Assembly (NCBI GenBank): GCA_015680905.1
Contig: CM027382.1
Coordinates: forward strand, 5,270,001-5,334,000
DNA length: 64,000 nucleotides
Reading direction: 5' to 3'
From: Coptis chinensis
Taxonomy: Eukaryota; Streptophyta; Magnoliopsida; Ranunculales; Ranunculaceae
Shown here: piece by piece, positions 1 to 64,000 of the stretch
Numbering within the stretch: the first letter of the stretch is position 1
Layout of the letters: the number at the start of each line of letters is the position of its first letter
Program-made: the position numbers and the translations under genes
The notes under the pieces: model-generated
Told to the model about the DNA's origin: nothing
Databases searched by the model: none
What the model saw: the letters and a program-made list of their open reading frames with translations, nothing else

Positions 1-490
1 GAAATCTTACAAGTTACGTGTAGAAATATTGGTTTTAACACTTGCTACATAGCTGAAATCCGGGGTATTCTTGAGGGTATTGAGGAGGCGAAGAAGCAAG
101 GGGTGGAATAAAGTTTGGGTGGAATCGGATTCTACAAACCCCTTAGATCATGGCCTTCTGAGAGGACCAACTCCCATGGTTCTTAAAACAAAGGTGGAAG
201 AGAGTTCAAAGAAGGTTGTCTTATTGCCGATTACAAGCATTTGGCGGGAGGCAAACTTTGCGGTGATTTAGCCGCCAAATCATGCGCTTTCACTTTCGGT
301 TACCTCGGATCACGCTTTTGTATGAGGGAAGACCCGAATGGCTTACTAGATGGAAATCTCCCTCGGTGACCTACTATAGGTTTGTTTAAAGGTGGTTCGG
401 GACTGTACAAACCCAAACCAACTACTACATGTAACTTGTACCCCCTTTTTTCCCATTCTAATACAATTTTGCTAACTTAGAAAAAAAAAA
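1..490 (+). mobile_element. 3' end of a plant LINE with RNase H-like domain, poly(A) tail
   Basis: This is the 3' end of a non-LTR retrotransposon whose upstream part lies outside the window. Codons at about 45-100 read CYIAEIRGILEGIEEAKKQG, and one frame further they read WNKVWVESDS, the typical C-terminal RNase H-like block of plant L1-type LINEs that trims RNA during insertion. A one-base frame change in the G run near 99-104 separates the two pieces, so the copy is dead. Further weak matches (IWREA, then DLAAKSCAF in a shifted frame) continue to about 290. An untranslated stretch follows and ends in ten A residues at 481-490, the expected LINE tail. The 5' end and target duplication cannot be seen. 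An RNase H domain from another retroelement is the main alternative. Confidence 0.7.
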
Positions 491-2731
491 TAAGATCATG
501 GGTACTTTGAATATTTGCCTAAGTATTCAGTGTAGCACTATCACTAACTTTTCCATGTATATTTTTATAGAAGACACAACATACTTTAAAATTCATCGGG
601 CAAGGGTTGGAGATCGAATTGTGGCAGATATCCAAGTATGTCTATAACTAAACTCAAATTTGAAAAATTGTTACCGCGCATTCATTATACAAATGCGCTT
701 TTGCAGTAAGTACATCAACCAAAATACTTTAGCCTGAAAATTAACATGCCCAGACAAAATAAGTTTTAAAATAGTAGGCCGACCACAGATCAGGCTGCAT
801 GGCTAGTATATTTTTTAATTGACAAAGTAACAAAGTTATGTTTGCCACTTGGACCCCTATAAACTCAAACCAATGCTTATGAGTTGCATAAACTAATGTG
901 CCGAAGAGTATTGGAAAATATGCCCCATTTGAAGTTATTTTGAAATGGAAATACGTGGTGCTAGTCTCCTTTAGAAAACCCATTTTTTCACTTCAGAGCG
1001 AGTTCAGAGAACAGAAAAGCCACAAATTTATGAATACATTATAGCGAAGCAAGGATGTTCACCCATGATTGGCTTAATTGGTATCTATGACATTGAAAGG
1101 AAAGTGCACGGTCTTAAACCGTCGAAACGCGGTTTTAGAGCGGGCCAAGTGAACGGTTTGGGTGACTAAGGCTGTGATCCTGTCTACGCGTCCAGTTGTG
1201 CACAATAATTGAAGAGAAAAAAAGATGGTCATAATTCCGACAATTCTAGAAGACTACAGACCAAGCACAAACCACGCCATAAATTGTCTTTGTGGCAGGA
1301 CTCTGCACTCTGTACAGTCTCTACTGTTCTTTAGCAAAAAACAAAATACCTGTACTGTTTGTTGCCTTTGCCATGCATTCCACACACGTCAAGATTGCGT
1401 TACTTTCAACTTGAAAGACTACTTTATGGTATATTTAAAATACGATAATGGTCCACGTCTCCAGGCCAAAATAAATAATAGTGACAGTCTACGGAGATCA
1501 TACTGTCCAAGTATCAAACCTACCATCCAATCACCCATCAATCAATAAATCCTGATTTAACTGCGATCACAGTGTCCAAGTATCAAACCTACCGCCCAAA
1601 CCCAATCACCCACCAACTCATCAATCATTATATATTCTTCATTTGATTGAGCCATTAAAAAGACTTGACATTGACATAAAGTCTTCTAATTAAGTTCTAA
1701 AAGACAAAATAATCATGTTAGATAGTCATGAAAATTATTGGTGGTATAAATGCTTCTTGAGCCATATGGCAGATTGGCAGATATGACACTTTGGTTTCTA
1801 GAATAATCAATTTGTTGGGTTTTTCTCTATATTCCTTTTTTGTTCTAGGTTTTTTTCCTTTCATTTTTTTTAAAACAAATATTTCGATTTATCATTTTCA
1901 TTTTCATTTTCTTTTCAATTTTGTTTTCTTTTCTCCCCCTTTTACTTTTATTATTATTATAGGCTCCTTTCTAAAACCAGTTAATATTGTGAAATTTTCT
2001 TCTATAGCCGAATGTCAACTTTGATGCACTGGCTCACTCCGAGTGGTATCATGGAAATAAATGCAAATGTGGAAAGTTTTAATTTGGGGATAGTTTCTCT
2101 GGGAAATTTTCAAAAACAAAATGTTCCATAATTTAGCAAGTAATTAAATTTTAGAAAATCTAGTGTGCACAGGAGAAAAAGTGTTGTAGTTAATGTAGGT
2201 CACTCATCACACCAAAAAGTACAGGTGTATTACATCACGAAGTACTATGCAAGGGTCCAGATTCATGCATACCAGTGCAGCCTAAGTACTCTAGAACTGC
2301 TAATTAAATTTAGTTGTTGAAAAGGAAAAACAATCGAGACGATAGGTTTTCATTTTGGGAAAACATTTGTCGACCACTTTAAATTGATAAAAGTTTAGTA
2401 CGTTTTTTTATCTTTTTGTCAAAACTTTCCATACGGGCCCACCAACAAATGACTAAACCAAACACGCTTAAAATGGAATATGGTGGAAAGATTTGTCCTC
2501 TTTTCTGGAGTGACCAAACGTGCCCCCGCATGCAAAAGATTTGTTCTTGGGATATCTGTTTTGTTTGGGAACTCTCGATCTAGACTTTTTATTTTTGGGC
2601 TTTTTACACGCTAGTGCTATAATTCCAATGAGTTTAAGCCCATAGGCTTGCTAGATGGTCGGGCTAGAGACCATGGTCCGCAACTTTTTGTAATTATCTA
2701 GGAATTTTTGCCCTATGTCAGTACTGCTTCG
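491..2731. other. gene-free AT-rich stretch
   Basis: No reading frame here resembles a known protein. The open frames (741-983 minus, 1225-1548 plus, 1791-2024 plus) are short and of low complexity or random composition. A tRNA-like A-box (TGGCTTAATTGGTA, about 1070-1083) occurs, but no convincing B-box or poly(A) end follows it. A short near-duplication surrounds 1508-1610 (a GTCCAAGTATCAAACCTACC motif occurs twice). Confidence 0.6.
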
Positions 2732-2739
2732 GTGTGAAG

Positions 2740-3630
2740 CCTTGTTAGCAATTCGGGATACGGTAAAAAAATAATCCGGGAATAATTCAAGAATTATTTA
2801 GTGACCCAAAAAAACGGTACGGTCAAATATTTGGTTAAAAATTCATGATACGGTAATTATGCGGTGTTTAATTTACACTGTTTTAAACGTTTGGTTGCAA
2901 AAATTCAGAAGCCAAAAATTCAGAATATTCTAAATAGAAGTTAGTAGATATAATAAAAGTTGTTATTTCTCTCGAATATAACCAACATATCCTAAAAACA
3001 TAGCAAATATATCAAAAGCAAGTTTAACTATAACCCAATCGAAATTGCAAGTTGCCATTTTTACTCTTATTAGATCCACCAACATCTCCAATTATTGCAA
3101 TAACAGCTAAAGCTTGGACATCCTCAGGCACGCTTTGTACATGGAGTAGTAATGTCATGCCCTATCTGCCTAGACAAATGCGACTTCAACCGAGACGCTC
3201 CACCAGGAAATTCTTAATTTCTTACAAAATTTGCAAAGAAAATGTTTATTCTTGTCTTGGGCATACTTCTAGAAAGGATCTTTCTTTCTCGCCATCTGAC
3301 AAAAAATTATACATAACCACAAGTACAAACTAAATTAAATTGATTTCCTTTTAAACTAGGCTTGACATAGAATATATTAATCACATAGTACAAACATGGC
3401 ATGACTATTTAATATTCACCAAAATGTATAAAGTATTAGCTTTGAGATTAATTTATTGCATGCATGAAGTGCATAAAAGATAACAAAAAGAAATAAAGAA
3501 CAGTACTATAAGACAAATAAATAGTGGTAAATGGTGAATCTAAGATGAGAAAGTACCTCTATTGCTTTTGAGAGGTGAAACCGTGAGATTTTAGAAGGAA
3601 GAAGCAGGGGTGGAAGATTAAGAAGCAAAC

Positions 3631-3721
<91 letters not shown>

Positions 3722-3903
3722 CCCTTTTCGAAACCCCAATGAATTATTCTACCTAAATTTTAAAATATTCGTAAAATACCTTATTATATTTTTCAGGACA
3801 AAAAATCGCGAATTATTCTGAATCTTTCAAAACTACAGAAATATTAGACGTTTGGGGATTCAAATATTCGGTTCGCGAATAATTCACCGAATTGCTAACA
3901 AGG
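2740..3903. mobile_element. hAT-like non-autonomous DNA transposon (8-bp TSD, 17-bp TIR)
   Basis: The ends are perfect 17-bp inverted repeats, CCTTGTTAGCAATTCGG at 2740-2756 and its complement at 3887-3903. They are flanked by an exact 8-bp direct duplication GTGTGAAG (2732-2739 and 3904-3911). An 8-bp target duplication is the hAT superfamily signature. The element is 1164 bp long. Subterminal stretches at both ends share further partly matching motifs (CGTTTGG, AATAATTC). No transposase is recognisable. An open frame at 3052-3333 has no recognisable domain and could be a filler or captured fragment. A long TA microsatellite lies at 3640-3718. The element must have been moved by a transposase encoded elsewhere. 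Confidence 0.85.
3640..3718. repeat. (TA)n microsatellite inside the hAT-like element
   Basis: About 39 TA units in a row, preceded by an A run. It produces a spurious minus-strand frame made of alternating Ile and Tyr, which is not a gene. Confidence 0.95.
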
Positions 3904-3911
3904 GTGTGAAG

Positions 3912-5339
3912 TGCATGTAATATTCCATTTCATTATATCACTTGATCAGCTCTCAAATGTGCATTTTATTACCTGTATATTGCTGCATTACAACTCTTCT
4001 TACGCTTAACGAAAAGACAACTCATATTTTTTATTGATTTTTTAAGGTTGTGGAGTATTTTAGACCACTTATCATAAAAATTGTGTCTTAACACCAAAAG
4101 GAGCCTTAATCATGTTTATTATGAAGACCAAAAACTGCTATGAAAAAGTGCTAAAAATGTCAAAGTCAACGGTCAAAGTCAAAAGTCAAGGTCAAACTTC
4201 AAAACCCTCAATTTAGAAGACCAGAGATGGAGACCCTTATCTCAAAATATGATATTCTCCTAAACCTACATTGGTCAATAAGAAATCAAAAAGCAAAAGC
4301 AAAAGTGAAGTGTGAGGTGTCTGATTTGTAATAGAAATGGCAAATCTGAAAAACGAAAAAGTAGGGGTATATAATCCAAAAGTAAGGGAGAGAGAAACCA
4401 TATATTGTCTTAGGATCCAAACCATTTGGTTTGTTAAATTTCTTGTATAATTTTTCAATTCAAGTTTTTATTTTATTGTTTGTTTTATTTCCTTTCAATC
4501 AAAACTTGTTATTTTACTTGTTCTTATTTCAATCTTTAATCAACCTTTCTTTCAATATTTTCAAGTCATTTCAATACCAAGAACTAAAGCTTTTATGTTT
4601 TCATTAGCTTAAAATCAATCTAATATATACAAAAGTCTACATTTCTTATTCACAACTCCCACACTCAAACTTTAAACAATTTAGGACGAACCTCACTTCT
4701 AAAACAAACTCTTTTGAAGTTACTACTACTAGCTAAAGCTTCATCACTCATCTAAATATTCAGCATCTTTCATCATGTTGCTTCATGGCCGGATAACTAA
4801 GTGAAAAATATTTTTACTATTACCACTTTACAATTGAGGCTATGTTAGGTATTAGTGCAAATTAATACAATTCTGTTTTAGTTAAAAATTGAACTGAAGC
4901 TCAAGTAAATCACAGTAGTCATATTTTGTTCGTTCATTCGTTTATTATATAGTTACCGGCCTTCATGTTTCTTAACAGCCTTCTTCTTAATATTTGTCAC
5001 AAAACATTCTCAATGCAGGGTTTTTTACTTTTCTTCTCACCTTATTTCTTTAAGTGCCAAAAGTGTAAAGACAAAATTGTCATTGTTTCCAAACTTTAAT
5101 GAACAATTGAAGAAAAAGTGTTAAAAATGAGAAAATAAATAAAAATAAAAAGATTAATATCAACGATTTTTATTGTTTTTCGTTAGAATCTAAAGTCTAA
5201 AGTGATTGTGTTAAATGGGGAAAATATCCAATTTTGAAGAGGCGAGATAGGAAGAAAACTAATTTGGCGGGGTAATGCAAAAAAAAGAGAGAGGAACATT
5301 AAATGGCGAAGATTTAAAATTATTTGTGTGGATTTGGTT
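3912..5339. other. gene-free intergenic stretch
   Basis: AT-rich DNA between the hAT-like element and the LTR retrotransposon. A minus-strand frame at 4237-4458 has no recognisable similarity. Nothing else can be supported here. Confidence 0.6.
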
Positions 5340-5344
5340 TATAA

Positions 5345-5620
5345 TGTTAAGGTTCTTAACTTAAATTAAGAAGAACCCTATGTTGATCCTTTGATTGGAG
5401 ATCAAAACCACCTTATGATTCTTTGATTGGAGATCAATAAACCACCAAAAAGTTCTTAATACTATTAGTTGAATGAATACCAGTCCAATTACAGATGACC
5501 TCCTTATATAGGAGAGCAATTAACTTTATTTCAACATACTTCCTAAATTAAGCAAAACAATTTAGAAACAAAGGTTTTCTTATATAAATAAATACTAATA
5601 GCAGTATCGGTTTCCTAACA
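5345..5620 (-). repeat. 3' LTR of the Reina-like element
   Basis: This 276-bp copy runs from TGTTAAGG to CCTAACA and pairs with 14408-14683. On the minus strand it is preceded by the polypurine tract. Confidence 0.93.
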
Positions 5621-5633
5621 TCCCATCCCCCTT
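5621..5633 (-). other. polypurine tract of the Reina-like element
   Basis: Read on the minus strand the tract is AAGGGGGATGGGA, directly upstream of the 3' LTR. This is the usual priming site for plus-strand DNA synthesis in LTR retrotransposons. Confidence 0.85.
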
Positions 5634-5639
5634 GAAATG

Positions 5640-8600
5640 CAACTTGTCCTCAAGCTGGAAAATCAGGATAGCGAGCACAAAATTCATAACACTCCTCCCA
5701 TGTAGCTTCATCCACAAAGTGATCCTTCTATTGAATAAGCCAACGAGTGATTGCTTGATTATTCTTCTTGAAAATACCTCATTCTAGAAGTCGCTTAGGC
5801 ACCCATTCAGAAGTATTAGCAAGAGCTGGTAAATGAGGGTCTGGAGTAACAGTGTTACCCAGCTTTTTCTTCAATGCAGAAACATGGAAAACAGGATGGA
5901 TATGACAACCTATTGGAAGGTCCAATTTATAAGCGACAGAACCAATCTTCTTAGTTACTTGGAAAGGACCATAGTAACGGGGAGAGAGCTTAGAATAAGT
6001 TTGGGACGCCGCGGTGGATTTTCGATAAGGTTGCAACCTTAAATATACCTAATCATCCACCTCAAAATTGCGCTTAGAGCGCTTAGCATCAGCGTATTGT
6101 TTCATTCGAGCTTAAGCAGATTGTAAATGGTCCTTTAAAAGGTGAAAAGTTCTATCACGATCCCGCAGTGCAACATCCACATCATGAACAGCAGTAGAAC
6201 CAGGCAAGTAAGCAGAAATGGAGGGTGGAGGACGACTATACACAACTTGAAAAGGAGTCATTTGAATAGCAGAGTTATAAGTAGTGTTATACCACCATTC
6301 GGCCCATGGTAAGCAGCAAGTCCAATCATGAGGATTTTAACCCACAAAACAATGTAAATATCACTCCAAGGTGCGATTAGTGACTTCAGTTTGACCATCA
6401 CTTTGAGGATGATAAGCGGAACTCTAACATAACTGTGTACCTTGTAGAGAGAAGAAGGCTTCCCAAAAAGCACTGAGAAATATAGGATCCCGATCACTAA
6501 CAATTGTACGAGGCATACCATGCAAACAAGCAATATCTCAAACAAAAACTTCATCAATAGAAGTAGTGGTATAAGGATGGGTCAGAGAACTTAAATGAGC
6601 ATATTTAGATAACCGGTCCATAACCACCAAAATGACAATTTTTCAATTGGAAGAAGGTAGCCCCTCAATAAAATATCAATCCAAACATCATTAGGAATAG
6701 GCAAGGGATTAAGATGACTAGGGGGTGAGATCTCTGCCTTATTGCGCTGCCACACATCACAATGAGCAACAAATGTCTTTGTGTCTCGCTTCATACCAGG
6801 CTAGTAAAAATTGACTTGGAGACGTTTATAAATGTGGAAAAATCCAAAATGCCCACCTGCTGTAGTGGCATGAAATTCATGTAACAATTTAGAACACCAA
6901 GAAGAAGATGGAACAACCACAATGCGACCCTTATATCGAAGAATGTCGTCGACATAAGAATAGTGCTTCTTTGGAGAAGATGAGTGTTGAATCGTATGAA
7001 TAATAGCATGCATAGAATCAGTGGAGTTACACTCGCGAGTAATATCATCAATACTAGAAAATATAGGTGAAGAGATAGTAAAAAGAGTTGACGACTCGTG
7101 AACACGAGATAAAGCATCAGCAACCTGATTTTCACTCCCTCGGTGATAAATAATCTCATAATCATATCCCAAGATTTTAGACAACCATTTTTGTTGCTCA
7201 GTAGAAGAAAGTCTTTGCTCTAATAAATATTTAAGACTTTGATGATTTGTATAAATCTTGAAATGTCGGCCTAGAAAATAAGGGCGCTATCTTTGTACAA
7301 CAAAAACAATAGCAAGCATTTCTTTATTATAAATGGACATGCTCAAATTTTTACCAGAGATAGTCTTACTGAAATCAGCAAGAGGATGACCATCTTGCAT
7401 GAGAATAGCACCCAACCCATTGCCGGAAGCATTACACTCAAGAGCGACCCTTTAGAAAAATTAGGAAGCGACAAAACTGGTGCAGTAGTCAAAGAAGACT
7501 TTAAGTGAGAAAAGGCATCAGTTGCATTAGCATCCCAAACAAAAGAGTCCTTCTTTAATAATTGAGTCAATGGTGCACTTAATTTGCTATAATCTTTAAC
7601 AAACTTGCAGTAGTAACCTATCAGCCCTAAAAAACCATGAAGGTCCTTGATAGTCTTCGGAACAGGCCAATGTACAACAGAAGAGATCTTGTCAGGATCA
7701 ACTGAAACCCCTTTAGCAAAGGTAACATGACCAAGATATGCAACCGAACTTTGAGCAAAAGAACACTTCAACTCCTTAACAAATAAAACATTAGTGCGCA
7801 AAATATTGAAAACAATAGATAAGTGTTCAATATGATCAGAGAGATAACCACTATACACCAAGATATCATCAAAGAAAACCAACACGAACTTGCGCAAGAA
7901 CGGGCAAAATAAGTAATTCACCAAGATTTGAAACGTAGCAGGAGCATTAGAGAGACCAAATGGCATGACCAAAAATTCATAATGACCATCAAGAGTTCGA
8001 AAAGCAGTTTTCAAAATGTTAGGCTCATGCATCAGTATCTAATAAAATCCAAGACAGAGATTGAGCTTGGTAAAAATAACAGCACCATGCAACTTGTCTA
8101 ATAACTCATCAACCACAGGAATAGGAAAATGATCCTTGATCGTAATATTATTCAAAGCACGAAATTCAACACACATACGCCAAAACCCATCTTTTTTGCG
8201 AACCAAGAGAACTGGAGAAGAGTAATTTAAGGACTGGAACTAGCTCGAATTAGTCCAACATCTTGTAATTCCTTAACAACCTTGTCGATTTCAGCTTCTT
8301 AAAAGTGGGAATACCTATAAGGACGCACATTCACAGGTGAAGAGCCAGCAACCAAAGGAATTCGGTGATCATGAGAGCGAACTGGTGGAAGACTAGTTGG
8401 AGAACCAAAAAGATCTGAAAAATGAGAAAGAAGAGTGGTGATCTCGAGTGGAATTGATTTAGTGACTAATGAAGAATCAGTGGTCAATTGGAAAAGAACA
8501 CCCTATTTTTTGCGGCGTAAAAGATGATGCACTGAATAACAATCCATAAGCATGACAGTAGGAGAACCATCACCAATCAATGTAAAATCTTTATTATCCA

Positions 8601-9697
8601 CTGTAAATGTCATAAGTAAATCACTGAAATTCCAAGCAATGGAGCCTAAGGAATTTAACCATTGGGTACCCAAAACCATGTCACATCCACTTATAGCCAA
8701 AAGGAAAAAATTAGTGGTGAAAGCATAGCCTTGCAAACTAAGGTGAACATCTTGACATTTACCAATACTATTCAAAAACCTACCATCAGCCACCATTACA
8801 CGCAAATTGTTGTCACACTGAATGGAGTAACCACATTGTTTAGCAATAGTCGGGTGGAGAAAATTGTGGGTATAACCTGAATCAATGAGAATTGTAATGG
8901 GCTGCCACTAACATTCTCGATTTCTGATTCAAGAGATGTAATGTCCTCAACCATTATCTCACCTTCTAAGAGAGACAATTGAGGCTTTTGACACCGATGA
9001 CCCGGCTTGTAAACGTCATGACAATTGAAACACAAACCTTTCTCTCGTTGTTCTTTTTGTTTAGCCCATGCATGATAACATTTTAACACCAGAAGAGCTA
9101 GCAGGCAACTGTATATAGGGGTTTTGAATAACTAGCAGACACCGTAGAAGGCGGAGAAGATGACACCCGAGAAGCAGTCGCCTTTGTTGCATTAAAAGCA
9201 ACAGTTGCAATAATTGCTTATTTTTGGCAAAGAGATAACTCAAAAGTATCAGTTAAAGTGAAAGGACGAAGCATGCGAACGCCAGCACTTATATCAGCAT
9301 AGAGACCAGAAAGAAACATACTAACTTGATGTGATTCCAACAAATTAGGAACCAGATTTACTAAGCACTCAAACTCAACAATAAATTCTCTAACAGTACT
9401 AGTTTGTGAAAGCTTAGCTAAGGAGCTACACAAATTAATATTCTTACGCGAACCAAAACGAGAACATAACGCAAGAGAAAATTGTTGCCAAGTCAACATA
9501 CCTAAAGATTGTTTAATCCGACGATACCAAGAAATAGCATCACCTTGAAGGTATAAAGTTGCCAAGGAAACAATCTGCGCAATTAAAATTTTATTAAGAT
9601 CTTGATATTGTTCAACTTGAAACAACCATCCTTCAGGGTCTTTTCCATCGAACTTAGGAAAATCAATATGAAGAGTACGACCCTGAATAACCACTCC
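5640..9697 (-). pseudogene. gag-pol remains of the Reina-like element
   Basis: Fossil coding region, read right to left. The gag core lies at about 9694-9218, with a zinc knuckle (CFNCHDVYKPGHRC) near 9000-9040. An aspartic protease region follows (about 8800-8500, with a VLGTQWL motif). The reverse transcriptase core (about 8030-7340) includes the VFFDDILVYS catalytic block. RNase H connects to the integrase zinc region (7184-6801), followed by the integrase core (about 6790-6260). The integrase C-terminal region (6036-5779) has the RYYGPFQV motif, and a chromodomain-like stretch (ITRWLIQ...ATWEE) reaches the polypurine tract. The order PR-RT-RNaseH-INT is Ty3/gypsy. The region has many breaks and no continuous polyprotein frame. 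Confidence 0.85.
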
Positions 9698-10141
9698 ATT
9701 ATTATAACACCTCTATTTTTATTAATGTCCAAAATTAATTATTTCACAAAATTTAATATATTATTGACTGTCTTAAGTTGACTATTAAATTTAAGTGAAT
9801 ATGTATGTTTGACTTTTTGAAAAAAAAAAAAAAAAAAAAAAATAGTTTGTTTAGTTTGAAAATGGTTTAATAGGAAAGTTTTTAAGTTTTAAAATAATGT
9901 GTAGAGAATTTGTAAATATGGAAATGTCTTGAGTTTGTTTTAGATCTAAAAGAAAGAAGAAGAAAACAAAATAGAGAAAGAAAAACAAAAAAAAAAAAAA
10001 AAGAAGAAGAAGAAGAATAAAGAATGAATAAATGAAGTATTTGTATTACTTGGTGATATAGATTTTACATGGCGTTGATTCTTTTCTATGATTGTTCTTT
10101 CGATAGCAACAACAAAAGGGTGAGTAGACATATTTTTATCA

Positions 10142-10144
<3 letters not shown>

Positions 10145-10202
<58 letters not shown>
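10145..10202. repeat. (TA)n microsatellite
   Basis: About 28 uninterrupted TA units inside the solo LTR. Confidence 0.95.
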
Positions 10203-10208
<6 letters not shown>

Positions 10209-11279
10209 TTTTTTTGTGATTTTTATCTTGTTTGCTTCATAAATGCTTCATTATCGTTTTATAAAAGTTTCATATTTAATTATGAATATTTGATATTTGT
10301 TTTGAAATTTTAATTGTCGTTTGGAACGATGATATGTTTGCAGAATTCTGCACAAGTACTGACTTGTGACTTGAATTTGACTAATTAGATGACGTAAATA
10401 GTTTTTTGACAAAACTAAACAATTTTAGTTCTCTGAATCATCTTTCATTTCCAATTATCCTTGACTAATTCCAGTTTATATTCTATTTGATGTGAATTTT
10501 ACAAGAAAGTGCGTCAGAAAATTGAATAGCAGAATTTAAGTTGTTGGGTCTGTTCCATCACATAGTTTAGGGTACATACTAAACGAATTAGTGTTTAGGA
10601 ATTTTTGTATTGAAATGGATTTTCTGTCTAATTTTCATAATGGTATAATTGATTTAAAACTTTGATTATATGAATTATCTATAATTTTTTAGAATGGACA
10701 AAGGTCAAACTGTCCTAACCAATTTCTCATGCATAGAACAATATACATAATTTATTAGTGTAGGTTTTAGTTGTACAAGAAAAACAGTAATAATCATGCA
10801 ATTTGTATCGTATTAATATTTCAAATAAATGTATATTGATTGGAAGATTAATTATTTTATTTGTCTAAAGAGTTCTATTATATGTATTGGAATAAGAGTT
10901 GCATGCATAATTGTTTGATGAATATTATATGCATAGAGCGTATATTGATACCATAATAAATTAAAGATTTTCGGATGATGACAGTATATGTATTAAATAT
11001 TGGTTTCGTATGAGTATAATTATATATAGATTTTATTTGCATGTGATATACGTAACAAATTGGAAATGTTTTAATTGGGAAATTTATTTGTTGTTAAGAC
11101 ATGTTTGATGGCTAAATGGGGTTCGGATGTATTAATTAGAAATTTTGTAATATAAATCAAAGTGTATGTATGATTTCAGTGTGACATGACATTCCTGAAA
11201 TGCTATAAAAAAATATTATGTAGTATGTTTGGAGCAATGGTGACATTATGTGGTATTTTATCATTGTTGTTCTGTTAAA

Positions 11280-11604
11280 GGCTTAAATACAGAAATATGC
11301 AACGTACTTAGGTCCTATTAACACTTGTATCAACATAGAATTTTTTTTCACAAACGTATCAATGTACTATGCCCGATTTAACAAAAATAGCAATCCGTTA
11401 AGTTCCGTCAGTTAAGTGATGATGATGATCTGTCATTATTTTTTCAATTTCGTTTTATTTGTATTTTCCACTTGGCATGCCACATCAGCATTTTCTACCA
11501 ACTCAGCATTTCCACCTCAGCATTGCCAACTCAACACTGCCAACTCAGTATTTTTTTGAAGTTTTTTAAGGACTGAAAAAATTAAATTTTTTTTTTTTTA
11601 ATTA

Positions 11605-11658
<54 letters not shown>

Positions 11659-12453
11659 TAATAATTATATAATAATAATAAAATAATTATATAAAAAATA
11701 AAGAAATATATAAATAATTTATTATTTTATTTATTATATATATTTGAAAATTACAAAAAAAAACTATAAATTATAAAAAAAAGATTATAATATATAAAAA
11801 AAAAAAAAAAAATATAAATAAAGAAATATATAAATAATATTTTTATTATATATATATATATATATTATATTTATATTTATATATTTATATTTATATTTAT
11901 ATTTATATTATAATCTTTTTTTTTCTTTATAGTTTTTTTATAATTTTCAAATATATATAATAAATAAAATAATATATTTTTTTATTATAAAATAATATAT
12001 TTTTATATAATAATATTTTTTTATAATATTTTTTTTGATTTGTAGTTTTTTATAATTTTCAAATATATATAATAAATAAAATAATATATTATTTATATAT
12101 TTCTTTATTTTTTATATAATTATTTTATTATTATTATATAATTATTAATTTATTTTTATATATATATTTATTAATTCAAAAAAATTAATTTATTTTTCAG
12201 TCACTTAAAAAAACGAAAATGCTGAGTTGGCAGTGCTGAGTTGGCAATGCTGATGTGGCATGCCAAGTAGAAAATACAAATAAAACGAAATTGAAAAAAT
12301 AATGACACATCATCACTTAACTGACGGAACTTAACGGATTGCTATTTTTGTTAAATCGGGCATAGTACATTGATACGTTTGTGGAAAAAAAATTCTATGT
12401 TGATACAAGTGTTAATAGGACCTAAGTACGTTGCATATTTCTGTATTTAAGCC
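11280..12453. mobile_element. Palindromic Mutator-like foldback element
   Basis: A 1174-bp insertion in the solo LTR, flanked by the 10-bp direct duplication TTCTGTTAAA (11270-11279 and 12454-12463). The ends are GGCTTAAATACAG and its complement. The inverted arms are near-perfect for at least about 290 bp (11280-11570 against 12200-12453), and AT-rich sequence continues the palindrome towards the centre near 11.8-12.05 kb. Each arm has repeated CCAACTCAGCATT-like motifs. There is no coding capacity. Long inverted repeats with a 9-10-bp duplication and GGCTTAAATA ends fit the Mutator superfamily. The transcript would fold into a long hairpin, a likely small-RNA source (inference). Confidence 0.85.
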
Positions 12454-13435
12454 TTCTGTTAAATGATATGATATATTATGATATCTATTAAATACAACAT
12501 TTTTCATAAATAAATGTAAACGCTCCATTATTATATTTGTGAGATGCTATATAAGGTATTATAGCCTTTGTGGATATTTCCAAAGAGATTGTGGTTTGGT
12601 ACAATAATTTTATTTGACACGTGAAAGAATAAAATGGTTAGGAGATGGATGGTGATATTTCCAAACATTGTGTTTTAGTGTCATATATTTTATTGGCACA
12701 TGATAAAGTGTGGAATGATTACGAGATATAATGGTAAGATATTTGAATAAATTACGTAACAAAAATTCTAGAACCTAACTACCACAACTCATGTGATTAG
12801 CCCTTTTATAAGGCGTACGTAATATGATTTGCCCTTCTATAGGGCGTATAAGATGCTGATTGACCCATGTGTAGGGCAATCATAGCCAAATAATGGCTTG
12901 ATTATCTCGCTCGCAAAATCTAAAACGAGACACGCGATATTTTATGCCGAATAGTGGCAGTATCCACATAATGGCGTTCACGTGAGGGTTACTTGGTATG
13001 CGATATCCTGCTTTAGGGTAACTATGCACGGAGTGATTCATTACGTGAGGAGAGGCATGTGGATGTACATGTTCAGCGTTGGGAAGCAATTGTGGTAGCC
13101 AGAGAAACTAGGTAAAATATAGAAACAACGTGATTCTAGAGACACTTGAAGAAACTCTAAACAATAATTGTGATGATATATCAAAGTGTACGTTAAATCT
13201 ATAATAAATGATTGATTATGGTTATGAAATTGGTCATTGAGATTGTTCTTGTTGGTTAAATGAGATGATTGGAATTATATATAGGATATGTTTGTTTTAT
13301 TGTAATTTAGTTTGCATTCACAATGGTTTTGCAGAATGGTAGGTTGAATTGATTATTTATGCAGGTGTGACCCACTCTGTCATCAGGCCTACACCAGTGT
13401 AAGTATAGAGTAAGTTTTAGTTGATCTAGTATGGT

Positions 13436-13600
13436 TTGAAGCTAAGGCGCCTCAGTGGAGGAACTAAATGTCTTATTATTATTGAATTGGAAGCTAAGGC
13501 GCTTCAGTGGAGGAACTACCTACCTTAATTATTGTACTTAAGAATGTTGTATTATTCGTTAGATGTTAAGGCACCTCAGTGGAGGAACTAACTGCCTTAT
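13436..13600 (+). repeat. Three direct repeats of about 26 bp in the solo LTR
   Basis: Three copies of a motif like GCTAAGGCGCCTCAGTGGAG followed by GAACTA start near 13441, 13491 and 13565, each followed by a short divergent AT-rich stretch ending in CTTATT or similar. They could be LTR regulatory repeats; the function is unknown. Confidence 0.8.
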
Positions 13601-14105
13601 TGATTGTGTATATATATGTATAAGGATGATTTGTATTTTAGGGCTACTCATACCAGCATTGTTTATAATGCTGACCCGATTTGTATGTTTGCTTATCAAG
13701 TGTGTTTATAAAATGAGAATAGTCGATAAGTCTTGACAGGATTAGTGTTGAATAAGGTTGATTGCTGCTTGTGGTTTGCGTTAGTGTCTCATTACAGAAT
13801 ATGTTTTGTTTTCCCTTGAGGTGCAATAGATTTTCAGTTGAGACAATGTTTTTATATTTTCAGTTGTAATTATAATTGAAATGATGTTTAAGGGGAAGTT
13901 TGTAATTTAATCATATTTGAGAATTTTTGTAATGTAGAAGACTTTTGTTTATTTTAAAAAAAAAATTATTGGTTTCAAATTATTGGAATAATCAAACGGA
14001 TAATGGGTTTTTGGAAGTTGAGAGTGCATCACACCTCGAAAATCGAAAAGTCGGGAACAAATATTGTTTTTCTGATTTTGTCGAAATTTGGAGTGTGACA
14101 ATTAT

Positions 14106-14334
14106 GTGTTTCATCAATACCATGTTGTAAGGGAATACCAACACTAGCAACAGGCGGTAAAGGTTGGCGTTCTACTCGACCCTGTAGTAAGTTTGTTAAT
14201 GAAGTTTGGATAGCTTGAAGAGCAGTATTATTAGGTTGCAGATTGGTGTTGGTAGTTTGGATGTTTGCTTGCATCTCATCCATTCGATTAGTAAGCAAAT
14301 TAAATAAACTTTGTCTTCTAGTTCTCTAACTGTC
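14106..14334 (-). pseudogene. N-terminal gag remains of the Reina-like element
   Basis: A minus-strand frame rich in Gln, Asn and Thr (TNRMDEMQANIQTTN...) reaches exactly the solo-LTR insertion point. The gag core resumes on the far side of that insertion at 9697. It lies just downstream of the primer-binding site, as expected for the start of gag. Confidence 0.75.
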
Positions 14335-14389
14335 ATGATGAATGAACAAGGACACGAAAGAGAATATAAGCAGGAAGTGCAAAAAAAAC

Positions 14390-14407
14390 CTGGCTCTTGA
14401 TACCAGA
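14390..14407 (-). other. primer-binding site of the Reina-like element
   Basis: Read on the minus strand, TGGTATCAAGAGCCAGG lies two bases inside the 5' LTR. It resembles the complement of the initiator tRNA-Met 3' end used by many plant LTR retrotransposons. Confidence 0.75.
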
Positions 14408-14683
14408 TGTTAAGGTTCTTAACTTAAATTAAGAAAAACCCTAATTTGATCCTTTGATTGGAGATCAAAACCACCTTATGATCCTTTGATTGAAGATCAA
14501 TAAACCACCGAAAAGTTCTTAATACTATTAGTTGAATGAATAACAATCCAATTACAGACGACTTCTTTATATAGGAGAGCAATTAACTCTATTTCAACAT
14601 ACTTCCTAAATTAAACAAAACAATTTAGAAACAAAGGTTTCCTTATATAAATAAATACTAATAACATTATCGGTTTCCTAACA
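14408..14683 (-). repeat. 5' LTR of the Reina-like element
   Basis: This 276-bp copy matches 5345-5620 along its whole length with about 16 substitutions and no obvious indel. It is followed by the right-hand TATAA target duplication. Confidence 0.93.
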
Positions 14684-15582
14684 TATAATAATTTAGTGTC
14701 ATGAAATGTCTAAATAAAAAATTATCATCCTCAAAATTTAGTTGTTGGTAGTCTTTTTTTCTATGGGTATTATCCTTCTTCTTTAAAGAAAACGTCCCCA
14801 TCTACATGAAGATTCCTTACGCCATTATTTTTTTTGTTTTCCATTTGTACCCCTTGCCAAACACCAATATTACAACCAATGCCATTTTTTTGTTTATGTC
14901 TTTTCAAAGGGTAAAATGGTAATTTCATTGTTATTTAATTGGTTTTTGTCAAATATGTGGCCATCGGTGGGTCTGTGTCTAGAGAAAGTCAGAAAAGTAC
15001 ACATGTAAGGGTATAATAATAATTTCACATCTATAAATTAACACAAAAAATATAAAAATTTGGGAATGTTAACGTGGCAGAGACACATGCAAAAAGGCTA
15101 GTTGGAATAAAAAATACTGATTTTTTTCTAAAGAATTGTTGAAATGACTATGTAGTCCCTTTTCAAAGCGTTGAATAATCTTAGAATAATCTTACTACTA
15201 TAAATAGTAGACAACTCAACATTACATACTCGCTCTAATAGTCTAATGCTCATATTATTTTTTTTCATTTTCACACCCTTACCATTTTTGTTATAAATCA
15301 ATACTTTTTCTATCATTTTAGTTTTAATTTTAATTTTGGTGGGACCCAAAAAATCAGTCAATTGAAATACCATTTTAATTGGCCCTATATCTCACAATCA
15401 CCTCCAATTATTACATCCACCACCACTTACATCTCTCTCTTTATTCCTTTGGACATATCAATTCTTGGTTGTAATGAAAACTTTAAGGTTAATTATATTG
15501 GTTTTGCAATGAAAGATTGGATTTTAAAAGCTTGATATGGCTTTTTTATTGGTTGTTTGACTTTGAAAATAGAGGGTTAAAA
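14684..15582. other. gene-free AT-rich stretch
   Basis: Between the chromovirus target duplication and the non-LTR remnant. A minus-strand frame at 15128-15373 has no recognisable similarity. No RNA gene or repeat was recognised. Confidence 0.6.
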
Positions 15583-16864
15583 AAAAATCCACAGTGTAAG
15601 TTAGGTCTCTTACGTGCTTATACTGGGCTCTCTAAGTTGGTCTTTGCGATTCGTACTTGTCCACCATCCCTTTCTAGAGAGGCAGCTAAGACTTTTGATC
15701 GGCATCTCCACAGTGTTCTCCAGGGTATTGTGGTTTCTGATAGTCCTAACTTCGGTGATTTGCAGTGGCATTTATCGACACTCCCATTACGTCTTGATGG
15801 ATTAGGTATTTATTGTGCCACTGATGTCTCTACTTTTGCTTTTGTGGCCTCCCGTTGTCAGACTTTTGAGCTTCAAAACCACATTCTTAGGAGTTGTGGG
15901 CCAGTGCCTTTGGATGAGATTCTTGATGTTGCTAGCAATGCATTGAGTCTTTGTCTACCCGATTTTGACCTCAGTTCTATGGCTGTGAATGCTTCCGTCC
16001 CCTCAAAACCACAAAAAATTTTGGCGGAAGCGTTCTATGGTAAGATTGTTGCTGGTCTTGAGAGGGAATTTGTGTTATCTGCTCGTCAGAAAGCAGTCAT
16101 TGGATGCTTGCAGTCAAAACACGCAAAATATTTTCTACTTGCTATTCGAATGGAAGGACTTGAACAGCGTATGTCGTCGGTGGAGTATCGTTCTATTCTC
16201 CGGTACCGTCTCATGATTACTTTGTACTTTGATGGTGGTCTATGCCCTGTTTGCAAAAAGAGTGTACTAGATGCTTTCGGGGACCATGCAAAGATTATTG
16301 TAGACATTTTCCGGTTTCAAATACCGACATGATCATGTCAGAGATATTTTATGTGATGCATTTTGGAGGGCTGGGGTACAAGTGAAGAAGGAGGCTCCCG
16401 TGAATTTTCTCACAAATCTGAATGAGGGAAGATCTTCACTTCGACTTGCGGATGCATTGATATACAGTTGGTCTGAGGGGAGACATGCATGTGTTGATAT
16501 AACTGGAGCCTCTTCGTTGGTAGGGCTTGGGAATGGAGTCTTTGAGGTGGGAGAAGCAGCTAAAAGAGCAGCGACAGGGAAGATGGAGAAGTATGAGAAA
16601 GCTTGCACGGCTAACCAACAATGTTTCATTCTATTTAGTTTCGACACTTTTGGTTTCTTGGAACAACAGTCTGTTGAGCTTTTCAAGAGACTTCAGAAAG
16701 TTATAGACGATAACGTTATGACAGCTGGTTCTAACGAGTTTGTTTTTAGAAGAATAAGATTTGCTATTCAGAAAGGACTTGCGACACAGCTTGTTGCACG
16801 CTTGTCCTAATTACTTGTAAAATTCCTTATCAGTATCAATAAAATTTCCACTTTAAAAAAAAAA
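15583..16864 (+). mobile_element. 3' part of a non-LTR retroelement with zinc motif and restriction-endonuclease-like C-terminus
   Basis: Codons from about 15586 to 16280 give a protein beginning PQCKLGLLRAYTGLSKLVFA and including FGDLQWHLSTLPLRLDGLG. This matches the region C-terminal to the reverse transcriptase in a family of retroelement proteins found in many plants. A CPVC motif near 16242 and GDHA near 16279 look like a zinc-binding site. After a frame change at about 16285-16300 the protein continues from HDHVRDILCDAFWRAGV to LATQLVARLS, stopping at 16810. Residues LRLADALIYSW (about 16440) and ACVDITG (about 16486) fit a PD-(D/E)xK-like nuclease core. An AATAAA (16838-16843) and an A tail (16855-16864) follow. 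The reverse transcriptase is missing, so the copy is 5'-truncated. The exact 5' edge is uncertain. Confidence 0.7.
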
Positions 16865-17468
16865 TGTTAGAAAAATGGATTTCACTTGAAACAGTACGTA
16901 AAGAGAGAAAAACTTTTTCGAAATATTGCAACGGTTTGAAATGTTGCATTATTCCGAAAAGGTGCTACCTTTGGAAAGAGGCAATAGTTCGAAACGTTGT
17001 TTTATACCGAAAAATATGCGACTTTTCGAAAAGTCACTATGTTGTTTCAAAAAGACACTGTGTTAGTTCGAACAGTCACTATGTTGTTTCGAAAAGGCAC
17101 TGTGTTATTTCGAAAAAGCACCACTTATATATAAATATCGGACGTTTTTGCATGAAGAGAGACTTTTTGAAATCTCTTGAAAACCTCTCGTCTCCTCTCT
17201 CTCTATTTTTAGTCAAAACACAATATTGCGTTCGCTGATTCTGTGGAATTAAAGTGTTGTTTTCCAAATAAGGAAAAATCCGTTCTATCTTGGGAGACAG
17301 TTTCTCATTCAACTTTGAAGCACCGTGAGGGGGAAAATCTATCTTAAGGACATAGTGAATCTTCACTAGGCTCGGATTGAAATTTTCATACTTGGTACAT
17401 AAGAGAAAGATTTGTACTATTGTAGTAATTGGTAAAGTGGAGGTATAATTGGGTTGTGGTTTCTAACA
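16865..17468 (+). mobile_element. Solo LTR, copia-type
   Basis: A 604-bp segment begins TGTTAGAAA and ends TTTCTAACA, 9-bp perfect inverted termini of an LTR. It begins immediately after the A tail of the non-LTR remnant. A TATATATAAATA promoter-like motif lies near 17127-17138, followed by a pyrimidine-rich leader. Upstream of it is a set of degenerate repeats of about 21 bp built on TTTCGAAAAGGCACTGTGTT (about 16,915-17,125). No internal domain or second LTR is present. The flanking target duplication is A-rich and not clean (five A on the left, three A on the right). The open frame spanning the repeats is not a gene. Confidence 0.7.
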
Positions 17469-18127
17469 AAAGCTTTATTAGGATTGTGATTAGAGAATCA
17501 CAAAATCACAACTATAATTGTCTGGTCTCACGTGAAATTAGGGAAGAACGTGAAATTTGTATGGGTTGTGAACTTGTCAATTTGTAATTCCATACTCCAC
17601 CATCTTCAATACATGTAAGAAAATATTCTTAGATCACAGAGGTTACGTGACACGAAAATATGATAAAGTTTTTACCATGAGGGATTAATTGAGAGTAGTG
17701 TTACACGGACCTACTTTTTAGACCTACTATTGCGACTCACTATTTGGATAATGTTGGTTTACACTGCAATACACACGAACACATATCTCTATGTAAATCA
17801 ATGGTTACCATTAGTAGATCAGTTAAGTAGGTCAAATTAGTAGGAATTAGTGTATTATTACTGATTAATTGGTAGAAAAAACAAGCCGGCTAGTTACTAA
17901 AGATACGATGATTTAGATTACATTAGGAACTATACTTTTTTGTTTTGGATACCACTCTAACTTTTATTAGGAACTATCTGCTTTTATCTCTTGGACTTGA
18001 ACACAATGGCTGGCCACACCGCTAGACAATGCCCTACAAAGTTCCAACACACTGTTAAATATTATTACGAAGAACTTTTAACAACACAACACAAAACCTC
18101 AGTGGACTTTCTTTCAGTAGACGGTCA
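17469..18127. other. 3' flank of the glycosyltransferase gene
   Basis: No coding similarity. It should contain the 3' untranslated region and polyadenylation site of the minus-strand UGT gene. No canonical AATAAA on the minus strand stood out close to the stop codon. Confidence 0.5.
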
Positions 18128-19694
18128 TCACTCCAAGACCATCTCCTTCAAATCCTTAACAAAGTTTTCGATAAATCTTTCATGAATCTCTTTATCAAGC
18201 ATAAACTTCCTCCACTTCTCGGTATTTCCTCTAATAGTCTTTCCAGGTTCTTTATCAACTTCCACCATAACTGTTTTAACTGCCGAACAAAGGTCCTCTT
18301 TCCGAAAATACCCATCCGCATCATTTCTTATTACCTCTACCCCTGCTTTCATATCCTCAGCAACTAACTTTGCATTGCAAAACTGGTCAGCTTTTTGAGG
18401 CAAAAGCACCATTTGGCAATCGTTCATCAATGCCTCAGTAATAGAACTTAACCCCGCATGGCACACGAAACAACCTATACTTTCGTGTGCCAGTATGTGT
18501 GGTTGCTGCACCCACCCTGTGTGCACCACCCCTTTACCCTGCACCCTCTCTTCAAAGCCATCAGGTAAGGCGGACGTTAATCTTTTTTTACCATCCGCCA
18601 CAAAATTCAACACCACGAAAAACGGTAGACCCGTTGATTCTAATCCGAGAACCAATTCCTTAATTTGGTCATCTTTGAGAAAAGTTTCACTCCCAAAAGA
18701 GCAGAAAATTACAGACTTAATTGGAAACGAGTCTAGCCATTTGGACCATTTCTCTTCAAGGGCTCCAGATGGTGGGTCGGGTACAATTGGGCCCAATGAA
18801 AGAACGGGTTTATCAAATTGGGTTTTGACGTATTCTATGTAGGGTGCTTCAAGTTCATCGCAACTCTTGACGACTAGTGCACTGCAACCTTTGATACAAG
18901 CCGACATTCGATCATACGCGCTCAGGTTTCCATAGAAACTCATGTACAGGTACAAAGAGTCTTGAGCTATAAAGGTTCCCATGGTTTTAGAGAATTTTGA
19001 AGGAAACCCTGGAGGTGATTTCTTCATTTCGTCGAGTGTCGGCGTTTCACCTGCATTGTACAAAGTTTGATATAAAATGTCAAATGAAAAGCGAAACATA
19101 CTAACAACGACGCCTAAGATTACTAGATCAGTTTACGGGCGAAGCCGTACTGCCTAATAATAAGTCATTTAACAAATCTTTACAGAATTACAGTTACCAT
19201 GAATGGGGAAGGGTCTAAAACTCACCTGTTTCTTTGAGCCTAGCTGGAACCATACCAAAGGCAGCAGAAAGTGCACTGAAGACATAGAAGAACATTGATT
19301 TGATACCAAGTTTGGTAGCAATAGGGGGAAGCCAATAATGAGCAAAATCATAAAACACAAACTGTGGTTTGAGATCTATTAGGAGTGATTCAATCTGAGG
19401 TTGCATTTGATCAAGAGCTGTTTTAAGAAGCTCAGCCATATCTAGTGTCATATCAGCAGTGCTTTGAAGACCAAGAGGTAAACCATCAACACTTGGTATT
19501 TCAATTGGTATGATTTGAACATGAGGTAGACAAGTGTTGAGTGAAGATGAGATGCGTTGTACGTTACCAGGTGCTGATAAGAAAGAGATTTTTATGCCAT
19601 GAGAAGCCAGTTTGTTTGAAAGTTGTATAAATGGGCTTATATGACCAAATGCAAACCAAGGAAACATCACTGCATGAAGTTTTGGACTCTCCAT
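18128..19694 (-). CDS. UDP-glycosyltransferase, UGT79-like (two exons)
   Basis: Transfers a sugar from a UDP-sugar to a small acceptor, probably a cytosolic enzyme of specialised metabolism. UGT79-type enzymes commonly add a second sugar to flavonoid or anthocyanin glycosides, but substrate cannot be read from sequence. Exon 1 is 19694-19226 and exon 2 is 19050-18128, with a 175-bp phase-1 GT-AG intron. The product is 463 aa, normal for the family. His18 (AFGHISPF) and Asp116 (FYDFAHYW) fit the catalytic dyad. The 44-residue PSPG donor-binding box runs from Trp336 (GWVQQPHILAH) to Gln379 (LLPQKADQ). The VCHAG variant inside the box is usual in UGT79-type proteins. The start is set by the N-terminal MESPKLHAVMFPWFAFGH block. 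No break is seen, so it looks functional. It stands alone, 370 bp from a Mutator-like element. Confidence 0.9.
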
Positions 19695-19768
19695 TTTTTT
19701 TTTTTTTTTTTTTTCTTGAACTGGACTACAGTGATTAATCTGTGGTCTGTAAGTAGTAGGGGAAAGGC

Positions 19769-19776
19769 TTTATATA
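19769..19776 (-). promoter_or_regulatory. TATA box of the UGT gene
   Basis: Read on the minus strand, TATATAAA lies 75 bp upstream of the start codon. The ATG itself is preceded by a run of 20 A residues (19695-19714), an unusually pure A leader that could aid translation or be a slippage-prone repeat. Confidence 0.65.
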
Positions 19777-19995
19777 CTGCTATACCTACTACAAGAAATT
19801 GATAACCATTTAAAGAACGGCGTGTAGTGAACAGGTGAAGTATTTATTTTGTTGGGTTATCTTCATTTAGCAAGTTTCATCCTAAAAATACGTTGGGGGT
19901 AGTTGAACTTGGGTCGGGTTAGCCCAAGCCCGATGGACTAAAACCCAATTTTTGTTATATATATCCAAGCCCGATGGACTAAAACCCAATTTTTG

Positions 19996-20065
<70 letters not shown>
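19777..20065. repeat. UGT upstream region with a 41-bp tandem duplication and (TA)n
   Basis: The motif CAAGCCCGATGGACTAAAAC, continuing to a short TA run, occurs twice in tandem (about 19925-20005, unit near 41 bp). The second copy runs into a TA microsatellite (19998-20065) that abuts the Mutator-like element, so that element appears to sit in or beside TA repeats. Confidence 0.75.
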
Positions 20066-20067
<2 letters not shown>

Positions 20068-21183
20068 TGATTTTGCTCTAGTCGGGACTTCCCTGGATAA
20101 AAAAAACTTCCTGACCAAACAAATTATATTCACGCATTTTTTTTCTTTTCTCTCAACTTTTTTTCTCCAACCCCACCTTTTCTCTTTTTCCCATAAATTC
20201 ATGCTCTCTCTCTCTCTCTCTCTCTTAAAACCACATCCCCTTAAGAAACAAAAAAAAAAAAAGACAATATATGATAAAGCGCACACATGAGTAGATAGAT
20301 AAACAATTAATAAATTTAACACATCAAGGAAAAATCGCTCAAGATGTCAAAAAGATTTGAAGATGAGAAGTCATACATCTTTGCTTTTGTCTATCTCTGG
20401 GGCACAATCCATCCATTGGTGCCAAACATGGCATTTGTAGGATATCTTGATAGTGTTTCAAACCTTCATTTAGTCGAAGCTTCGATGCAAATGGTTGGCA
20501 CGATTACTTGATAATCAATTCAATCTCCCAACAATTGAACATGCTCGAAAGTAAACCAAAAAGGAGGAGAAGGTCATGCAAAAAAACGACCAGATTTTAT
20601 AAGAGGCATTGCATCTCAACTTTTTTTTTACTTCAATTTCGATAACTTGGAATTACAACTCTTGGCACAAAATCGACCAAAAACGTGTTTATTCTATATG
20701 TTTGATTGATGTTAAGACAATTGAAAGGAACAACATTATCATCATCATGAATTAAAGATCTCCTCCATCCGCGGTTTTACGGGGAGCATGGTTCTATTTA
20801 CGCCCTAATCGAAATCAAGGACGCCATGCAAGATGTGTGGAGCATTTGCACGCCTTCACAAATGAATCGATGGAGCCCATCCCCGCATGAAGCGGAAACT
20901 TGTCTCGGAGATGATAGAAGACGACTTCGAGCATTGTAGCCATACTCTAAGCAAATCTCAAATTGTCGGTCAACCTTTTTGGTATAGTTGGTCACAATTT
21001 GATCATAAAATCAAATTGCATCTCAACTTTTAGTATCAACCATAGTGGCGAGATATGCAAAGAAATGGGTTGGGGATTTTGAAGGAAGAAAAATTGGTTA
21101 TTAGAAGCCTTCAGTCCTTACAAGAACGGGACTACATAGAGAAGAAATTATTATATGTACAGTCTCTATATTAGCAACGACAG
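20066..21183 (+). repeat. Left terminal inverted arm of the Mutator-like element
   Basis: It pairs in inverse orientation with 27503-29345 from the outer end to the inner CTCTATATTAGCAACGACAG edge. It has a CT-rich block (20,200-20,225) complementary to the GA-rich block of the right arm. A 55-codon frame at 20343-20510 (MSKRFEDEKSYIF...) is partly shared by the other arm and has no recognised function. At about 21,017-21,026 it lacks the 0.7-kb nucleoporin-like segment present in the right arm. Confidence 0.85.
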
Positions 21184-22629
21184 AAATTTGAAGGTCAATG
21201 AAGGAACTACCTGGAGGGCCGATAATGGTGCCAGTCCACGATCTCATAAATATGTCATCACCATCATCCATTCCATAGCTAACTGTTCCATCCCCAATTC
21301 CTTTCTCCCCCCTCTCAAGTTCCTTGAGTAATCTGAAATTTCTAGGAACTGCAAATGACCAATGCACATTCACCTACTACATACTCTTATAGGAAAATAT
21401 GCTCTTATAGGAAAATATGCGGATCAAAATATCAAAGACTGATTGGTATCTAACAATGAAATGACCAAATTTACTACATAAGAGAACCGGTATCTTGACT
21501 CTTTAGCTCACATTTCTCAATTCTTTAGTTCCCACAACAGTAGTAAATTAAGAAACAACACAAGCTTATAATTACTTTGCTTTGTTTTTTTATCTACGAA
21601 TTCTACCAAAAAAAAATAGGTGAGATTATTTCCTAGTGTTGGAAAATAATGTGGAATTTGGTTATATAAGGGCATACTCTTAACACTTTATCCACCCAGT
21701 TCTCATTATAAAGGAATTAGGATTATAAACAAGTAACTCTGGTTCCAGAGCATACCTCTGATTTTTCTATAAGGGGAAGAGTGGTAAAAGTAAGAGAGTT
21801 GAGAGTTCTGTAATTGAGAAAGGAGATAGTGAGTTGTTCTTTCTAGACAATCCAACATGGAAGAGAAACATAGTAAGCAAGTTTTGGATTTGAGGCCTTG
21901 CTTGCAACTAAGTGATTGTGCTTACAGCATAACATTGTTACCCATGAGCTCGAGGGTCTAAAAGCATAGATTTTTTGATGCGTTAAGCTAGTTTGTGTTT
22001 TATTAAAGCTTGTATGCTCAACAACCACTCATAAATTCAACCACGCACAATCATAGGACGAATGCACCACATTCTGAACATTGAACAATCATAAGACAAA
22101 CGAACACAGGTGGAAGTCTTCTAGTACATCAAGTGGACCATCAAATTTTCATGAAAATACAATCATAATATAAAAAATTTGAATAAATATTGCATAAATT
22201 TGAATTATAAACCTAAACAAGGGCATAACGAGTAAATCAACTTTACAAAACTAATAGAAGGACATCAAATTTCAATAGCGTAAATTAAACTAGAATCACG
22301 AAGTTGCTATTATTAATGAGCCCATGATGAAAACACATACTAAAGAATAGTGCTAATTCTAGCTCTCTAACCCCATTTAATTTACCGATCGAAGAAAAAA
22401 ACTACTAACTCCATTTCACAAATGGATAAGCCACCATTCACTATATGGTCCACTCAAGGCAAGCGCTCAACTTCTCGAGGTCAAGAGTTACCAAAACCAT
22501 CACCGGACTTTGAGTGTCGAGTTGAACCTATAATGACCAATATTTAGCTCAAGACAAATAAAAAATAAAAATAAAAGAGTATGTATTAAATAAAAATAGT
22601 AAGCAATCGAACATTACCAATCAACTTCT
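21184..22629. other. Non-coding interior of the Mutator-like element
   Basis: AT-rich sequence with no recognisable protein. A segment at 21637-21857 begins TGTTGGA and ends TCCAACA and contains TATATAAGG, so it could be a small solo LTR, but no matching target duplication flanks it. The minus-strand frames here have no recognised similarity. Confidence 0.5.
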
Positions 22630-24250
22630 GACAGTTTCTTTTGTCATGTGATTGCCCAAGAAGTCCACATCCATTACAACGCCTTTAGTTGACTTGCTTG
22701 AACCTGTGCCTTCTCTTTTCCCCCTGTAATCTATGTTTTCCACGCCTTTTGCTCTAACAGATTAGGCTCATTCAAAGTCACATGTCGATCGCGTTTTTTT
22801 TGTTGGAGAAATTTCAACTCCTTTAATAGCCAGCACTTCCTTAATCTTTTCATGTACCACTTTCAAATGTTCTTCATATACTTCACTTGCCTCTTCACAA
22901 ACTACAACGTCATCAAGTACCCTTGAAGTAAGATGAGATAATTTTGTGTGCCTCAACAACATAAAGTTGTTACTATTTTCTTTCACTTCTTTCCCACCAT
23001 CTGTTAGTATTTCTTCCAATTTTGTGTCTTTCCTCCATCTACTTAGTATATAAGCATCCGGTAAGTAAACAATTTGACTAACTTTCAAGTAAGCCAAAAT
23101 GTGTCTACAAGGAATTCCTTCAAATTCAAATTTCTTGCAGCTACAGGTAGCAAAATTTAGAGCCATATCATATACAACTTTTTGCGGTCTAGAATCTTTT
23201 GCACTTGGCCTTTTCACCATGTAGACAACTTGCTTTTCATTATCTACTGAACTTTCAATAAAGTACTCCAAACTCTCCCACAACTCATTCTGAAATCTAA
23301 GAAAAATAGACAATGTATAAATATCTGCCATCTGTTTCTCTATAGAAATTGGGGTTTTCATCACAGGACGCTCATTGCTATCAACATGATCAGCTTGCAA
23401 TTCTTTATGACGTTGGTATTCAAGTGCCCTATTAAATCGCGTAACAAATTCATTTAAAGAATTTTCCTTAGAGATATACCTCTTGAAAAATGCATGTGAA
23501 CTTTCTGCCCTTTGACTACTTGACATGCCGGCAGCAAAAATATGTTTCACAAATGACGGAACCCACCTAGACCGCATACCATACAAAGCGGCTAACCAAG
23601 TGTTATCTTTTAGTTCGCTTTTCCCTATTGTATCTTACCACATTGCCTCAAACTCTTCCCCAAACTCTGTATTCCAAATGCATTTTTGAAACGCAGTATA
23701 GTGATCTCTATAAATGATTGCATCCAATTTTTCGTAAAAACTTGTTCGAGGAATATGCCAAATGCAAGATCGATGATATGTATTTGGAAGAGCTTGAGCA
23801 ATAGCTTTTGACATAGCAGGGGTCTTGATCGTGATAATCATTTTGGGAGGGCCAACCGACATTACTTCCATCCATTTTGGAGTAGCCAAATAAATGATTC
23901 TCATAGCCTCGTCACACGAATGCACAACCAAATATTACTGATCAAGCGATGTTTATTCACCCCTACAAATGGTGCAAATATCATACCATACTTATTGGTT
24001 TTGTAGGTTGTATCAAACACTACTACATCACCGGTAAAAGCTTGTATGCGCCCTTATTGCCTTTGCATCACCCCGAAAACAATGAGTCAACCTATTTTCG
24101 TCACGGTCTCGGTTTTGAAAGAAAATGAAGAATTCTTTTCTTGCTCGACAAAAAATATTCCATCAATATCTCATCGTGCCCATCTACTAAGCTCTTTGAA
24201 TCTCTAACAAAATTTCTAAGGTCTTTTTTTCAGACAACCAATATTTTCTA
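22630..24250 (-). pseudogene. FAR1-related MULE transposase, decayed
   Basis: Read right to left. The frame VVVFDTTYKTNKYGMIF near 24020-23970 carries the first catalytic Asp of the MULE DDE domain. Next come QALPNTYHRSCIWHI and EFGEEFEAMW (23931-23635), then a long intact piece (23586-22768) with RSRWVPSFVKHIF and RAESSHAFFKR. The SWIM zinc finger is CSCKKFEFEGIPCRH. Further downstream a separate frame has a zinc knuckle CNGCGLLGQSHDKRNC (about 22679-22632). The expected second catalytic motif TDQDP reads as TIKTP through a compensated frame change near 23830, and stops and frame changes break the N-terminal half. No N-terminal FAR1 DNA-binding domain was recognised. Plant FAR1/FHY3 regulators share this ancestry, but the decay and the TIR context argue for a transposase. 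Confidence 0.8.
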
Positions 24251-24855
24251 TTCCACCCGCTTCCATTGAAAGAATACTAATTTGTCGGGTTTATAGGTAT
24301 ATTAGCGGATGATAAAAGATTAGACAATGACTTTTTTGTATCGATATCATTACTACTGAGATCTTAATAGATGTACTTTATGAGGGGTCGAAAGTGAATG
24401 GTTATGGACCTCGATAAATTGGTCGACGTTGTAACCCGACTTCAATTTATTCTTCAAAACTCCACAATTTTGCCTTGCAACCCTCACCAATCCCCGACGC
24501 CTTTTCTTTTCTCTCTCATTTTTCTCGTTTAGGTTTCCCCTCTTTGAAACAACAATACTCCTTCCTAGTTATTTCATTGCCTTCTTTATCTCTTTTAGTA
24601 GAATTACTTCAGATATTAAATCCAAACCACTTTTGCATAATTGTTGTAAAATTCATAAGCTTCATCCAAAGAGTGAAATTCTTGTCCTATTTTTTAGTTT
24701 GCAATCCTCTCTTTTACTTGCATATAAACCATATCGACTGCGAGTCTAAATGTTCAAACTCCATATCCATTCAATAGATGCTACACATGCATGACAATTT
24801 CAAAATATGAGCAAAATTATAATTAGTTGGCATTTAATAATAATTTTTGATAAAT

Positions 24856-24934
<79 letters not shown>

Positions 24935-25440
24935 TGAACATACCATTTCAATATGTTAAAAAAACGAAATATAATTAATTAGCATTTAATAATAAATATT
25001 TGAGAAAAAAAAAAACAGGGAAAAAATTGAGCGTACCAGTGTACTGATACTGAAAAGCAAATGTAGTCTAGCGTTGGCCAATTTGTTCCAGGTTGGAACT
25101 CTCTTAAAAAATGAAAAAAGTGTGGTGGTGATATTGAGGTGAGAGTGTGAAGGTGGGGTAGGAAGTTGAGAGTGCGGATAAAAGAATTAAGATAGAGAGA
25201 GAGGAGAGAGGCGTGAGAAGCAAAATTGGAGAGAGAGTGTGTGGGGTCAAACAAAATTAATAAAGTGGTGAAATAAAATGGAAAGAGAGAAGAGAGAATA
25301 AAAAATGGGCTGAGTTCACATGAAATAAAGTGGAAAGAGAGTGTGTGGGGGTAAGAATGGAGAGAGAGAGAGATAGAGGAGAGAGAACATGAATTTGTGG
25401 AAAGAGAATAGCATGAATTTTAGAATAAGCATACAAAGTA
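24251..25440. other. Interior of the Mutator-like element: TA repeat and GA-rich tract
   Basis: Contains a TA microsatellite (24859-24931) and a purine-rich stretch (about 25,120-25,410) with many GAGAGA runs. One segment near 25,370-25,410 (GAGAGAACATGAATTTGTGG then AAAGAGAA) closely resembles a block of both terminal arms, for example 29,190-29,225, and looks like a partial third copy. The open frames here come from simple sequence and have no protein similarity. Confidence 0.6.
24859..24931. repeat. (TA)n microsatellite
   Basis: About 36 TA units inside the Mutator-like element. Confidence 0.95.
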
Positions 25441-25454
25441 TGTGTGTGTAGTGT

Positions 25455-25754
25455 CATGGTTTGTTTTTCTCCAAGTTAGACTTCAAACCGAGTTTGCACT
25501 CAACGTACCGGTCAAAATTCCGATAGTAGTTCAACGGTCCAGCAAAGCCTTTCTGCTCAAATTTGCTAGCATAATAGTTAACGTCTTCCGCCAACAACCA
25601 AGAAGGAAGGAGGGGAGTAATGGTTCCAACTATTCCCTTGGGCAATATAGCCGGGACACGACGCGGAGATGTCAAAAAATTCGGACAAGTGTTGGGTGTT
25701 AACTTGAGAAAACTTAGCTTCCATAACTCCCCGGTTCCTGCACTTCACACCTGA
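25455..25754 (-). pseudogene. Captured fragment of a soluble epoxide hydrolase gene
   Basis: Two minus-strand frame pieces match the cap region of plant soluble epoxide hydrolases, alpha/beta-hydrolases that open epoxides. The first reads GVMEAKFSQVNTQHLSEFF (about 25720-25660), matching the family's ExEFxxxxT block. The second reads LLPSWLLAEDVNYYASKFEQ and then GFAGPLNYYRNFD (about 25612-25510), matching the LPSWLSEEDxxYYxxxFxxxGFxGxxNYYR signature. A frame change joins them, and the conserved NWELxAPW continuation is absent. The minus strand has TTTCAG immediately before the first piece (near 25755), like a splice acceptor, which suggests a genomic exon was captured. It lies inside the Mutator-like element and covers about 90 of roughly 315 residues, so it is a fragment and not a gene. 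Confidence 0.65.
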
Positions 25755-26496
25755 AATTTGTCGAGGAGGAACCCTATCGGTAAAAGAGGTCAGCTATCTC
25801 AAGAGAAATTATATGCAAATCAAGAAATGTGAAGTTTCAAATCTTTCAATTAACTTAAAGATAATATTCAATGTATGTTTCCCGGCGCACAAATCCTAGT
25901 GAGATAGGTTTCAGATATAGTTAAAGCATAAGCAATTGAAACTTACACATCGGGCATTTAACACAAAAAAGGTAGATCAACAATTGAAATATAAGTTAAA
26001 GGACAATTTATCACTATGTCCTGTTTCTTTCAAGTGGTAGTCTGTGAGTGGGATGATGTACGAGTCACTTAAACAAAGAGCACCCAAAACCTGCCGGGAG
26101 ATGGTGGTGAAACTCTAAAAGGTTGGGATTTTTCAATTTTGTGTTTGGTTGTCTTTTCTAAATGAAACCACGCATGTAACCCCATTGTAATTGACTTTTG
26201 AGAATGGTAGAGCAAAATTTTGAAACGCAAAGCAAGTGAATTTCTTTCTTTTCCTTCGTAACTTAGTGATCGGAGTTGTAATCGCTGAATTTTGTGGATT
26301 CACTTTCGCAAATCCATCCGATCCCCAATTCATTCATTCTTCCGCTTAGCCAAAGCTAAAGCTAGCCTTCCACCACCAAAGAGCCTATGAATGCCATGGA
26401 ATTCCTCCTCGTGGCTATCTTAATTGCGGATTCTGTAAGACCGTGGTCAATCAGTCCCTCTGTAAGAAGAACAGTGCTTATTCCGCCAACAGCTTA
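25755..26496. other. Interior of the Mutator-like element, unidentified
   Basis: No clear protein match. A plus-strand frame near 26,380-26,490 reads YECHGIPPRGYLNCGFC and continues with further cysteines before it is cut by the PIF/Harbinger-like insertion. It could be another captured piece but I do not recognise it. Confidence 0.4.
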
Positions 26497-27196
26497 GGGG
26501 TCGTTTGTTTTTCGAGCCTATGAATGCTTTGAATCTTTGAATCTTTGAATGACTCATCCTCCTCAATCTTTGATTCTTGATTCTTTGAATTCTAAAAACA
26601 TATTTGTTTTCTGTTAAAATAACACAGCTCAAGAAATTTGAATATAAATCATTCGGACAATTTTACTCATGCTATCTATTTTAAACACTAACTTGATTTC
26701 TTGTTAAACAAAATATATATTATATTTGAGGAGAAGAGATGGATTATCGAAAAAAATAAATGATAAATAAATTTATTTATTTAAAATATGCTTTCACAAA
26801 TATATTTTAACGGTTTATTTTCATATTTTGTTTATTTTTAGAATATATATATATATGTAATTCTATTTTTAACAAAGTGGATATCATTCACCCAAAAAAA
26901 TGAAAAAACCCGTGACGCCAACATCAAATTTTGAAGCCATAAAAGTCAAGGTAGGAAAGTAGATGGGTTCTTAAGATTGGGTTCTTAAGAAAAGGCAAGA
27001 AGGGACTTTCTTGTTTCAAGTATTAGAATTCAAAGATTCAAGAAAAATTTTGGTCTTTGAATCTTTGAATGCTAAAAGTACAACCCCAATGCTTAAACTA
27101 CTTTAAAAAAAAACAAACAAGTTTTGAACCTCTGAATGCTTAAAACTTAAGTTTAAGAGGCTCTGAATGCTGAATTCAAAAAAAACAAACAACCCC
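26497..27196. mobile_element. PIF/Harbinger-like non-autonomous element
   Basis: A 700-bp insertion flanked by the 3-bp duplication TTA (26494-26496 and 27197-27199). The terminal inverted repeats are GGGGTCGTTTGTTTTT and the complement of GGGGTTGTTTGTTTTT. The TTA duplication and GGGG-start ends fit PIF/Harbinger Tourist-like elements. Inside, both halves share GAATCTTTGAATGC-type motifs in inverted arrangement. No transposase is encoded. It lies within the Mutator-like element and is therefore younger than that element's interior. Confidence 0.8.
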
Positions 27197-27502
27197 TTAG
27201 TCTGTGCATGAATGTGCAGCCTATGGATTTGTAAATTATGGGGTTTTGGATTCTAGAATACACAATACTTCCTCTCTTTCCAACATGTCTCTAACTCTCT
27301 ACTCTACACATGCATTCCTTCTTTCTTACTCATAATTTTACTTTGCCATTTAGTGTCTTTTGAAAACCTTGATGTCATTGCTCACAGCCCTACATCTTCA
27401 AGATGTTTTAGCAATAAAATCATAACCACTGCTTTTGTCCAGTATACATCTCACAGCATAGTTGTTTTTGTTGATAGAACCATCCTTGGTTTATTTGCCG
27501 GT

Positions 27503-29345
27503 CTGTCGTTGCTAATATAGAGACTATACATATAATAATTTCTTCTCTATGTAGTCCTGGTTATTGTAAGGACTGAAGGCTTCTAATAACCAATTTTTCT
27601 TCCTCCAAAATCCCCAACCCATTTCTTTGCATATCTCGCCACTATGGTTGATACTAAAAGTTGAGATCTTGATCGACGAGAATTCTTACCCCGCACCGAC
27701 TCATCGTTGTTGCGCGATCTCTACCAAAAATTATGTCAAATGTGCATGATTTCTTTGTTCATGTAGCTGCCAAGGTGGAGAGTCTTCATCAGTACATTGA
27801 ATCTATGAAAACAGCTTATCTTGTCGACCCGGTAATTGATGCTAATGATCCATTTCTTGAGGCGCATTGGGGAATTGGCCAAACAGAAGTTTTCCAACCT
27901 TGCATTTGCCTTCAATGCCACAACCATCTACTCAAGGTGCTTTGGCTTATTTTCAAGTCGCCTATGGCGATTACATCAAACACTCCGCAACTACCATCCG
28001 CATCATCACGGAAGTGGGTTTTCACTATTTAATACATCGTCTTCTACTCTGTCATCCTCGATGTTTTCAACTCCATCGATGGTTGCTCGGTGTCCTCCCT
28101 TTTGGATCATCACGCTAGAATGCCCCAATCTTCAATTTTTGGGACTCCACCAACATCTTTGTTTGGGTCTACAACGGCACCTTCCGCATTTAGCACTCCG
28201 GCCTTTGGTTCAACCAATCGGGAACTCACTTTTTTCAACACCATCCTTCGTCGATCGTCCATCGGTTGGGTGCGGACCAAGCTTTGGGATTGTATCTAAA
28301 GCTTCCCAGCCAAAATCTCGCTTACTAAAGTCAAATCTTGTGAAGCCATCAAAACCGGTGGCGAATCAAGGATCGATCGCTTATTGATTTTATGATCAAA
28401 TTGTGACCAACTATTTCCCACGACCAAAAAAGGCCGACAATTTGAGATTTGCTTAGAGTATGGCTACAATGCTCGAAGTCGCCTTCTATCATCTCCGAGA
28501 CAAGTTTCCGCTTCATGCGGGATGGGCTCCATCGATTAGTTTCAAATGCTCCACACATCTTGCATGCGTCCTTGATTCGATTTCGACAGATTAAACGGTT
28601 TCGATAGAACCATGCTCCTATAAACTGCGGATGGAGGAGATCTTTAATTCATGATGATGATAATGTTGTTCCTTTCAATTGTCTTAACATCAATCAAACA
28701 TGTAGAATAAACACGCGTTTTTCGATTCGATTTTGTGCCAAGAGTTGTAATTCCAAGTTATCGAAATTGAAGTAAAAAGAAAAAGTTGAGATGCAATGCC
28801 TCTTATAAAATCTGGTCGTTTTTGCATGACCTTCTCCTCCTTGCTTGGTTTTGCTTTCGAGCATGTTCGAATTGTTGGGAGATTGAATTGATTATCAAGT
28901 AATCATGCCAACCATTTGCATTGAAGCTCGGCTAAATGAAGGTTTGAAACACTATCAAGATATCCTACAAATGCCATGTTTGGCACCAATGGATGGATTG
29001 TTGCCCCGAGATAGACAAAAGCAAAGATGTATGACTTCTCATCTTCAAATCTTTTTGACATCTTGAACGATTTTTCCTTGATGTGTTAAATTTATTAACC
29101 TGTTTATCTATCTACTCTGTGTGTATGTTTATCATATATTGTCTTCCTTTTTTTTTTTCTTAATGGGGTTTGGGGTTTAGAGAGAGAGAGGAGAGAGAGC
29201 ATGAATTTATGGAAAGAGAAGAGAGAGAAAAGGTGGGGTTGGAGAAAAAAGTGGAGAGAAAAGAAAGAGAAAAAAAAAGTCACGTAAATTTGTTTGGTCC
29301 GGAAGTTTTTTTATCCGGGAAAGTCCTGACTAGAGCAAAACTGAT
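27503..29345 (-). repeat. Right terminal inverted arm of the Mutator-like element
   Basis: Inverse counterpart of 20066-21183. Similarity runs from the inner edge CTGTCGTTGCTAATATAGAG to about 27666, is interrupted by a segment absent from the left arm (about 27667-28382), and resumes to the outer edge at 29345. It ends in a short TA repeat (about 29344-29363). Confidence 0.85.
27667..28382 (+). pseudogene. Captured FG-nucleoporin fragment, NUP58-like
   Basis: A gene fragment found only in the right arm. The plus-strand frame from about 27721 reads LPKIMSNVHDFFVHVAAKVE followed by SLHQYIESMKTAYL, resembling the coiled-coil part of plant NUP58, a central-channel nucleoporin. In shifted frames it continues FPTLHLPSMPQPSTQ, then GSGFSLFNTSSSTLSSSMFS, then SSIFGTPPTSLFGSTTAPSA and FSTPSF. 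These are FG and FxTP repeats typical of the C-terminal half. It ends near SKASQPKSR. At least three frame changes and no visible start make it non-functional. No obvious intron interrupts the run, so it may derive from a single large exon or from spliced RNA. The FG-nucleoporin origin is fairly sure; NUP58 rather than another FG protein is inferred from the HDFF/LHQYIE block. Confidence 0.6.
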
Positions 29346-30838
29346 ATATATATATATATATATGATAGCCGGGTATTTAGGAACCCCTCTCCACTAGCGA
29401 GTAGGCAATTTGTAATCCCTATAGTTGCTCAATTTTGAAACACCTCACTCACAAAAATTATAACAAACCTCCTATTAATTAATAATTTAGAAAAGCCTCC
29501 CTAATATCACTTAAATTATATAATTATCCCTAATTATTAATAACATAATTATTCCGTATTAAAAAAATAGATGAGCTTTTCCTACATAATTACAATTACC
29601 AATTACAATTAGAATCCAAAAAAATCATGTTAACTATGAACTCGAGAGACGGGTTTTAAGACTTTAAGACTTTAGGGAAAAAAAAAAAAAAAAACAATGC
29701 GCAGCTTGGTTTGCATACTTGTATATATATATATAACAAAATTCAAACCCGACTTGGTTTTAGGTTGGGCTCATGTTAGAATATCCAAAAACCAAAAAAC
29801 TCGAGCCTGTATACGTATATCTTTCAATTTTTCTATTCTTGTAAAAAATAAAATTGAGAATCTCTATTTTAGAGAGAATAATGTAATCAATCATTTTCAA
29901 ATAATCAAATCTCTTTGATTTCATTAGAAGATTTCAATTTCGGTGTTTTTTACCTCCTAATTCTAAAAAAAACCCGAGAAATTTGACCAACCCGACATAA
30001 CCCAACCCAACCCAAATTAGTCAGGCTAGAACTTGGGCTGAAAATTCAAAAACCAACTAGGACTTGGTCCCAGACTCAAGTTGAAACATGAGTTGGGCTC
30101 GAATTATGCCTTAACCCAACCTGCGGGCGTTGCACCCTAGTTGGGTGCACTCGGCCTAATCATTGTCTAGGTGACTAGGTCAAACAATTAAACAGAGCTT
30201 TTGTCTAGTCTTCAAGTGCGTTAAAAATAGACTCTATTGTCTTCAAGTGCGCGCCTTCGCCCTTCCAACTAGGCAAGATTTTTAGGCAGATCTGCTATTA
30301 AGTACTAACTACAAAAGTCACTGGCCCTCCAAAACTTCGAACAGTCTCCTTCCGTAACCGCGTTAAGCGTAAGACAGATGAGCAATACAAAGCATATCAA
30401 GTGCAACTTTGATAAAGATTTCATCGGCAGCCTAAGAACACTTGAAAATTATGATGACAAAGGTAGAACATCGAACAATCACCAAACATTTTCAGAGATT
30501 ACATCGAACAAAAAGTGTAGCTAAGATTAGTATTAAGATTAATGAGCGGACAACCTACTATGGACAGAATTAGAAAGAGGTGCATTCCAATAGTATGCCA
30601 GGGACACCATTGGTTTCAACACAACGTTCGTATAATGCCATTTGATTTTTCCAAATTGTAGGATGTAGACGCTCATCGTAGTGGAGGAAACATATGCAGG
30701 ATGTACATTTTCCCGTGCAGTCTTTAGAAATTGTCAGCTCGAGGGTAACATAGTTCTTTGGTCTTCATCTTTTCTCAAAAGATCAAGCATTTCCAAACAT
30801 CTTGAAATCACATCATGTCCTCCATGCACATTCTTCTT
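29346..30838. other. gene-free stretch downstream of the RecQ gene
   Basis: AT-rich DNA between the Mutator-like element and the last RecQ exon. It should include the RecQ 3' untranslated region (30838 downwards). A poly(A) run at about 29679-29694 and short GGGTTGGGT-like motifs (30,000-30,140) are the only notable simple features. No gene was recognised. Confidence 0.55.
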
Positions 30839-33800
30839 TTACAAAACTCTGTACAGATCATTCTTTTTATATACTATGAACTCACTCTCAAGGGAGCTTA
30901 CCACTTCAACTACCAACTCTTCGTTTGATCCCTTGAAATGGTCTACAATATCAGACAGAGGAACCTGCAAGATTTAGTAGGAAAATGAGTTTTGGCATCG
31001 AGTTCTATCCCAATTCTAAACTTTTAATCGTCAGTGCAGAGCTAAGTTCAATAAGTCAGTCGATATATTTCAGCTAGACACTCACTCCATCACGATTATT
31101 AAGCAACTCTACTACGCCTTCTTCTGTTGCCTGCAACGCAACAGTCCCTTCTTCGATTCCACTGATTCTACGGCATTTCCTTGAGGAAGTTTCGTCTTCT
31201 ACAGGTCGGGGTTTCTTTGTGCTCACTAGTCTTTCTGAAGCAGGTTCTGTAACTGGACTGGAAGATGTATCTTCTTTCTCATTCAAGGAAGACTCGACTT
31301 CATCACAATCGTCATTTCTCTCAGAAGGGCCAGTAGGGTCGACTCCCAGAGATGGTTCAGATTTGTCATTTGGAACTTCACCCATTTTCGTACACTCTGG
31401 ACTTGGAAATAATTCTGCGGACAGTCCAAGATCTTGCATTTTCAAAACTGCCTTTATTTGAGTGTAACTTACCTGTGTCACATATGAACAATTACTAACA
31501 CATTGATATAAATGTGAAGACTTATTAACTGACTTCACACTTACCATATCATATAGAGGATCCTTGTCAAAAACTCATACCATGACTGACTACTTCCAGA
31601 CTCACTAGTTTGCTATTCGAGAATATTATCCCTTATAAAAACTACATCAACTAGGACAATTTACTTGGGGTTAAACTTTCTCTTCAATATAAGTGAGGTA
31701 CGATCAACTAGTCAAGCACTAAATATATTTTTCTTTTTTTGATTCCCAAGTAAGTATTTCATAGGTAACTTACTTGTTCAGGTAATTCCTCCTTTATTGG
31801 CTTCAACCTTTCTCTTGAGCCAACTTTAGAAATAGCACCCTGAATATTTAAATATATCTCATGAGTCATGCCAATCTCCTCACAAAATCTGTTCCAATTG
31901 ATTTCATATCCTTCTTGGACAGCTTCAAAAATGTATTCGGAAACAGTACTTTCTTTTATTGGTGCTGCTCTCCCAGGGAAGTTCTGTACGGTAAAGTATC
32001 ACCAAAACAGGAAAACAAGCCAATTGAGCTAAAATTTCGCAGATGAAGAAACTGTAAGGAAGACTTACAGCGATTTTCTGAAGAGTGATGCCATCCTTAT
32101 GCCACATTCTCCAAGCTTCATACTTAGCAGATGTTAATTTCCTCTGGGGATTTGGTGTTGAATACATTTTATTAGCAACTTCAGTTTGTATGCTCACTGC
32201 CCGATCTAAAGAGAGGTTCAACCCTTCAGAGAAATCGCGGACATTTTGAAGAATGTGATCTCCATATGTAGTTACAAGGTGCTACATCATGCATCAACAC
32301 ATTTATGAGTGAGGATGGCAGTCGGATGCTTATTAAATTCATTGATGAATATGCTCCATACGTAGACAAGTAGTCAAAAGTATATGCATCAGTATAATAT
32401 TTCAAAAAGACACCATCAGCATTACATGACACTTCAAAGTGGATGATACTTGTGTTCGACATTTTATTAATTAGCTTCGAATGAAGTTTCCATGCCATGT
32501 CTGAACCATGTTCATGTAACATAGGATATAATACACAGAACTCACATGGGTTCTTAAGCAGTACATTTTTCTTTCTCTTTTGCAATGGTTCATGGAAAAA
32601 TCATGGAACATAATACATTAAAGAAACTTTTGTTAAACAGTGGTAAGAAGTCCATGGCCAAAAACTCCTCTATGTCACCAGCCTTGTTCTTGAGACGGGT
32701 ATGAGAGTCAAAAGTTTCTATGCCTCTCGACAAAATTTTCAGAAAATTGTTCATACAATACAAAACAAGTGCAATAAACTACGCAAAGAATGTTACTGTT
32801 AGATTATTAATCAACTGGCAACTAAGCACTTGTTCACGGTTATTTAAACTGTTAAGAGATACCTGATTGACACCATCAATGTTTGCCAATCTGGCTTTGG
32901 TAGATGGGCAGCATAGTGCAATCTTCTGTATTGTTTGATCTCCACATATTGCATATCTGAATATTAAAACAAATTCCAAGTAAAGGCTCTTTGGGAAATG
33001 AATATATCTCTTATTGAACAAAGAAAAAGAGTAAACAAAACAAAAATAAATTCCACATGGCAAAGGAAGCATGTTATGGTCGTCTAGTACTTTGTCCAGC
33101 AATTTTAACAAGTGCAATCTTCTAGGATTCACTAAAAACCATTTTTTAACACCAGAACAAAATAATCTTACGGAGCTATTCCCTTGATCCTTGCAAGCTT
33201 CAGTCTCATGTCTAACAGCATGTGATAGAGTTTCACCTCAGCCTGAGACATTGAACATACATATTCAACTTCAGCTGCATCAACATTTACAGTGCTTTTT
33301 ATTTTTTTCGAAAAAAAAAAACACAAACAAACAAACAAACAAACAAACAAACAAACAAAACAAAACAAAACAAAACAAAACAAAACAAAAACATTTACAG
33401 TGTTTATAGTGTGAGCATACACCGAAAGCATATCAACCGCAGACATTACGATAGAGTCACAAGCATCTCACAAGGTTCTTTTATTTGACCCATCTCGGAG
33501 TATTTATTACCAACGTTAATTAGCTGTGTCCCATGTCCTACTCATATAGGTTTCTGTGTCAGACACCAACACATGTATCTGTGTCACTGAAACTTAGCAA
33601 TTTTCCAACTTTTTTATCTTTAAAAACATAGGTATCATGTCTTTACATGTATTAAAGCATTCAGGTATTTGTTTATCAACAGAAAGTAAAGTATCTAATG
33701 GTGCGTGCGTACACACTGGAGGTCATCAAGCACAGAAAAGAATAATTATGATAGATTGATGAGCATGTTAGATCCTTCTTTTCTTCCAAGTTCCTACCCA

Positions 33801-36800
33801 TCCACAATGAATCGACTGAAGGATCTTTTATTCTAAGCAAATAGAAATATTTCACTGTTCTTGATTTTTGCTGATGAAGATAAATTTCAGTAAACCAACA
33901 TGGGTTGTCTTAAAGAACCAGGGAATAGCAACTCAAACCAAGTTACATAACTAACCTCAGAAAATCCTTCACATTCTAGCGAAGCAATGTTTTTAAGATC
34001 TCCTCCAATTTTTCCAGTTGAGTTTCTATGTTCTTCCTCGTCAGGCATTTCATCTGTCACTTGCAAAACTAGCGGTGGTAGATGATCACCACTTACACTA
34101 CTAAGAAACTTCACTCCTTTTGGGCTGACACTGTAAATGCAGTAATATTAAAGGCTGATACTTATAAGTTACACTACAAGGAAAAAACTGCTAACTAATA
34201 CATTTAAAAAGATTAAAATTCTCAGTCATCCCACAGGAATAAATTTAGGAAATGCTGCGCAAATAGTGTAACAGTTAATGGCGAAAAACAGTAGGAAGAA
34301 AGAAGTTAACCTTACAGTTCTATACTTATCCTTCATGGTCTCCTTCAAATAACCTGTATAAATAAACAAAATTTAGTTACAAAGTGCCCTCAGATGGAAG
34401 GCTCCAGCAAATTTAACCATCCAGAGGAACACAAAGGCTTTGAATAAATAGAGCAATTTCCAAGCCAAGAAGTAGCTAAGAATTGTATAACTGGTCGCAG
34501 ATTACACAAACTATAAGCTGACTTCTAGGAAGAACCCAGACCAACAAAATAGTAAGCTTAGTTATGATTGTAGACTTGTGGACATGTATAAAAGACAAGT
34601 CTTATATTTGTTAAGATACCTTTAGAAATCAATTGATCAGCAAGTGCTTTCCAACAATCTGATGAAAAATATTTTCCAAGTCCATGGAGTGGAAGCTTAT
34701 CATATTGATTCTCAATAACTTTTTTTGACTGCGAGACAAATATATTGTCAGTATATTTTACTACACAACACAACACTATGAAATCAAGAAAATTATAAAA
34801 CCCCAATCACTGAAAGAAATCCTACATATATTAAATTATCAACTACATATCAGGAACACATGTAATGTATCGAATAGCCAATCTGATTATGCATATCCGA
34901 GAGAGCAAAAAGAGTGAAAGGTGATAAATAAGAAAAATGCTTGATAAACTCCATCTCTTATTTATCTATCGAAATGAAGGTTATACTGCAGTTCTGATCC
35001 TGAGATAAGATGAAAAGAAAAACCCCTATACACTCACTTGTAGGAGGGCATGCTACAGAACTACCAAGAAAGATAATGGTTACACAAAGATTAACATACA
35101 CGAGAACCCCGTAGTACGTCAATGGGCATATTGAGGCCCCAACGACCGCCACAAGATCCTATGCACGACATCAACAAATAAACTTCTCTGGACATGTCAC
35201 GCTCCTTTTTTATGTTGTTACAGTTATCACAATTACCTGCAAAACGAATAAACATTTGACTGAAAATCCATAAAATACTTCATGAGTACATGGGTAAAAG
35301 TGAAAAAATAACAACAATAACAATTGTAACATAAGAATACTATGAAACAAGAAAAGGGTATCACATACTATCAGCAGTTCAGCACTGGTAAAGGACCGCA
35401 AACCAGTAAAAGAAACAGAGTGTATAGTGTCTTTAGTTTGTCAACGGTACATTTATCACCAGAGTGAAGCAAATCATATAGGATGCTAAAGGTTTTTGAA
35501 GGGATGCTATATTACGGTGTAACAACTAATCTCATTAAGAATGAACAAGTTCTATTTTTCCCAAAATTCGTTGCAGGACAACCTAGATGTTGATTGTAGC
35601 AAAATGACTTGGCCTCAGATACAGAACATGTGATAATATATTGCAGAACATTGAGATAAATATAATCTGCAACATGGTATCTCCTAGGCTACACAGACTG
35701 ACACATTTCTGATTTAAGCTACCCGGGTTCTACCATGTACTCCAGCCAATTGAGTGGGCATCTGATGGGAATCATGTGGTGGACCTGTCCAAGTTCAAGC
35801 CCATGTCTTTATTTTATTATTTCTATTTATTTTATTTGTTGGTCCACGTGTCATTATACTAGCAAAAGTTATATTGATAATAGCAAAAGTTACAATTACC
35901 AAGGACTCACTCTGACTTTATAAGGAGAGAACATGACACGAGTCTCCTAGTTGTTGAATGTGGGCCTAAATACCACTACACAATACTACTAATACTAACA
36001 CTTAGACACAATAAAAGACAACTAACACCTGACACTTTCAACACTCCCCCTCAAGCCGAAATATACATATTATGTCTATTTCAGGTTTGCAAATACAATA
36101 AGTAATCAATAGATAACACTTACCCTTGAGCATATACAGAGATACCACAAAAGGTATCCCTTCCAATTACAAAGATATAAATCTCTAATCGCCATCCACA
36201 AGCATCATCCTCGAATTCGCTCCCACAACACATTAACAAACAAAAAGAAAGGCTCCGGACTGGTAGATCTCGGTAGCTCCAACAACAAATGCACCTCGTA
36301 TAAAGGTGGCTCAAGAACTAGGTGCTCCGAAAAATGGAAGAGCTTGGCCAACAAGATGAAAAACCGAGACCTAGGTGTATATGGAATTATGTATACACCA
36401 TGTGTTATTATATGATCCTTATCATATGGTAATGGTGTATTGCAAGTGCCGACTAGAAAAGTCGGTAAAACCTTTGGGTGATGATACCAGAGGTCTGGGG
36501 CTCAAATCCCGCCAGTATCAAAGAGTTACTGATCTCATTTAAAACAGGTTTGCCAATCAAAAAAAAAAAAAAAAATGGTGTATTCGAATTTTAATCAACC
36601 TCAACTAATCAAAGACAAATTATTTTACAATTTTACACATCGTAGTTGGTCCTATATATACTTATTATTAATTTATGTAATAAGTAGGACATATAAAACT
36701 CTATTGGGAAAATTTTGAAATCATTATCTTACAAATTTCTCGAAATTACTAATCTCGTACATTAGCCCAAGTCGGGACTGGAAAATTTTATTATTTTAGC

Positions 36801-39800
36801 ACGATAATTAATTTATCGCGTATCAATTTAACAAGGTTCACGTGTTATTATACTATTGATTTGTTTTGTTTTCAAGCAAACCCTAGGTTATAAATAAGGG
36901 CTTGTAATGGAATCGAAGGCTGGTTGATTTGCAATTAATGAAAAAATTGTTACAACTGAAGTTTTTAGGGTTTATCCTTGTTCCCCTAATTATAATTTAG
37001 TTGACTATCTATTAAATTATAAATTGATGTTGAATAATGTAATCGGAGTTTCCGCCAACTATATCACATCATTATCACAAGAAAGCAATATAACAAAATA
37101 TTATAATCAGATTTTCAATAAGACTGACAAATGAAAGAAGTAAACAACTCGTGAAGATTCACAAACTTAAAGGTAAAACACATACAATGAGTAAAAAAGT
37201 AACGTGTTTTATGTTTGGTCCACACAACACATATAAAACGAAACTCAGATTAACAACAAACCACAATCACTGGATGCAGATTTCTCGCCGAAATACTCTA
37301 GCAAGAACTTCCTGCGGCAACTTGTCAACAAGCAATACTTTTGTGCTGCCATCAAAGATTCGATAATAGCTTCTCTCTGAATTCCCTGAATTTAGTTTCA
37401 AAAATACTGCCTTAGTAAAACAAGGTTTGCTGCATAAAGAACTTCAAATGTGAAATTGATCTTTAAGGTTTACTTTTAAAACACGAGTTTTTTCGGTGGA
37501 AAGTCTGAAAATGAACATCCTTGTGAGAATGCAGATTGTCAATTGGTCAATTTTAATCCTAAAAGGAGCAATAGAATATACATTCATTCCATGTTAGTTT
37601 TCGGTTTTCCATTAAGAAACAATACGTAATGTGGGAACAGGTGTTCAAATGGTTCGTGGTTGAAAAATTCGAAGACTGTAGACATTTTGACATCAATTGA
37701 TCTAAAAAAGGAACTTAAATTAAAGCACTGGGAGGGAAAGTATCTTACTACAGATGGATTTCCACCTAAAACACTTATTTGTTTTTTAAGGGAGAACATA
37801 TAATAGTGGAGTCTTTGGATAATCCTCCATTCAACTGATCCATTCCTATTTCCTGGATCAGTTTTTCGCACATTTTCTTAACTTATATACAATGAAGGCT
37901 ATTACTTGGCCTGACCAGCTAGGAGAAAAAATTAGCGACATACTTGTGATTCTCCACAAAAGAAATCAGCCTTCGCAAAATCACTTCTTGTATAGTACAG
38001 CCAACAGATAGAAGCTAAGCCATCTCTGCCACAGCGTCCACTTTCCTGATAATAAGATTCCAGACTTTTGGGACAACCATAGTGTATCACACACCTTATG
38101 TTTGGTTTATCAATTCCCATGCCAAAAGCTACAGTTGCAACCATGACATGCACTTCATCTCGTATGAACGACCTGTAATGCCAAGTACAGAAGCTTAGTG
38201 GCACATGACAGGGGAAATGACTATATCATGCTTGTGCAACATGAACTCCAAACAAATGGAAAAGAAAGCATTCAAAAGAGATCAAAAGAAGATCTTAAAG
38301 TTGATGCATTCATAAAGATTTCTTTTCAAGGGATAGCTACCACATGTGTAAAGTAAGGATGCAAATGCTACACCGCGAGGCTAAGTTTGAATGCAATGAT
38401 ACCTGGCCTAATCAAAATTACCAAAAGGCAATTGCTAGGCGGCTTAAGTACACCCATAATTTGCCAATATAACAGCAGTGCAGTCAAATTTTCAGAAAAG
38501 TGCAACATGTTTGAGGTAAATGAAGTGGTAGGAAGAATTATAATAAAGAAATTCAAAAGTAAAATTGAATGGAAAACTAGGATTATGTTGGTGACATTGA
38601 TGACCGCAATCAAAGGCTATATGTGCTGACTTTTAAATAAATAACACAAAACTTATTTAAGATCATGTTCATCATATAACGCATATAAGCAGTACAGTAT
38701 TACACTTAGCCAAAAAGTGACTCTACTTTGCAAATTTCCATATATTAAGCCCCTAGCACTAGCTTCCTGGTGACAAGGAAAAGTGTATGTCTACTTTATA
38801 AAAATGAGCCTGTAAGACCTGTATTGACAAAAATAAAAAGACTTGCTATCTGAATTAATGAAGAACCTGTGGGACTCCTCACGATCTTTACCAGACATCT
38901 GACCATGATAAATTCCAGCCTTGATTCCTTTGTCCTGGAGTGACATGTAAATCTGAAAAAGGACTACTGTTAATTTGACCCCTATAACCGAGACAATCAA
39001 AAGATGGTAGCACACTACTAGAGAGATTATGAAGAAAGCTATAATTTCTTGAGAAAAGAAAATGATGATAGAGAATCTAATAATGGTATCGGACTAGAAG
39101 CCTTCGCTTGGTGCAGGCAAAGAATTGCTTGAACTTTTACTTACACCGCTCTCATCCAAATACCTTTCTAAACCATTTTCTTACCATTTGAATGCCCACT
39201 TGGAGGCAAAGTGTTCGTGCCACCTCCACCTCCACATAACTTGAACGATCTCTCACTTGGAGACTCAAAACATCTAAAGGACCTGATGCATTCATGGCTT
39301 CACACACCTTCACTTTCAGGATACTGGATTACTGATGATGTTATGACTCCTCATTTCTTATTTATAGTATATAAATTACTAAATTTGTCTATATGCTTTT
39401 TGACCGACGTTAGGAGGTCTTCTTGGGATTAGGGGGGTGAAAAACATATGGATGTCCACTGCCAAAAAAAAGTGTCACACTTTCTTCACTCCAATTTTTC
39501 CTCTTCTTCCTCTCGCTCCACCCAAATTACAAGCCCTGCAAAACGAAATCTATGTCGAAATTCTCCTCATTCCAAGCTTTCACCAACTCGAATAATTCCT
39601 TCATCCCCAATTCCCCATAACCCCATTAACTTTCCAAGAAAGTCTTTAACTACTTTTGTCGATCCGCCAACAATGAATTCTTCCATCACCATTAACGACC
39701 AATAAAAGCATCGCTTCTATCTCACCTAACGAGTCTCCCCACCTAATGTCAGTTTACACCGCCCTTGCGATTTTCTAGTGTTAATTACTCGATGAGTTAC

Positions 39801-42800
39801 AACTGATGAACTCATGGTCAGTTGAAAATGCATAATTACTTATTAGTTGTATTTGCATACTAATTAGGGTGTATGCAGAAAAATACACTTTTTGGCATGG
39901 TTAAACTTGTAGGAAACAAGTGAAAACTGTAGGAAGCATGTAATACACGGTTACCTAAACTAAAGCTCAAACCCTGAGCCCAACAACCGCCTGCATCTGT
40001 GAGTCTGTGACTCCATAAAAATACTTCATCCCTCCATTCGTACTTGATAACCGATTAAGTAATATTTGGTCCATGAAAATCATCCATTTGTATACAAGTA
40101 AATGTTAACCCACAAAAAACAATTAATTTATCCATAACTAAAAGAAGGTGTTTTTTTTCGCTAATCTTTTTTTTTCGCTAGCCCTAACTAATAGAAGTTA
40201 AAGAATTACAATTGATCCATATTATCCATATCAAAATCGATCTACAGATAAGAATGTATAATTAAGCATTGCAATAATATTCTTTCCACAAAAGGCACAA
40301 ACCTCATTTGAACGAAAAGACAATAATACTAAGAAATCTAACATATTGAGCCTACCTGCTTGGTATCTTTGACTGTTGTACAATATATGATAATTGAACC
40401 AGCAGAAGTTAAGTATTTCGATATTTCTTCCACAAGTTCATCCATAAGTGGAAGACTTCGACCAAAACACTTGACACCATAGAAAAGATTTGCACGATCA
40501 AATGAACCTTTTGAAATAAATGGGTCCTTCATCTTCAAGGAGGAGATAATGTCCCTTCTTACTCTGAAAAAATTAACATTTTTCTACAGTGAACACCATT
40601 AAAGAAACATATCTGAACTACAAAATTCCAGGAAATCACGTAGGGACAATATCAAACCTAGGGAGTGACACATTTGAACTTAAATAAGTATTTGCAAGAG
40701 CCTATTTACAAAAATCATCACAGTAGTAACTTAAAAAGAATAAGAAATGTTTGTGGATAAGAGTTGGCACCACTTCTAAACCTTGTGTCATTCCACTAAG
40801 AGCCTTTGTTAATTGTACAATGACTAGCCGATTAGTAGGTATAAACTGGGCTAAGTCGGATTGGGATATGGCAAAATAGTAATGGGCGGGGATGGCTGGT
40901 TTGTCTTCAGGGTTGAAACAGCTGAGCTAAAAGGAGGGCCAAAACCAGTCCCAAGTTGTAGAACTGCTCTGGCTTTAAGGTTATTGCAGGTTATGTCATT
41001 TCTCATGAACTCCTAAACCTTCATATGCATTATCAATGGCACCTTAGAAATGCATTCTCACACACCTCAAAGAAAAAGAAAAAGAAAATACTGGTACTCA
41101 TCTTACTCATCTCTCATTTATTGTACTAGTTTCTTCACCTTTCCAATCTCCAGGTGCATAATAATCAGCACTAAACATAGAAATGTTAATATCTTGATTT
41201 AACTGAGAATACAGCAAACTACATAAAAGATTTTAGATCTTGCTGTGCTAGAGTTACTTGTAGGATAAGAACTCTAGCAAAAGTTCAAAAACATAAGGAT
41301 ATTATTGAATAAATAAAATCCTCGGACTAATTATTATGAAGAAAATACTTACTTCTCAGTAGCAGTTGCAGTTAAACCTATAAAGGGTATGTCTAAGAGA
41401 CCACGCAAGCTGTCTAGTTGTTTGTATTCTTTCCTGCAAAAGAAATAACAAGTCAGCCCATATGATGAAATATAAAATTTAACCTGTTCACAATATTAAA
41501 AAAAAAATGTGGGATAGCGCCAAGAGCATATAGAGGATACAACAGAACTAATCCAAGGAACCAAAAAAAACATGCATGCGCATCTCAGCTGAAGGCTACA
41601 AGAGAGAATTCACAGCTTGTGGTGGATAGGTTATTTTACTCTAAACTCTAAAGACAGACACAGACAATGGATTATGCACAAGACAGCAGTCTAGCAAAGT
41701 TGTTTTACCATATTGTGCATCCACAACAGTGGATATATCTACAATTTAAAGTATAAAGAAACTACGATATTTATTTGCAATAACTATACAGCCAAGGGAA
41801 TAACATGATATGTCATATAAGACAACCAAACAAATATATACACTTTCCAGTTCTCACAAAGTTAAATTGCAAAAAAGAAGAGTCAATATTAAAAGTAGGT
41901 AACACAATCAAGACGAATAATTAAAATACTAATAACAAGCAAGCACAAGGGAAAATTGAATTTGGTGACAAAAAACTTGCTCAAATTGAGTTTATCATAG
42001 ATAAGCCCCAAACCACCAAGCGAAGTAGGGCAATAAGAACCTCGGGGATACTGATGTGTGCACGTGATACCTGAAATCGTGACCCCACTCTGAAATGCAA
42101 TGTGCTTCATCAACAGCCAACAAACAGATTCCCGTTTGTAACAAATTAGACCAAAACCTACAATACCGTATGAAAAAAGAATAAATATTACATTTAAATG
42201 AATCTTGGCTACCAACATGTAATAGAATAAATCCAATTCATAAAGCAACATAAATCTTACTTGAGTAAACTACCAGTAGAGACTAAAATCATACTTACTG
42301 ATTGGGACCTTAGGGCATATGTCCCTGTATTTAAAAGTTAGGGTTGTGAGCATCATAACCATTGATGTCATCATCATCTAAGCCAATTCTGAGTTTGTGG
42401 TCAGATAGATTTAACATAATCCTAAATTCAACTCCATCTACAGCCATGTAATCTCATGCATTTTTGTGTCCTGAAATCTAGTCCCACTACATTATTTCAA
42501 CATAATCACACACTCGTGTTTTACCATCACGAGTCATTTTATCAATGGTTTTACGATTCATTCTGTCCTTCTCCATCATGCCACAATCACGTTCGACAGT
42601 TTCCTCTCCAGTGCCTCAAGGAATTAAAAGAACTGAGAATCCAGTATTTCACTATTTGGCTAAAAAGAGCAGGGGAACTATATGAAGTAAAATACAAACA
42701 CATTTTCACAACTTCTAGCTAAATGATAGGTAGGATACAGATAGGTTCTAGTACCCGCGAGAAAGAGTGCAAGCCCTCTCAGGTGTAATGTATAAGATAT

Positions 42801-43567
42801 CAAACCGACCACTTTCCGCATTTGAATAGACGGTGGAATCTCTCTGAGTGCTTCCAAGGTATTCAGCCTTTATTCCCCGTTGTTTTAAACTCATGACCTA
42901 ATTTCATTTGCAAAAAAGTCAGCATCAGAATGGAAACTTCTTTAGAATAGAAAAGTCAACAAAGATCTACCTGGTCTTGCATCAGAGATAGAAGAGGGCT
43001 AACGACTACAGCAGTCTTTCCCGTAACGAGCGGAGGAATTTGGTAACTGCAGTAACACATAATTGATACAAAGATGGTGAACAGAATACAATGATGAGAA
43101 ACACTGGAAAAATAACTCCTTCATAAAGCACCTCCCACTCCAGCACTCAAAAAGGTCAGAGGATCTCTTCCCACTCTTTCAGTACTTGAGCCTTCTATTA
43201 TAGATTGAAATTGTTCTAAATGTACGTAGAATCAGAACATAGAAACATTCACAACAAAACTCACTACCTCAAAAACCCTTCATTTTTCTATGTCGAATAA
43301 ATAAAGTTCATAAAGATCAATTCTTTTTTATAAAATTTCTTACCACAATGATTTCCCACTCCCAGTAGCCATAACCACCAATGCATCCCTTCCTTGTAAA
43401 ACCATCTCAATAATTTCCTTCTGTAACGGTCGAAACGAGGTATACCCAAAGTATTTCTACACCAAAACAACCAAAAAATGAGTTAAATGAAACAAAGCAA
43501 GTAAAGGGGGGTTAGAGAAACTGACCTTGAGTGTTGTTAACATCTTTTCTTCTATGTTGGTGTTCAT
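30839..43567 (-). CDS. WRN-like RecQ ATP-dependent DNA helicase (20 exons)
   Basis: Nuclear 3'-5' DNA helicase of recombination and repair. Exons: 43567-43526, 43456-43344, 43046-42971, 42897-42755, 42157-42071, 41433-41353, 40563-40356, 38952-38867, 38172-37944, 37376-37262, 35236-35100, 34728-34620, 34353-34311, 34130-33956, 33242-33172, 32956-32863, 32281-32069, 31983-31774, 31472-31086, 30964-30839. All introns are GT-AG; the total is 2745 nt (914 aa). Motif 0 is [10 protein letters not shown] (17-26), motif I ATGSGKS (44-50), DEAH 141-144, motif III LTATAT, and motif [10 protein letters not shown] (321-328). RQC zinc cysteines are C375, C393, C396 and C399, followed by the LPLHGLGK winged-helix part. 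An HRDC-like domain (about 549-603), a helix-turn-helix ([16 protein letters not shown]) and a basic KKPRP...RKCRR stretch follow. No exonuclease domain is present; plants encode WRN exonuclease separately. The start is chosen just before motif 0; an in-frame ATG at 43753 is possible but would encode a Ser-run leader. It looks intact. Confidence 0.85.
33315..33391. repeat. (CAAA)n/(CAAAA)n compound microsatellite
   Basis: Eight or so CAAA units followed by about six CAAAA units after an A run, within intron 14 of the RecQ gene. Open frames over it on both strands are artefacts. Confidence 0.95.
35722..36430 (-). mobile_element. Copia-type LTR retrotransposon fragment in RecQ intron 10
   Basis: Read on the minus strand, a G-rich polypurine tract (GGCTTGAGGGGGAG, 36057-36044) is followed directly by an LTR start TGTTGAAAGTGTC at 36043. 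A TATAAA motif lies about 120 bp into the LTR, and the LTR may end near 35722. The polypurine-LTR junction is the standard 3' end of a copia element. The stretch 36044-36430 would be remaining internal sequence and shows no gag or pol match. The element is a fragment. Its outer boundaries are uncertain. Confidence 0.55.
36442..36573 (+). mobile_element. tRNA-derived SINE with perfect 11-bp target duplication
   Basis: A 132-bp insertion flanked by identical AATGGTGTATT repeats (36431-36441 and 36574-36584). The 5' part has an A-box-like TAGAAAAGTCGGTA and a B-box-like GGGCTCAAATCCCGCC about 45 bp downstream, the internal RNA polymerase III promoter of tRNA-derived SINEs. The 3' end is a run of about 15 A. 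It lies in intron 10 of the RecQ gene, in the opposite orientation to that gene, beside the copia fragment. The perfect duplication suggests a fairly recent insertion. Confidence 0.88.
39448..39705 (+). other. Unexplained 85-codon frame in RecQ intron 7
   Basis: A plus-strand frame, antisense to the RecQ gene, rich in Ser, Pro and Asn ([20 protein letters not shown]...). Its composition is loosely like an organelle transit peptide or a captured first exon, but there is no recognisable domain, and the surrounding 1.4-kb intron shows no splice-linked partner. It may be chance. Confidence 0.2.
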
Positions 43568-43585
43568 TGCAATGGTTTGTTGAAC

Positions 43586-43610
43586 AGAAGAAGAAGAAGA
43601 AGAAGAAGAG
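43586..43610. repeat. (AAG)n microsatellite in the RecQ 5' leader
   Basis: About eight AAG units (plus strand) just upstream of the chosen RecQ start codon. On the minus strand this is a CTT/TCT repeat in the 5' untranslated region, a common promoter-proximal motif of plant genes. If the upstream ATG at 43753 were used it would encode a serine run. Confidence 0.9.
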
Positions 43611-44424
43611 AGAGACACACAAGGGTTTCTAGAAGTTGGACATAGAAAACTGTCAAGTGAAGTGTAGTTTAGTTTCCCGCGTTTTTCTTCATAGTTTGGG
43701 CTCAGCCCAAACATTATTGTTGATGTGTTGATGTTGTTGATGGCCCAGTTCATTGTGTCGCATTACTAGCTCTGTACATACTGCAACCGGAATGTTCTTG
43801 TTTAAAGCTTAATTGTTATTAAGGAAATTTCATTATGAACAGTATGGCGTAATGGCTATGGCTAAGGCTAAGTGGCTAACTAGGGCAGACTTTAAATTTG
43901 GGGTGATTTCTCAAATAGAACATGATAATGTAAATTCCTTCTCAATTAGACCATGACCACACATTTTGACTTTTCAAAGGTATTTTTGACTGTTTTGCTC
44001 TTGGTTGTATTTTGAGACAAAACCGACGTGGAACTGCTACACTCTCTGACCTACCTGGTACACGCAATCTCTAGGTGTACTTGGTGATTGTGACTGACCA
44101 CAACGAATTAGCCGTTCGATTACCCGAGTGATACGTGTCGCCAACATTATTTGGATAAAAATATAAATGAAGTAGTCGAAGTTAAGTCGGATATATTATG
44201 TAGCAATTGTTATAACTACTATCAGCAACATTATTTTTACCCATTACTTATTTTCGTTTCACACAAAAGGGAATAGTATCCTAACATGAACCTTGATATT
44301 TGGTCCAACCTTCAAAAGTTTAGACAAGTATCCACTTTTGTTTAAGGTTTTCAGTTTTCTTGGTTTTTTCTTCCTCCCTCCTATTTGAAATGGAAGAGAA
44401 CATCACACATTCACATAAAAAAAG
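43611..44424. other. Intergenic region upstream of the RecQ gene
   Basis: The RecQ promoter should lie here on the minus strand. No clear TATA box was seen within 150 bp. No other gene was recognised up to the LTR of the Tat element. Confidence 0.5.
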
Positions 44425-44980
44425 TGTATGGGAGTAATATTCTCATTAAAGAATATTAAGCACGCATTAAGCATAAGTAATGATCGCAGCGCAAGTAGGA
44501 CATCGTCCTCCAAGATCGACTCGCAAGCAGCTTGCTTTATGTAGGTGGTACATTTCAAGCTCGCTCAAGAGCGTTCCAAGAAGATTGAACGACCTAAAGC
44601 AAAACGCTTCGGATAAAGACACTTTCCCTAATCCAAGGGTAATCATTACCAAAGTCATACATGTACTTCTGATTACCGGGAATTATGAACTACTGCACCC
44701 ACTCCCAATGATCACCGCCTTCCTACCAGAACCAACCTAACACTCATTCGTAATCTCCACCCTACATATGCATACGAGAGTACACGTGTCTCAAAGAGCA
44801 ATACTCTCTTATACCTATAAATACCACCTATATGAACTACGTGAGACCTGATTCTTCTCTCCCCCCAAAATCAAGAGAAGATACATAGGCAACTCGCTCC
44901 TCAGCGAACTCGGTCTTTCCCAAATCCAAACCCCTTCTTCTTCTTCCCCTATAAATGTAAAGGAAAAACGCTCCTTTATA
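44425..44980 (+). repeat. Probable 5' LTR of the Tat element
   Basis: Begins TGTATGGGAG and ends CTTTATA directly before the primer-binding site. A TATAAATA motif at about 44815-44822 fits the LTR promoter. Without a second copy the left edge is a best guess. Confidence 0.55.
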
Positions 44981-45000
44981 TTGACACCGTCTGTAGTCTC
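44981..45000 (+). other. Primer-binding site of the Tat element
   Basis: TTGACACCGTCTGTAGTCTC resembles the TGGCGCCGTCTGTGGGAA site common after the 5' LTR of plant Tat elements, with several substitutions. Confidence 0.6.
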
Positions 45001-45068
45001 GATTACTTGAGACACCAATTTCACACAAATCAAAACTCAAAAACCAAAACTCTCAAGCCCACGAAGCA

Positions 45069-45952
45069 TGGCAAGCCTCGAAGCTCAAGTTCAAAGCCTC
45101 GCAAACCAGCTAGGTTTAACAAATGAGAGCATTTCCTTGCTCCGACAGGAAAATGTTGCTCTTCGTGCACAAGTAGATGCACAGCAACAACCAGCGGGGA
45201 ACGTCGCTGAGAACAGCATCAATGAAGTTAATTAGCAAATTAACGAACTATCGCAATGAATCGGCCAAAGCGCAGTGAGAAAGAACGCAACCCAGATCGT
45301 CCAGAAAATGCTTAAGACGTACCGCGCATCACCATTCACCACGGAGGTGCTAAATAAACCCTCTCCTCAGGATTTCGTTCAGCCACGTTTTCCGATGTAC
45401 GACGGCAGCACATGCCCCGGTCAGCATGTGGCTCGTTATATCCAAAGCTTGGCCCTCCATAGTGCACCAGAGTTCGATCACCTCCACTGTCGTTTGTTCC
45501 CAGCCAGTCTCAAAGATGGCGCACTCGATTGGTTATTCTTACTCGAGCCAGACTCGATAAAGACCTTCGAGCAACTTACCGATTCATTTGCTAGCCAATA
45601 TGTGCACAATAGACGTAAGAAAGCTGATCTGGATTCGCTGTTCCAACTCTCACTTGGCGAAGACGAAACAATTCGTGAATTCTTAGGTCGGTTCAAAGCC
45701 GAACTACTGTGTATGGAATCAGGACTGAAGGAGTCTTTCGCCACCTTGGCATTCTACAACGTTTGCCGTATGCGCAACACGGCAATCGCCAGATCGCTGA
45801 TGAAAGAGCGTCCTGAGACTTTATCTGAGTTATATGCTCGAGTCGATAAGTATATAAAGTTGCAGGAAGGCCTGAAACGTCAAGGCCTACCAGAAGAAGA
45901 AGAGGTCGTAGCAATATCAGATGACCACCCAGTCTCCAAAAAGCGCCCTTGA
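45069..45952 (+). pseudogene. gag remains of the Tat element
   Basis: Starts with MASLEAQVQSLANQLGL and a heptad-like Leu pattern. After an interruption comes a long capsid-type frame (45275-45952) with ARYIQSLALHS, DGALDWLFLL and SFASQYVHNRRK, the plant Retrotrans_gag pattern, ending in a charged stretch. It forms the particle shell in intact relatives. Broken. Confidence 0.8.
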
Positions 45953-46391
45953 CAGCAAGAGCAAAAACCGAGTAACAGAATGAACAATAACCGAGAGTTC
46001 GTCGTCCTGACACGCTCTCCTAGTTACATCTTAGAAAAGATCAAGCGAGCTTCATACTTCCGACCTGATGTGGGGCAACCAGTGGACCGACCTGACAAGC
46101 CGTACTGCGCATTTCACCGAGCCAAGTGTCACGAGACTGATACATGCTGGGGCTAAAGCACTACCTCCAAGATCTTATCGAAGCAGGGCATATCAAACAG
46201 TATACTAACATAGCCGACAACGACTTACACCATAAGCTCATGGCTCGCTGAGTGCGCAGTAGATCCCCACCCCGCCGGGACCATCACAAGGTTCAAGCTC
46301 ACTCCGCGCGGGGGCGTCCCGAGGCGTGGATCGTTCGCCATGAGCGCCCGACAAAGACTCATCAGATCGCGACAACGCAAGAACTATTCAT

Positions 46392-47498
46392 ATGATCACT
46401 TTCCCAGATGATTTTGTGACATCTTCCAAAGAGAAACGCAGACGTGTCGGTGCCCTTCAAAAAGTTTATCATTTTTCTTCACAAGCGTTACACGCTCCGC
46501 GAAGTTCAAGTCGCAACGCAGGGGATATTACGTTCACTGAGGCGGACCTCAACAAGGTTTGCCTCCCTCACAACGATGTACTTGTTGTCCATGTCAAGAT
46601 CAGCGACTGGACAGTCAAACACATCCTGATAGACCCTGATAGTTCGTGCGACATCTTGTTCTATCATATTATTCAAGAAATGAACTTACCTAAGTCAGTC
46701 TTTATAGATCTGATCACTCCTCTTTATGGGTTTAATGGCTCCAGGGCCGACCCAATTGGCGATATCATACTCCTAGTTTCAGTGGGATCTAGAGAGGACA
46801 AAGTCAGCTTCCATACACACTTCAGCGTTCTAGACATTAAGTCGTCCTATAATGTTATTCTAGGGCGGCGCTGGATTCATCAAATGCAAGTTATACCATC
46901 CACGTTGCATCAAGTTCTCTGCTTCCCAGGCCCAAGAGGTATGATGGAGCTTCGAAGCAATCAACTTGAAGCTTATCATTGTAATCAAATCCTCTCTGCA
47001 AATAAGACCGCTGACCTGCATACTCACACAAGGAACGAGCCCACCAGTTATACAATGGCCAAAGACCTGGTTATCGAGGTCAGAGCCAAAGCATCAAAAC
47101 AACACGCTGGGGGCTCCACCAAGAAGGTTCAGTCGTCTGTTCCAACTCCAGAAGTCAATCCAACCATTGTCGCTCCACCAGGTCGGATCCCAGAAGTCAC
47201 ATCAGTTGTTGTCAATCCAGTAGTCAAGACCCCAGAAGTCACCACCGCTGTTGTTGTTCCACCAGTTAGCACCCCAAAAGTCGCGCCGTCATGTTTCATG
47301 CAACAAATATCAATTCCGAAAGTCACTCCAGACTCTGTTGTCATGACCACAGAGGCCATTCCAACCCCTGTTGTCGTCGCCACAGATATCGCTCCAGCTC
47401 GTGCAGCCAATTCCACTCTCCCTCAGATCGATAAAGTATCACCATCTGAGGAAGCATCAGCGCCAAAGACAACATCTCAACATGTAGACAGAGAATGA
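46392..47498 (+). pseudogene. Protease region and Pro/Val repeat linker of the Tat element
   Basis: A 368-codon open stretch. The first half carries an aspartic-protease-like fold: KHILIDPDSSCDILFYH (the DSG-type active-site block with variant residues), then VILGRRWIHQM. The second half (about residues 235-340) is a low-complexity linker of repeated PEV/TPEV/VVxP motifs of about 14 residues, a spacer before reverse transcriptase. Part of a broken polyprotein. Confidence 0.75.
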
Positions 47499-47529
47499 GT
47501 GAACCTAGGAACTGAAGATGATCCCAAGT

Positions 47530-50500
47530 TCGTATATGTAGGGGCTAACCTTGACCCCACACTCAAGGCCCAGCTTGTAAACTTTTTGGCCATGAATAAA
47601 GATGTTTTAAACGCAGTGGTATGTCGATGTGCTTGGAATAGATCCTAATCTTTGCGTGTCATAGACTAAATGTGAACCCAATGCCGGACCGGTTAAATCA
47701 ACGACCTCGATGACTATCCCTGCGATTCCAGAAAGCTATCAATGATGAAGTCGACAAACTTAAACAAGTTAGGTTCATTAGAAAAGTAGACTATCCAGAC
47801 TGGATCGCTAACATTGTCGCAGTTCCAAAAAAAAGTCTTTGCATCGACTTCACGAACGTTAATCAGGAAACGCCAAAGGATAGCTTCCCCCTACCTTGCA
47901 TAGACCGACTTGTAGATCAGACGTGTGGCCATGAGCTCCTCTCTTTCATGGACGCGTATAGTGGATACAACTAAATCCCACTCGCTGAAGAAGATCAAGA
48001 AAAAACATCATTCATCACAGAACAATGAATCTATTGTTACAATGTCCTCCCTTCGGGTAAGAGCGTTGGCATGCGTGTCGGCGTCGTCAAATCGACATGT
48101 TCCAAGACATGTTAGGTGACACCATGGAAGTCTACATTGAGGACATGGTCGTCAAAAGCAAGAAAGTGGAAGACCACCTTACTCATCTCGAGAAAGCATT
48201 CTCCATGTTGCACCGAACGCGAATGAAGCTTAATCCTGAGAAATGTCTCTTTGGAGCGTCCTCCGGGAAGTTCCTTGGATACCAAGTATCACAAAGAGGG
48301 ATCGAAGCTAATCCAGACCAAATCTGAGCGTTTTTGGACATGCCTGATCCCGAGACAAAGAAGCAAATTCAGAAGTTGTCTGGAATGGTCGCGACACTCA
48401 ACCGATTTATATCAAGGGCATCAGACAAGTGCCGACCTTTCTTGCAACTTCTCAAAAAGGGTGAGCAGTTTTCGTAGAACGATCAATGCCACCAAGTGTT
48501 TTCCACCCTCAAAGAGTACCTAACTACACCCCCCCGTCCTGGCCAAGCCTAAGGATGGCGAAACGCTGGGGATATATTTGGCGATATCAGATTTTGCTAT
48601 CAGCTCGGTTCTTTTCAAAGAAGAAAACAATTAAGAGAAACCGATCTATTTTACAAGTAAGACGCTCACTCCAGCTGAAAAGAATTATTCGTACATTGAA
48701 AGAGCAGTACTCGCATTATTATACTCGGCAAGAAAATTCAGGCCATACTTTCAAGCACATCCAATCAAGATTCTCACCGACCTACCTTTGAAGAAAAATT
48801 TTCACAAAGAAAACAAGACAACTCGCATGACAGTATGGGCCGAAGAGCTCGGAGAACACCACATGGAGTTCGTCCCTTGCACTTCACAGAAAGGGCATGT
48901 CGTGGTTGATTTCCTAGTAGATTTCCCTGTCGATGACCCAAATTGGGAACCAGAAACAGACGTCGAACCCACAAAGGAGGCAACTAAGTCAATATGGTCT
49001 CTCTTTGTCGACGGTTCTAGTAACCCTGGAGGAAGTGGAGTCGGAGTCGTCTTAGCATCCCCAGATGGAGCCATGGTCGAGAAATCCGTTCGCATCGACT
49101 TCGCGACCTCTAACAATAAAGCGGAGTACGAAGCGTTAATTATGGGGCTTCGCATGGCGCTGCAGCTCGGTGTAAAGGAACTTCAGGTCTTTAGTGACTC
49201 GCAACTGGTTGTTTGCCAGATTGTAAAATAGTACACTACCCATGAAGGTAACATCGCTAAATACCTTCAAGTCGTTAAGCAATTACTTCCTTCTTTCAAA
49301 AAAGTCACGATACATCACTTCCTGCGTGACAAGAATCGTCACGCAAATAGTCTAGCTTACTTAGCCACTCAAACACCGAACTGCGCCCCTAGACAATTAC
49401 TCATTGAAGTAGTTGACCGACCTGCTTATCAAGTAGACCATGTATTAGAAATCAGCGACCTATGCCCGCTCTCTGCCAATCAGATGAGCCAAACATGGAT
49501 GCAACCCATCATTGAATACATCCACATGGCATGGTGCTCCCGGATAAGGCGTACCAAGGCCGAACAAAATCCCATATCAGGCGCGCCGTTACTGCGTGCT
49601 CAATAGCAAGTTGTTCAGAAAATCCACTGGTGGCCCTCACTTGAGATGCATAAGCCCATAACAAGGCCAACTGATTTTCGCTGAGATTCATGAAGGAGAG
49701 TGTGGAAACCATGCGGGAGGTCGCTCTTTAGCTCACAAAGCGATCTCCCAGGAATATTTTTGGCCTCGCATGCAGATCGACGCCAAAGCATATGTACTCA
49801 AGTGAGTCAAATGTCAGACCTTTGGCCACAACATCATACAACCAGCTCGTGAGTTGATTATCATTGTGATCCCTTGGCCATTTCACATATGGGGCATGGA
49901 CATCATGGGACCATTCATCCCACAGAAAAGTACTGGGTTCCGCTTCGTCTTAGCTGCAACTGATTATTTCACTAAATGGGTCAAAGCTATTCCACTCGCA
50001 AATGTCAAAGAGTCACATGTCAGAAACTTTATCTTGACTCATATCATCACCAGATTTGGTTTGCCGCACACACTGGTGATGGACAATGGCTCACAATTCA
50101 AAGGCAAAACAGTCAAAGAATTTCTGGCCAAGTGGAAGATAGTTCATGCATTTTCCACTCCCTAGTACGCACAAAGTAATGGTCAAGCTGAGGCCAGCAA
50201 CAAAGCAATCTTAGAAAATTTGAAGAAAAAGATTGAGAAGAACAAAAGCCAATGGCCAAATCAGTTAGAAAACATTTTGTGGGCTCACCGCACCACAACT
50301 TGCACAAGTACAGGCGAATCGCCATTCTCCTTGTGTTACGGCACATAAGTCGTTTTGCCCACTGAGCTAACAGTCACTACTACTCGATCAGAATTTGTCG
50401 AGTCTGGAGGCAATGATTCCGTCTTAGCACGAGAGGTCGATCTGCTGGAAGAACGGTGCGACCTAACCGCCATCAGAGTAGCATCCTATCAGCAAATTCT

Positions 50501-50718
50501 GAAGAAGTCTTATAACAAACGAGTGCATCATCAATCTTTTCAACATGGCGATCTAGTTCTGAAAAAGACTCAAGATGACTCCAAACTAGCACCAACATAG
50601 GAAGGCCCATACATAGTGGAACGCGTTGTAGGCAATGGAGCATACTGGATCAAAACCCAAGAAGGGAAATTGTTACAACGACCTTGGAACACTTATTTTT
50701 TGAAGAAGTTTTATAAAT
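47530..50718 (+). pseudogene. Reverse transcriptase, RNase H and integrase remains of the Tat element
   Basis: In order: reverse transcriptase with LCIDFTNVN, SFPLPCIDRLVDQT and LLSFMDAYSGYN (about 47,830-47,970) and YIEDMVVKSKK (48,130); then a connection region. An RNase H-like domain (48,985-49,231) reads LFVDGSSNPGGSGVGVVLAS and NNKAEYEALIMGL, as in Tat elements that carry a second RNase H. Integrase (about 49,730-50,345) has PFHIWGMDIMGPF and GLPHTLVMDNGSQF, and a C-terminal part reaches about 50,718. The gene order is Ty3/gypsy. There are several breaks in all domains. Confidence 0.85.
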
Positions 50719-50829
50719 AAAATTACATTATCGTGTATCCCATGTTTCTTTTACTGTAACTTAAAAGTTAATTACTTATGATTATTATTACAATTCACTC
50801 CATTTATTCGCAATGCTGAGTTACACAAC

Positions 50830-51330
50830 ACGCTTTCATAAACCCACATGCTTTCCGTGAGCAGAACATTATCCGAAGCTTATTGGCTCCACAGCCTCTC
50901 CGAGTCTCGCTAGTCGAGGACCTATACTTCTAGGATCGACTCAGCGATAACGCTCTCAGTGAGCAATACGCTTTCTTAAGCCAACACGCTCTACGTGAGC
51001 AAAACGCTCTCTTGAGCTTACAGGTTCCACAGCCTCTTTGAGTCTTGCTAGTCGAGGACTTATACTTCTAGGATCGACTTAGCAAGAACGCTATCAGTGA
51101 GCAATACGCTTTCTTAAGCCAACACGCTCTCCGTGAGCAAAACACTCTCTTGAGCTTATAGGCTCCACAACCTCTCCGAGTCTCGCTAGTCGAGGACTTA
51201 TACTTCTAGGATCAACTCAGCGAGAACGCTCTCAGTGAGCAATACGCTTTCTTAAGCCAACACGCTCTCTTGAGCTTACAGGCTCCAACGCCTTCCCAAC
51301 TCACCTAGTGAAAAATTCTGAATATTAAGC
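50830..51330 (+). repeat. Tandem repeats of about 139 bp downstream of integrase
   Basis: A unit containing CCTCTCCGAGTCTCGCTAGT, then ATACTTCTAGGATCGACTCA, then AGTGAGCAATACGCTTTCTT occurs three full times (near 50,893, 51,031 and 51,172) with a partial fourth. Subrepeats AACGCTCT and GTGAGC alternate inside it. Tandem repeats in the 3' untranslated zone are common in Tat-lineage elements. Confidence 0.85.
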
Positions 51331-51783
51331 TCAGATCAACGAGAATACTCTCAATGAGCCTTACAGCATAGCGTAACAACCACAAAATAAACCGATAACT
51401 ACAAGCGTAACGCTTCTTTAAGCTAAACTTCAGGTTCCTTAGCCATTCCATACCATACGCATTATAAACAAGGTGCTAGCTATAAACATTCAAGCAAAAA
51501 CATGCAGTTCATACACATTCAAGGGGAATACTCGGCTACTACCAAAACACTAGTTTCACCGATCTGCTGGGTCTACCCAGGAAATCCAGATCGGCACTTC
51601 TAACAATTTAACAAAACATTGAACTGCCACTCTCGTGGAAGCCAGTTCTTGGTATCAAAATGGTGAACTGCTCAGGCAAGCCTGAAGACATAGCTCTATT
51701 GTTAACTCTCATATAAGAGAGGAGAACTTACAAAATATTCATAACATTCCCACAACTGACAAAGACAATAAGCGAAGTCACAA

Positions 51784-52554
51784 TCAAGAATCAGCCACAA
51801 CATGCTTATCTTTTGGGGCAGCGCTAGTCGAAGGGGTGTGCCTGGCAGATCTCAACACCACATGCATACTTGAACCCTGTTCCCCGCTGTCACTCGCCTT
51901 TTTCAGGTGGTGATATTTCTCGTCCAGCTTAACATATTGGACACATGCCATGGTATATGCGCCTTGCGCCTTGCGCGCCACCCTCTGACATTGTTTGGCA
52001 TATTCAGTCACCTTAGCCAACTCCCCTTGCAAATAAGTCATAGCAGTAACCAACACAGCGTTCTCGTCAGTAGCATCCTGACACTTCTTGGTCATCACCT
52101 CCAATTTCTTCTTGTTAACTCCCCACACAGCTCGCATACATCCTAGCTCGACGTGTGGGTTAGTGTCAGTATCGGCGCGCTGCACAGCGTTCTTCAACTT
52201 GTCATACCCTGCAAAAAACTGCAAGTACAATTTTAAAGTCAAAACTGCCCAAGTAACAGAAACAAAAACATAACGCATAAGGTGTTTACCAAACAAGCAA
52301 CCATGTCCATGGTCCCCAACAGTGTATCCATATCTTCATCCTCTACCTCAGCCTTGTCACCATCCAACACGATCTCCTTCAGAAGACTGGTCGCTATGGG
52401 TGCCAAGTGGAAGTCTTTCATCGAGGCGTTTCACCCCGCAACTTCTTCCCCGTCTTCCCCATGTAGTAGAATTAAACTCCCACATCAATCGGTGACGGAG
52501 ACAAACTCTCACCGCCGATGTGGTGACTTTTCTTAGTTCTTTTCGCTTTCAGAT
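51784..52554 (-). pseudogene. Antisense coiled-coil frame of the Tat element (first part)
   Basis: Minus-strand frame ending at 51784, rich in Lys, Glu, Ala and Gln with coiled-coil spacing (KKLEVMTKKCQDATDENAV, GELAKVTEYAKQCQRVARKA). A GT-AG pair at about 52,285 and 52,213 resembles an intron; Tat-lineage antisense frames are known to be spliced. Upstream is a stretch reading MKDFHLAPIATSLLKEIV and an acidic block. The frame is cut by the inserted LTR element at 52560 and related antisense sequence resumes at 62233. Function is unknown, even in relatives. Confidence 0.65.
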
Positions 52555-52559
52555 GTCTT

Positions 52560-53939
52560 TGATAAAATGTAAAATGTATAGTCTACCTACGTAATGAACT
52601 ACGAATCCAAAACGTAAGTAAACTAAACTTGAACTTTTACGAGTCTATTATCAAAGCTTCTACTCTCGATGCGAATTGCACTAAATGGAGTCTGCGGTTC
52701 GTTCCACTCCTAGTTCTCTAGCACGGATTGTTTTCTAAGTCTAAGAAATCGGTCTTAAGTCAATGAGAGCTTTTCTGAAGGGTGTTATACTACGATAAAA
52801 CTAAAATGAGTCTACGTTGAATTTAACTTCTGAATACTATGGAAATATGCTTGTTTTGAATCTAGATAAAGGATTAGAGGGGAATTGAATCCACCTCGAA
52901 TCCAACTTAATAACCTAGTATAGATTCTTGTATCTCGATTCTCCGTTCTTCTGGCAAGAAATTCGAGTTCTAATCCCTAGTGTTCATGGCATTTCTACAG
53001 TACTACTAACTAGCATGTGAAGTCGTCCACACCCATTCTGTATGGCGAAACACGACTTTCTAGAGTGGAATAGATTCTACAACCAATTCTATACTAACCA
53101 CTAAGTTTTCATCAAGGCTTCATCAACCCTCAATGGAGGATTTAGCCTTGGTTCATCAAACTAACAATTCCCATTAAATCTAAACTAAACATAATGAAAA
53201 AGATTCTAACTTTATGCGATTTCACTAAACAATAATCGAAATCTAATTAATAACTATGAAATGATAACAAACAATAATGGAAATTAGATCTAGAAATCGA
53301 AATTGACAAAAGAACAACTATTTTATTATCTAATCAATCAAGAACAATAATTTGAGAGTTTAATCTAAAACAAGAATTGAAATGAAATTAAACTTAATTA
53401 ATCTAATGAAAACTAGATCTAGAACTAAGGTTTAATGGAGGCTAACTAATCTAATTTATTTTCTAACCTAACTATCTACCATTAACAAAGACTTAAGCTT
53501 TTGTTCTTATACATTCAGATCCAAAATTCGTGCATGGGCTTGGAGCCATGGGTTGGGCGGAGAATCGGGGCCCAAAACCCAATTCTTTTCGATCAAAAGG
53601 CCTCTTCAGCTGCAGTTGACTTCCACAGACTTTTCGTCCACTTCTGATCCTCTGATTGGGTCAAGGCTTGGACCATTACAAAGCTCTTTCCGAGCCGGTC
53701 GTTTTGACATAAGGTATGCCCAATTCGGGGTCTGAGTCCAAAGATCGGCTTCGGAAGTTCTGGCGACTTTTGCTCCCTCAGATCTCGCTAAAGTGGTACA
53801 TTTACGCACATAATGGACTTTGAAGCTTTGAAATGCATAAAAACGCGCGTGTCGGTGTTAACTCTTACTTATTATTCACATAATTGGTCTAACGGTATGA
53901 TTATTAAGGGGTTAAAACTACAGTTTTGGGCTCTTATCA
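52560..53939 (-). repeat. 3' LTR of the Athila-like element
   Basis: 1380 bp, aligned end to end with 60860-62232. It includes a block that makes short open frames on both strands (53553-53809), which are not genes because the same frames recur in the other LTR. Confidence 0.9.
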
Positions 53940-56900
53940 AACCACCCAAAGACATTTTGCTTGTCCTCGAACAAATATGAAAATTAGAATAAGTGACCAA
54001 AATGGAGTTCTAACTACTCTCGTTTTAGCTGAGTCGCGATTGCATTGACCATATGCAACAAGGCCTTAAACCACTAGGAATTCCCTAGTGGGCGAGTTAT
54101 AACCTCGTGAGAGTTTTCGATGAAGGTACTCACAAACTTCATCTATACTTCTGGCGACTAAGAAAATAAAACTATTGTTTCCTTATTCATGCTCAACTAT
54201 CTATACATCTCTCTAGCAATTACATAAGAATAACCCGGTCAAAACCCTAAGTTAATATATGCATAATAATCAATCATCTACAATAAACATATATCTGAAT
54301 GAGTAAATACTATCAAATGTTTAGCGGGTTTGTTTTCGAGAACTTCGGAATAAGCGTCCTTAAATAGGTTCTCACAATAATAGTCAAGAAACAACACTCT
54401 GATTTTTGCACTCAAGTTTATTTACTCCGATTAATGCGATGGGCACACTTTACCTTACAATCTCAATGACAACAAGGAAGGCGGGGTCGATCAAACACAT
54501 CTGCCACTTACTATCACACTAACCTATTCCTAATTGAGCTAGAGGTCTTTATTAGGTGTTTCACGGGGATTAGGAGATGGTTTAAGAAGGAAGGAAATGG
54601 ATATTCAAAAGGACAAGTCCGAGATAATAGAGTCTTAGTATTATGTAACTTAGAAAAACCTTGTTATTTTCTTTTTGCTTCTATACTTTGTTTCCATCCT
54701 TAGCCATATTTTTTTTTTTTCTTTGGCTTTTGACTCCACTTTTATTCTATTTTTTTTGGAGTTTTTATTTTATTTCTATTTTTCTTTTTCTTTGGATGGA
54801 AACTTCTTTTCTTTATTTTCTGAAGCAACTAACAATTTTTTTTTTTACCGCGTGGTTTTTCTCTTCTTCTTTCTCCACTCATTCTATTCTCGGACTTATT
54901 CTAAATTGGGTAGGTTGATTTATTCTCTTTTTTTTTATTTTGTTTTCGTTTTTGTAGCGGGGGTAAAGGAATTGTGGTTTATGGAAGGGCTAATGAAAGG
55001 CTCGAGTGGCGACTAGCGGAAAATAATTCATAGGTTTGAATTTCGGCTATATCGATCCAAAGAGCGGCCTAAATTCTCACTTAGGATATGGTTTAGTGAT
55101 CAAGCAAGTGGGCGTGTGATTTCTCTATCCGGTTTTTACTTCTCCCTTGTGTGTCATTTCTCAAATGTTTAGCTCATATAAGGCTTTTAGGCTATATTCT
55201 CCACGAGGATTTGTAGAATAAGTACTCTAGCCTAGATTTGAAAACTTATCTGCTAACAATCATAGATACTCATGTAATATATTTATAGATAGATGCAAAG
55301 ATTATTACCTACATTATTAACCTAAGTTTCTAACAATTATTACGATCAACAACTATGTGAGACTTCTAGATTGTTAAGAGCATGGAGAAAGAAAACAATA
55401 CCAATATTCCTAAGTGTATAGCATAAACTTATTTATTTATATTTTTAAAATTTTTAACTTGAAAACAAATGCATATTATACATATCTATATCCTAACAGA
55501 TGTCTTAATTACACGTGTTTCTATGCCCCCCCCCAAACAAGAAACATGCTTTGTCCTCAAAGCATTTAAATAAAGAGGGTAGGAAAAATACCATTGAAGC
55601 GCGTGAAATTCAGAAACATCTGCAAAACAAGGTTAGAACGTACTAATATAGGAAATAAAAACTGACGCAACGCTATAAGAGTTCCACCCATTATGGGGTT
55701 AACAGAATGAAATTGCTTGGGACATAAGCAGACACTAACAGAAACTAAAACTTACCTCCACTCCCGGACATGCATATTATCTACCCAATAGCATCATGGG
55801 TCTTGTATTTCAGCGGGCATGGCAAGTCCAAGAACAATTGCTAGCAAGACCCATAAGCGGTTCCTAGCCTACGTGTGTGATCACCTCACGAAACCAAGCA
55901 CCATAAGTAGTGCTTTGGAACAAATCTTTGAAAAGACTGTTCTGGTATTATTATAGGAGATGTCATCTCAACATTACGCTCTGGAATAGCTATGAATGAT
56001 CACGGAAACTACCCGTAGAAAACTGGAATTTTTCTGGTCCACGGAAGTCGGTGCTGGCCTTCATATAGAGCGCGAAGTCAGCTCTGAAATTTTAAATTCC
56101 AGTGTTTTAGCGCGGTCGCTCAACTTGGCGCGGGCGCTCTAGGTCGATGATAGATGAGGCCGTAGTCGCTTCGGCTTGAAGCGGGCCTTCGAGCAAAATT
56201 CAGAACAAAAATATACTGAGCGAGTGCGCTCTGTAGAAAGCTCGAGAATCTTCGGGTGCTTCTTTGCTGAAATTGAAAATTGAGGCGAAGCGTGGGAGTG
56301 AAAGGTGAGTGATGGAAGTTAGGTGTAGTGTAGGTTGTGAGTGTAGAATGAATGAAGTTTATATAAAATCATCTTTGGAATAGATAACACCACCCCAAAC
56401 AGTTTGGGAAGGTGGGATCAACATTAACTAATCAATGATAATGAAAATAACGACATTATATTCATATTGTCATTCAAACAACATTTCACTACAAAAGTCA
56501 AAATTAACTACGAATTTTAACAACGTAATATCCTATCTACTAAAAATAATAAAAGACAACATCAAAACAACATACAAGGAGAAATCTAGCTACTCTTCAA
56601 GGGGCGAGGTGGGGGTAAGAATAGGAATTTAAGTGATCAAGAATGGAAAAACCAAACACCCCACCCCCAAACAAATTTTTGAAAACGAGGGTTTGTAAAA
56701 TTTGTTTTAAAAAATCCGGTCTTTTAAAGTCATTCGAGACTTGCTAGATTACTATTTTTATATATCTTTAAACTTTTTACTTTTTATGAATTAGGTTTAA
56801 TATAAAGGAAAACAATAGCGATAAAGACATAATTCACACCATAGAAAACATGACTCAAAACCGAGAAAACATGCAAGAGTGGAAAACGTGAATTATGTGA

Positions 56901-57789
56901 AGCGTGGACTTAGGATCCGGTACTTACAGCCACACACTCCATAGGGAGGGCCGGTTACCTGAATGGTGCACTCAATAATATATTGAAATGAAAGGAAGTG
57001 CACCAAACACAAAATTGAGTCGTTTATAGTCGGATACTTTCGAGACTTTATCTAAACATATGTATGAACATGCGGTTTATCATATATCAACAACCGGAAT
57101 AGTTGTGGATCGTTCCATAAATAAATATCACAGAAAACATATCCAAACACAATCAAGCACCAAGATTTCCTCTGGCCGACCTAGTGGAATGAAAGCGAAG
57201 TCGAATAGACCTATAACATAACCGAGCATGCACCTTATGTTTCATCTTTGAGCGAGAGGGTGTCCTAGTGAATAAGTGTGGAAAAGTGAATGGTTGTGGA
57301 AGATATGGTGGATTGGGATAAGTTTTAGAGGGAGAGCATGGAAAAAATGAGGATGTGGGTTTAGCACAAAACTTCATTCATGGTGTAGTTAGGGGGATTT
57401 GTCTCAAGTCTGAAAATGAAGGTGTCAAGTGGTTTATCCTTGGGAAGTATTTGTTTACTAGGTGGATTTAAAAATCATGAAGCACGGGAGAAACTAAAGG
57501 ATCGAGTGCAAACTTCGAGGTTCCTTTGAAAAGGTGGAGGGTGGGGAATATTGGTGATGGAAGGTGAATGATTCTCATTTAAAAGCTCGAGTCCATATCA
57601 TCGAAATCTTGATATATGCAAGACATTCCTCAATAGGTGGGTCAAAAGGATCAACTTTGGGATAAAGATTGAAAAATTCATCTTCCGTCATAGCATCAAG
57701 GGATGAATGGTTGTTGGCAAGGGGACTTCGCGAAGTGGTAAAGAAGTGGTGCAAAAGAGTTGCGGGAATTCTTCTTCGATTTAAATCTA
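53940..57789. other. Non-coding interior of the Athila-like element
   Basis: No pol domain was recognised in any frame. It contains a T-rich tract (54,661-54,960), GC-richer GCGCGG/GCTC-type repeats (about 56,030-56,290), and three minus-strand purine-rich tracts (53,940-53,985, 55,528-55,570 and 56,640-56,690), each of the TTTGGG(G) kind seen at Ty3/gypsy polypurine sites. Confidence 0.6.
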
Positions 57790-60200
57790 CTACCGAGTCA
57801 TTGTTAAAGTCGAATTTCCGAAGGAAAGGAATTTGTTAAAATTGTTTCTCGGAAACATGTTTTTGAAGTAATCTTGAGCTAAGCTCTCGATCATGCTAAC
57901 CTCTCCATGTGTAGATGAATCGGGATCTTTGTGTCCTAGTTTTAAAACATTTACCTCAACGAAAAAGATGGCCAAAGGACAAGGACATCGAACCATCGCG
58001 GCGGTTTATGAGCGTTGGAAGTAGCCAAAAAGGCGCCCTAAAATGATAGGTGCAGTCGTTAGTGACTTACGTATCGAGGATAACGAAGTCGGTTTTGGGT
58101 AGTAAAAATTTTGGACTTTAACCAAAGCGTTCTCCACCACACCCTTAGGATACTTAATAGACCGTCGACTAATTGCAACGTCATTTTAGTAGGTTGCATC
58201 TCCTCTAGACCTATTTGTTTATACAAATAAAATGGGAGTAAGTTAACACTAGCCCCCGTCTAATAAGCGTTACCGCGTCGTGTGAGAATCTCTAAGGTGC
58301 ATTGTATGCGATGGGGCGACCGGGGTCCTTGTACTTAACAATTCCATTATTTTCGGATAAGCGTTGGGAATTGTTACGTTAAAAAGCGTCTTTTGGTATA
58401 TTGGTCTTCGCCTAGTAGTACCACAACTCCTTAAGAAACTTAGCATGGTGTGGTAGCTTTTAATAGCCGAAAAGGGAAGGTTTATAGTTAGATTTTTGAA
58501 AACGTTCCTAATCTCCTCATAATTTGTATCCCTAGTTAACATGGCTAATTTTTTTGGGGAAGCGGTGTTTTCTCTCTAATTAGCATATGAATCAACGGGG
58601 ATGTTTAACCTTGGCTTTTGTTTCTTAGGTTGTGGTTTAAGCTGGTACCTCTACGGTTGTAGGTTCTTGGGTTTCTATTTCGGTATCTAGTTCGATATCC
58701 GTTGTAGAAGTCTTGATGGGGTAACTATAGGCATAGTTACTTTGTTATCAACCACTCTTCGAGCGGAGTGGTGATGGCATTTAGCTTCACCTCGTTTGTA
58801 GTTTCCGTTACTAGTATTACCGTTTACCTCAAAGGCTGTGTTTGTTTGTTCTAGGGTTGGGTATCGCGGCACGGAAACACGCCTTTTGGTTGGAAACTTT
58901 CTCTTGGGCTAGCTGTTGGTTTAAATTATTAACAGTTGTAGAATGTGTTGGTTAGATTGAGCCATGGTTTGGAAAAGTTGTTGGCTCACTTGTATGAAGG
59001 TGTCAAGGCGATCCGGTTGTGTGGGTGTAATAGTCACGGGTGGTGTGGTGGAACTATGTCGCGTTGATTATTTATAGGCCGGTTGTGATAGTTATTATTT
59101 ACGGAGCGATACCTTTATTAGCATTATAATTATTATAACTATATTGACCTTGTGCTTGACCTTGTCGAGGGTTGTGCTTGGTTGTTATAATTATTATAAT
59201 TACCACGACCACAATCCTTGTCTGGAGGAGCTTGGTTATAAGCGTGTGTTGGCCTAACATATTGATTATTGTACCACGGAGGTGTGACTTGTTGGTTATT
59301 TCTCCAACCGAAGTTGGGATTTTGTCTCCAAGGCGTTAGGTTCACTATTAATAGAACAAGAATGTTCATAGGCTATAGGGCCGATTAAGTCGGGATGCTT
59401 TCGGGGACTCAACCGAAACTACATGGATTTGAATTTACATTCATGGCGGGGATAGGCTTTTGTTGTACGAGAAATGGCCTCAACCTTTTTAGTTAGAGAT
59501 TCGATTAAATTTTTAAGTTCTAGATCGGGTTTAACCTCAAACATACTTGGTAGCCTTAAGCGTGGAAGAAGAACTAGCGGAGCCGGGAGTAATCGTCACT
59601 ACCCCGGTTGTTATTTAAACTTAGTTTGATCCTCTAAAATTTGTAAGCCTCATTGGCTCCTTTACTTAGAAACTACCCCCATTCATAATGTCAAGGACTT
59701 CTTTATGGTGATGTTGAAGTCCTTTGAAAAACCCGCGAACTAACGTGTCTTTTGCTAGGTTATGGTGTGGACACTCTATAAGCGGTCGGTGAAAGCGATT
59801 CCAAGCCTCGAAAAATGATTCATGAGGATTTTGTCGAAAAAAATGAATCTTGGAAAGCATCTCATCCGTCTTTAGGGGTGGGTAAAATGTTCCATAAACA
59901 AATGAACAAGTTTAGCCCAGTCCACAGAATTAGGTAACTTGGGCGGTTAACCAAGGCGCCGCCTTATCATTAAGGTGAAGGGAAATACCACCGGTTTAAT
60001 GCATTCCGTACCAGCGGTAGGATGATGGAATGTTGTAAGGACTTGTTCAATCCCTACGTGTGTTGGTAAGGTTTTCATGGTCTAGACCATGGAAAAGCGG
60101 ATAACAATTAAATATGTTTGGGGAATTGAAAATCCCCGTTAGATTACTAGCTAAACGATGCAAGATTTAGGGCTATCGCTCAAAGCTTTATAAAAGTCGA
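57790..60200 (-). pseudogene. Gag and protease-like remains of the Athila-like element
   Basis: Read right to left. Gag fragments include RQNPHESFFEAWNRFHRPL and CPHHNLAKDTLVRGFFKGL (59860-59666), the capsid pattern of Athila-type gag. An Asn/Gln-rich region with NPNFGWRNNQQVTPPWYNNQ (59369-59139) follows. Further down, 58542-58270 and 57996-57790 hold weak protease-region matches (CPLAIFF..., GEVSMIESLAQDYF). It is heavily broken, with no continuous gag frame. Confidence 0.65.
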
Positions 60201-60479
60201 GAGAGGAGTCTCTCTTTCTTCACCATAATATCGGGGTGTAGTGTGTGAAATTCTAGATAGGCGTGTTGTATTTATTTCTCTCGAAAAACAAGCGATTATA
60301 CTAGAATTAAAACTCCTCTGACGGGGCGAGGAGGGAAGAAAGGAATACTGAATGCCTCCTTGCTCACAGCGTTTGAATAAGCGTCTTGTTTACTGGCGTG
60401 TTCGGTGTAAATAAGAAGATTAGAACACTGAAAAACTTGACAACTTCGAAGTTGAATCAAACACGGGAAATCCGGAAAT

Positions 60480-60730
60480 TTCAGCTTAGCGGGCTGGCTA
60501 TCTTATCTTAAGCGGCGCTTCGGTAAATTCGAGTTCGAGTAACTTAAGCGGCGGTCGGCTCTCATTGAAGCGTGGACGCTTCGATTATAAAGAAAAAAAT
60601 TCCAGTAACTTAAGCGGGTCGCTCTCTTTGAAGCGTGGCGGCTCGGTGTATTGTTGAAATTCGGTAACATAAGCGAATTAAATTCTCTCTCCTTGAAGCG
60701 CTGGCGTCGCCAGGTATTTTTTTCGAATTT
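60480..60730 (-). repeat. Degenerate tandem repeats in the 5' leader of the Athila-like element
   Basis: Three to four units of about 65-70 bp built on AACTTAAGCGG, then CTCTC, TTGAAGCGTGG and CTCGGT. They lie between the primer-binding site and gag. Similar GC-rich motifs recur near 56,030-56,290. Confidence 0.7.
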
Positions 60731-60839
60731 TTCGGCCGAAAACGAATAACCAACCAGTATGAATCAAACAAGGGTGGGTGGGTTTAATGGGACTTAAAAA
60801 TGACTACTTCTACAAAGAAAACAATGCTAAAGTGCAACT

Positions 60840-60859
60840 AAGACGGCAGCGGCGCCATT
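60840..60859 (-). other. Primer-binding site of the Athila-like element
   Basis: Read on the minus strand directly after the 5' LTR: AATGGCGCCGCTGCCGTC. TGGCGCCGTTGCCG-type sites are typical of Athila-group elements. Confidence 0.75.
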
Positions 60860-62232
60860 TGATAATCTGAAATGAATAGTTTACCTACGAAATGAACTAC
60901 GAATCCACAACGTAAGTAAACTAAACTTGAACTTTTACGAGTCTATTATCAAAGCTTCTACTCTCGATGCGAATTGCACTAAATGGAGTACGAAGTTCGT
61001 TCCACTCCTAGTTCTCTAGCACGGATTGTTTTCTAAGTCTAAGAAATCAGTCTTAAGTCAATGAGAGCTTTACGAAGGGTGTTATACTACGATGAAACTA
61101 AAATGAGTCTACGTTGAATTTAACTACGAATACTATGGAAATATGCTTGTTTTTGAATCTAGATAAAGGATTAGAGGGGAATTGAATCCACCTCGAATCC
61201 AACTTAATAACCTAGTATAGATTCTTGTATCTCGATTCTCACGTTCTTACGGCAAGAAATTCGAGTTCTAATCCCTAGTGTTCATGGCATTTCTACCGAG
61301 TACTAACTAGCATGTGAAGTCGTCCACCCATTCTCATGGCGAAACACGACTTTCTAGAGTGGAATAGATTCTACAACCAATTCTATACTAACCACTAAGT
61401 TTTCATCAAGGCTTCATCAACCCCTCTAATGGAGGATTTAGCCTTGGTTCATCAAACTAACAATTCCCATTAAATCTAAACTAAACATAATGAAAAGATT
61501 CTAACTTTATGCGATTTCACTAAACAATAATCGAAATCTAATTAATAACTATGAAATGATAACAAACAATAATGGAAATTAGATCTAGAAATCGAAATTG
61601 ACAAAAGAACAACTATTTTATTATCTAATCAATCAAGAACAATAATTTGAGAGTTTAATCTAAAACAAGAATTGAAATGAAATTAAACTTAATTAATCTA
61701 ATGAAAACTAGATCTAGAACTAAGGTTTAATGGAGGCTAACTAATCTAATTTATTTTCTAACCTAACTATCTACCATTAACAAAGACTTAAGCTTTTGTT
61801 CTTATACATTCAGATCCAAAATTCGTGCATGGGCTTGGAGCCATGGGTTGGGCCAGAGAATCAGGCCCAAAACCCAATTCTTTCAGTCCAAAAAGGCCTC
61901 TTCAGCTGCAGTTGACTTCCACAGACTTTTCGTCCACTTCTGCTCCTCTGATTGGGTCAAAGCTTGGACCATTACAAAGCTCTTTCCGAGCCGGTCGTTT
62001 TGACATAAGGTATGCCCAATTCAGTCCGAGTCCAAAGATACGGCTTTGGGAAGTTCTGGCGACTTTTGCTCCTCGTATCTCGCTAAAGTGGTACATTTAC
62101 GCACATAATGGACTTTGAAGCCCGAAATGCATAAAAACGCCGAATCGGTGTTAACTCTTACTTATTATTCACATAATTGGTCTAACAGTATGATTATTAA
62201 GGGGTTAAAACTACAGTTTTGGGCTCTTATCA
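60860..62232 (-). repeat. 5' LTR of the Athila-like element
   Basis: 1373 bp, the partner of 52560-53939. Differences from the partner are mostly small clustered replacements rather than scattered transitions. Confidence 0.9.
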
Positions 62233-62640
62233 TGTGCCGGTCGGCATCATCCACTTGCTGGGGCGACTTGAACACAACGCCCCCAGTCGAACGACCTGAT
62301 CTTCTAGGTGGCTTGTTCCCTTTGGCCTCTACAGCAATAGCATTCCTTTTACCCCGATCACCATGCACGTGGGGATGGAATTCCATTTCCTCCATTATCA
62401 GAGGAGAGGTCTCCCTCAAACTTCCTTCTCCCCTTGTGTATATATGGCACTTGGCCATAGTGTAATCTACGAGCAGGAATGACAATACGCGAGTTAACAG
62501 CCAAAACACCAGTTTTTGTTCAAACGTGGTAGCCACATAAAGAAGACAGACATACCTTAACAAGCAACGAAAAAGATGAAGCAGCACAGGTTGGAGACGA
62601 AGAAATGCAGTAATAGGAAAAGCAAATGGGAACAAATGCC
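62233..62640 (-). pseudogene. Antisense frame of the Tat element (second part)
   Basis: Antisense sequence resuming beyond the nested element. It reads MAKCHIYTRGEGSLRETSPL, then MEEMEFHPHVHGDRGKRNAI and a basic PPRRSGRSTG stretch (about 62461-62250). Upstream (about 62,545-62,560) is an AAGGTATGTCTG donor-like site and a leader, suggesting a spliced transcript with its own promoter, as reported for antisense frames of related elements. Confidence 0.5.
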
Positions 62641-63282
62641 TTTGCTCTTATATGAATGGTGTTACTTATTGTGTAATAACGTATCTTCCCTAGGTACATT
62701 ATAATTACATCGAGACACCAAAGCCACCTAGCAGCCATCATTGCACATAGCTAACCGTTCACTTGCCTACACATGCAGAACTGTTTCACTTCTCCAGAAC
62801 GGAGATATCGACCTACGTCTTACTATCTCCGCAGTGCCTAACGAATCACCAACTCGCATTACATGTGACCTACAACACTAAAAGACCTAGTAAGGACAGG
62901 GCGCTCATTTACTGATCACAGGTTACTTAAAGTTAACTATGGTCACACGGAAGCGTCTACACAGCCACACAGATATAACGAGACCTCCATTCATACATTT
63001 AACCATACAAGAGTCTTACAAAGCAAAGAACCAAGTGATAAGCATAGCATATAAGCAACAAGTGATCTGCCAGGGCAAGCCCAAACACAGTTCACAGGTC
63101 AGCCGAGCTTCTGAGTCTACTTAGGAAATTCAGCTCGGCTAACCAACATTTATCATCATACGGTCGTCCAGTATTAACAAACATAAATAAGAAAAGCAAA
63201 CTACCCAGGTTACCCCGGAAAACCAGTTCTATTGTATCACAACTAACAACCATTCAAATCACCAACTTTACATCATAACTCG
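62641..63282. other. Non-coding stretch between two antisense modules
   Basis: No gene recognised. The part near 63,090-63,150 (CTTCTGAGTCTACTTAGGAA then ATTCAGCTCGGC) resembles 51,555-51,600 (CTGCTGGGTCTACCCAGGAA then ATCCAGATCGGC). This shows that the last kilobase repeats, in diverged form, the zone downstream of the first antisense frame. Confidence 0.5.
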
Positions 63283-63990
63283 CTAGTTCCAGGCATGACA
63301 ACCAAACCTCCGGCCACCAACGAAGTTTTCAACTTCAGCTTCTTTCCCCTCAACTACTATTGACACACCGTCCAGATTTAAACTCATAAGAACATCAGAC
63401 ACAGCAGTTTCAGTGCGAGGCACAACAATCTCCGGAAGCAACGATGGAATAAGTAAGAGCACCACTGGTATCTCCCTATACCGGTACCACTGGAGGACAA
63501 AGAGTATATCGTTCATGCTCCTCTTTCAAAGCTTTATAATTAGCTTCTAGATCAACAAAGTCAGTGTCCAGCTCGTCATAAGCTTTAGTAGCGTCTTGAG
63601 CAACTCCTTTGCAGTGCAAGGCGTATTCATTTAGCCTACCAATTTCCACAGTTGCTGCATTAACGTTCTCTTCAACACCCTATAGTTTCAGCTTCAGATC
63701 TTTCGTCTCAATATCCTTCAGCATCTTTGACAAACTAAGAGCTTGGTGCATTTTCTTCAGGTATTCAAGCTCCTCACGTTCCATCTAAGCAGCGTCCTGA
63801 ACATTCTTTAACTCCTCGGTCAGCTTTACCACAGTTTTCCTATCTGTCTCAGCGAACTGGGCAATCTCCTTCAACTTCTGAAATCTACTCACAAGCTACA
63901 GACGCACACATATACTAATAATCAGTTCGCAACGAGTTTAATAAGCAAGCAAATAAGTTAAAGCAGGACAGCCCCACATACCAGACATTG
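63283..63990 (-). pseudogene. Second, diverged antisense coiled-coil module
   Basis: Minus-strand remains with coiled-coil character (SRFQKLKEIAQFAETDR near 63,885, and VGRLNEYALHCKGVAQDATK-like text near 63,640-63,590). They follow the same pattern as KVTEYAKQCQRVARKAQGAY of the first module. The open end (63516-63283) reads MNDILFVLQWYRYREIP. It is either a second antisense gene of the same Tat element or part of another copy that continues past 64000. Broken. Confidence 0.5.
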
Positions 63991-64000
63991 AGCGACTTCC

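Follow-up and report, generated by a model that had tools for sequence, protein, structure and literature searches.

The window, a stretch of 64,000 nucleotides of Coptis chinensis DNA (contig CM027382.1, positions 5,270,001 to 5,334,000), contains a 9.3-kb unit that, judged by its sequence, is one genuine copy of a FAR1/Jittery-type Mutator-like element (MULE) inserted in (TA)n, with its transposase region retained. Its termini, placed at 20066 and 29345 in a preliminary description of this DNA, are better set at about 20067 and 29343, within (TA)n. The element is composed of the following features, given in window coordinates:

20067–29343, no strand: whole element, at C6:5290067–5299343, in (TA)n; left terminus CTGATTTTGCTCTAGTC, right terminus ...GACTAGAGCAAAACTG
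20067–21184, plus: left arm, inverted counterpart of the right arm, with the family terminal inverted repeat (TIR) core to about 20225, a shared subterminal block to 20624, the 3' part of a NUP58 retrocopy at 20625–21014 and a second subterminal block to 21184
20610–20624 and 21017–21031: left-arm copies of the target-site duplication of the retrocopy
21212–22333, minus: genomic fragment (exon and intron) of a UEV1/MMS2-type ubiquitin E2 variant gene
22334–24870, minus: FAR1/MULE/SWIM transposase region, its frame interrupted in the assembly
24920–25411, minus: transposase-upstream region passing into old right subterminal sequence
25416–26086, minus: genomic epoxide hydrolase piece (a single exon and flanking introns), donor gene L030 on C5
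26087–26496, no strand: segment in common with L011 and L014, partly with L016 and L023
26497–27196, no strand: later insertion, high copy, with a TTA target duplication and ends GGGGTCGTTTG/CAAACAACCCC
27197–27501, no strand: the shared segment of 26087–26496, continued past the insertion
27502–29343, minus: right arm, the inverted counterpart of the left, housing the longer NUP58 retrocopy
27656–27670, minus: inner right-arm copy of the target-site duplication, altered at its far end
27675–28780, plus: NUP58 processed retrocopy of the right arm, exon pieces fused, three introns gone, 5'-truncated
28781–28795, minus: outer right-arm copy of the 15-bp target-site duplication, TGCATCTCAACTTTT

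The inverted arms of 1.1 and 1.8 kb described previously are borne out by alignment: 20043–21014 is 88.6% identical to the reverse complement of 28384–29367, and 21020–21184 is 97.0% identical to that of 27502–27667, both far beyond chance. The right-arm interval between the two matching blocks (27668–28383, 716 bp) is nucleoporin sequence absent from the left arm; NUP58 sequence occupies both arms and is longer in the right one. The other components attributed to the 9.3-kb unit, namely a transposase, an epoxide-hydrolase piece and a nucleoporin piece, were all recovered.

Separate minus-strand frames of the transposase region match SWIM (PF04434, 1.1e-9) and MULE (PF10551, 2.5e-8) in Pfam, the combination expected of a MULE transposase with SWIM, and a minus-strand frame matches FAR1 (PF03101) at 2.6e-5 and 25.3 bits, under the curated cut-off of 28.1. 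NCBIfam returned no match for the transposase frame or for the NUP58 exon submitted, and no intact single transposase frame was seen among the 13 listed copies, some of them partial. Within the upstream region, 25367–25408 repeats arm sequence. A split frame alone is not proof of decay, since the related transposase gene of AutoMuTAnT has five exons, according to the available text of its description (PMC4486113).

The preliminary description had called this FAR1/SWIM transposase decayed. While its presence is supported by the SWIM and MULE matches, with FAR1 below the cut-off, its decay is only partly shown, as the frameshifts cluster at CAG/CTG sites. Of 47 CAG/CTG sites in the arm of L009, just 10 are kept in the window, compared with 66–88% for five other triplet pairs; CCG/CGG is also poorly kept (12/22). 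The transposase region of the window has 31 short frameshift indels, 16 of them touching CAG/CTG, although columns within one base of such a site make up 12.4%, a concentration that suggests assembly error. Part of the apparent decay may therefore be an artefact of miscalled methylated CHG sites, and we think that the element looks decayed partly through this miscalling and partly through real C-to-T loss. Alternatively, heavy decay of the transposase and the arms could be real, and the CHG pattern could reflect natural mutation. This would agree with the C>T or G>A changes, the type that deamination produces at methylated C, at 17 of 48 changed CAG/CTG sites in the window and at 10 of 12 in L014, and with CAG/CTG rates of change 2.5 to 4.1 times those of other bases in copies with low CpG gain (L014, L011, L021 and L026). 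We nevertheless consider this explanation unlikely: CpG is gained at 19 of the 48 changed window sites, which deamination does not do, the indels concentrate as described, and masking of CG and CHG columns leaves the two window arms only 0.9–2.3% apart in the three blocks compared. According to the available text of PMC7501810, modified bases hamper basecalling and quality scores are lower in plant data; our literature search found no direct statement on nanopore CHG miscalling in assemblies. Methylated plant repeats call for caution, since broken frames and diverged arms in them may reflect miscalled bases.

Two of the host gene pieces lie between the arms, and both are genomic captures. The epoxide-hydrolase exon claimed earlier was confirmed, with a best solved-structure match of 1.2e-12, and extends into flanking introns. 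The UEV1/MMS2 piece, a third host piece that had been missed, matches 1j74 at 1.7e-18 in the same type of search and has a matching locus on C38 (L017/L018). This locus is 3.2–4.5% divergent from the element copies, more than the copies are from each other (0.9–1.4%), and the true UEV1 donor may therefore be another locus. The proposal that a transposase-bearing element captured host genes thus holds for UEV1 and epoxide hydrolase, which are genomic and spread as a unit, but not for NUP58, which has the form of a processed retrocopy. The order proposed for these events, capture before transposase decay, also fits, because L014, which carries the same UEV1 and epoxide-hydrolase pieces, has 3 short frameshift indels in its transposase region compared with 31 in the window.

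Processed retrocopies made by LINE-type machinery are spliced, 5'-truncated, end in an A-rich tail and are flanked by a target duplication. The nucleoporin piece shares this spliced, 5'-truncated form, with a short A-rich tail (28775–28780) and a 15-bp duplication. Donor introns of about 6.5, 0.46 and 0.2 kb are missing at its three junctions, relative to the donor gene on C6 (L019/L029), an exon of which matches NUP58 of 9sob at 3.4e-41. Solved structures gave matches for the UEV1 and epoxide-hydrolase pieces and for the NUP58 donor exon; Pfam gave none for the nucleoporin, UEV1 or epoxide-hydrolase pieces. The empty site of the retrocopy is present in five arms of three other copies (both arms of L011, both arms of L014, and L016), with one base differing in the single-copy target sequence of the L011 right arm. 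Hence the FG-nucleoporin piece of the preliminary description is indeed present, but its capture as a gene fragment is contradicted by the intron loss and by its own target-site duplication; it reads as a 5'-truncated processed retrocopy of NUP58 mRNA rather than a Pack-MULE-type capture. Unlike ordinary LINE-type retrocopies, it lies within the inverted arm of a DNA transposon, has been multiplied along with it, and is found in both arms.

A uniform origin, with gap repair of the Pack-MULE kind bringing in every host piece, NUP58 from spliced cDNA, would suit the genomic UEV1 and epoxide-hydrolase pieces between the arms, as well as L020, a family member of 1.6 kb that shows no transposase match and holds pieces of the same epoxide-hydrolase gene. 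We consider it very unlikely, since the NUP58 piece has an A-rich tail, its own 15-bp target duplication and empty sites in L011, L014 and L016. In an interior tree the window falls with L011 and L014, both lacking the retrocopy, and apart from L009/L010/L012/L013, all of them carriers, at 0.999; in a transposase-only tree the window/L011/L014 group stands at just 0.679. Because the interior grouping runs against the distribution of the retrocopy, it calls for at least one transfer or loss.

The preliminary description had proposed searching the genome for copies with the same termini; these exist, cargo included, on other chromosomes. With the best 40 candidates scored in each case, the left arm has at least 53 matches (97 candidates) and the right terminus at least 52 (134 candidates); at least 11 long-arm matches beyond the window, at no fewer than 9 other loci, come from the best 40 of 97 candidates. 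TIRs are common to the family copies, as expected of a MULE, the interior 21185–22767 is common to six other copies at 94–95% identity, and the NUP58 piece is found in five other elements. Prefoldin sequence is carried as cargo by two further members, L023 and L026. Shared termini and interior together imply that the element moved as a unit with its cargo. The family inserts inside (TA)n repeats, as TA-targeting MULEs do: (TA)n of at least 10 bp adjoins 35 of the 39 family ends examined; TA of 12 bp or more adjoins 28 of the 39 and occurs in 52 of 20,000 control stretches drawn at random. In L035, L037 and L040, the repeat that adjoins L014 leads at its end into (TA)n, with this MULE absent. 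MULEs are expected to leave target duplications of 8–11 bp, and inside these mostly (TA)n flanks no 9-bp duplication is readable. We rejected the idea that the unit is no transposon but unrelated repeats enclosed by an ordinary segmental inverted duplication. Such a duplication could yield long arms enclosing a gene piece, but is virtually discounted by the recurrence of these termini, arms and interior on other chromosomes and by family ends lying mostly in (TA)n.

Taken together, we consider it very likely that a transposase-bearing, TA-targeting MULE captured genomic UEV1 and epoxide-hydrolase sequence, that NUP58 was retroposed into an arm, that the unit spread, and that its apparent decay is partly artefact. 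The starting point would be a FAR1/Jittery-type family with TIRs of about 150–330 bp, inserting into (TA)n, probably by transposase-made cut and paste. One lineage would have gained UEV1 sequence between the left arm and the 3' end of the transposase region, and a sub-lineage epoxide-hydrolase sequence on the opposite side of that region. NUP58 mRNA would have been retroposed once into the subterminal part of an arm, by a LINE-type machine to judge from the hallmarks, and carried from then on as part of a long inverted repeat, probably reaching the other arm when the two inverted arms underwent gene conversion or aberrant repair. Transposase-plus-cargo units were copied to several places.

Comparable systems are known. 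MuTAnT/AutoMuTAnT of Medicago truncatula, in the available text of PMC4486113, likewise combines a Jittery-like transposase, TIRs and (TA)n insertion with mostly unreadable target duplications. Its TIR mask, however, is GGGGTTTGCTAGAACA compared with CAGTTTTGCTCTAGTC here (by eye), AutoMuTAnT measures 4.9 kb against 9.3 kb, and that text mentions no host gene cargo, whereas the window element carries three host pieces; the two seem to share their manner of insertion while belonging to different families. SaTar/AgS-MULE elements of guayule and rice stack in arrays via microsatellite targeting, which L014 resembles in adjoining another TA-flanked repeat, although the accessible account (PMC5907723) describes no transposase-plus-host-gene units. 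Jittery-like and MuDR-like MULEs of grapevine and melon do join transposase and host-derived sequence, according to the part of PMC2528002 available, in the form of a ULP domain instead of UEV1, epoxide hydrolase and NUP58, and with no retrocopy within an arm described there. Host fragments, which the preliminary description called rare in FAR1/Jittery-type MULEs, are therefore not without precedent among Jittery-type elements. Pack-MULEs also hold host gene pieces between TIRs, but are defined in the available texts as lacking transposase (PMC6446971, PMC3310237), a definition that suits L020 better than the window element, which has one.

Host pieces in Jittery-type MULEs and TA targeting by MULEs have thus already been published, and the unusual part is the retrocopy-in-TIR route; a search for retrocopies inside MULE arms found no case in the literature, including the available part of a review (PMC13317346). 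We see roughly even chances that this constitutes a second route of host-gene acquisition, whereby an mRNA retrocopy lands in a long TIR, is copied to the opposite arm and spreads within the TIR of a transposase-bearing element, so that the inverted repeat, not the interior, would be the cargo hold. One element has here been fed by two routes, genomic capture and retroposition, its transposase region not lost, and related copies help to order the events of cargo gain. With NUP58 sequence in both inverted arms, transcription in both senses could produce hairpin RNA against the parent NUP58.

For the segment 26087–26490, a donor search outside the family yielded no more than two short matches, one on C26 and one on C3. 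The insertion at 26497–27196, also missed previously, has the TTA duplication, inverted ends and high copy number of Harbinger/Tourist-like MITEs, and we take it to be such a miniature element; as it is absent from L011 and L014, the window copy would have received it later.

The inverted arms claimed in the preliminary description are borne out by alignment: positions 20043–21014 match the reverse complement of 28384–29367 at 88.6% identity, and positions 21020–21184 match that of 27502–27667 at 97.0%, both far above chance. The left terminus is CTGATTTTGCTCTAGTC and the right terminus, reverse-complemented, is CAGTTTTGCTCTAGTC; each continues outward into (TA)n. The transposase, epoxide-hydrolase exon and nucleoporin piece are all present in the unit as described, together with a UEV1/MMS2 exon that had gone unmentioned:

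Element interior, minus strand: FAR1/MULE/SWIM transposase region
Element interior: epoxide-hydrolase exon
Element interior: UEV1/MMS2 exon
Element: nucleoporin piece

The nucleoporin piece had been taken for a gene fragment captured like the others, a reading that its structure does not support. Positions 27675–28774 align as four separated blocks to one host gene on C6, whose exon matches NUP58. The donor introns (~6.5, 0.46 and 0.2 kb), with GT and AG at the donor's exon borders, are missing from the element, and the piece starts mid-exon, ends past the stop codons found in the last donor block to align and runs into an A-rich tail. In the family copies L009 and L010 it is flanked by two copies of TGCATCTCAACTTTT, and the empty site, a single TGCATCTCAACTTTT with no insert, is found in L016 and in each of the two arms of L011 and of L014. 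Intron loss, 5' truncation, an A-rich tail and a flanking duplication with an empty site form the standard signature of LINE-type retroposition; by its sequence, the nucleoporin piece is a retrocopy of NUP58. The window carries 1.1 kb of it in the right arm and just the 3' 0.4 kb in the left, and a further copy, L015, also carries pieces on both sides when mapped onto the window. After masking of CG and CHG columns, divergence across five copies is 0.3–2.0% from the donor and 0.6–3.0% among themselves, so the insertion predates the spread of the copies by little at most.

The search for further copies in the 936-Mb genome gave at least 53 left-arm matches (40 of 97 candidates scored), of which at least 11, at nine loci and not counting the window's own two arms, exceed 300 bp. 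Six other full-length copies of 21185–22767 were found at 94–95% identity, and the transposase end of this stretch (from ~22334) recurs at more than 20 further places. Mapping of 19 fetched loci onto the window showed that L009, L010, L012 and L013 combine a long left arm containing the nucleoporin piece with UEV1 and the transposase region; a short right TIR was found in L009, L012 and L013, with no match within the fetched stretch of L010. In L011 and L014 the arms on either side are rather short and lack the nucleoporin piece; these two copies contain UEV1, the transposase region and epoxide hydrolase. In L021 to L027 the transposase region was matched and the UEV1 piece was not.

The presence of the NUP58 copy in the L009 group and the window, and its absence from L011 and L014, conflicts with the interior tree, in which the window, L011 and L014 form a clade supported at 0.999; the transposase-only tree gives that group 0.679 and places L021 with it at 0.917. 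The conflict requires either a transfer, between elements or between arms, or a precise loss; the arm blocks differ too little to show how it came about, and we favour gene conversion as the probable route.

The other two host pieces are genomic captures. Positions 21212–22333 align to a C38 locus across exon and intron, with indels, and 25416–26086 align to an epoxide-hydrolase gene on C5 across one exon and both flanking introns, upholding the earlier view of this piece as a host-gene capture. CG/CHG-masked divergence from the source loci is 3.2–4.5% for UEV1, implying that it entered either ahead of the copies' separation or from a locus related to that on C38, and 0.6–1.9% for epoxide hydrolase, a piece present in the window and in L011 and L014. 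The family member L020 (L020:1122-2689), 1.6 kb long and itself broken by an insert that has a 9-bp overlap, shows both TIRs, no transposase match and pieces of the same epoxide-hydrolase gene. These cover another part, donor 1020–1844 vs 1434–2109 in the window, so the family may have acquired this gene more than once.

Among relatives, prefoldin-alpha lies on the transposase 3' side in L023, which forms one element with L024 with both TIRs seen (Pfam 3e-25), and in L026, whose left element end was not seen (3.9e-23). An ABC-transporter piece at a similar place in L021, also with its left end unseen, scored 3.8e-4, below the cut-off. Together with the close copies, the prefoldin data show a transposase region retained alongside host sequence in the window, six close copies and at least one more element. 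Host fragments had been considered rare in such transposase-bearing elements; however, Jittery-like MULEs that bear transposase and ULP pieces have been published from grapevine and melon (PMC2528002). The aspect for which we found no report, within the accessible text of the literature searched, including one review, is a processed retrocopy inside inverted arms that was multiplied afterwards. The prefoldin-alpha frames next to the transposase (L023:2997-3416 and L026:5518-6045) are open, and that of L023 has a different N-terminus (MNWGSDGFA...), as if fused to another piece that also occurs at window ~26306–26333.

The proposed decay of the transposase is shown only in part, and we draw no conclusion that the element is either active or dead. 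No single intact frame was seen among 13 copies, some covered in part, but the frameshifts cluster at CAG/CTG, and the five exons of the AutoMuTAnT gene (PMC4486113) raise the possibility that introns may split the frame here. CAG/CTG density is 8.7 per kb in the window's right arm vs 25.0 in the corresponding arm of L009; the window keeps 10 of the 47 L009 sites, against 66–88% retention for five other triplet pairs, CCG/CGG also being poorly kept (12/22). Across the transposase region the window alters 48 of 65 CAG/CTG sites, 19 gaining CpG and 17 being C>T or G>A. CpG gains number 0–2 in L014, L011, L021 and L026, where C>T/G>A account for 10/12, 7/9, 13/18 and 11/21 of changed sites, respectively. 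CpG gain is not an outcome of deamination. Short frameshift indels, counted against the column majority, touch CAG/CTG in 16 of 31 cases in the window, against 12.4% of columns lying no more than one base from such a site (1.5e-7 in a rough test); a split of copies into artefact-like and clean, also tested, was chosen after the numbers were known.

Short frameshift indels in the transposase region (touching CAG/CTG)
Window 31 (16); L010 28 (9); L013 16 (5)
L012 11 (4); L022 11 (6); L025 11 (4)
L009 7 (3); L027 7 (3); L011 7 (1)
L021 4 (0); L014 3 (0); L026 2 (0)

Miscalled methylated CHG in a long-read consensus would explain the CpG gains and might account for the indel bias. Window positions 56001–60000 have only 6.0 CAG/CTG per kb and a raised CCG/CGG density of 19.2 per kb, the odd composition also seen in the element, and may be a further methylated repeat in which CHG sites were miscalled.

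We examined 39 family ends, some of them members of one C7 array, 20 newly fetched and 19 from earlier-fetched loci, leaving out two ends of the terminus search and the degraded-looking ends of L011 and L013. Pure TA of at least 12 bp lies within ~70 bp outside 28 of the 39 and reaches 10 bp in seven more; the ends lacking it are L044, L050, L020 left and L021. In a control set of 20,000 random 91-bp stretches, drawn from the window and from 11 of the fetched loci, 52 reach 12 bp. TA targeting and stacking are already known for MULEs (PMC4486113; PMC5907723). The repeat beside L014 forms one end of a different repeated unit with at least 43 matches (40 of 751 candidates scored); other copies of that unit pass into (TA)n with no copy of this MULE there (L035, L037, L040). 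The L014 copy is part of an array (L036/L038, C2:72492314-72504199): a TA-flanked repeat of ~4.7 kb terminates in the same (TA)n where the L014 MULE starts, and its far side adjoins, across (TA)n, sequence resembling the L012 flank. At C7:93487616-93490167 and 93585166, several terminus copies on one strand are spaced ~1.2 kb apart, and their flanks, which L041 shares, are nearly identical (L042, L051, L060); judged from their sequence, these are a tandem array or segmental duplication.
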